A DNA stretch of 64,000 bases from Lentilactobacillus sunkii DSM 19904 (lineage in GTDB: Bacteria > Bacillota > Bacilli > Lactobacillales > Lactobacillaceae), in assembly GCF_001435575.1 (NCBI RefSeq), contig NZ_AZEA01000001.1, positions 1-64,000 on the forward strand, read 5' to 3'. Position numbers and translations under genes: made by a program. Positions 1-64,000 of the stretch are shown here, piece by piece; the first letter of the stretch is position 1, and each line of letters opens with the position of its first letter. Below the pieces are notes generated by a model, which saw nothing but the letters and a program-made list of their open reading frames with translations, did not search any database and was not told the origin of the DNA.

Positions 1-44
1 AATTCATCATAAGCTTAGTCTGTTTCAGCTATGTGAAAGTGGAT

Positions 45-82
45 TGATGGACGTTGCTCGTCCGTCAGTTCATTTTTTATTT
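45..82 (+). terminator. Terminator of a gene upstream of the window
   Basis: TGATGGACG and CGTCCGTCA pair with one G-U wobble around a 5-nt loop, followed by a T-rich run. It would end a plus-strand transcript entering from the left. The rest of 1-202 holds no gene that I can see; its right end carries the strong ribosome binding site of the first dipeptidase. Confidence 0.6.
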
Positions 83-202
83 CCACAACAATTAATCCAA
101 TCCTCAACACCACCCAAGTTTTCCTTTCAGCTGTCTATTGTTCCACTCTGCACAAAAGGGGTGTAAAATCAAGTTGATAGAAAGATAAGGGGAGGCTTTA
201 CA

Positions 203-1630
203 ATGTTTTCATCTAAACACAGCAGTTGTACCACGATTCTAGTCGGCAAGAAGGCCAGTTATGACGGCTCAACCATCATTGCCCGAAACGAAGATGCAGG
301 GGATGCCGTCAACCCGAAAAAGTTTGTGGTTGTTGAACCTGAAGATCAGCCACGTTCTTATCATTCAAAGTTAACCAAGTTCTCTGTCAAATTACCAGAT
401 GACCCATTGAGATACACGTCAGTGCCCGATGCTGTCCCGGACAAGGGTGTTTGGGGAGAAGCCGGCATCAATGCCCATAATGTGGCAATGAGTGCCACAG
501 AGACGATTACAACCAATTCCAGAGTGATGGGTGCCGACCCGTTTGAAAAGGATGGTTTGGGCGAGGAAGATTTGCTCACCATTACTTTACCTTATATCAA
601 TTCTGCCAAAGAAGGGGTTCAACGGGTTGGTGAACTCCTCGAAAAATATGGCACTTATGAATCAAACGGGATTTTGTTCTCAGACGTTAACGAAATTTGG
701 TATATGGAGACTGCTGGCGGCCATCACTGGGTTGCTCAACGAATTCCTGATGATGCCTATGTGATTGCGCCTAATCAGACCGGTATCCAAGAAATCGATT
801 TTGATGATCCGGACAGCTTCATGTATTCAAAGGATTTGCGTCAGTTTGCTCAAGATCATCATTTGAATCCAACCAACCACTTCAACTTCAGACATATATT
901 TGGTTCGAATACGCAGCTTGATCGTCACTACAACACACCAAGAGCTTGGTACGGTCAACGTTATTTTGATCCGGAATCTGTTGAAGACAAGACACCGATG
1001 AGCAATGATCTGCCATTTATCTGTCACGCAAATCGAAAGATCACTATCGAGGATATTAAATTCGTTTTGGGTTCTCATTACGAAGATACTCCTTATGATC
1101 CATTTGCCCCTGGTGCCGACTACAAGAAGATTCCATATCGACCAATTGGGATTAATCGAAACCAGGAATTGTCAATTCTTCAATTGCGTCCTGGAATGCC
1201 TTCGGGTTATTCTGCCATTCAATGGCTGACATTTGCTTCCAACCCATTTAACACGCTGACACCGTTCTATACCAATGTTGTCAACACGCCGGACTGCTAC
1301 CGGGATACGACCGGCACGCTGGACAGCCACAATGCATACTGGGCAAACCGATTGATTTCCTTAATCGCTGCTGATCATTATCAGGAGGTCATGCAGGATA
1401 TTGAAGATTATCAGCTCAAGGAAATGGGATATGCCCACGAACGAATTGCTGAAGTTGATAAGCTGATGGCTGAACGAGAAGCCTCAGGGTCTCACGTTGT
1501 CAGAGCCCTTGGTCAAGCCAATGCTCGAACTGCCGATCACATTATGGCCGACACAGAAGCATTGCTTACCAAGTTGGTTGTTAAGGCCAGCCAGGATATT
1601 CCTGGTTCGTTTAACCGTGAACACTATTAA
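203..1630 (+). CDS. pepD: C69 family dipeptidase (PepD type)
   Basis: Cytoplasmic dipeptidase of the N-terminal nucleophile family C69, expected to release amino acids from short peptides; 475 residues is normal for the family. The nucleophile should be Cys9, at the start of the conserved CTTILVGKKASYDGS stretch, exposed after removal of a short leader. Other family motifs are ARNED and GGHHWVAQRIPDD. A very strong AAGGGGAGG site lies 7-15 bases upstream of the ATG. The next gene starts inside its stop codon (TAATG), so the two are probably translationally coupled. A diverged paralogue lies convergently at 2691-4130. The family call is secure; the preferred dipeptide cannot be read from sequence. 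Confidence 0.93.
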   Translation: MFSSKHSSCTTILVGKKASYDGSTIIARNEDAGDAVNPKKFVVVEPEDQPRSYHSKLTKFSVKLPDDPLRYTSVPDAVPDKGVWGEAGINAHNVAMSATETITTNSRVMGADPFEKDGLGEEDLLTITLPYINSAKEGVQRVGELLEKYGTYESNGILFSDVNEIWYMETAGGHHWVAQRIPDDAYVIAPNQTGIQEIDFDDPDSFMYSKDLRQFAQDHHLNPTNHFNFRHIFGSNTQLDRHYNTPRAWYGQRYFDPESVEDKTPMSNDLPFICHANRKITIEDIKFVLGSHYEDTPYDPFAPGADYKKIPYRPIGINRNQELSILQLRPGMPSGYSAIQWLTFASNPFNTLTPFYTNVVNTPDCYRDTTGTLDSHNAYWANRLISLIAADHYQEVMQDIEDYQLKEMGYAHERIAEVDKLMAEREASGSHVVRALGQANARTADHIMADTEALLTKLVVKASQDIPGSFNREHY

Positions 1631-2523
1631 TGTTTGCTGGAAGGGTGATAATTACGTATAAAAATCTTGTTATCCGCACGACGGTTGGCTTTTTGGCATT
1701 TATTGGATTGGGTGGAATTGTTGAAAAGACAGTTTCAGCCGAACCTTATGTCCAAAGAACGACGGCTAAGATGATCAAGTCAAATGGCCAAACAAATTTA
1801 TACTTCAAATTTCAAAAACCTTACCGAGCGAGGTTGATCCTTCATAAGACAACAGGTAATTATATTAAAAAGACTGTTACCCTTCCAAAGGGGACGATTG
1901 TCAGTGGTGTTCCGGATCGTGACGGACACAAATTTACAACAATTCATAACGGCGCAGTTGATGTTAGTTACCAGTTAAAAAAGCGGGTTGTAAAAGGTTA
2001 CCAGAGTGCCACATTAAATTTTGCCGTGAAGTATTCGTCTGGTATCCTGCGACAGGTTAAGAAGCCGGCTTACTCGTTACCATATGGTCACAATATACTG
2101 TGGACTGGTAAGCCTGTTAACTTGTGGCCCAAAAGAGCCGTTACAAGCCCCAGTCAAATTAAAATTACCTCTGATGGCTATGTTGAGTCTTATCACTACC
2201 ATTCTGTTACCGCAGGCGATACAACGATTAATTATCAGGTTAAGCCAAATTCATCAGTTAAAATCAATCACGTTCTAAAACGCGGATCTAGTATATATTT
2301 TTACTACCGTGATCATTTGAAAGGGGTTAGCGACAAACGCGTTCGAAAAGCAGGCCCATATCAATATCGATTGACCTTGACGAACAAGCACACGCCGTAT
2401 GCTTTCGGTGATCCCGATAATGACATGTTTCAATATGCCAGCTTTTACTCTGTTGGCAATCGATCATATTGGACTGTCGATGGGGCAAGTGATGTATATG
2501 ATCCTGCGACGGGGACTGATTAA
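1630..2523 (+). CDS. Unrecognised secreted protein
   Basis: Not a family I recognise. The 297-residue product has an N-terminal hydrophobic segment (about residues 10-30) ending in a signal-peptidase-like VSA site near residue 37. The rest is a basic extracellular region rich in Lys, Tyr and Thr and probably mostly beta structure; it ends in an acidic ATGTD tail. No LPxTG, lipobox, LysM or catalytic motif is visible. The ATG overlaps the dipeptidase stop codon and has no clear ribosome binding site of its own, which suggests translational coupling; an in-frame GTG at 1645 is an alternative. Its job may relate to peptide use at the cell surface, but that is inferred only from position. Confidence 0.7.
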   Translation: MFAGRVIITYKNLVIRTTVGFLAFIGLGGIVEKTVSAEPYVQRTTAKMIKSNGQTNLYFKFQKPYRARLILHKTTGNYIKKTVTLPKGTIVSGVPDRDGHKFTTIHNGAVDVSYQLKKRVVKGYQSATLNFAVKYSSGILRQVKKPAYSLPYGHNILWTGKPVNLWPKRAVTSPSQIKITSDGYVESYHYHSVTAGDTTINYQVKPNSSVKINHVLKRGSSIYFYYRDHLKGVSDKRVRKAGPYQYRLTLTNKHTPYAFGDPDNDMFQYASFYSVGNRSYWTVDGASDVYDPATGTD

Positions 2524-2530
2524 GTAGATA

Positions 2531-2565
2531 AAAAGCCACGCATTTTCGCGATTGCGTGGCTTTTT
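2531..2565 (+). terminator. Rho-independent terminator of the dipeptidase operon
   Basis: Twelve-base arms (AAAAGCCACGCA and its complement) with a 10-nt loop and a five-T tail, starting 7 bases after the secreted-protein stop. Confidence 0.9.
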
Positions 2566-2600
2566 GTCAAAATTTTTAAAAACAGTCATTGTCTGATACA

Positions 2601-2645
2601 GAAAAGGTTTCGGAAAATAATCATTCCGAAACCTTTTCTTTTTTG
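2601..2645. terminator. Second terminator hairpin between convergent genes
   Basis: Perfect 15-base arms (GAAAAGGTTTCGGAA and its complement) with an 8-nt loop. The T-rich tail is on the plus strand, but the hairpin sits just past the stop of the minus-strand dipeptidase and may stop both directions. Confidence 0.85.
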
Positions 2646-2690
2646 TTCTTGTGTATCAATCGACAAGATACATTAAGTGTTTAATCTTAC

Positions 2691-4130
2691 TTAAAGATTC
2701 ATATCTTGGGTAAAGTTAATTGGCGAAAGATCGGTCGAGTTCGTAATCACATCACTGATCAGTTTGTTGTAGGCTTCCAAACCGATTTGGGCGTTCTTGA
2801 AATTAACTTTGGTCAGATAATCGCCCAGTTCGACATTTGATAAGCCTTCGATTGACGCATCGGCGTTTTTAACAGCCTGCTGGAATTTCACGCGCAAATC
2901 TGCTCGAGTGTCGTTTAATTTTGGCCCGAATTTGACGAAGTGTGGGTCAACCAGGACGCCTGCAAGCTTGTAAGTCCAGTATGCCTGGTTAGGTGCATAA
3001 GTACCGGTCGCGTTTTGATAGCTTTCTGGAGTATCGTTTGCGCCAGCATAAAATGGCACAAAGCTACTTTGAGCACCAACACCCATCGATAACCACTGGA
3101 TCCCGGCGGCAGGGGTAGGCATATTTGGCCGAATTTGGAGGATATGGGCCTCTTGAGTCTTGGCGAGACTAATTGGTCGGTACAGATGCTTCTCGTGCTC
3201 AGAGCCTTCACCAATGGGGTCAAATGGAGTTCCCTGATAATGAGAACTCAAGAAATCCTGAACATCAAAGAGACTCAGCTTTCGGTTGGCTTTATCAATG
3301 AATGGGATGTCCTGGCTTGTTGGTTCATAATTCTCCTCAGGATTAAACATTTTATGGCCATACCAAACCCGTGGTGTGTTGTAGTAAGTATCGGATAAAT
3401 CGGCGGTACCGAATGTTTCTCGAAAATTAAAATGGTGTTCCGAAGAATTTTGACTTGGATCGAGATGGTTTTCCTTAATAAATTCTTGAATGTTTGTCGA
3501 CCACATAAAATTATCGGGGTCATCAAAGTTAACATCTTGGATGGCGCTTTGATTGGCAATTACTGCATAGCTGTCATCGGGAATCCTTTGGGCTACCCAA
3601 TTGTGTCCACCACCGGTTTCCATATACCATGCTTCATCGTGATCCGCGAATAAAATACCGTTGGATTCAGAAGTCCCATAATATTCAACAATTTCTCTCA
3701 GACGTTTAACGCCTTCACGGGCAGTCTTCACGTATGGAAGAACAACAGTGACCATCGCTTCTTCGCCGATGCCGTCTTCTACCAGGGGATCAGCACCCAA
3801 TGCAAGCTTGTTGGTATAGGTACTTTCAGTCGCACTCATGGCAACGCCTGCTTCATTAAACCCATCTTCTTCAAATAAGCCGAACTTGTCGGTCCATTCG
3901 GGAGTGGCGGAATACTTCAGGCGGATCTTTGGCAGAGACATTTTAAAACCATTGTCTTTTGAAACAAATTCTTGTTCATCATCAAACTCTTGATGTTGAT
4001 GGATGACATAATTTTTTGGCCAGGATGATTTACTGTCTTCGTTTCTGGCAATCATAATTGAGCCGTCAATACTGGCGTCTTTGCCGACAATCATACTGGT
4101 ACATGCTGAAAAGTTTTTGTAAGGTATCAT
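2691..4130 (-). CDS. C69 family dipeptidase, second paralogue
   Basis: 479 residues and clearly homologous along its whole length to the dipeptidase at 203-1630. Shared landmarks are the CTSMIVGKDASIDGS start, ARNED, AMSATES, GADPLVEDG, ESNGILFAD and GGHNWVAQRIPDD. The predicted nucleophile is Cys10. The two genes converge around the secreted protein, and their divergence argues for an old duplication with separate substrate range. The gene is monocistronic, with a GGAGAT ribosome binding site and the hairpin at 2601-2645 as terminator. Confidence 0.92.
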   Translation of the reverse strand: MIPYKNFSACTSMIVGKDASIDGSIMIARNEDSKSSWPKNYVIHQHQEFDDEQEFVSKDNGFKMSLPKIRLKYSATPEWTDKFGLFEEDGFNEAGVAMSATESTYTNKLALGADPLVEDGIGEEAMVTVVLPYVKTAREGVKRLREIVEYYGTSESNGILFADHDEAWYMETGGGHNWVAQRIPDDSYAVIANQSAIQDVNFDDPDNFMWSTNIQEFIKENHLDPSQNSSEHHFNFRETFGTADLSDTYYNTPRVWYGHKMFNPEENYEPTSQDIPFIDKANRKLSLFDVQDFLSSHYQGTPFDPIGEGSEHEKHLYRPISLAKTQEAHILQIRPNMPTPAAGIQWLSMGVGAQSSFVPFYAGANDTPESYQNATGTYAPNQAYWTYKLAGVLVDPHFVKFGPKLNDTRADLRVKFQQAVKNADASIEGLSNVELGDYLTKVNFKNAQIGLEAYNKLISDVITNSTDLSPINFTQDMNL

Positions 4131-4225
4131 GTTATAATCTCCTGTTCACTGGGAATATACTTCTGTAATTGTATCATTTTTTGTGCCTGAACGGGTTATG
4201 AGACATTTGAAGGTGGATGAACATA

Positions 4226-4254
4226 TTGCAGGGCAAAAAAATTTACGGTATACT
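4226..4254 (+). promoter_or_regulatory. Promoter of the tautomerase gene
   Basis: TTGCAG, a 17-base spacer and TATACT form a near-consensus vegetative promoter 31 bases before the tautomerase ATG. Confidence 0.75.
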
Positions 4255-4284
4255 TTCTCCATTCAAATAAATGGAGGAATTCAA

Positions 4285-4473
4285 ATGCCAATTGTAGATA
4301 TTCATTTAATTGCCGGCCGTTCTCAAGATCAGTTGAAGGGCTTGGTTGAAGACGTTACCGCTGCTGTTGTTAAAAATACCGGTGCACCTGCAGAACACGT
4401 TCACGTTATTTTGAGTGAAATGGAAAAGAATCGTTACAGTGTTGGTGGCGTTTTAAAAAGCGACGAAAAATAG
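4285..4473 (+). CDS. 4-oxalocrotonate tautomerase family protein
   Basis: Small 62-residue enzyme of the 4-oxalocrotonate tautomerase superfamily, which works as an oligomer with the N-terminal proline as general base. Pro2 is present (MPIVDIHL), followed by the typical helix (QLKGLVEDVTAAVVKNTG) and the VHVILSEM strand. The ATG at 4285, after a GGAGG site, is the only start that leaves Pro2 at the mature N-terminus, so longer readings of the frame are wrong. It stands alone with its own promoter and terminator. The physiological substrate of such lactobacillar homologues (YwhB/XylH type) is unknown. Confidence 0.9.
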   Translation: MPIVDIHLIAGRSQDQLKGLVEDVTAAVVKNTGAPAEHVHVILSEMEKNRYSVGGVLKSDEK

Positions 4474-4482
4474 AGTGATTTA

Positions 4483-4519
4483 AAAAGATTTGCAAATTAA
4501 TTATTGCGAGTCTTTTTTT
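4483..4519 (+). terminator. Probable terminator of the tautomerase gene
   Basis: Thirteen-base arms with two G-U wobbles (AAAAGATTTGCAA against TTGCGAGTCTTTT), an 8-nt loop and a seven-T run, 10 bases after the stop. Confidence 0.7.
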
Positions 4520-4615
4520 CTGTCGTTGGTTTTTATTTCTGATCATCGAATTTCTTTTGCTTTTATAAAATTTTGCTGAAGATTGGTTTGGCAATCGATA
4601 TTATTGTATACTTAA

Positions 4616-6175
<1,560 letters not shown>

Positions 6176-6186
6176 TTCACAACAAA

Positions 6187-6228
6187 AAAGCGATTGAACA
6201 AAACAACCAAGTTTTGTTCAATCGCTTT
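6187..6228. terminator. Bidirectional terminator between glpK and the HAD gene
   Basis: Perfect 18-base inverted repeat (AAAGCGATTGAACAAAAC and its complement) with a 6-nt loop between two convergent genes. Confidence 0.92.
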
Positions 6229-6237
6229 AATACTGAA

Positions 6238-7065
6238 TTACTGTCCAACCGCAATATCCATGTGATCTTCGAAGTAATTGGCAATGCCGTCGTCATCATT
6301 GGTAAAGTCGGTGACATCATCTGCCAAATCTTTAATTTTATCAATTGCGTTTTTCATGGCAACGCCGGTACCCGCATACTGCATCATCGTGAGGTCGTTT
6401 CCTTCATCCCCAAATGCAATAATGTCTTTTTGAAGAATACCATAGTAATCGGCTAAAAATTTCAAACCGGTTGATTTATGCACGCCTTTGGTGGCAATTT
6501 CCACAATTGGATTTGGGCCACCCCAAGGAGATACTTCGACTTCATCACCAAATTGTTGTTGAACGAAGTTGATGAGGCCGGCTTTAAGTTCAGGTTCCAC
6601 TTGAACAGTGATACTGATCGGGTTTTCCTTCAAACTTTTCCGATTTAGAACCTGGTTGGTTTCCAAAGTACTTGGGAAAAAGCCAAAACCGGTACTTAAC
6701 CCACGGTTAGCTAGAAACATGTTGCGGCCTTCAACAGCAATCAGTGAAAGGCCAAGCGGTTTGCTCTTTTCCAATAGTTCCGTCACAATTTCTTTATTAA
6801 TGGTGTACTGGTATTCACGATCCCACTCTTGATGTGGTAAAATGCCAAGGTTGCCATTGAAATTGATCATTGGCGTTGTTAGATTTAATTCATCATAGAA
6901 GTTTTCTGAGAGCCTGTTAGGACGGCCAGTTACGATACTGACTATGTATCCTTGTTGTTCAGCTGCGTGGATGGCTGCAGCAGTCTTTGGACTGATTTGA
7001 CTATCATTATTCAGCGTTGTGCCATCCAAGTCGAGTGCGATTAGTTTTTTAGTAATTGTAATCAC
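6238..7065 (-). CDS. HAD superfamily phosphatase, Cof type
   Basis: Cytoplasmic sugar-phosphate or flavin-phosphate phosphatase of the Cof/YidA group, about 272 residues. Catalytic motif I is LIALDLDGTTLN (nucleophile Asp with the general acid two residues on), motif II is SIVTGRP, and motif IV is IAFGDEGNDLTMMQYAG; a large cap lies between. The start is uncertain. GTG at 7065 gives the longest frame but overlaps the AAGGAG site at 7065-7070, whereas ATT at 7054-7056 sits 8 bases after that site and would give MTKKLIALDLDG. The natural substrate cannot be assigned. Confidence 0.9.
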   Translation of the reverse strand: MITITKKLIALDLDGTTLNNDSQISPKTAAAIHAAEQQGYIVSIVTGRPNRLSENFYDELNLTTPMINFNGNLGILPHQEWDREYQYTINKEIVTELLEKSKPLGLSLIAVEGRNMFLANRGLSTGFGFFPSTLETNQVLNRKSLKENPISITVQVEPELKAGLINFVQQQFGDEVEVSPWGGPNPIVEIATKGVHKSTGLKFLADYYGILQKDIIAFGDEGNDLTMMQYAGTGVAMKNAIDKIKDLADDVTDFTNDDDGIANYFEDHMDIAVGQ

Positions 7066-7142
7066 TCCTTACTAACATATCCATTCATATTATCTGAAAA
7101 GTTATAATCCGTCAATTATTAAGATCCAAAAGGGAGAGTCAA

Positions 7143-8507
7143 ATGAAATTACCAACCGAATTTGTAAATAAATATCACAAACTGATGGGGGATCAAGAAG
7201 CTGCCGAATTTATCAGTAGTTTTGACCAGCCAACCACCCCAGGGTTCCGGATCAATCCCTTAAAAGCGGTTCAACCAAGTGACTTGGATCTGAGTTCGCC
7301 AACCGAGCACTGTCAGTTTGGATATCATGGACAGGTCAGTGGGAAGACCGTTGACCATCAAAGCGGGGCAGTTTATAGTCAGGAACCCAGCGCCATGTAT
7401 GTGGGCGAAGTTGCTCATCCCAAGTTGGGGGAGAAAGTTCTTGATCTATGTGCCGCGCCTGGTGGGAAAACAACTCATCTTGGCAGTTATTTGCAAAACA
7501 CTGGTCTTTTGATTGCCAACGAAATTGATAGCAAGCGTGCCAAAGCATTGGTCGAAAACGTTGAGCGATTTGGGATGACCAATACAATTGTGACCAACAC
7601 CAATCCCGACCGAATGGCGGCCCAACTACCGGAATTTTTTGACCGGATTTTAGTCGATGCACCCTGTTCTGGCGAAGGGATGTTCAGGAAAGATCCAGAC
7701 GCCATCCAATACTGGAGTTTGGATTATCCGGTTGAGTGTGCGGAACGTCAGCGGACAATTTTGACTCAAGCTGTCAAAAATTTGAAGCCGGGTGGTGAAC
7801 TTATCTATTCAACATGTACGTTTGCCCCAGAGGAAGATGAGCAAATCATCGCTTGGCTGGTGGAGACCTATGGTTTTGAAATTCAACCAATCAAAAAGTA
7901 TCCAGGGATGGATGACGGCCAACCACAGTGGGCTAATGGTAATCCCGATCTGGCCAAGTGTGTCCGAATTTTCCCTCATCATTTTGATGGTGAAGGACAC
8001 TTTATTGCGAAATTAAAGAAACCGGAAGTTGAAGAGCAATCCAAAGAACCACGACGTTTTCGTGGCATTGGTAAGAACATTGAAATGCCGACAAAAGACC
8101 AAAATCAATTATTCAATGAATTTGCAAAATTGGATTTGAATGGGACCCATTTCCAAAAATTGGTGGTCTTTAAAGACAATCTATATTCCATTCCAGAAGA
8201 GACTCCTAATCTAACCGGCATCAAGATTGTTCGACTGGGGCTGGAAATTGGCGAATTCAAAAAGAACCGTTTTGAGCCGAGTTATGCGTTGGCATTGGCC
8301 ATGCACCCGGAACAAGCTTTGCGAAATGTTACAATTGATATTGAAGAATGGAAAAAATATGTCCATGGCGATACTTTTACAGTTGATCCAAAATTAAAAA
8401 AAGGCTGGTATTTGCTGGTGTGTGAGCAACAGCCGGTTGGATTTGCTAAAGTCGTGAATGGAACGGCGAAGAACTTCTTTCCAAAAGGTTTGAGATTTTC
8501 CGTTTAA
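7143..8507 (+). CDS. rsmF: RNA cytosine-C5 methyltransferase, RsmF/YebU-like
   Basis: SAM-dependent methyltransferase of the NOL1/NOP2/Sun family, predicted to make 5-methylcytosine in 16S rRNA; 454 residues. The SAM site is LDLCAAPGGKTTHL (about residues 99-112), and the two catalytic cysteines lie in DAPCSGEGMFRKDP and STCTFAPEEDE. A C-terminal RNA-binding part (about 300-454) of the RsmF type follows. GGGAGAG precedes the ATG. The gene is transcribed alone, divergently from the HAD gene. The family is certain; the exact rRNA position is inferred. Confidence 0.9.
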   Translation: MKLPTEFVNKYHKLMGDQEAAEFISSFDQPTTPGFRINPLKAVQPSDLDLSSPTEHCQFGYHGQVSGKTVDHQSGAVYSQEPSAMYVGEVAHPKLGEKVLDLCAAPGGKTTHLGSYLQNTGLLIANEIDSKRAKALVENVERFGMTNTIVTNTNPDRMAAQLPEFFDRILVDAPCSGEGMFRKDPDAIQYWSLDYPVECAERQRTILTQAVKNLKPGGELIYSTCTFAPEEDEQIIAWLVETYGFEIQPIKKYPGMDDGQPQWANGNPDLAKCVRIFPHHFDGEGHFIAKLKKPEVEEQSKEPRRFRGIGKNIEMPTKDQNQLFNEFAKLDLNGTHFQKLVVFKDNLYSIPEETPNLTGIKIVRLGLEIGEFKKNRFEPSYALALAMHPEQALRNVTIDIEEWKKYVHGDTFTVDPKLKKGWYLLVCEQQPVGFAKVVNGTAKNFFPKGLRFSV

Positions 8508-8512
8508 AAGAC

Positions 8513-8570
8513 AAAGGAGCTGTGACAAAACTAACGTTTTGTTCACGGCTCCTTTTGCGTTTTTATTTTA
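8513..8570 (+). terminator. Terminator of the RNA methyltransferase gene
   Basis: Nineteen-base left arm (AAAGGAGCTGTGACAAAAC) pairing with one bulge across a TAAC loop, followed by a T-rich run. Confidence 0.85.
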
Positions 8571-8582
8571 TATAGTCATAAC

Positions 8583-8693
8583 GTGTTCCAAAAGGCCACT
8601 TCCTATGCATAACTACGAATAACTTTCCGAGCTTTCAGCTCAAAAAGTTATCCTAGGTTATGCTATGGAAGTAAAACCGCCTTTTGTCGCACT
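8583..8693. repeat. Long imperfect hairpin between convergent genes
   Basis: About 110 bases fold on themselves. From the outside in, pairing blocks include CAAAAGGC, ACTTCC, TATGCATAAC with a bulge, ATAACTTT and GAGC, around a TTTCA loop. It fills the gap between the terminator at 8513 and the fni stop. It is longer and more interrupted than a normal terminator and lacks a T run on either strand. It could be an RNA hairpin stabilising the 3' end of the mevalonate transcript, or a dispersed palindromic element. Confidence 0.7.
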
Positions 8694-8698
8694 CCCCT

Positions 8699-9730
8699 TT
8701 AATAGTCTAGATTTCTTTGTTTTAAATAACTCAGTAATTCAGGGGTAAGGATCAACCGTTTTTCTTGCAGGTCGGCGATTGTCCGACAATTCAGCATGAC
8801 CATAATCGATTTCAAACCGGATTGCCATTCGTTAATATCACGAATGATCTGGTCATTGTCTTTATGAATAATTTCGTGAAGAAAATAACCGGCAACTCCA
8901 ACGGCAGATGCACTCAAGGCAATACACTTGGCTGCGTCCAGTGGTGATTTGACCCCGCCGGATGCAATAACGGTGAGTTGGTTCATAAGCGAACGGGATT
9001 CCAATAAAGATTCCACGGTATTGAGCCCCCAGTCTTCAAGATAATTCATATCTTTAGAAGGCCGGCGGAAATTTTCAATGGCAGCAAAGTTCGTTCCGCC
9101 ATGACCGCTAACGTTGACATATTGAACGCCAAGCGATAGTAATTGCTCGATGGTTTCTTTACTCATCCCAAAGCCGACCTCTTTCACAATGACCGGGACC
9201 TGAAGGCTTGAGACAATGTTTTTAATATTTTTAATAAAATGAAATTCCCGATCGCCCTCCGGCATGATCAACTCTTGAGCCGTGTTGACATGGACTTCCA
9301 ACGCATTGGCGGAAATGAGATCAACTGCTTTTTGAGCATCTTCAACGCCATGATTAGCACCGATATTTGCAAACAGGATACCATCTGGATTTGTTTCGCG
9401 AACAATCGTAAAAGAATCACTCACGGTCGGGTCACTTAAGCCAACACTTTCGGAGCCGACAGCCATGGCAAGTCCACAAGATTTCGCAATTTCTGCCAAA
9501 CGGTGATTGATTTCTTTGGTATGGGCACTGCCACCAGACATTGCTTCGATATAGAAGGGGATTTTTAAAGTAAGAGGGCCAATTTTTGTGGATAGGTCAA
9601 TATCATTCAACGCATATTTTGGCAGACCTGTACTGACAAATCGCAGACCGTCAAACAGATGATTGTCGGCGTAAAACTTTTCAGCCAAGGAAACATGTTC
9701 ATCTTTTCTGTGTGAATGTTGTGAAATCAT
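8699..9730 (-). CDS. fni: Isopentenyl-diphosphate delta-isomerase, type 2
   Basis: FMN- and NADPH-dependent isomerase interconverting isopentenyl and dimethylallyl diphosphate, the last step needed after the mevalonate route. It has 343 residues with a TIM-barrel flavoprotein pattern: PFYIEAMSGGS, MAVGSESVGL, a VKEVGFGMSKETI strand with the conserved Lys, and VNVSGHGGTNFAAIE for phosphate binding. AAGGAG precedes the ATG. It is the last gene of the operon, 3 bases after mvaK2. The type 2 enzyme is normal in Firmicutes that use mevalonate. Confidence 0.95.
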   Translation of the reverse strand: MISQHSHRKDEHVSLAEKFYADNHLFDGLRFVSTGLPKYALNDIDLSTKIGPLTLKIPFYIEAMSGGSAHTKEINHRLAEIAKSCGLAMAVGSESVGLSDPTVSDSFTIVRETNPDGILFANIGANHGVEDAQKAVDLISANALEVHVNTAQELIMPEGDREFHFIKNIKNIVSSLQVPVIVKEVGFGMSKETIEQLLSLGVQYVNVSGHGGTNFAAIENFRRPSKDMNYLEDWGLNTVESLLESRSLMNQLTVIASGGVKSPLDAAKCIALSASAVGVAGYFLHEIIHKDNDQIIRDINEWQSGLKSIMVMLNCRTIADLQEKRLILTPELLSYLKQRNLDY

Positions 9731-9733
9731 GGG

Positions 9734-10837
9734 CTACTCCTTATCCAGGTCGATAACAGGGTGAACGCTGAGCGCCAACTGTTGGATACCGTTTTGCTTC
9801 CAATGTTCGATCATTGATTCAATATCAGTATCTTCATCGGCAACCACAATTCCACAGTCACCACCGCCGGCACCGGATGATTTGGCAGCTGCTGAATGAG
9901 CCACAGCGATATCACACATCTTCTTCAAAATGGGCGTTTCAATGGGTACTTTTGTAAATTCAGCCAAATGCTGAAGAATCTCGCGATTACGTTGAATACC
10001 ATGTTTGATTACTGACAGACTGCCATCTTTAAAGCCGTCGATCAATTCGTCCAAACATGCTTTACTTTCTGCTAAAAATTGGGCGTAAGTTTCATGTTGG
10101 TTACTTTTTTGGATGGCAACCTTATCTACTAAATGTGAGGTAGAAGCAGGGGAGCCGGTCCAGCCAATAATCAGTTTCAGATTTTTGGGTGGTGTTAACT
10201 GGGTAATCATCAAGTGTGGCCACGGCTTATTCACAAGCTCAGTTAAATCTTCTTGTGATCTGGCTGCCATTAACCAGTTACGGTCAAATGACCGATAAGC
10301 AATCCAGCCACCATAAACACTGGCAGCAATGTCACCCAACGAACCATTACCCTGAACATCCAGGTGGGCGATGGCTGATAACTTGAATAATTTGGCCTTC
10401 GTTAACGGTAATTTGTAGAACTGACAGAGGGCTTTGACTGTCGCAACGGTGACGGCAGCTGATGAACCCAAACCGTATTTCTTGCCGTTTGGACTGTCCA
10501 AATCGCTGTTAATCCGGAGATCATAAACTTCCATTGCTCTACCAAGTGATTGTGCGTACTCCTCGGTAAGTTGAATGGCGGAAATTATGTAGTTAAATGT
10601 ATTATCACGATTGTCCAGTATCATTTGATCGCCACGACGGCGCCAATAAACGGAATCCTCACGATACTGTTTTGAAACGATGCTGCCATAAGATTTACTC
10701 CGAGAAATTTCTACTGTTACAAATTGGTTTAAAGCCACAATAATAGAAGGGTAGCCGGTTTCGACCACCGCATATTCACCAGCGATATATAATTTTCCCG
10801 GCGCTTTAACCTTAATCAACGGATCATGTCCTTTCAT
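9734..10837 (-). CDS. mvaK2: Phosphomevalonate kinase
   Basis: GHMP-family kinase that converts mevalonate 5-phosphate to the 5-diphosphate with ATP. The 367 residues show the N-terminal APGKLYIAGEYAVVE motif, the ATP loop KKYGLGSSAAVTVATVK (about residue 120), the GSLGDIAASVYGGWI segment and the C-terminal KSSGAGGGDCGI motif. Gaps of 2-3 bases to mvaD and fni indicate one transcript. The GSPASTSHLVDKV segment separates it from mevalonate kinase. Confidence 0.95.
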   Translation of the reverse strand: MKGHDPLIKVKAPGKLYIAGEYAVVETGYPSIIVALNQFVTVEISRSKSYGSIVSKQYREDSVYWRRRGDQMILDNRDNTFNYIISAIQLTEEYAQSLGRAMEVYDLRINSDLDSPNGKKYGLGSSAAVTVATVKALCQFYKLPLTKAKLFKLSAIAHLDVQGNGSLGDIAASVYGGWIAYRSFDRNWLMAARSQEDLTELVNKPWPHLMITQLTPPKNLKLIIGWTGSPASTSHLVDKVAIQKSNQHETYAQFLAESKACLDELIDGFKDGSLSVIKHGIQRNREILQHLAEFTKVPIETPILKKMCDIAVAHSAAAKSSGAGGGDCGIVVADEDTDIESMIEHWKQNGIQQLALSVHPVIDLDKE

Positions 10838-10839
10838 AC

Positions 10840-11826
10840 TTACAGATATTTTATTCCAGGTCCCGGTTGAGCAACAATCACTTTATCCGGACCAAATAGT
10901 TTACTGAAGGTCGTGGTGATTTCTTTAACATTTTTAGTTTGGCAGATCACCTTAACGTTTGGCCCGGCGTCAATCGTATAGTAACACTCGATTCCTGAAT
11001 GTCGAAGCCGTTTTACTTCATTCATTGCATCCAAAGTACTGCCATTAAAATACAGAAAATCAGGGTCGGAACTGAGTGTCAGCGCATGCATCCGCATGGC
11101 GTTCAATTCGCTGATTGTCCCAAAGCGGGTGAAATCATCTTGGTTAATGGCACTTTTAATGCTTTGAAGATCTGATTCAACCACTTTTACCCAAGTTGGG
11201 TAATAGGGAGAGGTTGTGACAGATAATGCCATTCCGCGACGGCTTGAAATTGGTTTTTGGTGTTTTTCAATTGTTAAGGCCACCACCCGAATGTCACTTA
11301 GATGAGGCGTATCAATCGGAACTGCGTATGAATCGGCATCATCTGTTCCGCGCTGCCACTCCACAAAGCCGCCAAAAATTGAACGGCAGGCAGATCCGGA
11401 ACCACGCCGCGCCAATCTAGAAAGTTCCTGATTATTCAGATTCATTCCAGCTGCTTTACTTGCCGCAGCTGCCAAAGCGGCAAATGCTGAAGCTGATGAA
11501 GCCAACCCTGCAGCGGTCGGAACGTGGTTACGGGAAACAACCTTGGCATTCAAATGCGCACCTGATTTTTCACGGACGATTTCAAGAAAATCATGGACCC
11601 GCTGCCAGCTGTTGTTTGCCGCAGACTGATCATCGATGGAAACTTCATCACGGTCCAAGTTCTGATCAAAATTGACGCTGGTTTCAGTATAAAATTGATC
11701 AAGGGTCAGCGATAAGCTTCCTGTGTATGGGATAATGAGGTTTGCATCCCGTTTTCCCCAATATTTTATTAAAGCGATATTTGTATGGGCAACTGCTGTC
11801 ACCACATTATCTGACGAGGTTGTCAT
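10840..11826 (-). CDS. mvaD: Diphosphomevalonate decarboxylase
   Basis: ATP-dependent decarboxylation of mevalonate 5-diphosphate to isopentenyl diphosphate. The 328-residue protein has the family start AVAHTNIALIKYWGKRD, the serine-rich loop TAAGLASSASAFAALA and RRGSGSACRSIFGGFVEW. I place the start at the ATG at 11826 because AGGAG lies 9 bases before it and the product then begins MTTSSDNVV; a longer frame upstream adds 20 unrelated residues. It overlaps the end of mvaK1 by 20 bases, so translation is probably coupled. Confidence 0.95.
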   Translation of the reverse strand: MTTSSDNVVTAVAHTNIALIKYWGKRDANLIIPYTGSLSLTLDQFYTETSVNFDQNLDRDEVSIDDQSAANNSWQRVHDFLEIVREKSGAHLNAKVVSRNHVPTAAGLASSASAFAALAAAASKAAGMNLNNQELSRLARRGSGSACRSIFGGFVEWQRGTDDADSYAVPIDTPHLSDIRVVALTIEKHQKPISSRRGMALSVTTSPYYPTWVKVVESDLQSIKSAINQDDFTRFGTISELNAMRMHALTLSSDPDFLYFNGSTLDAMNEVKRLRHSGIECYYTIDAGPNVKVICQTKNVKEITTTFSKLFGPDKVIVAQPGPGIKYL

Positions 11827-12784
11827 GGGCTTCTCCTGTTGAAAATTGATAATTCTTAAATGATTGAATCCAAGTTTGGGTGGCACCTGCTTTTCTCAAT
11901 GCAGTGGAAATCTGTTGGGCGTCGGCCTGGTTTTTAGCCAGTGCGATCACACAGCCGCCAAGGCCACTGCCTGTCAGCTTTGCACCCAACGCGTGATTGT
12001 CGTTGGCAACCCGACAAAATGTATCTAGGGTCCGGTTGCTGACTCCAAGCCTGCTAAGGTCGTGTTGGGATTGATTCATCAGCTCACCCAACAATTCATC
12101 GTCTGCAGTTGCCAGGGCATCACGAGCAGTTTCGGCAATGCTGCCAAGATGGTCAATTAACGGTTCAGCATTCTCTGGTTCGTCGACGATGTTGTTGTGT
12201 ACCAGAGAAACAGCTTCTGAGGTCTTGCCTTTGATGCCGCTGTCGGCGATGACCAGGGATGATGTCGGCAGATTAAAGTCGATTTGTTCATTGATTTCAT
12301 TTTTAATAAACCAGATTGGCATATTGGAGCTCGCAGTTGCCGAGTCCAATCCACTGGGATTTCCGTGGGTAATTTTTTCTTCAATATTGGCTAATTTCAG
12401 CAGTTGATCTCTGGTTAAGTTAACTTCAAAAAAGGCAAAAAAAGCCCGCACAATTGCAATTGCGGTTGCGGCCGACGAACCCATTCCGCGTTCAGCCGGC
12501 AGCTTGCTTTGAATGTCAAGGTCAAAGGCCACATTCTGGGCACCAAACAAATTGATCAGATGGCTGATCAGCGTTTTGACACCGAGCAGGTTTTCTTCCA
12601 GTTCGTCAATCGGACCATCAAAGTATCGACAATGGATTTGGTGGCCGTCAGTTATTTTTTGAATAGTGGCAGTAACGTCCACTGAGTAGATTGGAATGGC
12701 GATTGCGGGTTTGCCATAAACGACGCTGTGCTCACCAAACCAAATTATTTTCGCATAACTTTTTCCAGTTGCTTTATTTTTCAA
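11807..12784 (-). CDS. mvaK1: Mevalonate kinase
   Basis: First enzyme of the operon: phosphorylates mevalonate to mevalonate 5-phosphate. The 325-residue GHMP kinase carries WFGEHSVVYGKPAIAIP near the N-terminus, the ATP loop PAERGMGSSAATAIAIV (about 95-111), GNPSGLDSATASS and the C-terminal KLTGSGLGGCVIAL. The start is a TTG, the only option that keeps the conserved KSYAKIIWFGEHS region near the N-terminus; its ribosome site is weak. An extended -10 (TGATAAAAT) around 12812-12820 on the minus strand probably drives the operon. HMG-CoA synthase and reductase are not in the window. Confidence 0.94.
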   Translation of the reverse strand: MKNKATGKSYAKIIWFGEHSVVYGKPAIAIPIYSVDVTATIQKITDGHQIHCRYFDGPIDELEENLLGVKTLISHLINLFGAQNVAFDLDIQSKLPAERGMGSSAATAIAIVRAFFAFFEVNLTRDQLLKLANIEEKITHGNPSGLDSATASSNMPIWFIKNEINEQIDFNLPTSSLVIADSGIKGKTSEAVSLVHNNIVDEPENAEPLIDHLGSIAETARDALATADDELLGELMNQSQHDLSRLGVSNRTLDTFCRVANDNHALGAKLTGSGLGGCVIALAKNQADAQQISTALRKAGATQTWIQSFKNYQFSTGEAHDNLVR

Positions 12785-12977
12785 CTTTATCCGCTCACTT
12801 TCAACATTCCAATTTTATCATAGTTGACTGTTTCGAGAACGTTTTAACGATATTTTTAGAGATTCATAAATAATTCCCCGTCTTTCCATGGTAGATTATC
12901 ACATCTCGCTTGTAGTATGATTAAAGTTAGTGAATATTTAATAAACGTCAGCTAATAAACACAGATTGGTGAATGAC

Positions 12978-15815
12978 ATGAATTCAAAAACCACCTTTGC
13001 AGTTGTTGACATCGAAACAACCGGAACGGATATTTCCGCTGATAACCGGACAATTCAGTTCAGCTGCTGCTTGGTTTCCAATAATAAAATTATAAAAACT
13101 TTTGTAACCGATATTAATCCACAACGCGAAGTGCCCAACCGGATTGTTCAACTAACCGGGATTACCAATGAACGCCTTAAAAAAGCCAAAACTTTTGATC
13201 AGGTGGCCGCAACCCTTTATTCTTTGTTGAATAATACTGTCTTTGTTGCCCATAACGTCAATTTTGACTTTCCATTTTTAAACGCCGAATTTCAAAGGGT
13301 AGGGTATCCTGAATTACAAATTGAGGCAATTGATACCGTTACTTTAAGTCAAATTCTATTGCCGACTCTTTCCAGTTACCGGCTGCAGGATCTCAGCGCC
13401 TACTTCAATATCGAACATGACCATCCCCATACTGCAGACAGTGACGCATCTGCAACGGCCAAATTGTTATTGATTCTCCTAAGACAAATTCAAATGCTGC
13501 CAAGAATAACTTTGGAGCAGATTATCAAAATCAATCCATCACTGCCTCAAGATACGATGCAGGTCTTTTTGGACGCTGATGAAACCAACCGCAGACGAGC
13601 ACATACACCCAAACTGCCGGACCAGCTGCGAATTTCATCAGGCTTAGTCCTTCGAAAGCATGAAACACTGGATGCCAGTGACGAACAAAGCAAAAAAAAT
13701 TTTCGATACCCAAAAACCAAAAAAGCGAAACAAAAAATTCTTCCCGACAATTTGGAGTCTCGTCTCGAACAAAATAAGATGATGAATCTGATTTATAACA
13801 ACTATGCGGATCCCGCCCATCATGCTGCTAAGACTTTATTGATTGAGGCACCGACTGGAATTGGTAAGAGTCTGGGATACTGTCTGCCATTAAGCTATCT
13901 GGTTACCCGCAAGAAGCCTGCTGTTATCAGTACATCAACGACTTATCTGCAGTTTCAGCTACAGAATCAGACGCTTCCATTATTAAATCAGGGGCTCCCA
14001 TTCAAAGTTCGAAGTGTTATTTTGAAAGGTGCCAGTCATTATATAGACCTATATAAATTTCGTAATCTGCTGTTTGTGCCGGACAGTTCCAGCCAAACGG
14101 CGTTCATCAAAGCTCAGATTTTAGTATGGCTGACAGTTACGACAACAGGAGATCTGGATGAACTCCACTTAAACGTGGACCAAACCCCGTTTGTTTGGAA
14201 AATTCAGCATACGGGCGTTAAGTGGCTTGACCCAAATGAGCCGTTTTACGACGATGATTTTTTGCGGTACAACCTGAAAAAGGCGGATAGTGCCGACTTT
14301 GTGATTGTCAATCATAGTTACCTGATCAAAAATTGGCAGTATTTTAAGGATCTACCAACCAAGCCGTACTTATTGATTGATGAAACCCAACAATTTTCAG
14401 AGACAGCTATCCGTAACAATCAGGAACGAATCAACCCATTGTCATTGATTACTGCAATCAATAAAATTTTGGGCAATATTAACGGAACCCATGAAGACAA
14501 TATCAAAGAAATTGTTGAAGATGATGCTATTTTAGATCATGCGATCAATGAACTGGACACCGAACTTAGACAAGGCAAACAGTTGGTATCACAGGTTATC
14601 CAGAACTTCTTTTCGATGGTAGTAAAGGGCAAACGGCTTCATCGAAATGCCGACTTCTTTGAACGTTTGATTCCGATTAATGAGATGAAAGCTGTGATTG
14701 ATGCTAATCGGGAAGTTGTCGACCGGCTGCATGGGCTCCATGATCGATTGGACCACTTACTTGCGACATTGAATGCGCAAATTGATCATAATGCTGACGT
14801 GTATACCAATCATGACTTTTTAAACATTTATTCTTTCTTTGAAAACTACAACGAATTTAATCATCATTTGAAATTACTGCTGGCGATCATTGACGTGAAC
14901 GATCAATCAATTGAGCAGCATGTGACTTGGGTAACCGTCAACAGTGTCAAAGACGTTAACAGCCTGACACTGAACCGGGGGATCTTAAAAACTGAGGATT
15001 ATTTAAAGGGCCACGTATATTCTGCTTTTGAGCCGGTCACTTTTACCGGGGCAACAATTTTTTCTTCTCGGCGCTCACAGTTTATCTATAATCTGCTTGG
15101 CATTGATCGGGATGATGCATCTATTAAACGTCTCAAAAGTGATTTCAATCCTCAAGATCAGGCCCGATTGTATCTGGTAACGGACGACGATGATCAACAA
15201 TTTGCGACCAATTCAGATACCTATCTTCAAAAAGTAGCTGCAGATATTGAAACCATTTATAAAAACGAACCAAGACAGACGATGGTCCTGTTCAATTCAC
15301 TTAACGCAATCGAAAGGACTTATCATCTACTTCAGGAGAGCGGCTTTACCGCTACGCATTTTGTGCTGGCACAGGGGGTTCATGGAACTGCTTCGAAGAT
15401 TAGCAAGCAGTTTGTTCACCATGAACCGGCAATCCTTTTGGGAGCCAATACGTTTTGGCAGGGAGTTGATTTTCCAAAAAACTTATTGGAAAATCTGATC
15501 GTTGCGCAGTTGCCGTTTGATACGCCATCTGACCCGTATAATCACGCACTGTACTCGATTGAACGCAGCAAGGGTAAGAATCCCTTTTACAGTATTACAC
15601 TGCCAAAGGCGACACTCAGGCTCCGTCAGGGGATGGGGCGCCTATTGAGAACCAAAGAGGATTTTGGAACGATCTTTATCTTGGATCCGCGGCTGTTGTC
15701 TAAGCGATATGGCAGCACAATTCTGGCCAATCTCAGAAATGATATTCCTGTTATCAAGGGCAACATCGAGAAATGTGTTTTAGACATGGTTAAGTTTTTT
15801 GAAAGCAGGAATTAA
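12978..15815 (+). CDS. dinG: DinG-type helicase with N-terminal DEDD exonuclease
   Basis: Fusion of a DnaQ-like 3'-5' exonuclease and an XPD/DinG-like superfamily 2 helicase, about 945 residues, expected to act in DNA repair or nucleic-acid clearance. Exonuclease motifs are VVDIETTGTD, VAHNVNFDFPFL and HTADSDASAT (residues 8-165). Helicase motif I is EAPTGIGKSLGYCLP (about 285), motif II reads LLIDETQQF instead of DEAH, and motif VI is LRLRQGMGRLLR near residue 880. I see no cysteine quartet for an iron-sulfur cluster, as is usual in Gram-positive DinG. I start at the ATG at 12978 behind GGTGA; TTG and GTG codons lie 9-12 bases upstream. Confidence 0.9.
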   Translation: MNSKTTFAVVDIETTGTDISADNRTIQFSCCLVSNNKIIKTFVTDINPQREVPNRIVQLTGITNERLKKAKTFDQVAATLYSLLNNTVFVAHNVNFDFPFLNAEFQRVGYPELQIEAIDTVTLSQILLPTLSSYRLQDLSAYFNIEHDHPHTADSDASATAKLLLILLRQIQMLPRITLEQIIKINPSLPQDTMQVFLDADETNRRRAHTPKLPDQLRISSGLVLRKHETLDASDEQSKKNFRYPKTKKAKQKILPDNLESRLEQNKMMNLIYNNYADPAHHAAKTLLIEAPTGIGKSLGYCLPLSYLVTRKKPAVISTSTTYLQFQLQNQTLPLLNQGLPFKVRSVILKGASHYIDLYKFRNLLFVPDSSSQTAFIKAQILVWLTVTTTGDLDELHLNVDQTPFVWKIQHTGVKWLDPNEPFYDDDFLRYNLKKADSADFVIVNHSYLIKNWQYFKDLPTKPYLLIDETQQFSETAIRNNQERINPLSLITAINKILGNINGTHEDNIKEIVEDDAILDHAINELDTELRQGKQLVSQVIQNFFSMVVKGKRLHRNADFFERLIPINEMKAVIDANREVVDRLHGLHDRLDHLLATLNAQIDHNADVYTNHDFLNIYSFFENYNEFNHHLKLLLAIIDVNDQSIEQHVTWVTVNSVKDVNSLTLNRGILKTEDYLKGHVYSAFEPVTFTGATIFSSRRSQFIYNLLGIDRDDASIKRLKSDFNPQDQARLYLVTDDDDQQFATNSDTYLQKVAADIETIYKNEPRQTMVLFNSLNAIERTYHLLQESGFTATHFVLAQGVHGTASKISKQFVHHEPAILLGANTFWQGVDFPKNLLENLIVAQLPFDTPSDPYNHALYSIERSKGKNPFYSITLPKATLRLRQGMGRLLRTKEDFGTIFILDPRLLSKRYGSTILANLRNDIPVIKGNIEKCVLDMVKFFESRN

Positions 15816-15879
15816 TGTGCTTCTGTCGCTCGGTTTATTTGCTATAATTAGAAATAACGAAATTTGAGAGGAAGATAAC

Positions 15880-16386
15880 ATGCAACGGCATCGAAGAGTT
15901 AAAAAACAATCATATGTTAAAATTTCCTGGATCGTTATCTCCGTTATTTTAATTCTATGCTTCTCCTTTTTTATTATCATGCATACAGCCGAGCGACCAA
16001 TGACGATTGCCCGGGCTCAGACTGAAACGATTGCAAAAAAGTATGCGGGCGTCCGGGATGTCAATTCGTTTTATACTTCAAATCTGGGTAAAACTTATTA
16101 CTCTGTTTCCGGAGTTGATAATAAGAATAAAAATGTTTTTGTGATTGTCGCCAAGAAGGGCGGTACGGTGACCGTGATTAACGCTGCCAGCGGCATTAGC
16201 GAGCAGCAGGCAAAAAATGTCATTTCGCAGCGCAAGCATCCCTCCAAGTTCAATGGAATCAGCTTGACACTCATCAAGTCCAAACCGTACTGGGTTGTCA
16301 GCTACATGAATTCCAAAGGCCGGCTCTGCTTTACCACGATCAGCTTCAAGAATGGAACGATTTATAAGTCGATTGAGAATATTTAA
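15880..16386 (+). CDS. YpmB-like membrane-anchored protein (DUF5590)
   Basis: Basic N-terminus, one membrane segment (about residues 17-34), then an extracellular region of about 130 residues containing two PepSY-like repeats of the YpmB type. 168 residues is typical. Function is unknown; in Bacillus and lactobacilli it sits, as here, directly before aspB, asnS and dnaD. A TATAAT box lies at 15843-15848 and AGAGGAAG precedes the ATG, so it probably heads a four-gene operon. The neighbour order supports the call more than any catalytic motif. Confidence 0.85.
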   Translation: MQRHRRVKKQSYVKISWIVISVILILCFSFFIIMHTAERPMTIARAQTETIAKKYAGVRDVNSFYTSNLGKTYYSVSGVDNKNKNVFVIVAKKGGTVTVINAASGISEQQAKNVISQRKHPSKFNGISLTLIKSKPYWVVSYMNSKGRLCFTTISFKNGTIYKSIENI

Positions 16387-16414
16387 CCGTAATGAATAAG
16401 GAAAGGATACTTCA

Positions 16415-17635
16415 ATGAAATTTTCTGACAGGGCGATGCGGGTAACACCTTCAGCGACCGTGAAGGTATCAAATACTGCTAAAGCAATGATGCGTCAAGG
16501 AATTGACGTTATCAATTTGGGGATTGGTGAACCGGATTTTACGACTCCCAAAATGATTGCGGATGCTGCAGTTCAGGCGATTCAATCCGGTAAAACCAGC
16601 TTTTACACCCCAGCCAGCGGGTTACCGCAACTAAAAGAGGCGATTGCCAATCGAATCAAAAAAGATTATGGCGTTGTCTATCCTGCCGATCAGATCAGCG
16701 TAACCAGTGGGGCCAAAATGGCGCTCTTTGTGTTAATGCAGACATTGGTTGATGACGGTACGGAAGTATTGCTTCCCCGGCCAAGCTGGGTGAGTTATAA
16801 GCAACAGGTTTCACTAGCTGGCGGCAAGCCGGTTCTGGTTGAAACCGGAGCTGACTTTAAGATTAATACTGATACGCTTGACGCCGCGGTTTCCCGCAAT
16901 GCTAAAGTGCTGGTCATCAATTCACCGCAGAACCCAACCGGAACCGTTTATTCAAAGGATGAGTTAGCTGTCATTGGTCAATGGGCGGTTCTTCATAACA
17001 TTACTTTGATTGCTGACGATATCTACGGCAAACTGGTTTATAATCAAAATCAGTTCATTTCGCTCGTTCAGATTAGTGATGAGATCGCTGCTTCAACTGT
17101 CTTGGTGAATGGCGTATCAAAAGCCTATTCAATGACCGGTTGGCGGATCGGGTACATTGCCGGTGCTCCTGAATTGATTAGTCGGGTGAATTCAATTCTG
17201 TCTCATTCAACCGGTAATCCGGCGACGGTTAGCCAATATGCAGCAATTGCTGCGTTTGAATCGGATCAGTCGGAAGTTGAAACGATGAGACAGGCTTTTG
17301 AAGAGCGGCTGAATACGATTTATCCGTTGGTTCAGCAGATCCCGGGTTTTAAATTAACAGCGAAGCCGGAAGGGGCCTTTTATTTGTTCCCGGATGTCCG
17401 TGAGGCTGTCAAGTTGGCAGGCGTTGATTCGTCGGGTGACTTGGTCGATCTTTTGTTGGACAAAGCTCACGTTGCTGTGGTCGATGGGGATGCATTTGGT
17501 ATGCCCGGCTTTTTAAGAATCAGTTATGCTGCCAGTTTGGAGAACTTGTTAACGGCAGTGGAACGGATGACTAAATTTATGAATCAATTTGTAGAAAAAC
17601 AAGTATCTGGAGGAATCGAAATTGAAACAGATTAA
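16415..17635 (+). CDS. aspB: Aspartate aminotransferase (class I, PLP)
   Basis: PLP enzyme converting oxaloacetate and glutamate to aspartate and 2-oxoglutarate. The 406 residues carry the family start [23 protein letters not shown], the substrate-binding [12 protein letters not shown], the PLP lysine in [17 protein letters not shown] (about 245) and the arginine in [10 protein letters not shown]. It overlaps asnS by 14 bases, so aspartate formation and asparaginyl-tRNA charging are coupled at expression level. The specificity (aspartate rather than another amino acid) rests on this context and on subgroup resemblance. Confidence 0.93.
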
Positions 17636-18917
17636 CATGGTTGACGCCCCAAAGTATGTGAACGAAAAAGTCAAAATTGGCGTTTGGCTCACTAACAAAC
17701 GTTCCAGTGGTAAAATTGCCTTCTTGCAGCTGCGCGATGGTTCAGCATTTTTCCAAGGAGTTGTTGTGAAAAACAATGTAACTCCGGAAACGTTTGAACT
17801 TGCAAAAGAAGTCAAACAGGAAACAAGTATGTGGGTTACCGGAATTATCCATGAAGATTCCCGTTCAAAGTTTGGCTACGAAATTGAAATTGAAACGATA
17901 GAAGTTATTTCTGAAACGCATGATTATCCCATTACACCCAAGGAACATGGGGTTGATTTTCTGATGGACCATCGTCATCTTTGGTTGAGATCCAGTCGCC
18001 CACACGCAGTGATGCGCATTCGTAACGAAGTCATTAAAGCGACTTATGATTTCTTCAATGACGAGGGATTCATCAAAATTGATGCGCCAATTTTGACTGG
18101 TAGTGCACCGGAGGGCACAACAACCTTGTTCCATACAGAATATTTTGATCGGGATGCCTATCTTTCACAAAGTGGACAATTATACGAAGAAGCTGGTGCT
18201 GAAGCTTTCGGCAAAGTCTTTTCATTTGGACCGACTTTCAGAGCTGAAAAGTCTAAGACCCGTCGCCATTTGATTGAATTTTGGATGATTGAACCTGAAA
18301 TGGCCTTCATGCATCAAGAAGAGAGCTTGGAAGTTCAAGAGCGTTATATCGCCTATTTGGTCACCAGAGTTCTTAAAAACTGTGAGATGGAATTAAAGAC
18401 CCTTGGCCGTGACCCTGAAGTCCTCAAGAAATACACGGTATTGCCTTATCCACGAATTAGTTATGATGAAGCCATTGACATGCTTAAAAAGGGTGGCTTT
18501 GATCTTGAGTGGGGCGTTGATTTCGGGTCGCCGGAAGAAACTTTCCTGGCTGATCAATTTAACCAGCCTGTCTTCGTCATCAATTATCCAAAGGCAATTA
18601 AGCCGTTTTATATGAAGCCGCATCCAACTCGGGATGATGTTGTTATCTGTGCCGACCTGTTGGCTCCTGAAGGATACGGTGAAATTATCGGCGGTTCGGA
18701 AAGAGCCACCGATTACGATTATCTGTATGATCAAATCGTTAAAGCCGGATTGGATCCAAAAGAGTACTCATGGTATCTGGACCTGCGTAAATATGGCAGT
18801 GTTCCTCATTCTGGGTTTGGATTGGGTCTTGAACGTGCTTTGACCTGGATAACCGGTGAAGACCATGTTCGTGAAGCAATTCCATTCCCAAGACTGCTTA
18901 ACCGGATTTACCCATAA
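17622..18917 (+). CDS. asnS: Asparaginyl-tRNA synthetase
   Basis: Class IIb synthetase charging tRNA-Asn. The N-terminal OB-fold anticodon-binding domain spans about residues 1-105; the catalytic core has motif 2 in [21 protein letters not shown] and motif 3 in [15 protein letters not shown]. 431 residues is normal. The start is a TTG at 17622, chosen because GGAGG lies 8 bases before it; an ATG lies 15 bases further on. This places the first 14 bases inside aspB. No T-box leader is visible upstream of the operon. Confidence 0.96.
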
Positions 18918-18961
18918 ATTGAATGTGTAAAATTATTTTGTGATGATCCGAGGTGATTTGA

Positions 18962-19678
18962 ATGGATGATTATGCACATCATATTCTTGATGATGGACAG
19001 ACAACAATTAACAATTACTTGTTGAATCATTATCACAAGATTGGCATCAGCAATCAGGAACTGTTTATTTATTTGTTGATCAAGGGCAATCATGATCTGC
19101 TCATCCCGATGCCGGAAATGGCTGATCTCCAAAAACAAACCGGTTATTCCGAACAACAGTTATTTAATTTATTTCATCAAATGATTGAAAAGAAACTAAC
19201 CAGAATTACACAGGTTTCAATTGAAGGCCAGCAGGTCGATGCCTATGATTTCACGCCGATGTATGAAAAGCTCGCACTTGTAAAGAGCTCTGAAACTGAT
19301 GATTCATCGGACTCGCCGGCAACTCATAAGATAGTTGACAGCACTCAGCGACAGGCAGTTTTTGAAAGCATTGAAAAGGAGTTCGGTCGAACCTTATCGC
19401 CGATTGAGATGGAGTCCATCAGCCAATGGCTGGACATCGACCATTACTCACCGGAACTTATCCTGATGGCATTAAAAGAAGCTGTTTTAAATCAAGTTTA
19501 TAATCTTAAGTATATGGATCGGATTATCAGCAATTGGTATAAGAAGAATCTGAAATCACCCCAGCAAATCGAAGCGTATAAGAAGACTCGTCATAATAAT
19601 CAGTCAACCGACATTTCCAATGAATATGACGGTCCTGACATTCCATTTATTAATTTATCTGGAAATTCTGATAAATAG
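18962..19678 (+). CDS. dnaD: DnaD replication initiation protein
   Basis: Primosomal protein of low-GC Gram-positives that remodels DNA with DnaA and DnaB during replication start and restart. The 238 residues show the winged-helix N-terminal domain (about 20-100) and the DnaD/DnaB C-terminal domain (about 130-195), ending in the YMDRIISNWYKKNLKS motif that contacts DNA. It follows asnS by 44 bases, as in Bacillus. In Bacillus nth comes next; here dnaD is followed at once by a terminator. Confidence 0.9.
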   Translation: MDDYAHHILDDGQTTINNYLLNHYHKIGISNQELFIYLLIKGNHDLLIPMPEMADLQKQTGYSEQQLFNLFHQMIEKKLTRITQVSIEGQQVDAYDFTPMYEKLALVKSSETDDSSDSPATHKIVDSTQRQAVFESIEKEFGRTLSPIEMESISQWLDIDHYSPELILMALKEAVLNQVYNLKYMDRIISNWYKKNLKSPQQIEAYKKTRHNNQSTDISNEYDGPDIPFINLSGNSDK

Positions 19679-19680
19679 TA

Positions 19681-19712
19681 AAAGATCGACAAAAAAATTG
19701 TCGATCTTTTTT
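19681..19712 (+). terminator. Terminator of the ypmB-aspB-asnS-dnaD operon
   Basis: AAAGATCGACAA and its complement with an A-rich 6-nt loop and a T run, directly after the dnaD stop. Confidence 0.9.
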
Positions 19713-19726
19713 CGTATATAAAAAAC

Positions 19727-19758
19727 GATAGTCAAAACCGAACCTCGTTTTGACTATC
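19727..19758. terminator. Terminator of the pbp1A operon
   Basis: Twelve-base perfect arms (GATAGTCAAAAC and its complement), 8-nt loop, preceded on the plus strand by an A run that supplies the T tail for the minus-strand transcript. Confidence 0.85.
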
Positions 19759-19789
19759 ATTCATTAACAATCTATTTGGTTCAGAATAA

Positions 19790-22102
19790 TTATTGTGTGT
19801 TGTTATCGCCGTTATCGGTTGTGTTACCGCTATTATCAGTGGTTCCTCCACCGTTATCACCAGTATCCGTTGAGCTGGAGGTAGATGAATCGGTTCCTGA
19901 ACCACTATTACCACCGTCGCCACTAGGCTTTTGTTCGGATGGGGTTGATTCAGAGGTACCACTGGTGCTTTCAGAGCTACTTGAACTTTCATTCTCTTTT
20001 GGCTGAGTGACAACCGCGGAGCTGGAACTCGAACCGCTCTGTGTCGTATAACCGCTGGTGGTTTGGTTGGAACTGTTATCAGTGACGGTTCCAGGATAGC
20101 CGGCAACATAGTATTCTGTCTGACCGCCACGATTGGTTGCCACAACGTCACTTGGCTGTGTCCAGTCGCTATTGGGTTTATTTTCTGATATATAACCCAT
20201 GACATTCTTATAAATTTGTTGGGCAATTGTTGTTTGGGCCGATGTTACATAGGAGTTTGCTTTAAACTGATGATCATAACCTGTCCAAACAGCCAGGGAA
20301 TAGTTTTTGGTGTAGCCCGAGAACCATGAGTCCATGGTTGACATTGCAGGAACTTTGTTTAAATAGTCATCCGGATATTGGGTTGTCCCGGTTTTTCCTG
20401 CTTCATACAGGCCTGAAACTTTCGCTGCTGTTCCGGATCCATCTGTACTGGTCATAACACCTTTGAGCATATTGGTAATCATAAACGCGGTAGCAGGCGA
20501 CATAGCCCGTTTACCTTTTTTATGATATTTATGAGTCACGCCGTTTGGCTGAACGATTTTGCTAATAAGATAAGGTTTGTAGTACGTTCCGCCATTAGAG
20601 AATGCGGCGTAGGATGCAGCCAATTGTTCTGAGGAAATATATAAACCAATTCCGTTTTGAATTTCCAATGGTTTACTAAAAGACATCCCCAGATTCTTCA
20701 AAAATGTGGTTGCCTTAGGAACACCAACGTTCTCAAGCGTTCTAATGGCTGGAATATTTCGTGATTCAACCAAGGCTTTTCTCATGGTGATGGTTCCCTG
20801 ATACTTGTTATCAAAATCATAAACCGATTTATCCGTACCTGGATAAACATAAGGCGTATCCTTCACAGGCTGATAAGTTGGGTACTTGAGGTATTGGATC
20901 GCTGGGCCGTAATCCATGATTGGCTTGGCAGTTGATCCTGATGACCGGCCCGTCTGAACTGCGCGGTTGAGCCCAAAGGCGACTTTAGTCTTTCGGCCAC
21001 CCTGCATTGCGACAACTCGCCCATTGTTCACATTAACCACTGTTGCCCCAACCTGAAAACGATTGTTAGGGTAGGCAATTGTTGGATCGTTGTTGCTGAC
21101 TTGGTAGAGCTTTTTTTGGGCACTCATATTCAAATTAGTATAGACCTTCAGACCACGGTTGGGTTTATAACCTTTTTCTTCCAATTCTTCGATGGTTTGT
21201 TTTAAATAAGAATCAATATACTTCGAAGTTTTTACTGAGGTTTGAGCTTTCGAATGAGTCGAAGAAAGGTGACTCTTTACACTTGTGTTTTTTGCATTTT
21301 GGGCTTGCTGCTGAGTGATCGCTTTGGTTTTAACCATGGCATCCAGGACTTCGTCCCGTCGTTTCGTTGCATACTGAGGATATTTATACGGATTGTACAA
21401 GGTTGGCGATTGCGGCATCCCGGCTAGCAATGCAAATTCGGGTAGTGTGAGGTGCTCAAGTGTCTTGTTATAATAGTATTCAGCCGCTGTCTGCATCCCA
21501 TAAACGCCATTGCCCATATAGACCTTATTAATGTAAAATTCCAAAATTTGGCTCTTGGAATAACGGTTTTCCACTTTAATTGCCAACCAGGCTTCCTGTG
21601 CCTTGCGTTTTAAAGTTCGGTCGCTGGCAGCAGTAGAGAAGACTGAAAGCTTGACCAGCTGTTGGGTAAGGGTACTTCCACCTTGAAGCCCTAAAGAAGA
21701 TCCGGTCAAATTTGACACAGCAGCCCCAACAATTCGAATGGGGTCAACGCCATGATGCTTATAAAAACGTCGGTCTTCAATAGAAACAACTGCCCGTTTG
21801 AGGGTTCTGGGGATCTTATTTGATTTAACGTAGTCCCGATTTTGACTTCCCAATCGTGAAATCACTGTTCCGTTGGCATCGTAGAACTTGGTCGAGTTGT
21901 CGCTGGTTAAAGCGGAGTGGGTAATTCGAGGAGCACTGGCCGCATAATATGTAAATAGACCGGCACCAAAAAGAAACAATGCTCCTACTAGGATTAAAGC
22001 CCATTTAAAAATTCTACGAAATGGACCTTTTTTATGGGTGTTGCTGAACTGTCGGCCACGTCGTTTTTCAGCGCGGGAGTTCTTAGGATTGTTCTGTGAC
22101 AT
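19790..22102 (-). CDS. pbp1A: Penicillin-binding protein 1A (transglycosylase/transpeptidase)
   Basis: Bifunctional class A peptidoglycan synthase anchored by one membrane helix (about residues 35-57). The glycosyltransferase domain has EDRRFYKHHGVD with the catalytic Glu. The transpeptidase domain has the serine motif STAK, then SRN and KTGTTQ. From about residue 650 the tail becomes a low-complexity Ser/Thr/Gly/Asn/Asp region of roughly 110 residues, probably an unstructured extracellular tether. I place the start at 22102, 8 bases after GGAG; an upstream in-frame codon adds five residues without a site. It lies 18 bases after recU, a classical pairing. Confidence 0.95.
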   Translation of the reverse strand: MSQNNPKNSRAEKRRGRQFSNTHKKGPFRRIFKWALILVGALFLFGAGLFTYYAASAPRITHSALTSDNSTKFYDANGTVISRLGSQNRDYVKSNKIPRTLKRAVVSIEDRRFYKHHGVDPIRIVGAAVSNLTGSSLGLQGGSTLTQQLVKLSVFSTAASDRTLKRKAQEAWLAIKVENRYSKSQILEFYINKVYMGNGVYGMQTAAEYYYNKTLEHLTLPEFALLAGMPQSPTLYNPYKYPQYATKRRDEVLDAMVKTKAITQQQAQNAKNTSVKSHLSSTHSKAQTSVKTSKYIDSYLKQTIEELEEKGYKPNRGLKVYTNLNMSAQKKLYQVSNNDPTIAYPNNRFQVGATVVNVNNGRVVAMQGGRKTKVAFGLNRAVQTGRSSGSTAKPIMDYGPAIQYLKYPTYQPVKDTPYVYPGTDKSVYDFDNKYQGTITMRKALVESRNIPAIRTLENVGVPKATTFLKNLGMSFSKPLEIQNGIGLYISSEQLAASYAAFSNGGTYYKPYLISKIVQPNGVTHKYHKKGKRAMSPATAFMITNMLKGVMTSTDGSGTAAKVSGLYEAGKTGTTQYPDDYLNKVPAMSTMDSWFSGYTKNYSLAVWTGYDHQFKANSYVTSAQTTIAQQIYKNVMGYISENKPNSDWTQPSDVVATNRGGQTEYYVAGYPGTVTDNSSNQTTSGYTTQSGSSSSSAVVTQPKENESSSSSESTSGTSESTPSEQKPSGDGGNSGSGTDSSTSSSTDTGDNGGGTTDNSGNTTDNGDNNTQ

Positions 22103-22120
22103 AGGGTTCTCCTTCATAAC

Positions 22121-22720
22121 TTATTCGATGAAAGAATCAACCGCCTGAAGATATGGCAATAACGGATTGATCCTGTATTGGATCAAGGAACCTTTTTGCT
22201 CAATGATTTTTCGCGGAATGGATTTACGACCGCCGTTTGACTGACTGTCCCAATATTCTATCAAATCAGTTGCTTTGAGTACATAGACGGTCTGGTCAGA
22301 AATGAACTTGATCACGGCAAAACAGATTCCCTGCTGTTCAAGACATTGTCTCATATGTTCAACTTGGTGTTTGTGGAAGTTTTTGAGTGGGAACGATGTT
22401 TTATTCTTGGTTTCTTTGGCATCAAAATCAATGTACTTTCCACGGTAAACACCATTGTAGTCGGTAGTTGAGGCTTTACGAAAATAAGCCTCTTTAATTC
22501 GGGCAGCACTTCTCTTTGGATAATCAACGGAAACAATTTGAATTGGCGTCGGCTTTTTATGAATAACCGCAATTCCTTCACGTAGGTAGTATGCATTGCT
22601 CCTGTTGATTTCGTCTTCCAAAGTCATTCCCCGATTTGAAAAATCAATCGAGTCATTGTGCATCGACGAAGAGGCTGGCTGTTCATGGAACTGATTTCCA
22701 TTCGGGTATCTAATCGTCAT
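22121..22720 (-). CDS. recU: RecU Holliday junction resolvase
   Basis: Structure-specific endonuclease resolving Holliday junctions in recombination and chromosome segregation; 199 residues. Family signatures are the N-terminal RYPNG segment, NRGMTLEDEIN, the YRGKYIDFDAKETKNKTSFPL core with catalytic acidic residues and Lys, and the IPRKIIEQKG C-terminal region. It is first in a two-gene operon with pbp1A, the usual Firmicutes pairing of a cell-wall and a recombination gene. Confidence 0.95.
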   Translation of the reverse strand: MTIRYPNGNQFHEQPASSSMHNDSIDFSNRGMTLEDEINRSNAYYLREGIAVIHKKPTPIQIVSVDYPKRSAARIKEAYFRKASTTDYNGVYRGKYIDFDAKETKNKTSFPLKNFHKHQVEHMRQCLEQQGICFAVIKFISDQTVYVLKATDLIEYWDSQSNGGRKSIPRKIIEQKGSLIQYRINPLLPYLQAVDSFIE

Positions 22721-22773
22721 TGGACTTTAGCTTCCTTTGTTGTGAATAGTTATATTGTACTTCATTTAACTTA

Positions 22774-22798
22774 ATAATAACTACAATAATGTTATTAT
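22774..22798. promoter_or_regulatory. AT-rich inverted repeat in the recU/ypsA divergent promoter region
   Basis: ATAATAAC and GTTATTAT separated by 9 bases, midway between divergent genes. It may be an operator, or simply overlap the two promoters' AT-rich boxes. Confidence 0.35.
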
Positions 22799-22845
22799 AC
22801 CAAGTAGAGTGTCTATTTAAAATCTTTTATCATAAGGGTGATATC

Positions 22846-23418
22846 ATGAGCCGTTTGTGGATAACCGGCTACCGCAGCTATGAATTAGGAATCTTTAAAG
22901 ATGATGATCCAAAGCGAAAAGTCATCGATTCGGTTTTAAAAAGCGAAGTATCACAGGCGATCGTCGATGGAATGGATTGGCTGATTTCCGGGGGTCAGCT
23001 TGGGATTGAACAATGGTCCCTGGAAATGGGGCAGGGTCTGAAGAAAGAATACCCCGGTGAATTTCAAACGTCAATGATGCTGCCATTTGCCGAGTTTGGC
23101 AATAACTGGAATGAAAACAACCAGGCCAAGCTTCAAGCGCTTAAAACCAAAGTAGATTTTTCAGCTTCAGTGTCTGATAAGCCTTACCAATCACCCCAAC
23201 AGTTAAGAAATTACCAAGAATTCATGCTAAGTCATACTGATCAAGCATTATTGATATATGATTTAGATAATCCAGGGAAATCGCAATACGATTATGACAA
23301 AATAAAAAAATTTGCAGAGAATCATCCATATCCGTACAAGCTGATTACTTTCGACGATTTACAGAGCGCTGCGGATGAATATCAGGAAAACTTGAATAAT
23401 AGTGTTCAAGATGACTAA
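22846..23418 (+). CDS. YpsA family protein (DUF1273, SLOG fold)
   Basis: 190-residue cytoplasmic protein of the YpsA family, related to the nucleotide-binding SLOG/LOG fold. Motifs are the RLWITGYRSYELGIF start, DWLISGGQLGIEQW and LIYDLDNPGKSQYDY. Bacillus YpsA has been linked to cell division, and here the next gene is the division protein gpsB, 53 bases on. I start at the ATG at 22846, which begins the conserved MSRLWITGYR; the frame upstream encodes unrelated residues from the promoter region. No biochemical activity can be stated. Confidence 0.88.
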   Translation: MSRLWITGYRSYELGIFKDDDPKRKVIDSVLKSEVSQAIVDGMDWLISGGQLGIEQWSLEMGQGLKKEYPGEFQTSMMLPFAEFGNNWNENNQAKLQALKTKVDFSASVSDKPYQSPQQLRNYQEFMLSHTDQALLIYDLDNPGKSQYDYDKIKKFAENHPYPYKLITFDDLQSAADEYQENLNNSVQDD

Positions 23419-23471
23419 TTTATGATATTATTTTAGGTGGTTTGTTGCAAATAGTGAGGTGTAACCCATAA

Positions 23472-23855
23472 ATGGAAAACATTAATTATACTCCGAAGGA
23501 CATTCTTCAAAAAGAGTTCAAACAAAAGATGCGTGGATATGATCCCAATGATGTCGACAGTTTCTTGGACGACATTATTAAAGATTACGAAACTTTCAAC
23601 AAAGAACTCCAGTCTCTCAGTGATGAGAATGAACGCTTAAAAGTCCAAGTTGACGAATTAAACAAGCAGATTGCTGTTTCAGGTTCACAGCCAATGCAGT
23701 CAACCGGCACTGGTACAGCTCCAACCAGAACTGCACCAAGCCAACCAATGTCAAGTGCCACCAATATGGACATTTTAAAGCGTCTTTCCAATCTCGAAAG
23801 ACGTGTCTTCGGATCACAGCTTGATAATAATACCAATGATTCACACAGGCTTTAA
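23472..23855 (+). CDS. gpsB: Cell division protein GpsB
   Basis: 127-residue DivIVA-like coiled-coil adaptor that links peptidoglycan synthases and division proteins at the septum. The N-terminal membrane- and PBP-binding domain is recognisable ([25 protein letters not shown] in part), followed by a coiled coil to about residue 70, a Pro/Thr/Ser linker, and a short C-terminal trimerisation helix ([16 protein letters not shown]). GAGGTG precedes the ATG. Position between ypsA and rnpB is the standard Firmicutes order. Confidence 0.94.
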
Positions 23856-23869
23856 AGCTTGCATATAAC
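23840..23869 (+). promoter_or_regulatory. Promoter of RNase P RNA
   Basis: TTCACA, 18-base spacer, TATAAC; the predicted start lies 6-7 bases on, exactly where the P1 helix of RNase P RNA begins. The -35 box lies inside the end of gpsB. Confidence 0.75.
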
Positions 23870-23874
23870 TAACT

Positions 23875-24263
23875 GGTGTAAATCCTGAGTAATTGCGGTC
23901 GTATTTTTACGGCTGAGGAAAGTCCATTCTCGCACGGGCTGAGATGCCCGTAGTGTTCGTGCTCGGTGAAAAAATAAGCCGGGGGACTCTTTGTGAGTTA
24001 CGGCGGATATTAAGGCTAAGGCTTTGCTATGCTTTAATTCCCTAAGGTGCCACAGTGACGAACAGCATAGGAAACTATGCTGATGGAACGCGGTAAACCC
24101 CTCGAGCGGGAAACCCAAACTTTTGGTAGGGGAGCTTCACACACGGTAAATGAACCAAGTGTGGGGGAGAAGTATTTCGGTATTTCTCAGATAGATGATT
24201 ACTACTTGTTACATCGTCCTGGGATGTAAGAAGCACAAAACATGGCTTACAGGGATTTACACC
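23875..24263 (+). ncRNA. rnpB: RNase P RNA (M1-like ribozyme)
   Basis: Catalytic RNA that trims the 5' leader of precursor tRNAs together with RnpA. The ends pair to form P1 (GGTGTAAATCC with GGATTTACACC). Conserved blocks are present: GAGGAAAGTCC early, GAACAGCATAGGAAAC in the middle, GGTAAACCCC, and the near-universal AGATAGATGATTACT close to the 3' end. At about 389 nt it fits the Bacillus-type (B) ribozyme of Firmicutes. A terminator follows 10 bases later. Confidence 0.95.
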
Positions 24264-24273
24264 AAACAGGTTG

Positions 24274-24298
24274 AGTGGGAGCTTGCTCCCACTTTTTT
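24274..24298 (+). terminator. Terminator of rnpB
   Basis: AGTGGGAGC and its complement around a TT loop, then six T. Confidence 0.93.
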
Positions 24299-24320
24299 GT
24301 TACCCAGAAAATGAAATGAG

Positions 24321-25490
24321 ATGGATGATATGAAATTTAATTTAATCGCTACCTGTGCTGCAGGAATTGAAGCACTGGTCGGCAAAGAAATGCGCGATTT
24401 AGGATATGATGTTCAGGTTGAAAATGGCCGGGTAAGATTTACTGGTGACGAAAAAGATATTATTAAAACCAATCTTTGGTTGAGAACAGCTGATCGAATC
24501 AAGATCATTGTTGACGAATTTGACGCTCAAACATTTGATGAACTTTTTGAACAAACGACAGCAATTGCCTGGGACAAAATGCTGCCCATGGACGCAGCTT
24601 TCCCAGTTGAGGGTCGATCCCGCAACTCAAAACTTCATAGTGTTCCTGATTCTCAGGCAATTGTTAAAAAAGCAATTGTGAACGAATTGAGCACTGCCTA
24701 TCACCGTCATACCAGACTTCCTGAAACCGGCGCCGAATTTCCACTTGAAGTTGCCATTAATAAGGATCACGTCATGCTCACGATGGATACGACTGGCTCA
24801 AGCCTTTTCAAACGGGGTTATCGAGTGGAGAAGGGAACTGCCCCTCTTAAAGAAAACATGGCTGCAGCCCTGGTAATGTTGACCAGCTGGTATCCTGACA
24901 TGCCATTTTTAGATCCATTCTGTGGTTCAGGGACCATTCCAATTGAAGCGGCCATGATTGGTCGTAATATTGCCCCTGGATTTAACCGTGACTTTATTTG
25001 TGAGCAGTGGCCCTGGATCGATGGCGACATGGTTCAAAAAGTTCGGGACGAGGCTGATTCCAAAGCCGATTACGATATCGAATTGGATATCTCCGCAAGC
25101 GATATTGACGGTAATATGATCGAAATATCCAAACGCAATGCCGAGGAGGCCGGCTTATTGGCCGACATTCATTTTAAACAATTGGCGGTTGCTGACTTCA
25201 AAACTGACAAAGTTAATGGTGTTATTGTCGGAAACCCACCATATGGTCAACGAATGAGTGATGAAGAACACGCCCATGAATTGTACAAACAAATGGGGAA
25301 AGTCTTTAATCCGTTAACCAGTTGGTCAAAATATTTCTTAACCTCTGATTTGGATTTTGAAAAGTATTATGGTGCCAAAGCTACTAAACGACGAAAACTG
25401 TATAATGGTTCGATAAGAACGGACTATTTTCAGTTTTGGGGTAAAAAAGTTCGAGATTTGCGCAGCTTGGACCAAATTCAGGCGAAATAA
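24321..25490 (+). CDS. 23S rRNA guanine-N2 methyltransferase (YpsC/RlmL-type)
   Basis: SAM-dependent RNA methyltransferase with an N-terminal THUMP domain (about residues 1-160) and a Rossmann methyltransferase core. Core motifs are FLDPFCGSGTIPIEAAM (SAM site), the catalytic NPPYGQR (about 310) and a C-terminal KRRKLYNGSIRTDYFQFW segment. 389 residues matches Firmicutes YpsC, which corresponds to the N-terminal RlmL half of the Escherichia coli RlmKL fusion. The product may start at 24321 or at the ATG at 24330. The rRNA site (m2G2445-like) is inferred from the family. Confidence 0.9.
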   Translation: MDDMKFNLIATCAAGIEALVGKEMRDLGYDVQVENGRVRFTGDEKDIIKTNLWLRTADRIKIIVDEFDAQTFDELFEQTTAIAWDKMLPMDAAFPVEGRSRNSKLHSVPDSQAIVKKAIVNELSTAYHRHTRLPETGAEFPLEVAINKDHVMLTMDTTGSSLFKRGYRVEKGTAPLKENMAAALVMLTSWYPDMPFLDPFCGSGTIPIEAAMIGRNIAPGFNRDFICEQWPWIDGDMVQKVRDEADSKADYDIELDISASDIDGNMIEISKRNAEEAGLLADIHFKQLAVADFKTDKVNGVIVGNPPYGQRMSDEEHAHELYKQMGKVFNPLTSWSKYFLTSDLDFEKYYGAKATKRRKLYNGSIRTDYFQFWGKKVRDLRSLDQIQAK

Positions 25491-25540
25491 GCGCCAATAT
25501 ATGCTAAAATAAGAACAACTTGGTGAAAAGAAGTGGGCAG

Positions 25541-26653
25541 ATGGTTAGACACATTGCAATAATCGGTGGTGGTATTATTGGAGCGACTGCTGCCTTTTAT
25601 TTGAGTTATTTGCAAGGCAACAAAGATGTTCAGGTGACATTATTTGATGATGGTCATGGTCAGGCAACCAAAGCTGCTTCAGGTATTATTTCTCCCTGGC
25701 TCTCAAAGCGGCGAAATAAGCGCTGGTACGCGTTAGCCAAGCGAGGTGCGGAATTATACCCAAGCCTGGTTAAAGCAGCTCAGCTGAGCGATAAGGCCTA
25801 TCGTAAAACCGGTACGATCGTTACGCGGAAAGCTGAGACAGATTTACTGAATCTTTACCATGAAGCTCTGATTAAGGCTGAGCATACACCAGCAATGGGC
25901 CAGGTTGAATTACTTGATTCCAAGACAGTTCAACGAAGAATGCCTATCCTAACTCATGCCCCTGCAGGAGTTATGGTGAGCGGAGGGGCGAGAATTGACG
26001 GTGCTGATTTTGTGACCGAACTGCTGAAGCGCGCAGAAAGCAACAACGTTGAAGTTGAACGTGAACGAATTTCGGTGTTGCCGGATGGAACTATCAAAAG
26101 TTCATCTGGAGTTCAAAAATATGATGTTGTCATTGTTGCCACCGGAGCATGGATGCGCGAAACACTGAAACCTCTCGGATTGGATGTTAAAGTACGACCT
26201 CAAAAAGGCCAATTGATCGATATGACAATTCATACCGCCATCAAATGGGATAATATGCCCGTCATGATGCCGGAAAGCATGAGCGATATCATCCCATTTA
26301 ATGGTGGTAAATTGGTTGTTGGTGCAACTCACGAGAACGACGAAGGATTTGATTTAACGCCAAAAGCAGAAGCACGAACCGAGCTTTTTAACAATGCGAA
26401 GGCGTTTATTGATACCTTATCAGAATCTCAGATTACCGGAATGCGGGTTGGCACCCGAGCTTACACTGATGATTTTGCTCCTTTCTTCGGGTCGATTCCC
26501 ACAATGGGATCCTTCTTGGTTGGAGGAGGATTGGGATCATCAGGTTTGACGACGGGACCAATTATTGGTTATTTTCTTGCTCAAGCTGCACTGGGGAATG
26601 TAACTGACGATTGGAATCTTTATACCAAACCGATTAGTTTCTATATTAGTTAG
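25541..26653 (+). CDS. FAD-dependent oxidoreductase, DadA/glycine-oxidase type
   Basis: Flavoprotein of the D-amino-acid dehydrogenase/glycine oxidase group. The N-terminal dinucleotide site is IIGGGIIGATAAFYL, followed by a GIISPWLSKRRN segment and a C-terminal FAD contact in VGTRAYTDDFAPFFG and GLGSSGLTTGP. About 370 residues. I start at the ATG at 25541; an in-frame TTG 21 bases upstream adds seven residues without support. Its stop overlaps the end of the convergent RNase H-like gene by 8 bases. The substrate, and whether it passes electrons to oxygen, cannot be told. Confidence 0.88.
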   Translation: MVRHIAIIGGGIIGATAAFYLSYLQGNKDVQVTLFDDGHGQATKAASGIISPWLSKRRNKRWYALAKRGAELYPSLVKAAQLSDKAYRKTGTIVTRKAETDLLNLYHEALIKAEHTPAMGQVELLDSKTVQRRMPILTHAPAGVMVSGGARIDGADFVTELLKRAESNNVEVERERISVLPDGTIKSSSGVQKYDVVIVATGAWMRETLKPLGLDVKVRPQKGQLIDMTIHTAIKWDNMPVMMPESMSDIIPFNGGKLVVGATHENDEGFDLTPKAEARTELFNNAKAFIDTLSESQITGMRVGTRAYTDDFAPFFGSIPTMGSFLVGGGLGSSGLTTGPIIGYFLAQAALGNVTDDWNLYTKPISFYIS

Positions 26654-27038
26654 ACGCGTGTAGTGCCTGAATAGCCAGATTGTGAGCACCTGTATTTTGG
26701 TTGTCGGGGATCCATGTGTTGACGACGGTATCGAAATGGCTTTGTAAATCCAGCAGTTCATCAACGTACTTTTCGAAGTGCTTTGCATATTGTTTATTCA
26801 AACTGTCGGCAACAATTTTGCTGTCAGTATTGAAAAAGATGATTTCAGAGGGATTGATATGTAGTTCAATCAGTTTATTGAATCCGGTAATTGCTGCAAT
26901 GAATTCCGCTTCATGGTTATTGGTCGGCGCTATGACCTCTTTTAGTTGAAGCTGTTTGCCGTTATGGACAATCAGAAGCCCAATTGCGGTATGACCTGTA
27001 TGTTGATTCACTGCTGCATCCGTATATAATTTAATCAT
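26646..27038 (-). CDS. RNase H-like protein (EbsB-locus type)
   Basis: 130-residue RNase HI fold of the short Gram-positive type. Three of the four acidic active-site positions are visible (YTDAAV, NHEAEF, NTDSKIV). In active enzymes the fourth lies in an ADxLA stretch; here it reads AHNLA, so that Asp is replaced. It may therefore have reduced or no hydrolytic activity, or bind hybrids. It converges on the FAD oxidoreductase and diverges from ebsA, the usual lactobacillar pairing. Confidence 0.8.
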   Translation of the reverse strand: MIKLYTDAAVNQHTGHTAIGLLIVHNGKQLQLKEVIAPTNNHEAEFIAAITGFNKLIELHINPSEIIFFNTDSKIVADSLNKQYAKHFEKYVDELLDLQSHFDTVVNTWIPDNQNTGAHNLAIQALHASN

Positions 27039-27068
27039 TTATCTACACTTTCTTTAAGGAGTTTACTC

Positions 27069-27455
27069 ATGATAACCCAAAAGCGTCACTTCTTTTATCA
27101 GCCAAGCCCACTAAGCAGTATTATTTGTTGGAGTTGGACCTTTGTCATTTTTTTCATTGGCGTCATTATTTGGCTTGAAATAACCCATTTTCAATGGATT
27201 ACGTTATTTTTCTTCGTGTTATTTGCAGTGATCGTCTGGGCCGAGGTACATTTCCGGAGTATCAATGTTTACGACCATCAATTTGTTGTCAGCAGAATTA
27301 CCAATCCTCACTGGCTGACAGTTAATTTGGATCAAATCACTCATGTGACAACGTCAAAATATCAGTTGGCATTTGTTGTTAACACGAAGATTTACAGTTT
27401 TATTTTACCTGCCAATTCGGTCATTGAACTAAAAGAATTGATTTCCAACAAATAA
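27069..27455 (+). CDS. ebsA: EbsA family membrane protein
   Basis: 128 residues with two close membrane helices (about 19-38 and 43-62) followed by a cytoplasmic beta-rich domain, matching the EbsA family, sometimes named pore-forming protein without strong evidence. The name comes from the enterococcal ebs locus that affects surface exposure of aggregation substance. Its placement beside an RNase H-like gene matches other lactobacilli. TAAGGAG precedes the ATG. The role is unknown. Confidence 0.8.
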   Translation: MITQKRHFFYQPSPLSSIICWSWTFVIFFIGVIIWLEITHFQWITLFFFVLFAVIVWAEVHFRSINVYDHQFVVSRITNPHWLTVNLDQITHVTTSKYQLAFVVNTKIYSFILPANSVIELKELISNK

Positions 27456-27506
27456 TTCTGCCGTTGTTGTCCGTCGATAGTTATTTTAGGAGGGTCATTA
27501 TTCATT

Positions 27507-29168
27507 ATGAAGAGCGATGTTGAAATTTCCCAAGAAACTGCTATGGAACCAATTACAAAGATTGCCGGTAAGATTGGAATCACTGAAGATCAAATAGAAC
27601 AATATGGTAAGTATAAAGCAAAAATCAATTTTGACCCCAGAACTGAAAAAGCAAAGGGCAAACTTATATTAGTCACGTCTATTAACCCGACTGCCGCCGG
27701 AGAAGGCAAAACTACGGTTACAATCGGACTTGGTGACGCTTTAAACGAATTACATAAAAAGGTGGTTTTGGCACTCAGAGAACCATCCCTTGGCCCAGTC
27801 ATGGGAATGAAGGGTGGCGCTACCGGTGGTGGTTATGCACAAGTTGTGCCAATGGACGATATCAACCTGCATTTTACCGGTGACTTTGACGCCCTAACTG
27901 AAGCTAACAACACTTTGGCTGCATTGATTGATAACCACATTCAACACGGCAACCAGTTGAACATTGATCCACGTCAAATTACTTGGAAACGTGTGATGGA
28001 TGTTAACGATCGGGAATTGCGGCAAGTGGTTGTTGGCCTTGGTGGCCGGACTTCGGGAGTTCCCCGTCAAGACGGTTTCGATATCACTGTTGCCAGTGAG
28101 TTGATGGCCATCTTATGTTTGGCAACAAGCATGAAGGATCTCAAAGAACGGATCAGTAAAATGCTGATCGGCTATACCTATGATCGTCAGCCCGTTACAG
28201 TAGCTGATTTACACGTTCAAGGTGCGTTGACCCTTTTGCTGAAAGATGCCATTAAGCCAAACCTGGTCCAGACAATTGAACATACACCAGCCTTCATTCA
28301 CGGCGGGCCATTCGCAAATATCGCCCATGGCTGTAATAGTATTTTGGCAACCCAGGCTGCGCTTCACTTTGGCGATTACGCTATCACTGAAGCCGGTTTT
28401 GGATCTGACCTTGGCGCCGAAAAGTTTATGGACATTGTGACACCACGACTTAAACAATCCCCTGACTGTGTGGTGGTTGTTGCAACTGTCCGGGCATTGA
28501 AGCTCAATGGTGGAGCAGACAAGAAATCATTAAATGAAGAAAACCTGGACGCCCTCAAAAAAGGTGTCGTCAATTTGAAACGGCATGTTGAGGGTATGCA
28601 GCAGTATGGTAAGCCAGTTGTTGTTGCCATTAACAAATTTGCAACCGACAGCGATGATGAACTGACTTATCTTCAAAATTATGTCAGCAATGAATTAAAA
28701 GTGACCGGCACAATTATTAACAGTTGGGCAGAAGGAGGCAAAGGCGGAATTGATCTTGCAAAAGAAGTTATTGATGCTTGTGAACAGTCTGCCGACTTCC
28801 ATGAATTATACGCCGATGATGATGCAATCGAAGACAAAATGAATCAAATTGTTACCCGTATTTATGGCGGGGATGGCATTGAGTTATCAAGCAAGGCTAT
28901 GAATGCCTTAAAACGGATTAAAAAGTTAGGGTACGACCATTTACCAGTCTGCATGGCTAAAACTCAGTATTCATTTACTGATGATGCCAAACAGCTTGGT
29001 GCACCTGAAGATTTCAAGATCCATGTATCGGATTTACAGTTAAAATTAGGGGCAGGCTTCATCGTTGCCTTGACTGGAAAAATTTTGACCATGCCAGGAC
29101 TGCCAACTCACCCGGCAGCGCTGGACATGGATATTGATGAAGACGGGCGAATTACCGGCCTGTTCTAA
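27507..29168 (+). CDS. fhs: Formate-tetrahydrofolate ligase
   Basis: ATP-dependent formation of 10-formyltetrahydrofolate from formate, feeding purine and formyl-Met synthesis. 553 residues, with the P-loop [16 protein letters not shown] (about 54-70), [20 protein letters not shown] and the C-terminal [24 protein letters not shown] lies 13 bases before the ATG, a long spacing, but no closer start fits. It shares folate metabolism with the operon 11 kb downstream but is transcribed separately; lspA follows after 14 bases. Confidence 0.96.
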
Positions 29169-29182
29169 GAGGAGCGAATATT

Positions 29183-29623
29183 GTGCCAGTACTTTATATC
29201 ATAGGGATTATCGTTTTAATTGTAATCGATCAGTTGGTTAAGCATTTTGTGGTTGCCAGCTTAGCTCTTGGGCAATCAGTCTCGGTTGTTAATGGGGTAC
29301 TCTCAATTACCCGGATTAATAACACCGGCGCTGCTTGGAGTATTTTGTCCGGCCATCAACTTGTTTTCGTTGTTATCGCAATTTTGGCGGCTGTTCTTGT
29401 GACATACTTTATCTTTAAGTACTGGTCCAATGTTCAATATCGATTTGGGCTGGGACTCCTGCTCGCAGGGACCCTCGGGAATGTGATTGACCGAATTTTT
29501 AATAATCACGTTGTTGATATGTTTCAATTGGATTTTATCAATTTTCCCATATTTAACTGCGCTGATATGTATTTGACGTTTGGAATATTGATTTTAGCAA
29601 TTGCTATTATCAGGGAAAATTAA
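29183..29623 (+). CDS. lspA: Signal peptidase II (lipoprotein signal peptidase)
   Basis: Membrane aspartyl protease that removes signal peptides from lipoproteins after lipidation. 146 residues with four membrane helices. The catalytic aspartates are in the conserved GNVIDRIFNNHVVDMF and NCADMYLTFG motifs. GTG start at 29183 with GAGGAG 8-13 bases upstream. Followed by rluD with a 19-base gap, the common Firmicutes order. Confidence 0.96.
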   Translation: MPVLYIIGIIVLIVIDQLVKHFVVASLALGQSVSVVNGVLSITRINNTGAAWSILSGHQLVFVVIAILAAVLVTYFIFKYWSNVQYRFGLGLLLAGTLGNVIDRIFNNHVVDMFQLDFINFPIFNCADMYLTFGILILAIAIIREN

Positions 29624-29642
29624 TCCGAGGTAACCAGTAATT

Positions 29643-30551
29643 TTGAAAGAATATGTAATTAATGACACGACGGGGCGTTTAGATAAAATCATCTCCGAAC
29701 TTGATCCATCAATCAGCCGTTCACGGGCCAAAAACTTGATCGACGATGGCCACATTCTTGTAAATGGAACGGTTGAAAAGCCCAAGTACAAAGTAAAACA
29801 GAATGATCGGATTTCAATTGAAGATGCAAAACCTCAGCCAATTGATTTGGTACCAGAGAACATCCCCCTGGATATTGTTTATGAAGATGACGATGTCATT
29901 GTTGTCAATAAGCCCCAGGGAATGGTGGTTCATCCTTCGCCTGGTCATCCGGATCATACGCTGGTTAATGCATTGCTGTACCATAGTCCGCTTTCGACAA
30001 TCAATGGCGAGTATCGTCCCGGAATTGTTCATCGAATTGACAAAGACACGTCTGGACTACTCATGGTTGCCAAGAATGATGCGGCCCATAAGTATTTGTC
30101 TCAGCAGTTGAAAGAACAGAAAAGTCTGCGCAAATATGTTGCGTTGGTTCATGGACGAATAGGTGAGGATTCCGGTGTGGTTAATGCCCCAATCGGACGG
30201 TCTCCAAAAGATAGGAAAAAGCAGGCAATCGTTTCCGATGGGCGTCATGCCGTTACTCATTTTGAGGTCCTGGAACGGTTCTCGGACTATACGTTGATTT
30301 CATGCCGATTGGAAACCGGTCGGACCCACCAAATTCGAGTCCATATGAAGTATATTGGGCATCCGATTGTTGGTGATCCGTTATATGGACCCCGAAAAAC
30401 AATTAAGGGCAATGGACAGTTTTTACATGCACAGGAACTGGGTTTCGAACATCCCAAAACCCATGAATTAATGATCTTTTCAGCACCGCTACCACCAATA
30501 TTTGAAAAAACACTGAATAATTTACGATTAAACAACGCTCTAGGATCTTGA
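29643..30551 (+). CDS. rluD: RluD-type 23S rRNA pseudouridine synthase
   Basis: Isomerises uridines in 23S rRNA. 302 residues with an N-terminal S4 RNA-binding domain (about 12-75) and the RluA-family catalytic domain, whose active Asp lies in GIVHRIDKDTSGLLMVAKN. The start is a TTG at 29643 after an AGGTAA-like site. Its stop codon and last residues overlap both the terminator and the -35 box of the pyrR promoter. Confidence 0.93.
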   Translation: MKEYVINDTTGRLDKIISELDPSISRSRAKNLIDDGHILVNGTVEKPKYKVKQNDRISIEDAKPQPIDLVPENIPLDIVYEDDDVIVVNKPQGMVVHPSPGHPDHTLVNALLYHSPLSTINGEYRPGIVHRIDKDTSGLLMVAKNDAAHKYLSQQLKEQKSLRKYVALVHGRIGEDSGVVNAPIGRSPKDRKKQAIVSDGRHAVTHFEVLERFSDYTLISCRLETGRTHQIRVHMKYIGHPIVGDPLYGPRKTIKGNGQFLHAQELGFEHPKTHELMIFSAPLPPIFEKTLNNLRLNNALGS

Positions 30552-30568
30552 CAATCCGGCGTTGTTTT
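30531..30568 (+). terminator. Terminator of the fhs-lspA-rluD operon
   Basis: Outer arms AACAACGC and GCGTTGTT with an inner GGAT/ATCC helix, ending in four T. The left arm lies inside the rluD reading frame. Confidence 0.7.
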
Positions 30569-30576
30569 CATATTCT
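30548..30576 (+). promoter_or_regulatory. Promoter of the pyrR-carA-carB operon
   Basis: Consensus TTGACA, a 17-base spacer and TATTCT. The predicted start near 30583 leaves a leader of about 60 bases. The leader shows no PyrR-type binding loop and no attenuator hairpin. Confidence 0.75.
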
Positions 30577-30642
30577 GAAGTGGTATAGCATTTTGATGCA
30601 TTCTTTACGAATATACGTTACTCAATTAAGGAGCTTTTATTA

Positions 30643-31176
30643 ATGGGAAAGATAATATTAGATAAAATGGCTATGCAGCGGGCCTTAACCAGAATCACAT
30701 ATGAAATCGTTGAAAAAAATAAGGGTGTTGAAGATTTAGTTTTGATCGGTATCAAGACCCGGGGAATCTTTTTGGCAAATCGGATTGCCGACCGGCTCCA
30801 ACAATTAGAGAACGTCTCAATTCCAGTCGGTGAACTTGATATTACGAACTATCGCGATGATATTGAACATGATGCAATGAGTAGCGATGTCAAAATGTCC
30901 AACAACAAAATCAATTTTTCGATCGAAGGAAAACGGGTTATTCTGGTTGACGACGTATTGTATACGGGCAGAACCGTTCGGGCTGCACTTTCTGCAGTGA
31001 TGGACTTAGGTCGCCCAAAGAGTATTAATTTGGCAGTATTAGTGGATCGTGGGCATCGAGAGTTGCCAATCCGCGCTGACTTTGTTGGGAAGAATATTCC
31101 CAGTTCTCAAAAGGAAAAGATCAAAGTTTATGTATCAGAGATTGATGACAAGGATGCTGTTGAACTCATCAAATAA
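30643..31176 (+). CDS. pyrR: PyrR: pyrimidine regulatory protein/uracil phosphoribosyltransferase
   Basis: RNA-binding regulator that binds attenuator loops in pyr mRNAs when UMP is plentiful, with side activity as uracil phosphoribosyltransferase. 177 residues; the PRPP-binding motif [18 protein letters not shown] is intact (about residues 103-120), as is [15 protein letters not shown]. Normally it heads the complete pyr operon; here it is followed only by degenerate carA and carB. Lactobacillus plantarum has two PyrR paralogues and this could correspond to the second one. Its RNA target is not visible in this window. Confidence 0.93.
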
Positions 31177-31198
31177 TCTTGAATAACGAGGAGTCAGC

Positions 31199-32290
31199 AT
31201 GACGGAAAGATATTTAATTTTAGAAGATGGATCCGCATATGCTGGAAAGGCATTTGGATCACTCGCCACAACAACTGGTGAAATAGTGGCCAACTCAACG
31301 ATGAACGGTTACCAGGAGATTATCTCCAACCAAATCTATCATAACCAAATCATTGTTTTCACTCAGTCATCTATCGGAAACACCGGACTCGACCAAAATG
31401 CGTACGAGTCCATTTTGCCATCCGCTAAAGGCGTCATTGTTAGAGAATATGAAAATTTGGCAACCGATCACTTTAAACGAATTTCTTTGGATAGATATTT
31501 GAAGCAGCATAAAATTCCCGGAATTTACGATGTGGATACTCGAGAGATCCGTCATCACTTACAGAGACGTGGAAATATGAAGGCTAGTATTGTTGATGTG
31601 GCTGATGACCATGCATTTGATCAGCTTCATGCGACAGTTCTGACCAACCAACAAGTTGCCCAGGTGGCAACTCCCAAACCATTTCCTAATCCTGATGAAG
31701 GTGCCAATGTCGTTGTCGTTGATTTTGGATTAAAAAGTGGAATTTTGCGGGAATTATCACACCGTGATTGTAATGTAACGGTGGTTCCCTGGAACTTTTC
31801 TTCGGCTCAGATTTTGGACCTTGATCCGGATGGCATCGTTTTATCAACTGGACCGGGGTCACCGGCTAATCTTCCAAACTCTGTCTTGGATATGATTACG
31901 GACGTCCAATCTCAAGCACCGCTTTTTGCAATTGGTTTGGGCCATGAATTATTCGCATTGGCCAATGGTGCAAAAATTACCAAATTAACGGTAGAACATC
32001 ATGGCAGTAACCATCCGATTCGCGAAATTATTACAAACGAAATCTTTTTCTCTGGTCAGGAACAGGGTTATGCCGTTGACCCAAAGTCAATCGACCACGC
32101 CAAATTGTTCATTACCCATGTTGACCTTGTAAATGGGACTGTTCAAGGGCTCAGGCATCGGGATTACCCTGCATTCTCAGTTCAATTTTCACCAGATGGC
32201 GCTCCCGGTCCCAAAGACAGCGTTGGTTTATTTGATGACTTTGTGGAAATCATGGCAAGAAGAAGGGACAGCAATGACGATAGATATTAA
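31199..32290 (+). CDS. carA: CarA-like carbamoyl-phosphate synthetase small subunit, glutaminase triad lost
   Basis: Full-length (363 residues) homologue of the glutamine-hydrolysing subunit: an N-terminal CPSase_sm domain (about 1-150) and a class I amidotransferase domain (about 170-350). The nucleophile loop, normally GICLGHQ, reads AIGLGHE with Gly246 (codon GGT at 31934) in place of Cys. The normal QYHPEA reads QFSPDGA, so the catalytic His is Ser331 and the Glu is Asp333. Glutaminase activity is therefore not expected. The fold-defining residues (STGPGSP, EHHGSNHP, GYAVD) are kept. It overlaps carB by 17 bases and lies 22 bases after pyrR. It may be a structural or regulatory partner. 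Confidence 0.9.
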   Translation: MTERYLILEDGSAYAGKAFGSLATTTGEIVANSTMNGYQEIISNQIYHNQIIVFTQSSIGNTGLDQNAYESILPSAKGVIVREYENLATDHFKRISLDRYLKQHKIPGIYDVDTREIRHHLQRRGNMKASIVDVADDHAFDQLHATVLTNQQVAQVATPKPFPNPDEGANVVVVDFGLKSGILRELSHRDCNVTVVPWNFSSAQILDLDPDGIVLSTGPGSPANLPNSVLDMITDVQSQAPLFAIGLGHELFALANGAKITKLTVEHHGSNHPIREIITNEIFFSGQEQGYAVDPKSIDHAKLFITHVDLVNGTVQGLRHRDYPAFSVQFSPDGAPGPKDSVGLFDDFVEIMARRRDSNDDRY

Positions 32291-34775
32291 AAAAGTACTG
32301 TTACTCGGCGGCGGTCCCACAAATATTGGTCATGAAAATGAACTGGATGCTGCGGCGTTTGAACGTTTAATGGCTCTAAAAAAGACTGGCGCAAAAATTA
32401 TTTATGTAGATGATAATGCCTTTTCAGTCACGACAGAAGAAATTCAACCTGCCAATGTTTATGTCCAAGAAGTCAGTTTCCAGAACGTTGTAACAATTAT
32501 TGATAAAGAGCACCCAGACGCAATTATGGCAACAACCGGTGGCCTCAACGGCATGCAGATTGCTTGGCAGCTTGCAGAAAGTGGCATTCTGGCCTCAAAC
32601 AATATCACGTTATTGGGAATTAAGCCTGCCGACTTACGAAAAGTTATGGACAATCAAAAGTTACGGGATACATTGACTGAAATCAATGAAAAGGTCATTG
32701 CATCAAAAATCGTGGCGGATGATGACGAAGCAATGGATTTTGTAAGGGAAGTGGGTTTCCCGGTTATTGTTAAACCAATGTCTTCCAGCCATGATACAAG
32801 CCGTTTTATCTGTAACAATACCGATGAATTGGAAGATGCATTGGATGTCAGCTTTAAGCGAACATACATTAAGCGCTGCTCGATCGAACAAAGTATCGTT
32901 GGTTACAAGGAAATTGAGATGGTTGGGATTCGTGATGCTAATGGGAATAAAATCCTGATTTCCGGTATGGAGGATATGGATCCAATCGGAATTCATTCTG
33001 GAGATTCCATTATTTTTGCCCCAACTCAAACGCTAATAAATGAAGAGTATCAGGCACTTAGAACTGCCACGTTCAGGATTATGGATTCTCTAAATATTAC
33101 CGGAACTTGTCATGTTCAATTTGCACAATCCAGGACAGACTCCAACTATTTTGTCACAAAAGTCAGCCCGTTCTTTACACGAAATACAATTTTAGCTGCA
33201 AAGGCCACAGGCTATCCGTTAACCTATGTCTCCAGTTTTCTTGAGCTTGGGTATAATCTTACCGAGATCAAGTTGCCAAGCCGATACAGCAAATTTTTGG
33301 CGTTTATGGAGCCAACAATGGATCATGTAGTGGTTAAGATTCCGTTGTGGCCGTTTCGGGATATCACAGATGTTGATCAACACCTGAATACGTTGATGAA
33401 ATCCGTTGGATCGACAATTGGAATTGGCCGGACGGTCGAAGAGGCCATTATTAAATCAATGCATAGTTCTCAATTCTCACCACGAGACATTCTACCAAGT
33501 GTTTCTACGGTTGACGATGATGATGTCATTAATCAGTTGATTCATCCATTAGCCAGTCGAATACTAATTTTGATGGAAGCATTGCACCGTGGCTTCTCAA
33601 TTGATGAGTTATCCGAGTTAACGCAAATCGACCGTTTTTATTTTTACAAGCTCAATCAACTGCTGAGAGCCCAGGACTTTGTTGTTAATAATCCATTATC
33701 ACCGCAATCAATTGAGATTGGTCATAAATATGGCTTTGGTGATGGAATGCTTGCTGAGCTATGGAAAGTTAACATATCCAAAATTCAGCAAATGAATGAA
33801 AATTATAAAAATCATGTGACATACAAAGCAATAGAACCCAGCGCTGGAGAGTTCTTGGAATGTACAAATGTTTTTTATAGCAGCTATGAATTGGAGAATG
33901 AATCGCGTCCGTTCACCGAAAAAAGTGCACTGGTGATTGGTCGTGGAGGTAATCAGCTCGGGCCAAATTCGGCTGCGGATTATTACACATCGCAGATTCT
34001 CAGGTCTCTTCATAAATGCGGCTATAAAACGATTATCATGAATACAAATCCGAATGCGGTCTCACTGACACCTCAGCTGAGTGACAAACAATATATCGAA
34101 CCCATTCAGCTTGGAAATATTTTGAATATTATCGAGCTGGAAAAGCCGGATGTGGTTATTCTTCCGGGAAATCGTCACTATTTATCTAAACAGTTGAAAC
34201 AGTTCAAAGCATTGAATATTATTGTATTGCCGCCAGATCAAAAAATTGCAACATACAACCAAAAGAAAGCCACAACTGCAGTTGATTTGTTTATTGAAGG
34301 CAATGAAATATTACCCGTCACCACGATTTCGTTCGTCGGTAAAGATCAATTGACAGATTTAAGATTCATCAACGACTATAAGGAACCAATGGATAACTGG
34401 GAAAGTGACGAAGACAAGTTAATTGCCAACGCTTCTAAGAATATTGATACACATGAATGGCAGGGGCTTGTTCAGGTCTTGTATAATACAAATGGTGACT
34501 CTAAATACGAAATGACCGGGATCCGGCCTGTTCGGATCACCGAAACTGCCTTCCTAACGAAGACCACCGGCATTAATTGGATTAATGTCCTGGTTCGAAA
34601 GTATTTGGGAAAGTTGGATATGGTTTCTTTGAGAGAAGACTGGCAGCCAACAGAACACAAACGGTCGGCTATTATGACCGCTCATTTCCCATTTAGGGAG
34701 TTGCAATCCGGCCGTTCTGAAGGCACTACCAAACAGGAAGTCGGATCATCACTTTCATTTAAAAATTTTGAATAG
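32274..34775 (+). CDS. carB: CarB-like carbamoyl-phosphate synthetase large subunit, shortened and probably inactive
   Basis: 833 residues against about 1,060 in active enzymes, in one open frame. Start at the ATG at 32274 behind AAGGGA; the frame upstream is carA read out of phase. Residues 1-400 align with the first synthetase half, but the glycine-rich ATP loop reads SSSHDTSRF (170-178) and the metal-binding EVNPR reads KVSPF (296-300). The oligomerisation domain (about 415-545) is well kept (QLIHPLASR, ENESRP). The second half keeps its pre-ATP-grasp region (552-660) but loses most of the ATP-grasp; only remnants such as KYEMTGIRPVRITETAFLTKTTG (in part, about 745-766) remain. The allosteric MGS-like domain is missing. 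Confidence 0.88.
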   Translation: MTIDIKKVLLLGGGPTNIGHENELDAAAFERLMALKKTGAKIIYVDDNAFSVTTEEIQPANVYVQEVSFQNVVTIIDKEHPDAIMATTGGLNGMQIAWQLAESGILASNNITLLGIKPADLRKVMDNQKLRDTLTEINEKVIASKIVADDDEAMDFVREVGFPVIVKPMSSSHDTSRFICNNTDELEDALDVSFKRTYIKRCSIEQSIVGYKEIEMVGIRDANGNKILISGMEDMDPIGIHSGDSIIFAPTQTLINEEYQALRTATFRIMDSLNITGTCHVQFAQSRTDSNYFVTKVSPFFTRNTILAAKATGYPLTYVSSFLELGYNLTEIKLPSRYSKFLAFMEPTMDHVVVKIPLWPFRDITDVDQHLNTLMKSVGSTIGIGRTVEEAIIKSMHSSQFSPRDILPSVSTVDDDDVINQLIHPLASRILILMEALHRGFSIDELSELTQIDRFYFYKLNQLLRAQDFVVNNPLSPQSIEIGHKYGFGDGMLAELWKVNISKIQQMNENYKNHVTYKAIEPSAGEFLECTNVFYSSYELENESRPFTEKSALVIGRGGNQLGPNSAADYYTSQILRSLHKCGYKTIIMNTNPNAVSLTPQLSDKQYIEPIQLGNILNIIELEKPDVVILPGNRHYLSKQLKQFKALNIIVLPPDQKIATYNQKKATTAVDLFIEGNEILPVTTISFVGKDQLTDLRFINDYKEPMDNWESDEDKLIANASKNIDTHEWQGLVQVLYNTNGDSKYEMTGIRPVRITETAFLTKTTGINWINVLVRKYLGKLDMVSLREDWQPTEHKRSAIMTAHFPFRELQSGRSEGTTKQEVGSSLSFKNFE

Positions 34776-34779
34776 TCAA

Positions 34780-34830
34780 AAAAGCATTTCGACTAAGTGG
34801 CTTATCAGCCAATATTGTCGAAATGCTTTT
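34780..34830. terminator. Terminator between carB and rqcH
   Basis: AAAAGCATTTCGAC and its complement enclose an inner TGGC/GCCA hairpin, with T on one side and A on the other, fitting both convergent genes. Confidence 0.88.
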
Positions 34831-36535
34831 ATTTTCTTAATTTATCAACCAAGTCTTCATCTGGTGTGACAAATAAAGTTGTTTGGTTATCATAAATGAC
34901 ATACCCGGGTTTTGTTCCATTTGGTTTGCGAATATTTTTAACCTTTGTATAGTCGACCTGTACTTTTGAAGACTCACGGGCTTTGGAGAAGTATGCCGCC
35001 AGATTAGCCGCCTCTGCCAACGTCTGTTCGGATGGATTAAAGCTGCGAATAATAACGTGAGAGCCTGGAATGTCCTTGGTGTGCAGCCAGGTTTCCCGTT
35101 TATCGGCAGTGTGCATGGTCAGTTTTTCGTTCTGTAAGTTGTTTTTACCAACAAGAATTTCTGTGCCGTCAGTGGATTCAAAACGTTCCGGTTTGGCGAT
35201 CTTCTGACGTTTGTTCTTCTTCTTTTTATTTTGTTCATGGTCACGCAGGTAATGTCCCTGTTCCAATTCGTAGCGGATATCCACGAGGTCTTGTGGGTTA
35301 GCCAGTTCAATTTGTGACTGAATATTTTCGAAGTAATCAATCTCTTGTTGAGTTAGCTTAATTTGTTCACCAACAAATTTCACTGCATTCTTCAATTTTT
35401 GGTATTTTTTGAAGAACCGTTGCGCATTTTGAGAAGGGGACTGTTGATTGGAGAGTTGAATGGTGATCAACTTGTCTTCATCATAATAGTTGGGAAGTTC
35501 AATTGATTTCATCCCGCGATCAACTTTGTTAAGGTAGGTCGTTAAAATCTCACCCTTGATCCGATAATCATCCGCATTCTCAGTTTCTTTCATATCTCTT
35601 TGAAGTTTCTTCAACTTGGTTCGGTTTTTTTTGAGCTGTTTTTTTACAACTTGAATTAAAACCGATCCTTGTTCACGCACCCGATCCCGTTGCGCTTTGC
35701 TGGCATAAAAAGCATCCAATAATTCACTTAATGTCGAGAAAGTTTTATTTTTCGTTGTATCTGGATAGGGAAATGCGGTAAAATTAATCTTGTTACCTGC
35801 AATATGGCTAAAGGTTGGCTTTGGATTATTGAATTGTTCAAAGAAATCGTGAAAGTTTTTCTCAATATTTTCATCTTTATGCAAACTACTTGCTAATGCC
35901 AAGGATGTGTCATTACCCAATCCTTGGATGGTCTTTCGTAAATTATCAGCTAGCATGTCCACATTAGGAAAATCTGTTATTAGACTCTTTATTTTCGCGA
36001 ATTCAGTTATCGTAAATGGATTTTGTAGATCCTGCTTGGGTGGTTTTACATAGGTTGCGCCTGGGAGCAATAATCGGTACCGATTGACATCTGAGCCAAC
36101 GTGTTTGATTGCGTCAATAATTTTCCCTGAAGCTTGATCAACGAGAATAATGTTGCTATGGCGTGCCATAATTTCAACAATCAGGTCCAACTTTGTTTGA
36201 TCACCCAGTTCGTTTCTCGATGTGAACGTGAATGTCAAGACTCGGTCGTTCTCTTGTTGAGAAATATCAGACAGAATACCGCCACTCAAATGTTTCCGGA
36301 CGATCATTGTAAAATTGGTTGGGACTGCCGGGTTGACATATGGGACTTTTGTAATCTGAACCCGTGCATAGGTTGGGTTTGCCGATAGCAATAGCTGTTG
36401 ATTCTTTCCATGTGCGCGGATTGTTAATATCAATTCATTAGGATAGGGTTGATTAATTTTGCTGATTCTTCCAGTTTGCAGAAGATCAGTTAATTCATTT
36501 TTCATAGAATGGGTAAAAGAACCATCAAATGACAT
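34829..36535 (-). CDS. rqcH: RqcH/NFACT family ribosome quality control factor
   Basis: Cytoplasmic protein of the NEMF/Tae2 family that binds stalled 50S subunits and adds alanine tails to trapped peptides; often mislabelled fibronectin-binding protein. About 568 residues: NFACT-N domain (1-220), helix-hairpin-helix and long coiled coil (about 270-430), and the NFACT-R domain near 450-560 with TWLHTKDIPGSHVIIR. ATG at 36535 chosen because GTGAG lies 7 bases upstream; a GTG 12 bases earlier overlaps that site. The gene stands alone. Confidence 0.92.
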   Translation of the reverse strand: MSFDGSFTHSMKNELTDLLQTGRISKINQPYPNELILTIRAHGKNQQLLLSANPTYARVQITKVPYVNPAVPTNFTMIVRKHLSGGILSDISQQENDRVLTFTFTSRNELGDQTKLDLIVEIMARHSNIILVDQASGKIIDAIKHVGSDVNRYRLLLPGATYVKPPKQDLQNPFTITEFAKIKSLITDFPNVDMLADNLRKTIQGLGNDTSLALASSLHKDENIEKNFHDFFEQFNNPKPTFSHIAGNKINFTAFPYPDTTKNKTFSTLSELLDAFYASKAQRDRVREQGSVLIQVVKKQLKKNRTKLKKLQRDMKETENADDYRIKGEILTTYLNKVDRGMKSIELPNYYDEDKLITIQLSNQQSPSQNAQRFFKKYQKLKNAVKFVGEQIKLTQQEIDYFENIQSQIELANPQDLVDIRYELEQGHYLRDHEQNKKKKNKRQKIAKPERFESTDGTEILVGKNNLQNEKLTMHTADKRETWLHTKDIPGSHVIIRSFNPSEQTLAEAANLAAYFSKARESSKVQVDYTKVKNIRKPNGTKPGYVIYDNQTTLFVTPDEDLVDKLRK

Positions 36536-36612
36536 CTTATCACTCACTTTCGTATAAGTAGCATGTACTAGTATAGCGCACTTTCTTGGCTGATGCTAAG
36601 GAAGACACATGT

Positions 36613-36644
36613 TATTTGTATGTAATTATCAAATAGCGTATACT
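36613..36644 (+). promoter_or_regulatory. Promoter and likely operator of the MarR gene
   Basis: TTTGTA, an 18-base spacer and TATACT form the promoter. The inverted repeat TATTTG-N11-CAAATA (36613-36635) covers the -35 box and spacer, as expected for autorepression by a MarR dimer. Confidence 0.6.
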
Positions 36645-36667
36645 AATTTTTCGGAGGTCTTTTCATC

Positions 36668-37081
36668 ATGAAGGATATTCTTGTGGCACTCAATTCTGCT
36701 GCTCAAAATCATCGGTCTCAACTATTTAACATAACCAAGGCAACCGGATTGACCATTTCCGAATGGAAGCTGCTGACTCAAGTTATTGCCGGCAACACCA
36801 CCCAGGAAATGTTGTCTGAGACAACTAAGTTGGATATCTCCACTTTATCTCGGCAACTGAAGCGACTGTTGGAAAAAGAAATGATTGAGAAGACCGCAGT
36901 GGGACGTGACAAGCGCCAACTGATTTATAAAGTAACCGAAAAGGGCAGCAAGTCCAGCCAATATGTTCAGACAGAGATCGATCAGCTGACTGATCGGGTT
37001 TTCAATCATTGGACAGAAGAAGAAAAGAACTTACTGAAGATTTTGATTAATCGTCTTGAGAAGAGTTTGAATCGAATTTGA
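36668..37081 (+). CDS. MarR family transcriptional regulator
   Basis: 137-residue winged-helix repressor. The recognition helix region is TTKLDISTLSRQLKRLLEKEMIEKT (in part, residues 53-77), followed by the wing VGRDKRQLIYKVTEKG and a C-terminal dimerisation helix. GGAGG precedes the ATG. It lies 25 bases before the degV gene and behind a palindrome that overlaps its promoter, so it probably represses itself and degV. The ligand is unknown. Confidence 0.9.
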   Translation: MKDILVALNSAAQNHRSQLFNITKATGLTISEWKLLTQVIAGNTTQEMLSETTKLDISTLSRQLKRLLEKEMIEKTAVGRDKRQLIYKVTEKGSKSSQYVQTEIDQLTDRVFNHWTEEEKNLLKILINRLEKSLNRI

Positions 37082-37106
37082 ATTTAATTATGAGCAGGTG
37101 AACTTA

Positions 37107-37979
37107 ATGAAAATTGCGATCGTGACCGATAGCACGGCGTATCTGACTAAAGAAGAACAAGAAAAGTATAATATAACGGTTGTACCAATTCCCGTTATCA
37201 TTGATGGCCGTGAGTATAAAGAGGGCGTTGATCTGACAACGGAGGAATTCTACGATAAGCTCAAGAACTCACAAGCTTTCCCAAGCACGTCTCAACCACC
37301 TATCGGAGAAATGATTGATCTATACAGCTCGTTGGCAGCAAAGGGTTATGATGCAGTTATCAGTATTCATCTCGCCAGTACAATTTCTGGCTTTTATAGT
37401 TCTTTAACTCAAATCTCCCCGACCATCGAAAATATTAAAGTAATCCCATATGACTCTAAAATTACTGTGAAACTAATGGGTTATCTTGCGATGCAGGCAA
37501 GTAAAATGGCACAACTTGGTCGTACTCCCGAAGAGATTATTACATATCTTGATGGACTCCGAAAGACAATTGATGAGGTCTTTGTAGTTGATGACCTGCA
37601 GAATTTGGTGCGTGGCGGTCGTCTTTCCAATGCCTCAGCTTTCATTGGCGGGGTATTGAAGATTAAGCCATTATTGACTTTTGATGATAAAAGCAATGAG
37701 ATTGTTGCTTTTGAAAAAATTCGTTCCCGTAAGAAGGCATTAAAACGGGTTGAAGAAATTTTCTCCTCTGTTCAGCAGAAGGTTGATTACCCACTTCGAG
37801 CCTTGGTCATCAACGGCAATGACCCTAAAGCAGGAAATGAATGGGCGAATAAAATTCACGAACTTTATCCAGACATTAAGATTGAACAAAGCTACTTTGG
37901 TCCAACCATCGGAACCCACTTAGGTGACAAGGCATTGGCACTTGCTTGGATTAGAGACTTTGATCGCGATAATCTGTAA
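37107..37979 (+). CDS. DegV family fatty-acid-binding protein
   Basis: 290-residue DegV protein, the FakB type that presents fatty acids to the kinase FakA for use in phospholipids. Motifs: IAIVTDSTAYLT at the N-terminus, the PSTSQPPIGE lipid-gate segment, SIHLASTISGFYSS, and RGGRLSNASAFIGGVLKIKPLL near residue 170. Start at the ATG at 37107 with AGGTGA 6 bases before it; the GTG 9 bases earlier overlaps this site. Control by the preceding MarR protein is plausible. Confidence 0.92.
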   Translation: MKIAIVTDSTAYLTKEEQEKYNITVVPIPVIIDGREYKEGVDLTTEEFYDKLKNSQAFPSTSQPPIGEMIDLYSSLAAKGYDAVISIHLASTISGFYSSLTQISPTIENIKVIPYDSKITVKLMGYLAMQASKMAQLGRTPEEIITYLDGLRKTIDEVFVVDDLQNLVRGGRLSNASAFIGGVLKIKPLLTFDDKSNEIVAFEKIRSRKKALKRVEEIFSSVQQKVDYPLRALVINGNDPKAGNEWANKIHELYPDIKIEQSYFGPTIGTHLGDKALALAWIRDFDRDNL

Positions 37980-37997
37980 TGTGAACTATTTTAATAG

Positions 37998-38046
37998 GCA
38001 GTCGCTTATCGTTCAGTAAAACACGAACTAAGCGATTGCTTTTTTT
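37998..38046 (+). terminator. Terminator of the marR-degV operon
   Basis: GCAGTCGCTTA and TAAGCGATTGC, with an inner GTTC/GAAC helix and a seven-T tail. Confidence 0.88.
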
Positions 38047-38085
38047 AATTCATGTGATAAACTTTAATAGTTACATAAATTAAAT

Positions 38086-38198
38086 ATGGGGTAGGATTCA
38101 ATGCGTTAAGTGTCGAAGGAACGGAATGTGAACTTCGAACGAAAAATGACTGGCTGCGACTTGTCAGTCTTTTGCGGTATTGTTTCCGCATTCACTAT
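38086..38198 (+). promoter_or_regulatory. Tetrahydrofolate (THF) riboswitch
   Basis: Matches the THF class I aptamer layout. GGATTCAAT pairs with ATTGTTTCC; the conserved TGCGTTAAGTG follows; then a TCGAAG/CTTCGA helix capped by a loop containing GGAACGGAATGT; then an AAAATGACTG/CAGTCTTTT helix. Downstream, CTCC at 38229 can pair with the GGAG at 38238 that lies 10 bases before the folT ATG. This suggests that folate binding controls translation of folT. Confidence 0.85.
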
Positions 38199-38251
38199 GC
38201 TATTTAGCATTAACTAAATAATGGTGAGCTCCTTTAGGGAGATGCTTTATC

Positions 38252-38782
38252 ATGAAGTCATTATCATTAAGTGGTCGGAAGTTGAGAGTGGTCGATATTG
38301 TTGTACTGGCGATATTTATGTCACTGTTGCTGATTCTCAGTCGTTTTACTGTAGGCGTTCGAATCTGGCGCCTTAGTTTTGGATTTATTGTAATGGCAAT
38401 TGCCAGTTCGTTGTATGGGCCATGGTGGTCCGCATCCATCGCAGCAATGGCAGACGTTATCGGAACTTTGACATCTGGCTCTGTTTATTTTCCAGGTTTT
38501 ACTCTTTCTGCGATTCTTGGCGCGATGATCTATGGCTATTTCTTTTACGGTAAGAAAGTTACCGTGAAGCGAGTCGTCATCGCACAGTTGCTCATTATGA
38601 TTTTTGTCAACACTATTTTGAACACATATTGGCTCACAATTCTCTACAAGACACCATTTTTAGCAGCTTTACCAATCAGAATTATAAAAGAAGTTGTTAT
38701 CACACCAATTCAAATGGCGATTATTTATTTTGTCTTAAATTCTAATACATTAAAGAATATTCAAAACCGTTTATCCAGATAA
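38252..38782 (+). CDS. folT: Folate ECF transporter substrate-binding subunit FolT
   Basis: Integral membrane S component (176 residues, about six helices) that binds folate and docks with the shared energy-coupling module EcfAA'T, which is not encoded here. Family features are LAIFMSLLLILSRF near the N-terminus, GPWWSASIAAMADVIG, and the late NTYWLTILYKTPF. The THF riboswitch directly upstream and the folate biosynthesis genes directly downstream make the folate assignment much firmer than sequence alone. Confidence 0.93.
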   Translation: MKSLSLSGRKLRVVDIVVLAIFMSLLLILSRFTVGVRIWRLSFGFIVMAIASSLYGPWWSASIAAMADVIGTLTSGSVYFPGFTLSAILGAMIYGYFFYGKKVTVKRVVIAQLLIMIFVNTILNTYWLTILYKTPFLAALPIRIIKEVVITPIQMAIIYFVLNSNTLKNIQNRLSR

Positions 38783-38850
38783 TTTTGTGCGACACATTGG
38801 CGTTTACGTTCAGTGGGCCGCTTTTTGTATTGACCGAAAGGAGTCTGTAT

Positions 38851-39198
38851 ATGTACCATATTCGAATGAATAATATGCAATTTCATAGTCATATCGGCGT
38901 TCTTCCAGAAGAAAAAGTCGTTGGCCAGGACATTCAAATTGACCTCGATGTTGAGGCGAATACCCAACCTCATGACGATTTGCTGACAACAACAGTATCG
39001 TATGCTGATTTTTACGACATTGTTGACCATATTGTCAGCAACAGCAAAGCTGATTTGATCGAAACCTTGGCCCAGAATATCATGACACAAATTAAGAAAG
39101 CCGATGCCCGAATCGGGACCGTCAAAGTGACAATTCGTAAGTTGGGACTGCCGATTGATGGTGTTTTGGACAATGTTGAAATAGAAATGGAGCAATAA
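38851..39198 (+). CDS. folB: Dihydroneopterin aldolase
   Basis: Cleaves 7,8-dihydroneopterin to 6-hydroxymethyl-7,8-dihydropterin and glycolaldehyde. 115 residues, with MNNMQFHSHIGVLPEEKVVGQ, the SYADFYDIV substrate segment, LIETLAQNI and the catalytic region VTIRKLGLPI. Start at the ATG at 38851 behind AAAGGAG; the frame upstream carries 22 unrelated residues. It lies 68 bases after folT without a convincing terminator between, and 3 bases before folKE. Confidence 0.94.
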   Translation: MYHIRMNNMQFHSHIGVLPEEKVVGQDIQIDLDVEANTQPHDDLLTTTVSYADFYDIVDHIVSNSKADLIETLAQNIMTQIKKADARIGTVKVTIRKLGLPIDGVLDNVEIEMEQ

Positions 39199-39201
39199 TT
39201 A

Positions 39202-40248
39202 ATGAATGACGTTTATCTTAGTTTAGGAAGTAACATTGGCAACCGTGAGCTGTTTTTGCATGAGGCAATCGAAGCCCTTGGCAATGATGCTAACATTTTA
39301 ATTGATAAAACAGCGGGTTTTTACGAAACCTCACCGGTTGGAAACGTTGAACAGCGGCCATTTGTCAATACTGCTGTTAAAATTGCAACCACATACACGC
39401 CACAACAACTGATTCGATTTATTCATGAAATTGAGCAGGGCTTGCATCGGACTCGAACCATTCATTGGGGCCCAAGAACCATTGATATCGATATTGTTTT
39501 CTTTGGTGATCAGCAAATTAACACAAAAGAATTGACCGTTCCGCATCCAGAAGCATTTAACCGTTTATTCGTTCTTGTACCCATCTTGGAAATCATCGAT
39601 AAAGGATTTCCTTCATATCAGAAAATTGAATCGACAATTTCTGCTCTTAAAGATAAAGATCAAACCATCCAAAAGTTGACATCCAATGAAAATTACAAGG
39701 GAACACTTCAAGCTTCTGTTCGACAATTATTGACAACAGTTGGTGAAAATCCGGATCGGCCGGGTCTGGTGGAAACCCCTGATCGGGTTGCCAGAATGTA
39801 TGGTGAAATCTTTTCATCGATCGGAATTGAAGATTTTGATGACTACAAGTTATTTGATGCCCCGGTCAGTCAAAGTTCCAAGATGGTCATGGTTAAAGAT
39901 ATTCCATTCTATTCCATGTGTGAGCACCATATGATGCCATTCTGGGGAAAGGTCAGCGTTGGCTATATTCCTGACCACGGGAAAATCATTGGATTGAGTA
40001 AGATCCCGCGCCTAGTTGATTTTGTATCACACAAATTAAGTTTACAGGAAAAAGTGACGAATGATATCATCACTCAAATGAACAAGATTCTGCAGCCTAA
40101 AGGGGTTGCTGTGTTAATTGACGCCCGTCATATGTGTGTCGAGATGCGTGGTGTCAAGAAGACCGGTTCTGTGACTCGAACTACAAGTTTCTCAGGTATA
40201 TTTCAAACCGATGAGCAGCTGCAAAGCGAGTTTATGAGTTCAATTTAA
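39202..40248 (+). CDS. folKE: FolK-FolE fusion: HPPK and GTP cyclohydrolase I
   Basis: Bifunctional enzyme of 348 residues. Residues 1-155 are hydroxymethyldihydropterin pyrophosphokinase (LSLGSNIGNRE, GFYETSPVG, RTIHWGPRTIDIDIVFF); residues 165-348 are GTP cyclohydrolase I (VGENPDRPGLVETPDRVARMY in part, the zinc site SMCEHHMMPFWG, GLSKIPRLVDF, DARHMCVEMRGVKK). It therefore carries both the first step and a later step of the pterin branch. A FolKE enzyme is known from Lactococcus lactis. Confidence 0.95.
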   Translation: MNDVYLSLGSNIGNRELFLHEAIEALGNDANILIDKTAGFYETSPVGNVEQRPFVNTAVKIATTYTPQQLIRFIHEIEQGLHRTRTIHWGPRTIDIDIVFFGDQQINTKELTVPHPEAFNRLFVLVPILEIIDKGFPSYQKIESTISALKDKDQTIQKLTSNENYKGTLQASVRQLLTTVGENPDRPGLVETPDRVARMYGEIFSSIGIEDFDDYKLFDAPVSQSSKMVMVKDIPFYSMCEHHMMPFWGKVSVGYIPDHGKIIGLSKIPRLVDFVSHKLSLQEKVTNDIITQMNKILQPKGVAVLIDARHMCVEMRGVKKTGSVTRTTSFSGIFQTDEQLQSEFMSSI

Positions 40249-40259
40249 GGTGATTTGAT

Positions 40260-41582
40260 ATGGCAGAAAATAACAATGAAAGTAAGCAGGGGTTTTCCGG
40301 ATTCTTATATGACCAAGGTGACCGGATTGCCTTACTGAAGCGGGTTTTAAAAGCATTAGGAAACCCTGATACTGATTTTTTGATCATTCATGTTTGCGGT
40401 ACTAACGGCAAAGGCTCCACTGCGAAAATGATTGCTAATTTATTGGCCAACCTGCATCATCACGTCGGCTTATTTACCAGCCCGTTTATTGGTGACGTTA
40501 CTAACAGCATCCAAATCGATAGCCAGAATATTGGAAAATCGGATCTCAATCAAATTTTGGGTTCTTTAAAGAAAACAATGAGTTCATCAGAATTTTTAAA
40601 TGATGAATTATCATCTTTTGAAGCCCAGTTTGTTGCAGCGATGGTTTACTTTTCCAAGCAGAGCGTAGATTTTGTTGTGCTGGAATGCGGACTTGGTGGG
40701 GAACTTGATGCCACCAATGCGGTTACAACCACACTGTATTCAATCTTTACGAGAATCGGCTTGGATCACATTGGTATTCTCGGTGACACGATTGCCGAAA
40801 TTGCGACTACCAAGTCAAAAATTATTCGTCCAGGGAACACGACAATTGTGGCGCCCAATCAGCGCGCAATATCGATGGAAATCTTAAAGAACGAAGCTCA
40901 TATCAAAGGTTCTGGCCTTATTGATGCTTCTCAAGTGAAGATCTCCCAGAAGGCTAACGCCGATGGCAGTTCAATTATCAATTACAGGTACGGAAAGATC
41001 TCAGGATCTTTCAGGTTTAGTCTGCTGGGGACTTATCAGCTCGAAAATGTAGCAACAGTCCTGACTTGGCTGTTTGACTTTGCTCGAAAGAATCGTTTGG
41101 AATTGGACTATGATCATTTATTGAGTCAAACACTTGGCAGCATGATTGTTCCTGGTCGGTTTGAAGCCATTTCGTCTTCACCAAAAATCATTCTTGACGG
41201 TGCTCATAATCTTGATGCGATCGGGGCGTTTGTTGATACTGTTCAGTCAAGATACACTAACGAGAACAAAATATTTGTCACCGGATTTTTAAAAGACAAA
41301 GACTACCAGGATAATATTCGGTTATTAACGACCATTAATCACGCCGATTTTAAAATTACTCAACCCAACAATCCTGATCGAGCTTTGTCCGCCAAAAGTT
41401 TGGAAAAGGTGATCATTGAAGAGACCGGGAATGTTTATCAATCCTTTGACGATCCAATTGCCGCTTTAAAAGATGCAATATCAGAGGCGAACCAACGTCC
41501 GAACACAATTGTTTTTGTCGTCGGTTCATTTTATCTGTTAAATCCGATTCGAACATACTTAAAAACTAGGAGTGAGCGTTGA
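40260..41582 (+). CDS. folC: Folylpolyglutamate/dihydrofolate synthase
   Basis: Mur-ligase-type enzyme adding glutamate to dihydropteroate and/or to folates, which retains them in the cell. 440 residues with the P-loop CGTNGKGSTAKMIA (about 48), the LFTSPFIGDVTNSI folate loop and LECGLGGELDATN. The C-terminal domain includes KIILDGAHNLDAI. In this operon it is best placed to supply dihydrofolate synthase activity. Its stop overlaps the folP start (TGATG). Confidence 0.93.
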   Translation: MAENNNESKQGFSGFLYDQGDRIALLKRVLKALGNPDTDFLIIHVCGTNGKGSTAKMIANLLANLHHHVGLFTSPFIGDVTNSIQIDSQNIGKSDLNQILGSLKKTMSSSEFLNDELSSFEAQFVAAMVYFSKQSVDFVVLECGLGGELDATNAVTTTLYSIFTRIGLDHIGILGDTIAEIATTKSKIIRPGNTTIVAPNQRAISMEILKNEAHIKGSGLIDASQVKISQKANADGSSIINYRYGKISGSFRFSLLGTYQLENVATVLTWLFDFARKNRLELDYDHLLSQTLGSMIVPGRFEAISSSPKIILDGAHNLDAIGAFVDTVQSRYTNENKIFVTGFLKDKDYQDNIRLLTTINHADFKITQPNNPDRALSAKSLEKVIIEETGNVYQSFDDPIAALKDAISEANQRPNTIVFVVGSFYLLNPIRTYLKTRSER

Positions 41583-42433
41583 TGAATAATACGGAGACAG
41601 CAATTCATTTTAAGGGAAGCAATTTTGACTTTGACATTACCAACGAACCAATTATTTATTCAATTTTGAACTTAACACCCGATTCATTTTTTGATGGTGG
41701 GGTGAATTCAAGTGTCGATAAGGTTCTCCACCGAATTGAAACCGAACTTTCATATGGGGCCAAGGTATTTGAAGTCGGTGGGAAATCATCCAAACCTCAC
41801 TTTGATGATATTAGCCCGGAAGCAGAATGGGGGCGTATCACGCCTTATCTCAAAGCAATTAATAAGGAATTTCCCGACTTAACCCTCGCAATTGATTCAA
41901 ATACGCCAGAGGTGATTAAGTGGGCACTGGATGCCGGCATTCAAATTATTAATGATATCGATGGATTTAATTCGGATGAAAAACTGAAGTTGGTCCAGGA
42001 ATATCATCCATCTGTGGTAACAATGTTTAATGGCCGGAATTTTGATGAGCAGCCGGAAACCCTTGATCAAACGATGAACGACTTTTTCACTCAATCAATT
42101 AGCGATCTTGAAAATGCCGGCTTATCAAAAGAAAATATTGTCATTGACCCAGGTGTCGGGTTCTCTAATAGCAATACTTTAGAATTTGATATGATCAAGA
42201 TGAAAGCAACCAAGTTTATGCAGAAGTTTAAGACGCCAATTATGATTGCGATTTCACGAAAGAGTTTCGCAAAACGGTTATTTGACGCCGACCTTGCCGA
42301 TCGTTTAGTACCAACCGTGTTATTTGAAGCATATATGACCCAACTTGGTGGTCGGGTTATTCGTGTCCATGACGTGAAGGAAACTCACGAATTAATCGAA
42401 ACTTTCAAAATTTTCCGAGATATCCTTAATTAG
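41582..42433 (+). CDS. folP: Dihydropteroate synthase
   Basis: Condenses hydroxymethyldihydropterin diphosphate with p-aminobenzoate; the sulfonamide target. 283 residues in a TIM barrel with NLTPDSFFDGGVNSS, GAKVFEVGGKSS, AIDSNTPEVIKWAL, NDIDGF, VIDPGVGF and the C-terminal RVHDVKE. GGAG lies about 8 bases before the ATG at 41582, which overlaps folC; an adjacent TTG at 41579 is also possible. No p-aminobenzoate synthesis genes and no folA are in the window. Confidence 0.94.
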   Translation: MNNTETAIHFKGSNFDFDITNEPIIYSILNLTPDSFFDGGVNSSVDKVLHRIETELSYGAKVFEVGGKSSKPHFDDISPEAEWGRITPYLKAINKEFPDLTLAIDSNTPEVIKWALDAGIQIINDIDGFNSDEKLKLVQEYHPSVVTMFNGRNFDEQPETLDQTMNDFFTQSISDLENAGLSKENIVIDPGVGFSNSNTLEFDMIKMKATKFMQKFKTPIMIAISRKSFAKRLFDADLADRLVPTVLFEAYMTQLGGRVIRVHDVKETHELIETFKIFRDILN

Positions 42434-42447
42434 GGAGGAAAACAATT

Positions 42448-42957
42448 TTGTTGGATGAATTAATCAAAGAAATTGATGAATTGAATTCGCAATCTTTGCC
42501 ATGGATTAATCAGGTAAAGCTCGATCATATTAAATTGATGCTTAAAGATTCTGAGAGCAAACTGCGGAATCGAAAGTCAGATCTTCATCTTTCTGCAAGT
42601 GCCATGGCATTTACTGATCAAGCAGGTATCTTTATTCGCCATCCATATCTGCATACAATTTTGTTGCCGGCGGGCCATGTTGAAATGGGTGAAAGTCCAT
42701 TTGAGTGTGCTTTAAGAGAATTCCATGAAGAAACTGGGTTGAATGCCGATCCAAAGTTCCGACGGCTAATCGATGTTAATTTGATTGATATTCCGGCAAA
42801 TCCAATTAAGCATGAAGGCGTTCATCAACATATCGACTTCCGTTACTTAATTCACTTGTTGCCAGAATTACCTGGTACAGCGGAACTTCCTGTTTTTTAT
42901 TTAGATGAAGCGAAAAGCCCAAATGAATTTTCAAAATACTTTTTCTTAATAAAGTAG
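42448..42957 (+). CDS. Nudix hydrolase in the folate operon
   Basis: 169 residues with a perfect Nudix box (GHVEMGESPFECALREFHEE, followed by TGL; about residues 76-98), preceded by a helical N-terminal region of 40 residues. TTG start 15 bases after folP with AGGGAGG upstream. It is the last gene of the fol operon. The operon otherwise lacks an enzyme for removing pyrophosphate from dihydroneopterin triphosphate, a step done by a Nudix protein in several bacteria, so this is a candidate for it. The sequence alone does not prove that substrate; a house-cleaning role is the alternative. Confidence 0.85.
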   Translation: MLDELIKEIDELNSQSLPWINQVKLDHIKLMLKDSESKLRNRKSDLHLSASAMAFTDQAGIFIRHPYLHTILLPAGHVEMGESPFECALREFHEETGLNADPKFRRLIDVNLIDIPANPIKHEGVHQHIDFRYLIHLLPELPGTAELPVFYLDEAKSPNEFSKYFFLIK

Positions 42958-43058
42958 CATAGTTGTGGATGCTTGGCATATACAAGTAAATATGTATAAA
43001 TAAGTGCCGCATAAAAAAATGTTCGGATCGACTACTTGGTCCGATTGACTAGAGGTGG

Positions 43059-43472
43059 ATGAATATCATAAGTTATCAAAAAAATACGGCTATCTCTTTA
43101 ACTGATTTGGTTCATTTATACGGAAGCGTTGGTTGGAAAGAATATACCATTGATTCAGCAAAACTCCAACAGGCTGTCAATCAGTCACTATTTGTCGTTT
43201 CGGCTTGGCATGGTGATAAGTTGGTTGGATTAATCAGGTGTGTCGGAGATGGCATATCGATTGTCTATATTCAGGATCTGTTAGTTTTACCGGATTATCG
43301 ACGTCAGAAAATTGGAACAGAATTAATGAAGATGGTTGACACTGAGTATTCGGATGTTAGACAAAAAGTGTTATTGACCGAAGAAAGTCCGGTCACTCGA
43401 AAATTCTATCTATCGTGCGGCTATCATTCTGCAGACCACGGCGATGTGGTCGCATTTTATCATTTTCAATAA
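43059..43472 (+). CDS. GNAT family N-acetyltransferase
   Basis: 137-residue acetyl-CoA-dependent acyltransferase. The acetyl-CoA loop is LLVLPDYRRQKIGTELMKMV (about residues 76-95). The N-terminal LYGSVGWKEY segment resembles the YhbS/PaiA-like subgroup. AGAGG lies close (about 5 bases) to the ATG. It is the last plus-strand gene before the dif site and is separated from the folate operon by 100 bases. Substrate unknown. Confidence 0.88.
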   Translation: MNIISYQKNTAISLTDLVHLYGSVGWKEYTIDSAKLQQAVNQSLFVVSAWHGDKLVGLIRCVGDGISIVYIQDLLVLPDYRRQKIGTELMKMVDTEYSDVRQKVLLTEESPVTRKFYLSCGYHSADHGDVVAFYHFQ

Positions 43473-43506
43473 AAAGCATCCAACTTAATTGGATGCTTTT
43501 TATTTG
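43471..43506 (+). terminator. Terminator of the acetyltransferase gene
   Basis: AAAAAGCATCCAA and its complement, 5-nt loop, T tail; it overlaps the stop codon. Confidence 0.92.
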
Positions 43507-43574
43507 TATTTAATTACCAACAAACAAATGGGAGAGGGACAATAAAATACCCAAGATTATGATTTTCGCTTTCT

Positions 43575-43602
43575 ACTTTACATAATATATATTATACGAA
43601 GT
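43575..43602. other. dif: dif site for XerC/XerD-type chromosome dimer resolution
   Basis: Eleven-base arms ACTTTACATAA and TTATACGAAGT flank the six-base centre TATATA. Read on the minus strand it is ACTTCGTATAA-TATATA-TTATGTAAAGT. Compared with the Bacillus subtilis dif sequence as I remember it (ACTTCCTAGAA-TATATA-TTATGTAAACT), only three positions differ. It lies at the point where predominant gene direction flips from plus to minus, as expected at the replication terminus. Confidence 0.88.
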
Positions 43603-43620
43603 AGTGTTGAAACAAAATAA

Positions 43621-43669
43621 ATCAGCGATCTGACACCGTACTCGGTAACTGATCACTGATCATCTTTTT
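43621..43669 (+). terminator. Strong hairpin with T tail beside dif
   Basis: ATCAGCGATCTGAC pairs with AACTGATCACTGAT (a few mismatches), enclosing a perfect ACCG/CGGT inner stem, then a seven-T run. As a plus-strand terminator it has no gene to end, since the acetyltransferase already has one. It may act on the minus-strand LicD-like gene, or end a short unannotated RNA. Apart from dif, I see nothing else in 43507-43697. Confidence 0.6.
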
Positions 43670-43697
43670 TTATTTTATTTCTTAATTCATTTAATTA

Positions 43698-44540
43698 TCA
43701 ACTTGCTGCTTGTTCCCAGTTATTTCTCAGTTCATTTTGGGTTCCTAGTTGGTAATTATCCACCTTTACTTCTAAAACGTGACGCTGAATGCGTTTCTCA
43801 AGCGGTGGTAATTTCATATAGTTTCCATACAGCCTCGTCAAGTATCCGTTATAGTCCGCAAGTATTGGAACCAACAAGTTTTCAAATTTCATTCGAATAA
43901 TGTGATGAAATTCCCACGGTTCGATTAATTCTTGACCATATTCATATGGCGATGACATATTGATGAACGGCAGATTGTGATGACCATCATATTTAGTCAT
44001 AACTGACAATCTTGTCTCATATAATTCATTTAAGGACATATCAGCATACTTTGACTGAAACAATTGTTGTGGTTCTGCATTTGGATAAAGTCGCTGTCTA
44101 ATTTCTGTTAGTATCTCTGTTAAAGCAATTTTTTGCTGTTGTTGCTCACTGGCTTGTTTTGGCATCCGATCGAACGGAAACACATCAATGAAGATGCCAT
44201 TTCGCGCTTTTGTCGATTCCCGACCATGTTCGATGATATGCGTACCAGCTGCCATAACTTTTGCAAAATCGTATTCATATTTTGGATCAAGGCGGTTTTC
44301 TTCAACAAAATACCCTGAATGATTCAATTTATGTGGTGCAATTCTTAAGAACTTTTCGAAATCTGTCCTGGTAAGACCAATGTCAATATCGTCGTCCCAT
44401 GGAATAAAGCCGTGATGCCGTGCAGCGCCAATTGCTGAACCACCGGTTAAAACGTACGTTAGATGGTTCTTTGAGTTGACCTGGTCTACTTTTGTCAAGA
44501 TTTCTAATTCAATACGATGAATTAAGTCTAAATTGATCAT
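43698..44540 (-). CDS. LicD family nucleotidyltransferase-fold protein
   Basis: 280-residue member of the LicD family, which includes phosphocholine transferases that decorate cell-wall teichoic acid and capsule. The catalytic pattern YVLTGGSAIGAARHHGFIPWDDDIDIGL (in part, residues 29-56) has the GG-S motif and the DDDIDI metal-binding aspartates, followed by IFIDVFPFDRMP. It stands alone between dif and xerS, without polysaccharide genes nearby, so its acceptor is unknown. The position at the terminus would be compatible with acquisition by transfer. Confidence 0.85.
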   Translation of the reverse strand: MINLDLIHRIELEILTKVDQVNSKNHLTYVLTGGSAIGAARHHGFIPWDDDIDIGLTRTDFEKFLRIAPHKLNHSGYFVEENRLDPKYEYDFAKVMAAGTHIIEHGRESTKARNGIFIDVFPFDRMPKQASEQQQQKIALTEILTEIRQRLYPNAEPQQLFQSKYADMSLNELYETRLSVMTKYDGHHNLPFINMSSPYEYGQELIEPWEFHHIIRMKFENLLVPILADYNGYLTRLYGNYMKLPPLEKRIQRHVLEVKVDNYQLGTQNELRNNWEQAAS

Positions 44541-44653
44541 GATAAAACCTCCTTGATCAAACGATTATTTCATATCCAAACCTCTTTTATATTGGACTGT
44601 TCAACTCTTATCTTAATCCGAACAAGACCTTGGTCAATGAATACTGTTGATTA

Positions 44654-44662
44654 TGCTATAAT
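44654..44662 (+). promoter_or_regulatory. Extended -10 promoter of xerS
   Basis: TATGCTATAAT contains TG one base before TATAAT. No good -35 lies 17 bases upstream, typical of extended -10 promoters. It leaves a leader of about 90 bases before xerS. Confidence 0.55.
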
Positions 44663-44694
44663 TAACTTAATAAAATAGACGTTTTATTAAGTTA
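44663..44694. repeat. Perfect 13-6-13 inverted repeat upstream of xerS
   Basis: TAACTTAATAAAA and TTTTATTAAGTTA flank TAGACG. It begins at the last base of the xerS -10 box, where an operator would act. The six-base centre is also the dif geometry. It does not resemble the streptococcal XerS site as I remember it. Confidence 0.8.
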
Positions 44695-44762
44695 TGCTTC
44701 TCAAAATTATAAAACCCTCCCAAATAGCAAAATTAAATTAGATCATTAAGGAGTCATTAATT

Positions 44763-45860
44763 GTGAATAATCAACAATATCTAAAGCACAACGAGCAACT
44801 CATCAAACAACTTCCCAGCTATGTTAACGAGTATTATTTGGATAAATCCACGGTTCCGCTATCCCCCGCTACCTTATACCAGTATTTAAACGAGTTCCAC
44901 CGTTTCTTTAGCTGGATGATTGATGTTGGGATTGCTGATGTTGATAAAGCAGAAGACATTCCACTTTCATCACTGGAACACTTCAAAAAGCAAGATATGG
45001 AGCTCTATAAGTCCTATCTGCTTAATCGTGGCAAACAGACAGCCAGTAATCCACAGGGAACAATTTCTCATCGAACAGTCAATCGTTCATTGAACGCACT
45101 TTCGGCCCTCTTCAGGTATTTAACCGAAGAAACTGAAAATGCTGACGGTGAACCGTATTTTTATCGCAATGTCATGAAAAAGATTGCTTTAGTGTCGGAC
45201 ACTGAAACTTATCAAACCAGAGCTAATAATATCAAGGATCAGTTGATGCTTGGTGATGCGGATATGAAGTATGTTGAGTTCATTAAAACTGGCTACCCAG
45301 CTGAGATCACCAACAAACGGACGATTGCATTGTACCGGCGTGACTGTGAACGAGATGTTGCAATGAACGCATTAATGCTCGGGACCGGTATCCGGGTTTC
45401 GGAATTGACCAATGCAAACATCAAAGATTTAAACTTGCATAAAGCAACAATCTCGGTGCGGCGCAAAGGTGGTAAACGCGATTTAGTGCCGATTGCGGCC
45501 TGGGTTATCCCATATCTAACGCAGTACCTGGAGATCCGAAAAAGCCGATACATGGCAAACAAAGACACCCCTGCCCTCTTTTTAACGAAAGGGGCAAGCC
45601 AACCTCGACGGATTTCCACTGCAACCGTCGAATTGCTGGTCGCTAAGTATTCTCAGGCATTTAACCATGTGCGGATTACACCGCACAAATTACGCCACAC
45701 TTTGGCCTCCAAACTATACTTAGAGACAAATAATGAACATTTGGTAGCTACTCAGCTGGGCCAGACTTCAACAAAAGCAACCGGATTGTATACTCATATC
45801 ATTGATACCAAGCAACGAAAAGCGCTTGATAATCTGCACAAAACAGATGACAAAGAGTGA
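44763..45860 (+). CDS. xerS: XerS tyrosine recombinase
   Basis: Site-specific recombinase of the single-protein Xer type described in streptococci and lactococci, where it resolves chromosome dimers alone. 365 residues; SAM-like N-terminal domain (about 20-140), catalytic domain with Arg in GTGIRVSEL, Lys in RRKGGKRD, HKLRHTLAS, and the tyrosine in GLYTHI. The NVMKKI and EPYFYRN segments mark XerS rather than XerC/D. GTG start 9 bases after AAGGAG. It runs against the local gene direction and lies 1.2 kb from the dif site. Confidence 0.92.
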   Translation: MNNQQYLKHNEQLIKQLPSYVNEYYLDKSTVPLSPATLYQYLNEFHRFFSWMIDVGIADVDKAEDIPLSSLEHFKKQDMELYKSYLLNRGKQTASNPQGTISHRTVNRSLNALSALFRYLTEETENADGEPYFYRNVMKKIALVSDTETYQTRANNIKDQLMLGDADMKYVEFIKTGYPAEITNKRTIALYRRDCERDVAMNALMLGTGIRVSELTNANIKDLNLHKATISVRRKGGKRDLVPIAAWVIPYLTQYLEIRKSRYMANKDTPALFLTKGASQPRRISTATVELLVAKYSQAFNHVRITPHKLRHTLASKLYLETNNEHLVATQLGQTSTKATGLYTHIIDTKQRKALDNLHKTDDKE

Positions 45861-45874
45861 CGGTTGAGACAAGG

Positions 45875-45914
45875 AAACCACTTCATCGAAACTTTAAGAC
45901 GAAGTGGTTTTATT
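45875..45914. terminator. Terminator between xerS and mutY
   Basis: AAACCACTTC and GAAGTGGTTT with a 16-nt loop; the right arm covers the mutY stop codon. It can serve both convergent genes. Confidence 0.75.
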
Positions 45915-47025
45915 TTGATTTGACTGCTTTTTCATATGTTGCCCACATCTTCTGTTGAACTTTTGAAAAAGCGATTGTATGGAAGTTTGCAGTTTCGATC
46001 CACTTACCCGGAAAATAGCTCAGGTCTGAGTCGAAAGATAACGTTCCTTCCAGTAACGTAATATGCCATTGTTGGTGCGTAAATGTATGAGTAATTGGTT
46101 TGGCATTTACTTTGTGCAGATGCACAGGCAGTTGATACTCATCATGTATCTCATTTTCAGCCCGGTTGATAAGGATTCCCTCTGAGTCGGATTTATCTTT
46201 TATCAATCCCTGCTGATCAAATAATGGAAACATCCAAAAATTAGCAAGAATCCCAGTTGTGGGTCGCTTTTCAAATAGATAATTGTTATCAGAATGCAGA
46301 ACAATTCCAAAGTAATCGTGAGGGACAGGCCTTTTTTTCTTGGTCTTCACAGGAAATTGATCTTCAATCCCATCACGATAGGATTGATTAAATGCTTTCA
46401 CTGGCGACTGATTTGTATCATAATTTGTGGCCGTCATATAACTTGCACCCAAATCCATGATGGCCTGATTGAAGTCCCCTGGGCGATCTTTTGAGATAAT
46501 CTGATTCACAACGGTTTCAAATATCTTCCTGGTTTGAGGCTTTGCAACATCGTCGTCAATTTCCAGCAATCGCGAAAAGACGCGGAATGCATTCCCATCA
46601 ATTGCCGCAACTGGTTGGTTAAAAGCAATACTGGCAATTGCACCAGCAGTATACGGCCCAATTCCACTTAGTTCCTTTAAGCCGCTAACCGTTGTTGGCC
46701 AATTACCATGATAATCGTTCACAATTTGTTTTGCCGCTCTTTGCAAATTCCGTGCTCTGGAATAATAACCCAGTCCTTCCCAGGCTTTCATGAGGGAACC
46801 TTCATCTGCTTCCGCTAATGCTTGGACAGTCGGAAACTGCTTCATAAAGTTTAAGTAGTATGGAATCACTGTTTGGACTTGGGTCTGCTGCAACATGATT
46901 TCGGAGACCCAAATATGATAAGGATCGTGATCCTGACGCCAGGGAAGAATTCGCTTGTGGTGATCGTACCAGTCGAGTAAGGTTGCTTGAAATTTTTCAA
47001 TTGTATCTTCTGACCATTCGATCAT
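45910..47025 (-). CDS. mutY: A/G-specific adenine glycosylase lacking the iron-sulfur cluster
   Basis: Removes adenine mispaired with 8-oxoguanine. 371 residues: helix-hairpin-helix glycosylase domain with the catalytic Glu in SEIMLQQTQV (Glu42) and Asp in AAIDGNAFRV (Asp143), the LSGIGPYTAGAI hairpin, and a C-terminal MutT-like domain (about 235-360). The region that holds four cysteines in most MutY proteins (about residues 195-214) reads MTATNYDTNQSPVKAFNQ with none, and the whole protein contains no cysteine. ATG at 47025 begins the conserved part; the frame upstream is unsupported. Confidence 0.93.
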   Translation of the reverse strand: MIEWSEDTIEKFQATLLDWYDHHKRILPWRQDHDPYHIWVSEIMLQQTQVQTVIPYYLNFMKQFPTVQALAEADEGSLMKAWEGLGYYSRARNLQRAAKQIVNDYHGNWPTTVSGLKELSGIGPYTAGAIASIAFNQPVAAIDGNAFRVFSRLLEIDDDVAKPQTRKIFETVVNQIISKDRPGDFNQAIMDLGASYMTATNYDTNQSPVKAFNQSYRDGIEDQFPVKTKKKRPVPHDYFGIVLHSDNNYLFEKRPTTGILANFWMFPLFDQQGLIKDKSDSEGILINRAENEIHDEYQLPVHLHKVNAKPITHTFTHQQWHITLLEGTLSFDSDLSYFPGKWIETANFHTIAFSKVQQKMWATYEKAVKSK

Positions 47026-47073
47026 CCTGAAGCCCTTTCTTTCTGAATAATATTTTGAATAAAATGATACGAA

Positions 47074-47108
47074 AAACAGCAAGCTTTCCATGTGTCGGCT
47101 TGCTGTTT
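47074..47108 (-). terminator. Terminator of the msrB-msrA operon
   Basis: AAACAGCAAGC and GCTTGCTGTTT with a 13-nt loop and a T-rich tail on the minus strand, 8 bases past the msrA stop. Confidence 0.85.
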
Positions 47109-47115
47109 GACATGA

Positions 47116-47637
47116 TTATTGTTTTTGCCAATTTTTCTTGATGAACTTTTCTCGTCCACCCATCTCTTCCATTTGATATCTAAGGGGATTCTTTTTGTAG
47201 AATTCTTGATGTTCTTCCTCGGCTGGATAAAAAGGTTTGGCATCTTCAATCTGAGTCACAATTGGGCTGTCAAATTGTTCACTTTCGGCTAGCTGCTTCT
47301 TGGAAGCTTCAGCGATTTTTCGTTGGGCTTCATCTTTCACAAAAATAACTGGTCGATAGTTATCACCACGATCCTGAAATTGACCCATAGCGTCGGTTGG
47401 ATCAGTTTGGTGCCAGTAGATTTCAACCAATTGTTTATAACTGATGACATCGGGATCATAGACAACTTCAACCGCTTCAGTATGTCCGGTCGTGTGGCTT
47501 GATACCTGTTCATAAGTTGGGTTTGGCACGTGACCGCCTGTATAGCCGGAAACGACTTTGTTAATTCCAGGCATTGTATCAAACGGCTTAACCATGCACC
47601 AGAAACATCCACCTGCAAAAATTGCTGTATCTTCCAT
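47116..47637 (-). CDS. msrA: Peptide methionine-S-sulfoxide reductase A
   Basis: Repairs the S epimer of methionine sulfoxide in proteins. 173 residues; the nucleophile is the Cys in [14 protein letters not shown] (residue 11), with [16 protein letters not shown] and the [11 protein letters not shown] segment. No clear resolving cysteine pair lies near the C-terminus, so recycling may follow the shorter Gram-positive mode. Co-transcribed 20 bases after msrB. Confidence 0.95.
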
Positions 47638-47657
47638 TCAATGCACCTCAATTTCGT

Positions 47658-48086
47658 TTATTCAAATAATTGTTTATATTTACTGTATCCCTTAGCGTCC
47701 AATTCATCAACTGAAATAAACTTTAAGGCTGCTGAATTAATACAAAATCTGTGGCCGCCGGCGTCCTTTGGTCCATCTGGAAAGACATGGCCAAGATGTG
47801 AGCCGGCTTCCTTGCTGCGGACCTCTTCACGGATCATGCCATGTGACATATCCAGATGATTGTCGATATGCTCCGTGTCAATCGGTTTTGTAAATGATGG
47901 CCAGCCACAGCCTGCATCATATTTATCCTTAGATGAAAATAGTGGTTCTCCGCTCACGACATCAACGTAAATACCTTCCTTGTAAAAGTCATCATACTCA
48001 CCGCTAAACGGTGCCTCAGTGGCCTTTTTTTGCGTTACGGCGTACTGTTCGGGTGTGAGCTTGCTCTTGAGGTCTTGTTTGTCCAT
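47658..48086 (-). CDS. msrB: Peptide methionine-R-sulfoxide reductase B
   Basis: Repairs the R epimer of methionine sulfoxide, complementing MsrA. 142 residues with [33 protein letters not shown] and the catalytic Cys in [13 protein letters not shown]. The CxxC zinc-binding pairs of some MsrB proteins are absent, placing it in the zinc-free group. First gene of a two-gene oxidative repair operon. Confidence 0.95.
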
Positions 48087-48166
48087 ATGAACCCTCCATT
48101 CAAAAATAGGTTGTACACAATATAACTGATTTTATTATAGGGGTCAATGCTTTGAAAGTAAACAAA

Positions 48167-48204
48167 AACGGCCACACTAATCCAGTTGATTAGTTGTGGC
48201 CGTT
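48167..48204 (-). terminator. Terminator of ppaC
   Basis: Long stem (AACGGCCACA with TTGTGGCCGTT, continued by CTAATC/GATTAG) with a 5-nt loop; the A run on the plus strand supplies T for the minus transcript. Confidence 0.92.
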
Positions 48205-48219
48205 CAAATAATAATGTGA

Positions 48220-49146
48220 TTAGCTTAATGCATCTGTCAATGGAGGCACAATTTGTTTCTTACGAGAAACAACGCCTGGAAGTGACAGGGTATCGTCAGC
48301 CAACTTGCTGTTAAATGCTTTTTCAACAGCAGATGCTGGTTCGCCGACAACAATCATCTTTGAATCACTGTTCAATACATTGGTGATTAAAACTAAGAAC
48401 AAGTCGTAGCCTTTATCAGCAGCTTCAGCCTTCATGGCCTTTTCAATATCATCTTTACGTTCATTGATTTCACCAAACTCAACCACGTTGATTTGGTCAA
48501 TTCGAACACTCTTACCACCCATGGTGAAGGATTTAGCGTCACCATCGATCAATTCCTGGTCACTCTTAGCCGAAACGTTGGTACCTGCTTTGAGCATTTC
48601 AATTCCATACTTTTCGTAATCAATGTCGGCAATTTCAGCCAAAGTCTTAACAGCAATCTTGTCTTCATCGGTTGTGGTTGGTGACTTGAGCAATAAAGTA
48701 TCAGAAATGATTGCTGATAACATTAATCCGGCAAGTTGAGCTGGAATTTCAACTTTATTTTCATCAAACATTTTGACGATGATGGTGCTGCAGCAACCAA
48801 CTGGTTCAGCACGGTAGTACAAAGGCTGGTCAGTTTGGAAGTTTGAAATTCTGTGATGGTCAACAACGTGGGTAATCGTTACATCTTTGATATCACTGAC
48901 ACTTTGTTGGAATTCATTATGATCAACCAGCATAACAGAATCAACTTCATTTTTAGCAGTTTTGATAATCCGTGGTGTTGGTTCGTCAAAATAATTAAGG
49001 ACAAATGCGGTTTCTGAATTAGGTTCACCCAGGGCAACAGCTTCTGTATCATATCCCAACTTGTTTTGAAGATATGAATATGCTTTAGCAGCAACGATTG
49101 CATCTGTATCAGGACTTTGATGACCAAAAACTAATTCTTTACTCAT
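48220..49146 (-). CDS. ppaC: Manganese-dependent inorganic pyrophosphatase
   Basis: Family II pyrophosphatase of the DHH superfamily, hydrolysing pyrophosphate to drive biosynthesis. 308 residues; metal-binding motifs [27 protein letters not shown] and the DHH motif [12 protein letters not shown]; the C-terminal DHHA2 substrate site has [10 protein letters not shown]. It lies 28 bases after a LysR gene in the same direction, so the two may share a transcript. Confidence 0.96.
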
Positions 49147-49174
49147 TTAAATAATCTCCTTTTGTCTTATTAAT

Positions 49175-50134
49175 TTATTCCCCTAAACGGGCTAAATAAT
49201 CTTCTTTAGAGAGAAATTCATCAAATTTTTCCAAAAATCTTTCAATTCTCGGAATTTCGTTTTTGCGGTTCCGATAGACGAAGTTCAAGTCGAACTTCAC
49301 TTTCGGATCCAATTCTGTTACCCAAATGTCATCATCGGTCAGCTTTTTGAGATCAATGTTCAACATGTACGATTTTGGTAATGCGGTATTGGTGTGTGAA
49401 TTAATCGCAAACTTCAAAATCTGCTCAGGCATCGTGTAACGAGCAGCTACTTTTGGCCAGTCAACCATTTGATTTTTGAACGACTCACGTAAAGTTTGGT
49501 TCAAATAATAATCTTGTGGATACATGACCCAAGGCCGGTCGTTAACGTCCTTTAAACGAACTCGCTTGCGCTTAGCCAAGTTCGGATTGTGATGGATGAA
49601 CAATAAGTCGTCGGAAATAATCTTCTTAGTGCTGTATGGTTTCCAATTCTTAATCGATTCATCAGGCAGATACATGATTGCCAGGTCGATTCGATTATTC
49701 TCCAGGCTTTCCCAAATTTCCTTACGTGTCAGCATATGAAAGTTGACTTCCAGATCAGGGTTTTCTTTATACAGTTCCAAAGCGAAATCTTCAAATACTT
49801 TGGTTTCGATTGAAGCCAGAATTCCCAAATTGATCTGTCCAGTCGTTGAACTGGTAGCTTGTTGGATCTGGTCGTTAGCGTCATTTAACAGGTCGTAAAT
49901 TTGCCGTGTGGTCTTTAGCATGATCACACCTGCGTCAGTCAACCGTAACTTTTTGCCAACTGAGTAGAATAGTTCTGTTCCCATTGTCTTTTCAAGCTTT
50001 TTAATTTGTTGGGTCAGCGCAGGCTGAGTAATTCCCAAGATTTGAGCAGCTTGTGTGTAATTCATTGTTTCGGACAATTGGAGGAAATACGATAAAGTCT
50101 TAGATGCAAAAATATTTTCCTGAGTGGTTTTCAT
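49175..50134 (-). CDS. LysR family transcriptional regulator
   Basis: 319 residues: N-terminal winged helix-turn-helix (TLSYFLQLSETMNYTQAAQI in part, then GITQPALTQQIKKLEKTMG; about residues 12-55) and a periplasmic-binding-protein-like effector domain from about 95. Effector and targets are unknown. LysR proteins usually act on an adjacent gene; the downstream neighbour is ppaC, co-oriented, which would be an unusual target. Confidence 0.9.
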   Translation of the reverse strand: MKTTQENIFASKTLSYFLQLSETMNYTQAAQILGITQPALTQQIKKLEKTMGTELFYSVGKKLRLTDAGVIMLKTTRQIYDLLNDANDQIQQATSSTTGQINLGILASIETKVFEDFALELYKENPDLEVNFHMLTRKEIWESLENNRIDLAIMYLPDESIKNWKPYSTKKIISDDLLFIHHNPNLAKRKRVRLKDVNDRPWVMYPQDYYLNQTLRESFKNQMVDWPKVAARYTMPEQILKFAINSHTNTALPKSYMLNIDLKKLTDDDIWVTELDPKVKFDLNFVYRNRKNEIPRIERFLEKFDEFLSKEDYLARLGE

Positions 50135-50241
50135 TCGGACTCTCCTTATCGATTGGTCCCTTGCGACCTTTAAATAATTAACAGGATACTGCTATTATGA
50201 TAATTCTTATTACTAATACAATCAATTAATATGGTAAAAAT

Positions 50242-52680
50242 TTAATCAATTGATAAGTCAGCAAATTTTGGTCGAATGGAAACAGGTGTCCCTTCGCTGT
50301 CAACGTCAATCACAAACGAGCCGTTTGAGTATCGGCCACCCAGTGAGTAATCGCTTGGCAGAATGTCATGGACCCGACGGTGATCAGTTCGAACTTCAAG
50401 GGGTTGATCTTCACTTGCAATGGTGGTGAAGTCAACAATTCGATGGGGATTATTTTTAAGTTCGTGAAGAATCATAACACCCTTGCGAGCTCTCGAAGTA
50501 ACTGGAATTTCTTTGATGGCCAGCTTCTTAAAGGCACCTCGTTGAGTCACAATAGCAACGACACTTTTATCGTTAACCAACTGGAGATCGGTAACCTTGT
50601 CTTCACCGCGTAGCCCCATTGATTTAACACCGGTTGTCCGGGCACCGTTGACAGGTATTTCGTTAATGTCATAACGGAGCGCCAATCCATTTCTGGAAAT
50701 CAATAATATTTGGGCAGCATCTTCCGGTGTCGGCAAATAATGAATTGAAACGACTCGGTCACTGTCATCCTTGAGCTTCTCGTATGTGTAAGCATGGCTC
50801 TTGTACGTTCTTCCCGGCTTCATGTCTTCAAATTTGGTTTGCTTAATATGACCTTCATCAGTTGTGATGAGGAATCGCCCTTTTTCTTTAAGGGAACTGA
50901 AAGCATAAGTGCCAATGATTTCTTCATCAGCATCAAGCCCAATCGTTTGAGAAATATGTTCTCCGGTATCTTTCCATTTGACATCGGCGAGTTCATAAAC
51001 CGGTCGGTAAATCAGATTGCCTTTGTTGGTGAACATAAACAAGTGATCACGGGCATTTAACTGCTCCATAAAGATTGGATAATCTTCATCCTTCAAGCCG
51101 GTATCAGTTGATGAGGCTTTATATGAGCGAATGCTGCTGCGCTTGATGTAGCCATCGTGACTGACCATCACAACAACGTCTTCATCCGGAACCAGGACAT
51201 CGGTATTGATCTTAATGTCTGATACTTCATCCTGAATTTCAGTTCTCCGCGCATTGCGGTAAGTCTTTGACAGAGCCCTTAATTCGTTGGCCAAGACTCG
51301 ATTCAGTTCTTTTGGACTGTCGAGGATTTTGTTAAACTTGGCAATTTCATCTGAAAGGTGTTTGTGCTCATTTTCGAGTTCGGTCACATCTGTATTTGTT
51401 AAACGATACAATTGTAAAGCGACAATTGCGTCAGACTGCTTTTCAGAGAAATCGTATTCTTTCACCAAATTATCGCGAGCGTCTTTACGGTTCTTGCTGG
51501 CACGAATGGTCTTGATAACTTTGTCAAGAATTGAAAGTGCTTTGATCAGGCCTTCAACAATGTGTTGTCTATCCTGATCTTTCTTGAGGTTATACTTTGT
51601 TCGTTTCTCAATAACCTCCTGTTGGAATTCCAGATAGGCAACTAAAATTTTTTTAAGTGATAACCGTTCTGGCCGCATGTGTGAAATAGCGACCATATTA
51701 AAGTTGTAAGAAACTTGTAAATCAGTATTTTTGAATAAGTAGTTTAATATTCCTTTAGAATCAACGTCACGTTTTAATTCAACAACGATACTCAGGCCGT
51801 TTCGGTCACTTTGGTCACGGACTTCTGAGATACCGTCAACTTTTTTATTCAGCCGAATTTCGTCGATTCGTTTAACCAGCTGAGCTTTGTTGACTTCATA
51901 AGGAATTTCGGTAACGACAATCTGAGACTTGTTGCCCTTTAATGGTTCGATCGATGTTTTCGAGCGGACAATAATTTTCCCATGACCAGTCTCGTATGCT
52001 TTCTTGATGCCATCAATTCCTTGGACGATTGCGCCCGTTGGGAAATCAGGACCTTTAACGAACTGCATCAAATCGTCCAAAGTTGCATCGGGATGCTTCT
52101 GCAGGTACAAAATGGCATCGATGACTTCGCCAAGATTATGGGGTGGAATATCCGTTGCATAACCAGCTGAAATACCGGTTGACCCATTTACCAGCAAATT
52201 AGGAAATCTGGCTGGCAGAACGGTCGGCTCATACTCGGTATCATCAAAGTTGAGAACCCAGTCAACCGTGTCTTTTTCGATGTCTCGGAGCATTTCACTA
52301 GAAATTTTGCTGAGACGGGCTTCGGTATACCGCATGGCAGCAGGCGGGTCGCCATCCATCGAACCATTATTACCGTGCATTTCAATTAATGGCTCTCTGA
52401 CTTTCCAGTCCTGGCTCATTCGAACCAACGCCTCATAAATCGAACTATCACCATGGGGATGAAAATTACCCATGACGTTTCCGACTGACTTGGCAGACTT
52501 CCGGAAAGCTTTATCGTACGTGTTGCCATCCTTGTTCATGGCGTACAGGATTCTTCGCTGAACAGGTTTTAGCCCATCCCGAATGTCAGGGAGCGCCCGT
52601 TCTTGGATGATTGATTTGGAATATCGGGCAAATCGTTCGCCCATAACATTTTCAAGCGTTAAGCTTTCAATTTTACTCAT
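50242..52680 (-). CDS. parC: DNA topoisomerase IV subunit A
   Basis: Breakage-rejoining subunit of the decatenase that separates sister chromosomes. 812 residues: winged-helix domain with the active-site Tyr in AAMRYTEARLS (about 118), FHPHGDSSIYEALVRM with the quinolone-resistance region, tower and coiled coil to about 490, and a C-terminal beta-pinwheel from about 500. GyrA-box-type features are not evident, and the partner is parE, supporting topoisomerase IV over gyrase. It sits 7 kb from dif, where decatenation is needed. Confidence 0.95.
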   Translation of the reverse strand: MSKIESLTLENVMGERFARYSKSIIQERALPDIRDGLKPVQRRILYAMNKDGNTYDKAFRKSAKSVGNVMGNFHPHGDSSIYEALVRMSQDWKVREPLIEMHGNNGSMDGDPPAAMRYTEARLSKISSEMLRDIEKDTVDWVLNFDDTEYEPTVLPARFPNLLVNGSTGISAGYATDIPPHNLGEVIDAILYLQKHPDATLDDLMQFVKGPDFPTGAIVQGIDGIKKAYETGHGKIIVRSKTSIEPLKGNKSQIVVTEIPYEVNKAQLVKRIDEIRLNKKVDGISEVRDQSDRNGLSIVVELKRDVDSKGILNYLFKNTDLQVSYNFNMVAISHMRPERLSLKKILVAYLEFQQEVIEKRTKYNLKKDQDRQHIVEGLIKALSILDKVIKTIRASKNRKDARDNLVKEYDFSEKQSDAIVALQLYRLTNTDVTELENEHKHLSDEIAKFNKILDSPKELNRVLANELRALSKTYRNARRTEIQDEVSDIKINTDVLVPDEDVVVMVSHDGYIKRSSIRSYKASSTDTGLKDEDYPIFMEQLNARDHLFMFTNKGNLIYRPVYELADVKWKDTGEHISQTIGLDADEEIIGTYAFSSLKEKGRFLITTDEGHIKQTKFEDMKPGRTYKSHAYTYEKLKDDSDRVVSIHYLPTPEDAAQILLISRNGLALRYDINEIPVNGARTTGVKSMGLRGEDKVTDLQLVNDKSVVAIVTQRGAFKKLAIKEIPVTSRARKGVMILHELKNNPHRIVDFTTIASEDQPLEVRTDHRRVHDILPSDYSLGGRYSNGSFVIDVDSEGTPVSIRPKFADLSID

Positions 52681-52696
52681 ATTTTAGTCGCACCCC

Positions 52697-54652
52697 CTAA
52701 TCATTGGTATTGTCCAAAATGCTGCCTTCTTCTTCCAAATTGAACTTGACGTTTTTTTCGATCCATTTTCGACGTGGCTCAACTTTATCACCCATTAATG
52801 TTGTCACGCGTTTTTCAGCAAGTGCAGCATCATCGATTCGAACGCGGATTAAGGTTCTGGTATCCGGATTCATTGTGGTTTCCCACAATTGATCGGCGTT
52901 CATTTCGCCAAGACCTTTAAACCGTTGAAGACTATATCCCTTTCCAAATTCTTTGGATACCTTGGTTAGTTCTTCATTTGTCCAGGCATACTGAACCTTT
53001 AATTTCTTGCCGGCACCCTTTTGAAGTTTGTAAAGTGGTGGCAACGCAATAAACACCCGGCCGTTGTCGATCATTGGCCGCATGTATTTATAGAAGAAAG
53101 TTAACAGCAGAATTTGAATATGAGCACCATCATCATCGGCATCGGTCATGATGATGACCTTGTCGTAGTTGGCGTCATCAATATTAAAGTCAGCACCGAC
53201 ACCGGCACCAATCGTATAAATCATTGTATTGATTTCTTCGTTTTTCATAATTTCAGGCAGCTTGGCCCGCTCAGTGTTCAGCACTTTGCCTCGGAGCGGT
53301 AAAATAGCTTGATAACGTCGGTCACGGCCCTGTTTGGCAGAACCGCCGGCAGAATCACCTTCGACTAAGAAAAGCTCATTGCGGCTGTAATCCTTCGATT
53401 GAGCTGGGGTCAGTTTACCGGATAATAAACGTTCCTGCTTCTTATGGCGTTTACCGGTTCTGGTTTCGTCCCGGGCTTTTCTGGCAGCCTGTCGCGCTTG
53501 ACGGGCACGGAGCCCTTTGTGAACCAGAGTTTGAGCGAATTCACCATTTTCCATCAAATAGTAGCCCAGCTTTTCGCTGACGACACTATCCACGATAGAC
53601 CGGGCTTCTGGTGTTCCAAGCTTCTCCTTTGTCTGACCTTCAAACTGAAGAATTTCTTCTGGAATTCTCAAAGAAAGGACAACGGAAAGGCCTTCACGGA
53701 CATCACTGCCTTCAAGGTTTTTATCTTTTTCCTTGAGCATCCCGACTTTTCGGGCGTAATCGTTAAACGCTTTTGTCCAAGCGTTTCGAAGTCCGGCTTC
53801 ATGAGTTCCACCGTCTTTGGTCCGAACGTTGTTAACAAATGACAGCATCGTTTCGGAGTAACCGTCGTTATATTGCGCAGCAACCTCGACCTCAACTCCG
53901 TCCTTTTTGCCGTCAAAATACATGACATCGCCCAAAGTATGCTTATCTTCATTGAGATATTGGACAAATTCTTTGATACCGTCTTCATAATGGAAGACTT
54001 CTTCTTGTTCTTGCCCGGTGCGTTCGTCGGTGAGTGTAATCTTGGTCCCTTTAAGCAGGAATGCAGATTCTCTCAATCGCTCCGAAAGCACAGAGAAGTT
54101 ATAAACCGTACTCGTAAAAATCGTTGGATCCGGTTTGAAAGTGAGCGTTGTACCGCTATGAGCGCGTGTTTTACCAATCTTTTTTAATGTGCCAACCGGA
54201 TGGCCACCGTTTTTGAAGTCTTCTTCGTAACGATAACCGTCACGGACAATCACAACTTTGAGCCAAGTCGAAAGAGCGTTAACAACACTTGCTCCAACTC
54301 CGTGAAGCCCACCGGAAGTTTTATAGCCCCCCTGGCCAAACTTTCCGCCTGCATGCAGCATCGTCAAAATGACCTCAGGGGTTGGTTTCCCTGAAGCATG
54401 CATACCGACTGGCATTCCTCTACCATGATCGACAACGGTGATACTGTTGTCTTTATGAATTGATACTTGAATCTCGTCCCCATAACCGGCCAAGACTTCA
54501 TCAACGGCATTATCAACTATTTCATACACTAGGTGATGCAGGCCGCGTGAATCTGTGGATCCGATATACATTCCGGGACGCTTTCTAACTGCGTCGAGTC
54601 CCTCAAGAATTTGAATCGAGGAATCATCATATTTTTGTTTTTGCTTTACCAT
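52697..54652 (-). CDS. parE: DNA topoisomerase IV subunit B
   Basis: ATPase subunit of topoisomerase IV. 651 residues: GHKL ATPase (YEIVDNAVDEVLAGY, DHGRGMPVG, GGLHGVGASVVNALS), transducer domain, TOPRIM metal site (LFLVEGDSAGGSAKQGRDR and MTDADDDGAHI), and the C-terminal FKGLGEMNADQLWETTMNP. It precedes parC by 16 bases in the same operon and diverges from plsY. Confidence 0.96.
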   Translation of the reverse strand: MVKQKQKYDDSSIQILEGLDAVRKRPGMYIGSTDSRGLHHLVYEIVDNAVDEVLAGYGDEIQVSIHKDNSITVVDHGRGMPVGMHASGKPTPEVILTMLHAGGKFGQGGYKTSGGLHGVGASVVNALSTWLKVVIVRDGYRYEEDFKNGGHPVGTLKKIGKTRAHSGTTLTFKPDPTIFTSTVYNFSVLSERLRESAFLLKGTKITLTDERTGQEQEEVFHYEDGIKEFVQYLNEDKHTLGDVMYFDGKKDGVEVEVAAQYNDGYSETMLSFVNNVRTKDGGTHEAGLRNAWTKAFNDYARKVGMLKEKDKNLEGSDVREGLSVVLSLRIPEEILQFEGQTKEKLGTPEARSIVDSVVSEKLGYYLMENGEFAQTLVHKGLRARQARQAARKARDETRTGKRHKKQERLLSGKLTPAQSKDYSRNELFLVEGDSAGGSAKQGRDRRYQAILPLRGKVLNTERAKLPEIMKNEEINTMIYTIGAGVGADFNIDDANYDKVIIMTDADDDGAHIQILLLTFFYKYMRPMIDNGRVFIALPPLYKLQKGAGKKLKVQYAWTNEELTKVSKEFGKGYSLQRFKGLGEMNADQLWETTMNPDTRTLIRVRIDDAALAEKRVTTLMGDKVEPRRKWIEKNVKFNLEEEGSILDNTND

Positions 54653-54723
54653 TCGTTATGACTCCTTTTTTTGCAATCTACTTCATAATAACCTAAATTT
54701 GCGGTTATTGGAATGAAATTTTA

Positions 54724-54752
54724 TTGGCTGAATCCAAATTACATGCTAAAAT
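54724..54752 (+). promoter_or_regulatory. Promoter of plsY
   Basis: TTGGCT, 17-base spacer and TAAAAT, with TG before the -10. An AATAACC/GGTTATT inverted repeat at 54687-54709, between the divergent parE and plsY genes, might be an operator. Confidence 0.7.
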
Positions 54753-54799
54753 GAGAATCGCTATTATGTTTATTAATTGCGATTACTGAGAGGTTTAAG

Positions 54800-55438
54800 A
54801 TGAATTCTAATATTGAACAAATTATAATATTGTTAGTGGTAGCTTATTTGTTGGGCTCCATTCCAAGTGGGGTTTGGATCGGAAAAGTTTTCTTCCACGT
54901 TGATATTCGCCGCCATGGTTCAGGAAATATCGGGACTACCAATACATATCGGGTGCTGGGACCAATAGCCGGATCCATCGTTATGGCGTTGGATATCTCC
55001 AAAGGCGCACTCGCCACTCTGCTACCCACATTTTTCCATATAACAACAATTAGCCCATTAGTTTTTGGACTAATGGCAATTCTGGGCCATACATTCTCCA
55101 TCTTTGATAAGTTTAAAGGTGGCAAGGCTGTTGCAACCAGTGCAGGGATGCTGCTGGCATACAAACCGGTCCTGTTTTTTGTGGCAGCTGGAATCTGGAT
55201 TTTAGTGATCCTATTAACCAGCATGGTTAGTCTGGCGAGTATGATTGGATTTACCCTTATTACGATCGTCATCTTCTTTACCCACGACGTATTCTTGAGT
55301 ATTTTAGCTGCGATCTTAACAGTGTTCATTTTCTATCGTCACCGATCAAACATCAGTCGAATAAGAAACGGCACGGAAAGCATGGTGCCCTTTGGCTTGG
55401 GAAACATGATCCGTAACAAAAAAAGTCCAACTAAGTAA
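54800..55438 (+). CDS. plsY: Acyl-phosphate:glycerol-3-phosphate acyltransferase
   Basis: Membrane enzyme making 1-acyl-glycerol 3-phosphate from acyl phosphate, the first step of phospholipid synthesis in Gram-positives. 212 residues and five membrane helices; conserved loops are YLLGSIPSGVWIGK, HGSGNIGTTNTYRVLG and HTFSIFDKFKGGKAVATSAG. It runs against the local gene direction, divergent from parE, which is the standard arrangement in lactobacilli. Confidence 0.95.
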   Translation: MNSNIEQIIILLVVAYLLGSIPSGVWIGKVFFHVDIRRHGSGNIGTTNTYRVLGPIAGSIVMALDISKGALATLLPTFFHITTISPLVFGLMAILGHTFSIFDKFKGGKAVATSAGMLLAYKPVLFFVAAGIWILVILLTSMVSLASMIGFTLITIVIFFTHDVFLSILAAILTVFIFYRHRSNISRIRNGTESMVPFGLGNMIRNKKSPTK

Positions 55439-55441
55439 ATC

Positions 55442-55480
55442 AAAAACGAGTGATTCTGATTTTAAGAATCACTCGTTTTT
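55442..55480. terminator. Bidirectional terminator between plsY and the mutarotase-like gene
   Basis: Perfect arms AAAAACGAGTGATTCT and complement with a 7-nt loop, A run on one side and T run on the other. Confidence 0.92.
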
Positions 55481-55489
55481 TACAGTTTG

Positions 55490-56365
55490 TTAGAAAAAGC
55501 TGATTTGATATTTTCCAGCAAAGGCATGTCTGCCTTCCAGCCGGTTGATGGCAAACTTGTTTCCAAGCTGGCCATCTGAATTGACAGTGTCTGCCAATCC
55601 CCACCATGGCTCGATACAAGCAAATGGGGCCTGCTTTGGATATGGTGACCAAATGCCAACGTACGGCGCGTTCTCAACCGTTAATGAAATGCCATGATCA
55701 TTTTGACTGTTTGCCAGCATAACTGTTGTTTCCTTACGATCAAGGTCAAGAACGATTGCATCGCTGTTAAACAGGTCATGGTTCAATGGTAACGGCTTGG
55801 TCAGGTCAAGCGTCTTTGGATCGTTAGGATCGCTGTAAGGCGGTTTTAATGGGATTTGCTGATAGGACTTCTTTGGAGCAACTCTGATAAATGAATCCTC
55901 AAAACTACCCTTACCCTTTACCAGTGGAACATTAAAACCGGGATGGGCTCCGATAGAAAAAAGAAGTGTTTCCTGAGAGGGATTGATGACGTTAAGACTC
56001 ACCTTCAATTGATGATCAACCAGTTGGTAAATAATCCGCAATTCAAATTTGAAAGGATATTTGGCTAAAGTCTCTTCAGTTGGTCGCAGTACCAAGGAAA
56101 CTTTGGTTGGCAGCTGAGATTCAACCTTAAACTGATTGTCCCGGGCAAAACCGTGTTGAGTCATCTCGTATTGCTTGCCGTCATACTCATATTGATTGTC
56201 CTTTAGCCGGCCAACGATTGGGAATAAAATTGGCGCATGACGTTTCCAATAATTAGGATCAGCCTGCCAGATATATTCCAACCCTTCGCTATCCTTGACA
56301 CTGGTCAATTCAGCGCCAAACTCGTTAATTAAAACTGTCAGATATTGATTCTTTAAAGTAATCAT
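55490..56365 (-). CDS. Galactose mutarotase-like protein (LacX type)
   Basis: 291-residue protein of the aldose 1-epimerase superfamily, LacX/YihR-like subgroup. Features are the N-terminal INEFGAELTSVKD, WKRHAPILFPIVGRLKDNQY, MTQHGFARD with a conserved His, FSIGAHPGFNVPL with another, and PYVGIWSPYPKQAPFACIEPWWG. It probably interconverts sugar or sugar-phosphate anomers; the substrate is unknown. It is 20 bases downstream of hslU, so it may read as the last gene of the xerC-hslV-hslU transcript, in the position codY holds in Bacillus. Confidence 0.87.
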   Translation of the reverse strand: MITLKNQYLTVLINEFGAELTSVKDSEGLEYIWQADPNYWKRHAPILFPIVGRLKDNQYEYDGKQYEMTQHGFARDNQFKVESQLPTKVSLVLRPTEETLAKYPFKFELRIIYQLVDHQLKVSLNVINPSQETLLFSIGAHPGFNVPLVKGKGSFEDSFIRVAPKKSYQQIPLKPPYSDPNDPKTLDLTKPLPLNHDLFNSDAIVLDLDRKETTVMLANSQNDHGISLTVENAPYVGIWSPYPKQAPFACIEPWWGLADTVNSDGQLGNKFAINRLEGRHAFAGKYQISFF

Positions 56366-56385
56366 CTAATCTATTCCTCCAACTA

Positions 56386-57798
56386 TTAAAGGATGTAACG
56401 TGAAAGATCCTTGTTTTGAGCTAATTTTCCAACTTTATCATCAACGTATTTCTCGGTAATTGTGATATCGCCCATCTGCATATCTGGTCCTTCATAAAGG
56501 ATGTCCTCAAGGAGTTTCTCGAGAATGGTGTGCAGACGACGAGCACCAATGTTGTCGGTATTGTGGTTGACGTCGGTAGCAATTTCCGCAATTTTGTTAA
56601 TCGCTTCAATTGTGAAAGTGACCTTAATGTTGTCGGTCCCAATCAAAGCGATATACTGTTTGGTTAAGGAATTTGTCGGTTCGGTTAAGATACGCACGAA
56701 ATCGTCTTTGGTTAAATCGTTCAGTTCAACCCGGATTGGGAATCTTCCTTGAAGTTCTGGGATTAAGTCTGATGGTTTATTTTCTGCGAACGCCCCGGAA
56801 CCAATAAAGAGCATATGATCAGTGTTGACCGAGCCATACTTGGTATTGACTTGCGATCCTTCAACGATTGGCAAAATATCACGCTGAACACCTTCACGGG
56901 AAACTTCGCCACTGTTTTGCGACTTGCCAGGGGCAATCTTATCAATTTCATCAATAAAAATGATCCCGGTATTTTCAGCCCGAACAATTGCGTTGTGATA
57001 TAAGTCGGCTTTGTTAATCAAGTCTTCAGAAGCTTGACGGGTCAAAATTTCACGGGCTTCGCTGACTGGGACCGTCCGTTTGATCTTTTTCTTCGGCATC
57101 AAGCCTGACAAAGTATCGTTCAAATCGATACCCATCTGGTTGAGCATTGTGCTTTGGCCGGCAGCTTGTTGAGAAGGATCATCCATTTCAATATCTACCT
57201 GGTCGTTTTCCAACAAACCAGCCTTTAATTTTTCGGCCACGGACATCCGCTTTTCACGGATATCGTCAGTCACTTCTTCTTTATCTGCATCGTTTTCGGA
57301 AGGTGCTTGGCCGTTTTGCATCTGGCTAAACATATTCATCAAATTTTGCATCTCGTTTTGACGGTTTTCTTTTCGCTTGGCAGGTACTAAAAGCTTAACC
57401 AGCTGATTGTTGGCTTTCTTTTCGGCTTCAACGTGAACCTGCTTATATTGGTCAGCACGTTCGAGCTGGATTGCGTTTTCAACCAGATCTCTGACCATTG
57501 ATTCAACATCACCGCCGACGTAACCGACCTCGGTGAATTTAGTGGCCTCGACCTTTACGAATGGCGCATTGACGATTTTGGCAAGACGCCGGGCAATTTC
57601 AGTTTTACCAACACCGGTGGGTCCGATCATTAATAAGTTTTTTGGCGAAATTTCGTCCTGCATATCCTTTGAAAGCTGCATCCGGCGGTAACGGTTTCGC
57701 AAAGCAACCGCCACAGCTTTTTTCGCTTCGTTTTGACCAACAATATACTGGTCCAAAACTTCAACGATCTCTTTTGGTGTTTGAGTTGACTCAGTCAA
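56386..57798 (-). CDS. hslU: HslU ATPase of the HslUV protease
   Basis: AAA+ unfoldase (ClpY) that feeds proteins to HslV. 470 residues: Walker A in MIGPTGVGKTEIARRLA (about residue 58), a charged I domain of about 130 residues rich in Gln, Asn and Asp (roughly 125-245), Walker B in IIFIDEIDKIAPG, a sensor 2 region NIGARRLHTILE and the C-terminal LSRYIL tail that inserts into HslV. 12 bases after hslV. Confidence 0.96.
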   Translation of the reverse strand: MTESTQTPKEIVEVLDQYIVGQNEAKKAVAVALRNRYRRMQLSKDMQDEISPKNLLMIGPTGVGKTEIARRLAKIVNAPFVKVEATKFTEVGYVGGDVESMVRDLVENAIQLERADQYKQVHVEAEKKANNQLVKLLVPAKRKENRQNEMQNLMNMFSQMQNGQAPSENDADKEEVTDDIREKRMSVAEKLKAGLLENDQVDIEMDDPSQQAAGQSTMLNQMGIDLNDTLSGLMPKKKIKRTVPVSEAREILTRQASEDLINKADLYHNAIVRAENTGIIFIDEIDKIAPGKSQNSGEVSREGVQRDILPIVEGSQVNTKYGSVNTDHMLFIGSGAFAENKPSDLIPELQGRFPIRVELNDLTKDDFVRILTEPTNSLTKQYIALIGTDNIKVTFTIEAINKIAEIATDVNHNTDNIGARRLHTILEKLLEDILYEGPDMQMGDITITEKYVDDKVGKLAQNKDLSRYIL

Positions 57799-57810
57799 TT
57801 TTAGTTCCTC

Positions 57811-58353
57811 CTATAATTCTTCAGAAATGACGTTTTGATTTGTGAAAATATCAATGTTACCAGCAATGTGGATCGCTGCTTCGGCAATTTCTCGAGCACT
57901 CATCGTTTGGGCATGGTGCTTCATCGCAGTTGCGGCTGCCAGTGCAAAGTTGCCGCCGGAACCGATTGCCAAAATGTCATCATCGGGTTCAATCACTTCA
58001 CCTTGGCCAGATACTAATAATAAGTCCTTATCATTCATGACAATCAAAAGTGCTTCAAGCTTTTGCAGCTGCTGATCGCCACGCCACTCCTGGGCGAGTT
58101 CAACAGCAGATCGTTTAAGATCGCCGTCAAATTGATTCAGTTTCTTTTCAAATCGTTCTTCCAGATTAAATGCATCAGCAACACTGCCGGCAAAACCGAC
58201 AACCACTTTATTGTCATAGATGCGACGAACTTTGTGGGCGGTTCCTTTCATAATGACTTTTTCACCCATAGTGACTTGGCCGTCCCCAGCCATTGCTAAG
58301 TGACCGTTGTGACGAACGGCAACGATGGTAGTTGCTTCAAATTTGATTGGCAT
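57811..58353 (-). CDS. hslV: HslV peptidase of the HslUV protease
   Basis: Proteasome-like threonine peptidase (ClpQ). 180 residues. Its active N-terminus should be the Thr of [19 protein letters not shown], which here lies after seven residues (MPIKFEA). Bacillus ClpQ instead uses an N-terminal Ser; this protein lacks it, so a short propeptide must be cut. The [17 protein letters not shown] motif is present. Second gene of xerC-hslV-hslU. Confidence 0.95.
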
Positions 58354-58367
58354 AATATACCCCTTTT

Positions 58368-59312
58368 TTATTTTGATTTTAATGAATCATTGTTTCGTGG
58401 AAAGTACTTCTTATAATCATCCATTAAATGTGATTTGGTAACGTGTGTGTAAATTTGAGTTGTCGACAGGCTGCTGTGCCCCAACAACTCCTGAACCGAC
58501 CGCATATCGGCACCATTATTGAGCATCTCGGTTGCAAAAGTATGTCGCAGCATGTGGGGATGAATCTTAGTGGTCAGACTGCTCTGTTTCACAATCTCAT
58601 CCATAATGTATTCGATTCCCCGGGCAGTTATCGGCCCACCATAGTGATTCACGAACAAAAACTGATGACTTTGATGATAACGGGCCATGATGGGGGCTCT
58701 GGCGTCGCTGAGATAGGTTTCAATTGCATCTTGGGCATATTCCCCAAATGGAACGTATCTTTGCTTGTTGCCCTTCCCAGTCACCAAAATTGTCCGATTA
58801 TCCAAATCAATGTCATTTAACCTGATTCCGGCACATTCGCTTACCCGGATCCCAGTCGCATACAGTGTTTCCAAAACGGCGGAGTTTCTCAGGCCAAGTG
58901 TATGATTTGGATTTTGCTTGGCTCCCTGAAAGAGTGCCCGCATTTCATTTTGGTAAAGAAATCTCGGCAGCCGACGATTATTCGTTTTGAGGTGGACATA
59001 TTCAAACGGATTATTGGCGATAACCTCGTTTTTGACCAGAAATGCATAGAGTGACTTCAATGCCGAAACCTTTTGAGCAATCGAATTTCTGGCATATTGC
59101 TTTTCATACAAATCAGTTAAAAATGATTCAACGTCAAAGGCGTCAACCTTCGTCAGTGGCTTTTTGTCAGCAGGAACCTCATCAATAAAGCCACAAAATT
59201 CGGTGATTGCCTGCTGGTATGCCTGAACAGTGTCTTTGGAATAATTTCGGTCACTGCGCAGATATTTTAAGAACCATTGAATATTTTTTTGATCATTATC
59301 TGATTCAGTCAT
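58368..59312 (-). CDS. xerC: Tyrosine recombinase XerC (CodV)
   Basis: Site-specific recombinase of 314 residues acting at dif, normally with XerD. N-terminal SAM-like domain ([19 protein letters not shown]) and catalytic domain with Arg in [11 protein letters not shown], Lys in [39 protein letters not shown] carrying the nucleophile Tyr. The operon with hslV and hslU is the classic codVWX arrangement. It lies 15 kb from dif; xerD is not in the window, whereas xerS is. Confidence 0.93.
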
Positions 59313-59543
59313 CAGCCACCATCCTCAACGATGTAATCGCGTTCAAGTACTAATATCTATGATAGCAAATAAACGCCGGTTGTGCCCGGTTTGAACCTAA
59401 ATTGTCCAAAACAAAATTCAACCATCTGATTGAATTTAATCGTCATTTTACATACTTAAGTAAAAGTTTGCATGCCATAAGAAGAGACTTAAACTGAACT
59501 TAACTTTTATCAAAAACTCGAGATTAAAAATTGGTACAAAAAA

Positions 59544-59567
59544 ACTGAATCGAATTTTCGATTCAGT
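59544..59567 (-). terminator. Terminator of rplS
   Basis: ACTGAATCG/CGATTCAGT with a 6-nt loop, after an A run that gives T on the minus strand. The rest of 59313-59580 holds the xerC promoter region and a small AAATTCAA/TTGAATTT inverted repeat at 59414-59437, with no gene. Confidence 0.88.
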
Positions 59568-59580
59568 CAAAATTGCATCA

Positions 59581-59943
59581 TTATGCACGTGAACGAAGTG
59601 AAGCTCGAATACGAGCAGCCTTACCTTGTAAGTCACGCAGGTAGTAAAGCTTAGCACGACGTACGTGTCCTTGTCTTACTACTTCGATTTTATCAACTCG
59701 TGGTGAATGAAGTGGGAAAATTCGTTCAACACCAACACCGTTACTTACTTTACGAACAGTGTAAGTTGCTTGAATTCCTGAACCCTTGCGTTTGATAACA
59801 ACACCTTCGAACAACTGGATACGTTCTCTGGTACCTTCAACAACCTTAACGTAAATCTTCACAGTATCTCCGGCACGGAAATCTGGAATATCATTACGTA
59901 GTTGTTTTTCGTTGATCTTGTCAATCAATTGATTTTGTCGCAT
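59581..59943 (-). CDS. rplS: Ribosomal protein L19
   Basis: 120-residue L19 of the large subunit at the subunit interface. [29 protein letters not shown] (in part, residues 24-52), the [11 protein letters not shown]-like [15 protein letters not shown], and the C-terminal [18 protein letters not shown] are diagnostic. ATG at 59943 with AGGAAG upstream; a TTG two codons earlier is not supported. Downstream of trmD, as usual. Confidence 0.97.
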
Positions 59944-60032
59944 AAACAAATCTTCCTTTCACTAACATTCATTATCTTGTTTGACAGCGGAATGTTGTTT
60001 TGCGGCTTGCGCCAAAAATTAGTGTACCACAA

Positions 60033-60833
60033 TCATGACTTGTCTGTAAAGGTGTTTTTCTTGTCAGCATCTTTTGCTGCCTGCTTTTCCTCTTCTTCAA
60101 TGCGGACATCGGCAAACAGCTTTTTTTGGATACTAGTCAGATTTTGATGGTTAATTAAATCTGGTCGACGCAAATAGGTTCTTCTCAAGGCCTCTTTTTG
60201 ATTCCAAAGAGCAATCTTTTTGTGATCACCATTCATGAGTACCTCTGGAACTTTCATGCCTCGAAATTCAGCTGGCCGAGTATATTGGGGTTCCTCCAGC
60301 AAGCCCGTAGAAAATGATTCTTCAACACTTGATTGATTATTGCCCAATACCCCGGGAATTAATCGGGTAATCGCATCTATCATAACCATTGCCGGCAATT
60401 CACCCCCAGTTAAAATAAAGTCACCAAGTGAGTATTCATCGGTCACGATTGATCGGATCCGTTCGTCGTAGCCTTCATAATGTCCACAAATAAACGTCAG
60501 ATGGTCGTCATGGGAAAGCATCTCGGCATCGTGCTGCTTAAACTGTTTTCCGGCAGGATCCATTAGAATGACTCTGCCTTGAGGGTAACCAGCCGCTTCC
60601 GCCGCTTTTTTTGTATGGTCATAAGCATCCAAGATTGGTTGAGCCTGCAGAAGCATGCCTGCGCCGCCACCAAATGGATAGTCATCGACGTGACGGTGTT
60701 TATCAGTTGTAAATTCACGGAAATTGGTAACGTCAAGATCGATGATTTTATTCTCGATTGCCTTGCCAATAATTGAATCATGCATTGGCACAGAAAACAT
60801 TTCCGGAAAGAGACTTAAAACATCAATTCTCAT
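60033..60833 (-). CDS. trmD: tRNA (guanine37-N1)-methyltransferase
   Basis: Methylates G37 of tRNAs to prevent frameshifting. 266 residues with the SPOUT trefoil knot: HYEGYDERI, then [20 protein letters not shown]-terminal [13 protein letters not shown] is typical. A charged C-terminal extension (about the last 25 residues, rich in Glu and Lys) makes it slightly longer than usual. Its ATG overlaps the rimM stop (ATGA). Confidence 0.96.
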
Positions 60834-61351
60834 TCGTCCAATCCCTCCGGAACATCTACTGTTATTCGGCCGTGGTCGAGATCGACATTGGTAACAACAG
60901 AATCAATTTTAGGCAGTAACAAATCTTTTTGATCAACACGTTCGACTACCCAAACATCGTTGGCCCCAGGAGATAAAATTTCTTTAACTTTACCAATTGG
61001 ATTACCTTGCGGATCAACTACCTGCAAGCCAATAATCTGATGATAGTAATATTCGCCTGGCTTCAAATCATCGCTGGAGAGGCTTCCTTCATCAATCATG
61101 AGCTCAGAAGGCTTTAAGTACTCAACATCGTTGATTGAGGGGTGGTCCTTGAAGTGCAACAGAATAAATCCTTTATGCTTGCGGACACCGTCAATTGTCA
61201 ATGTGATCAAATCGTGTTTGTTTAAAGGTTTCGCAAAAACCGTATGACCGATTTTAAACCGTTTCTCCGGAAAGTCGGTGATCGAAACCACTCTGACTTC
61301 GCCTTTCAAGCCTTGGGTATTGACAATTTTGCCGACATTATAATAATTCAT
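60830..61351 (-). CDS. rimM: 16S rRNA processing protein RimM
   Basis: Assembly factor for the 30S head that binds S19. 173 residues: N-terminal RimM domain ([21 protein letters not shown] in part, then TDFPEKRF) and C-terminal PRC-barrel ([24 protein letters not shown]). ATG at 61351 chosen, 9 bases after GGAGG; an adjacent TTG is possible. Translationally coupled to trmD by a 4-base overlap. Confidence 0.95.
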
Positions 61352-61394
61352 CAAATAATTCCTCCAGCTTAGTTGAATTCAAATTTTGAGTAAG

Positions 61395-61438
61395 AAAAAA
61401 AGGGCTTAAACAAAACAAATGTTTCGCTTAAGAACCCT
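61395..61438 (-). terminator. Terminator of the rpsP-khpA transcript
   Basis: Read on the minus strand, AGGG, a bulge, TTAAGCGAAACA and TTTTGTTTAAG with CCCT form an imperfect stem before a seven-T run. It overlaps the khpA stop and separates it from rimM, perhaps only partly. Confidence 0.75.
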
Positions 61439-61685
61439 ATTGTTTCCCATCGTCTACGATCAAACGAGCTTTCTTTTGACCCTCAACCGGAACACTATAA
61501 ACAATTGTCCTGATTGTTTGGATCACATGGCCATGCTTTCCAATGATTCTGCCAATATCTTCCTCGTTTAACTTCAGATGATATTCCATAAATCGATCGG
61601 ATTCATTATGCGAAATCTCAATATCTTTAGGATAATCTACCAACGGTGAGATAATCTTATTAATTAAACCATCAATACTTGTCAT
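61437..61685 (-). CDS. khpA: KhpA, KH-domain RNA-binding protein
   Basis: 82-residue single KH-domain protein (YlqC) that works with KhpB (EloR) in RNA binding linked to cell elongation. The signature GRIIGKHGHVIQTIRTIV contains the GxxG loop, preceded by SPLVDYPKDIEI. Located after rpsP as in Bacillus and streptococci. The start is uncertain: ATG at 61685 is conventional, while a GTG at 61697 would add four residues and overlaps the GTGAG site. Confidence 0.93.
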   Translation of the reverse strand: MTSIDGLINKIISPLVDYPKDIEISHNESDRFMEYHLKLNEEDIGRIIGKHGHVIQTIRTIVYSVPVEGQKKARLIVDDGKQ

Positions 61686-61702
61686 GATGATAATCACTCA
61701 CT

Positions 61703-61978
61703 TTACTTTTTTGAGTATTTAGCTTCGTGATATTTCTTCATAATGCCGGCATCTGATAAGATGTTACGAACAGTATCAGATGGTTGGGCACCATTGTTTA
61801 ACCAGTTCATGATTGATTCTTCTTCAAGAGTAATCTTGGCTGGTTGGGTTAATGGGCTATAAGTACCAACGTTTTCGATGAAACGGCCATCACGAGGACT
61901 ACGTGAATCGGCAACAACGATACGGTAATATGGACGCTTTTTGGAACCCATGCGCTTTAAACGAATCTTAACTGACAT
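61703..61978 (-). CDS. rpsP: Ribosomal protein S16
   Basis: 91-residue small-subunit protein with the typical start [40 protein letters not shown], and the [22 protein letters not shown] end. AGGAGG precedes the ATG by 6 bases. First gene of a transcript with khpA. Confidence 0.97.
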
Positions 61979-62011
61979 GCTTTTACCTCCTGTAATGTTT
62001 TAACGATTAAT

Positions 62012-62040
62012 AATATACCAGTAATTTGAATGGTTGTAAA
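62012..62040 (-). promoter_or_regulatory. Promoter of rpsP
   Basis: On the minus strand TTTACA, exactly 17 bases, then TATATT, about 35 bases before the rpsP start; this gives ribosomal genes separate drive from ffh. Confidence 0.75.
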
Positions 62041-62138
62041 GGTTTTTTTCTTTACACCATCAAAATGGCTTGTTTATTGACTGAATCCAGTATATTTTCA
62101 ATAAATAACTGTCTATCCATTAAATGGAATTATCCGAT

Positions 62139-63575
62139 TTAACGACGCTTTTTGTTCTTCTTCATCCGGCGTTTTTTGTTCTTCTTCATCTTCCGGCTAA
62201 ACTGTTTCATGGCCAACTTGGACATTTTACCGCCCATACCGGTGTTGTTCATCATGTTTTCCATTCCGGACATATTGCCCTTGGAAACCTTATTCATCAT
62301 GGTCTTCATCTGAGTGAACTGCTTGATCATTCGATTGACTTCTTGGACCGGGCAACCGGATCCGCGGGCAATTCGTCGTCGCCTTGATGGGTTCAAGACA
62401 TCAGGGTCGGTTCGTTCCTGATCGGTCATTGAATAAACGATCGCTTTTAAGTGATCCATGTCTTTTGGATCCATTTTTGCGTTCTTGAGTTGGGGATTAT
62501 TGGCCATTCCTGGAATCATCTTCATGATTTCGTCTAATGGACCCATCTTTTGAATCTGATTCAACTGGTCAACAAAATCATTGAAATCAAAGGTGTTCTC
62601 TTTGATTTTGTCTGTCAGTTCCTGAGCCTGCTTTTCGTCATATTCCTTTTGAGTCTTTTCAATGAGTGAAAGCATATCACCCATCCCAAGGATTCGAGAG
62701 GCCATCCGATCCGGATAGAAGACATCCAGATCAGACATCTTTTCACCTTGTCCAACGAACTTAATCGGCTTTTGAGTGACGGCCCGAATTGAAAGTGCAG
62801 CACCACCACGTGTGTCACCATCCAACTTGGTCAGGACAACACCGGTAACATCCAGTGTTTTATTAAATCCTTCAGCGGTCGCCACGGCATTTTGACCAGT
62901 CATTGCATCAATAACCAACAGGATTTCATCCGGGTGAACGGCATCTTTGATGTTACTTAACTCACCCATCAGCTTTTCGTCGATTTGAAGACGTCCAGCG
63001 GTATCGATAATGACATAATCATTATGATCTTCTTTGGCCTTTTCGAGTCCGCGTTTGGCGATTTCAACAGGATCGACATCGGTTCCGAGTTGGAATACCG
63101 GAACATCGATTTGCTGGCCAACGGTCTCTAATTGGTCGATAGCGGCAGGACGGTAAATATCATCGGCAATTAGTAAAGGCCGGGCATTCTGCTCATTCTT
63201 TAATTTTAAAGCCAACTTACCGGCAGTTGTCGTTTTACCAGCACCTTGAAGTCCCGACATCATAATGATAGTTGGGATTTTCTCGGATTTATTCAGAGGG
63301 ACAGCTTCTTCCCCCATCGTCTTGGTCAATTCCTCATCAACAATTTTGACAATTTGTTGAGATGGATTTAAGCCTTCAAGTACCTTGGCACCGTTGGCAC
63401 GTTCTTCCACCGTCTTGACAAAGTTACGGACGACTTGGAAGTTAACATCGGCTTCTAGTAAAGCAAGCCTGATTTCCCGCATTGTGGCACGGAGGTCCGA
63501 TTGAGAGACCTTTCCTTTACCACGTAAAGTTTTCATGGCGTTTTGCAAACGTTCTGTTAATCCTTCAAAAGCCAA
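62139..63575 (-). CDS. ffh: Signal recognition particle GTPase Ffh
   Basis: SRP54 homologue that, with the 4.5S/6S RNA, targets nascent membrane proteins to FtsY. 478 residues: N domain (1-90), G domain with MSGLQGAGKTTTAGKLALKL, DTAGRL and TKLDGDTRGGAALS, and a methionine-rich M domain (about 300-445) with the RNA-binding RRIARGSGCPVQEVNRM. The tail ends in two copies of an eight-residue basic unit (MKKNKKRR) caused by a 24-bp tandem duplication. It follows ylxM by 12 bases. Confidence 0.97.
   Translation of the reverse strand: MAFEGLTERLQNAMKTLRGKGKVSQSDLRATMREIRLALLEADVNFQVVRNFVKTVEERANGAKVLEGLNPSQQIVKIVDEELTKTMGEEAVPLNKSEKIPTIIMMSGLQGAGKTTTAGKLALKLKNEQNARPLLIADDIYRPAAIDQLETVGQQIDVPVFQLGTDVDPVEIAKRGLEKAKEDHNDYVIIDTAGRLQIDEKLMGELSNIKDAVHPDEILLVIDAMTGQNAVATAEGFNKTLDVTGVVLTKLDGDTRGGAALSIRAVTQKPIKFVGQGEKMSDLDVFYPDRMASRILGMGDMLSLIEKTQKEYDEKQAQELTDKIKENTFDFNDFVDQLNQIQKMGPLDEIMKMIPGMANNPQLKNAKMDPKDMDHLKAIVYSMTDQERTDPDVLNPSRRRRIARGSGCPVQEVNRMIKQFTQMKTMMNKVSKGNMSGMENMMNNTGMGGKMSKLAMKQFSRKMKKNKKRRMKKNKKRR
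62142..62189. repeat. 24-bp tandem repeat in the ffh 3' end
   Basis: Two copies of a unit containing GTTCTTCTTCATC, differing at three positions (CGACGCTTTTT against CGGCGTTTTTT, and none after). In frame it doubles MKKNKKRR at the Ffh C-terminus. Confidence 0.85.
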
Positions 63576-63587
63576 TTAGTTCACCCC

Positions 63588-63929
63588 TTATTGTTCTTCA
63601 GTTGTTTCCAAATTTTTGATCATTTCATTTAGTTTTGCATCGTGTGGATATTTGTCACCGACATACTTTTGAATCTTATCGAGCTTATCATTACGATCGA
63701 CAAAGCTGTGATATAAATTCAGTTTGTCTTCATATTGCTGCAGAATTTTTTCTGAGCGTCTGATGTTATCATAGACGGCCTGTCGACTAACATTATATTC
63801 ACCAGCAATTTCACCCAGTGAATAGTCATCGGCATAATACAATTCAATATAATTAGCCTGTTTTTTGGTTAATAACGGTTCATAAAATTCAAACAAAGAA
63901 TTAATGTAGTTATTTTTTTCCAGTTCCAT
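63588..63929 (-). CDS. ylxM: YlxM, SRP-associated helix-turn-helix protein
   Basis: 113-residue sigma-factor-like (sigma-70 region 4) protein that accompanies ffh in Firmicutes and Mollicutes and is thought to modulate SRP. The helix-turn-helix is [20 protein letters not shown] (start), followed by [13 protein letters not shown]; the C-terminal part is a basic helix. The ATG is near the right end of the window; 63930-64000 shows no further gene, though ftsY is the usual upstream neighbour. Confidence 0.92.
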
Positions 63930-64000
63930 GCTGAAACTCCTTTGATGACCGATACGTCATACAGACTACCGATTTATGCGGCGTCAGTCAACGGTAAAAT

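Follow-up and report, generated by a model that had tools for sequence, protein, structure and literature searches.

Why are the genes of a carbamoyl-phosphate synthetase (CPS) that has lost its catalytic residues kept as open frames in an operon with PyrR, the regulator of the enzyme's own pathway? The question arises from a window of 64,000 nucleotides of Lentilactobacillus sunkii DSM 19904, in which the gene order is fhs-lspA-rluD-pyrR-carA-carB, followed by rqcH on the opposite strand, marR, and degV. The first-pass annotation of this DNA had described pyrR, carA and carB as open frames that are closely spaced or overlapping, and all three are present and open on the forward strand: pyrR (positions 30643 to 31176), a carA-like gene for a pseudo-glutaminase subunit of 363 residues (31199 to 32290), and a carB-like gene for a pseudo-synthetase subunit of 833 residues (32274 to 34775). 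carA and carB share 17 bases, with 32274 as the likely start of carB; the mechanical open reading frame start at 32133 falls within carA. The translated PyrR carries an intact PRPP motif, as had been claimed, and its match to NF003548 (E value 4.5e-80), together with PyrR-binding RNAs elsewhere in the genome, places it in the PyrR family. The sigma-70-like promoter described 5′ of pyrR (30548 to 30576, forward strand) is present as TTGACA-17-TATTCT, but the word "consensus" was slightly generous: the site matches at 10 of 12 positions, and the region holds 16 sites of such quality, versus 12.8 ± 3.7 in shuffled sequences. An alignment of 22 Lentilactobacillus regions upstream of pyrR has TTGACA unaltered in 17 of them and TATTCT in 18. 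A search of positions 26000 to 37000 for a PyrR attenuator before the operon gave no Rfam match at E ≤ 1, the PyrR-binding RNA included. RF00515 matches do precede pyrR in genomes G033 and G036, where the operon still holds a permease-like gene.

Both subunits have lost catalytic residues, as the first-pass annotation had read from the translations. The window CarA is full length and scores above the cut-offs of its family models (352 bits with TIGR01368), and the residues at the places of Cys269, His353, and Glu355 of Escherichia coli CarA are Gly246 (codon 31934 to 31936), Ser331 (codon 32189 to 32191), and an aspartate. Canonical CarA of lactobacilli, too, mostly has an aspartate at the last of these places (16 of 17 intact family copies). 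The residues lost are the cysteine and the histidine; with these gone, the Cys-His-Glu/Asp triad of a glutamine-dependent CPS is absent. The CarA motif and the CarB sites were read in 40 CarA copies without the cysteine and in 19 copies with it, including that of E. coli. All 40 aligned copies without Cys269, three of them from another family, carry glycine there. The Cys-bearing CarA of G078 lacks the histidine and the aspartate and is accompanied by a CarB that has lost most site residues, and we counted it as degenerate-like. Invariant CarA residues were defined on the other 18 of the 19 Cys-bearing copies; only S47, N240, C269, Q273, T308, and H353, which we take to have roles in the pocket, are lost in at least 90% of 28 short-type copies, and 31 are kept in at least 90% of them. 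By this alignment, the losses in CarA are focused.

In CarB, none of the seven first-site positions scored (129, 169, 175, 176, 299, 301, and 303 in E. coli numbering) and none of the eight second-site positions is kept in the window, while E. coli and, G078 excepted, the Cys-bearing family copies (17 of 18) have every residue of both sets. Of the Pfam domains, D2 and D3 occur once each and D1 in two stretches. The first synthetase domain is full length and comprises the pre-ATP-grasp and ATP-grasp regions (32286 to 33266; PF25596 at residues 5 to 121, PF02786 at residues 126 to 331), and the oligomerization domain follows (33534 to 33764; PF02787 at residues 421 to 497). We considered a new domain for the C-terminal 200 residues and rejected it, since what aligns there is a shrunken second ATP-grasp domain (34173 to 34703; hhalign of residues 634 to 810 with residues 735 to 900 of E. 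coli CarB, probability 89–91). About 90 residues are missing before this domain and the allosteric domain is absent after it. The protein falls short of the large-subunit cut-offs (553 versus 1027 bits for TIGR01369 and 530 versus 599 for NF003671), and the two complete ATP-grasp domains with metal-binding Glu and Asn of a glutamine-dependent CPS are not found. An AlphaFold model built from 14 Lentilactobacillus rows had a mean pLDDT of 47, below usable quality.

The pattern of CarB substitutions is uniform among the window's close relatives. In 29 short CarB copies from seven genera (23 of them from Lentilactobacillus), E299 has become basic (lysine in 28, arginine in one; Lys296 in the window, codon 33159 to 33161, at the place of this magnesium ligand), N283 is replaced by histidine, R303 is replaced by phenylalanine or tyrosine, and E215, G241, H243, and Q285 are unchanged. 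Eight canonical sequences share 208 invariant positions; at 54 of these the residue is retained, and at 82 it is lost, in at least 90% of the short copies. We take the four kept residues to contact adenosine and the lost CarB residues to contact phosphate, metal, and bicarbonate. The wider set of 40 degenerate CarB copies, from which G040 was excluded (as it was from the trees) because its CarA was not collected and its CarB is intact, is less regular: 39 retain E215, 35 H243, and 23 Q285; position 299 holds a basic residue in 26 and glutamate in seven, and position 303 holds arginine in eight. One copy, in G066, has a whole first site (7 of 7) and has lost the second.

The first-pass annotation had argued that this is not decay, and its expectation is borne out across the genus: short CarB is a single open frame in all 24 Lentilactobacillus genomes (the other 23 are 63–94% identical to it), and glycine replaces the CarA cysteine in all 24. 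Because dS is saturated for most pairs, dN was compared instead. In 7 of 8 Lentilactobacillus pairs, dN is lower for degenerate than for canonical CarA; degenerate CarB diverges more than canonical CarB and less than rluD in all eight. In five genomes of the genus of Lactiplantibacillus plantarum, dN of degenerate CarB exceeds that of rluD in 9 of 10 pairs, and dN of degenerate CarA is below that of rluD in 10 of 10. The dN/dS that had been proposed as a check could be read from the single degenerate-gene pair with dS below 1 (G115 and G264), at 0.003 for CarA and 0.021 for CarB, with 0.020 for rluD and 0.011 for fhs as references. Degenerate CarB is under purifying selection but not exceptional constraint. 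With catalytic residues lost and fold and sequence maintained by selection, the window carAB pair is very probably a pseudoenzyme, a prediction made from its residues.

A search for a second complete carAB, also suggested at first pass, found one canonical carAB in the window genome, with intact sites and divergent from pyrB-pyrC; degenerate CarB is 36% identical to this canonical CarB over residues 4 to 630. A PyrR-binding RNA precedes pyrB in this genome. RF00515 gives three matches at E ≤ 0.001, one above the Rfam cut-off, and the two below it precede a cytosine/uracil-type and a uracil-type permease gene. The PyrR of the window is the only one found in the genome, and we rejected the idea that it is a second PyrR here; another match (28% identical, E value 2e-9) is probably a different phosphoribosyltransferase.

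The degenerate pair also survives loss of the pathway. Canonical CarB is missing from five of the 24 Lentilactobacillus genomes and split in three (G001, G005, and G023), and PyrB is missing from the same five and split in one genome. The split in G005 may be an assembly fault. In the five genomes without canonical CarB and PyrB, four of which are 99% complete and one (G021) 88%, the degenerate pair and PyrR are intact. In other genera, G060, G069, and G079 likewise lack canonical CarB and PyrB and keep the pair, and so does G065, in which PyrB is absent and canonical CarB is reduced to a C-terminal piece.

Similar lesions beside pyrR recur across the Lactobacillaceae, as the proposed orthologue search shows. 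A degenerate-like pair occurs in 34 of 40 family genera, 33 with Gly in CarA and one (g50) with Cys, and only canonical copies were seen in g12, g13, g42, g46, g47, and g48; mostly one genome was read per genus, so that an absence is weak evidence. The CarB of the pair is full length (1054–1067 residues) in g11, g14, g34, g38, g44, g50, g54, and g57, has 643–659 residues in g39 and g10, and has 791–901 residues in the remaining family genera. Three genomes of another family have pyrR, a Gly-type carA, and a carB of 575–579 codons, with pyrB in between in two of the three. At the same locus, five genera (g12, g13, g42, g47, and g48; genomes G034, G035, G070, G075, and G076) hold pyrR-pyrB-pyrC-carA-carB, and the degenerate pair therefore appears to be what stayed behind. 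In a concatenated tree, 41 degenerate-like copies separate from 18 canonical ones with a branch support of 100. We do not hold to a single origin, as the degenerate copy G067b sits among canonical copies in the tree of CarA alone and rows that evolve fast may be drawn together. Strong matches (E ≤ 1e-18) to a profile of the short-form C terminus come from 18 of 40 genera, and 17 of these 18 gave no match to PfkA. A link to heterofermentation was considered and rejected: the pattern follows descent, and the profile scored weakly or missed the short CarB of g41, g45, and g55 (847, 853, and 854 residues), so that it is not counted as independent evidence.

The association with pyrR is close. Of 66 loci with degenerate carA, among which two genomes count twice, 52 have pyrR at most 150 bp upstream of it and eight have pyrR farther upstream; in the other six pyrR is not seen, but rluD is still upstream. 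For Cys-bearing carA, pyrR lies within 150 bp upstream in 0 of 18, some of these loci being cut by contig or locus ends. A uracil-permease-like gene, its family tested on two fragments, stands between pyrR (or rluD) and degenerate carA in six loci; CarB is full length in five of them and has 643 residues in the other. No PyrR match was found in G062, which is 87% complete and has the degenerate pair. In a PyrR tree, the rluD-linked PyrRs do not group together.

The first-pass annotation had also supposed a kinship with the second PyrR of L. plantarum, and a positional counterpart exists. We assigned genome G293 to this species on one protein, a pyruvate oxidase identical at 602 of 603 residues to the chain of PDB 4fee, which we take to be the L. 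plantarum enzyme. G293 has two PyrR genes, one before pyrB-pyrC-carA-carB and the other between rluD and degenerate carA, 34 bp before the latter; its degenerate pair consists of a CarA with the motif AIGLGHEL and a CarB of 853 residues. Within the genus, two PyrRs occur in 14 of 14 genomes searched, CarA is 93–95% identical to the degenerate CarA of G083 in 13 of 13, and the glycine was read directly in 6 of 14. The literature gives pyrR1 of L. plantarum as lp_2704 and pyrR2 as lp_1782 (PMC7911632). PyrR2 is reported to respond to inorganic carbon. If PyrR1 is the copy in the pyr operon, the rluD-linked gene is by exclusion PyrR2 (lp_1782). The window has the same arrangement, an rluD-linked pyrR followed by degenerate carA and carB.

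We tentatively favor, at somewhat less than even confidence, the reading that the degenerate pair is a ligand-sensing pseudoenzyme complex that acts with PyrR. When the working pyrimidine operon relocated, an old carAB duplicate would have remained next to pyrR, and this leftover would have become a fixed pseudoenzyme pair. CarA would have kept its fold and lost the glutaminase pocket, and CarB would have kept the fold of the first synthetase domain and lost the phosphate, metal, and carboxyphosphate chemistry, with the putative adenosine-contacting residues staying in the window's close relatives. The pair may then form a complex like that of CarA and CarB, bind a small molecule, whether nucleotide, glutamine, ammonia, or inorganic carbon, and report its ligand state to PyrR, such that uracil uptake and, where present, expression of the pyr operon would follow more than the UMP/PRPP ratio. 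We infer this complex, its ligand, and its contact with PyrR; the less universal retention of the adenosine residues in the 40 degenerate copies lowers our confidence in sensing. A narrower form, in which a former bicarbonate enzyme has become the inorganic-carbon (or carbon-nitrogen) receptor of the PyrR2 response, sets PyrR activity, and has been retained in much of the Lactobacillaceae beyond the loss of its parent pathway, seems unlikely to us. The counterpart of Arg303 in biotin carboxylase binds bicarbonate, and the loss of Arg303 from all 29 short copies, with arginine in only 8 of 40 degenerate ones, speaks against bicarbonate in the old site, yet the L. plantarum operon is tied to this response.

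Recruitment to a new catalytic reaction, ATP-grasp or amidotransferase-like, with the pair merely travelling with pyrR, is comparably doubtful. The basic residue at E299 and the histidine at N283, fixed in 29 of 29 copies from seven genera, look selected rather than neutral, and adjacency to pyrR is lost in 6 of 66 loci; against this, Gly269 is the sole newly fixed residue that at least 90% of the 28 short-type CarA share, and the ATP site of the window's relatives has lost its Gly-rich loop and metal ligand. We consider it somewhat less probable still that the pair is a structural or storage protein without signalling, working outside pyrimidine metabolism, for example with the products of rqcH or rluD: rluD persists upstream where pyrR is missing, but the order pyrR-pyrB-pyrC-carA-carB, held by this locus in five genomes, explains the neighborhood by ancestry alone. 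More improbable is a subunit-like modulator of canonical CPS or aspartate transcarbamoylase (ATCase), comparable to the pseudo-dihydroorotases that accompany ATCase. The fold family is the same and canonical CPS coexists with the pair in 19 of 24 Lentilactobacillus genomes (split in three), but the pair outlives canonical CarB and PyrB in the other five and in G060, G069, and G079, and persists in G065, which refutes modulation of an active CPS, one of the roles first proposed, as the only role and leaves it unsupported as a general one. Finally, a decaying duplicate, an assembly error, or a still active ammonia-dependent CPS is rejected for the window pair as very improbable, since the frames are open in 24 of 24 genomes under purifying selection and both CarB sites of the window are destroyed, the second by deletion, even though the ammonia reaction of E. 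coli CPS survives when Cys-to-Gly is the single change in CarA and G066 keeps its first CarB site. A pseudoenzyme of a central enzyme is kept in most genera of the family in an operon with its own pathway's regulator, its naming as CPS by homology only could lead to false predictions that lactobacilli are prototrophic for pyrimidines and arginine, and its position beside PyrR2 makes the reported carbon-dioxide response concretely testable. The open-licence literature that we searched yielded no description of the degenerate carAB pair or of a sensor for the CO2 response of PyrR2.

Compared with canonical CarAB/PyrAaAb, the degenerate pair is homologous over CarA and over CarB residues 3 to 631, and differs in its lost catalytic residues, its shrunken second ATP-grasp domain, and its lack of an allosteric domain. 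The locus of L. plantarum PyrR2 (lp_1782, identified by exclusion) is alike in having an rluD-linked pyrR directly before degenerate carAB, whereas PyrR1 is absent from the window genome, where the rluD-linked PyrR is the only one found, and the PyrR tree gives no special tie between the two. In Pseudomonas, the pseudo-dihydroorotase PyrC' is an inactive partner of ATCase and a paralogue kept by selection. It resembles the degenerate pair as an inactive paralogue of a pyrimidine enzyme under selection, but degenerate carAB outlives both ATCase and CPS in some genomes and is thus no mere assembly partner. Vertebrate CPS1, to which chains 5dot and 6uel matched by the window sequence presumably belong, has an amidotransferase domain that likewise lacks the cysteine nucleophile; in contrast to the degenerate pair, CPS1 has kept its two synthetase sites and works with ammonia.

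Two carA-carB pairs with full-length CarB carry partial or differently placed catalytic losses. The pair at L162:2903-7157 in genome G066 is a half-dead intermediate, in which a Gly-type CarA adjoins a full-length CarB with an intact first site (7/7 residues) and no residue kept at the second (0/8). The pair at L148:3237-7561 in G078 is a dead state reached by a different route: its CarA retains the triad Cys, with Leu and Asn replacing the His and Asp, and in its full-length CarB a minority of the site residues survive, 3/7 at the first site and 2/8 at the second.

Among the short copies seen, the sole clearly broken dead carB is that of G327 (L166), which falls into four frames in a genome that is 93% complete with 7% contamination. 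In G001, G005 and G023 it is the canonical carB that lies in two frames, possibly through an assembly fault in G005, while the dead carB is unbroken.

Outside Lactobacillaceae, three genomes of family f4 (G039, G047 and G054, at loci L059, L060 and L061, respectively) carry pyrR and a carA-carB pair with the CarA Cys changed to Gly and a carB of only 575-579 aa; pyrB sits between in L059 and L061. Because each genome has a single CarB match, two of the three seem to have ATCase without a canonical CPS.

3′ of the dead carB in the L. plantarum genome (G293), a gene at L209:9564-11309 encodes a 581-aa protein with no Pfam match, whose N-terminal start appears membrane-like by eye. Elsewhere, two genomes without PyrB or canonical CarB (G002 and G007) have a match to the PyrR-binding RNA RF00515, one above the cut-off and the other below, 5′ of an ABC transporter and its binding lipoprotein (L093 and L095), apparently of phosphonate type judging by eye.

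Of the 18 family genera in which the C-terminus of the short CarB matches strongly, 17 give no PfkA match. This pattern may reflect descent alone; judged by the missing PfkA match, the 17 genera look heterofermentative.
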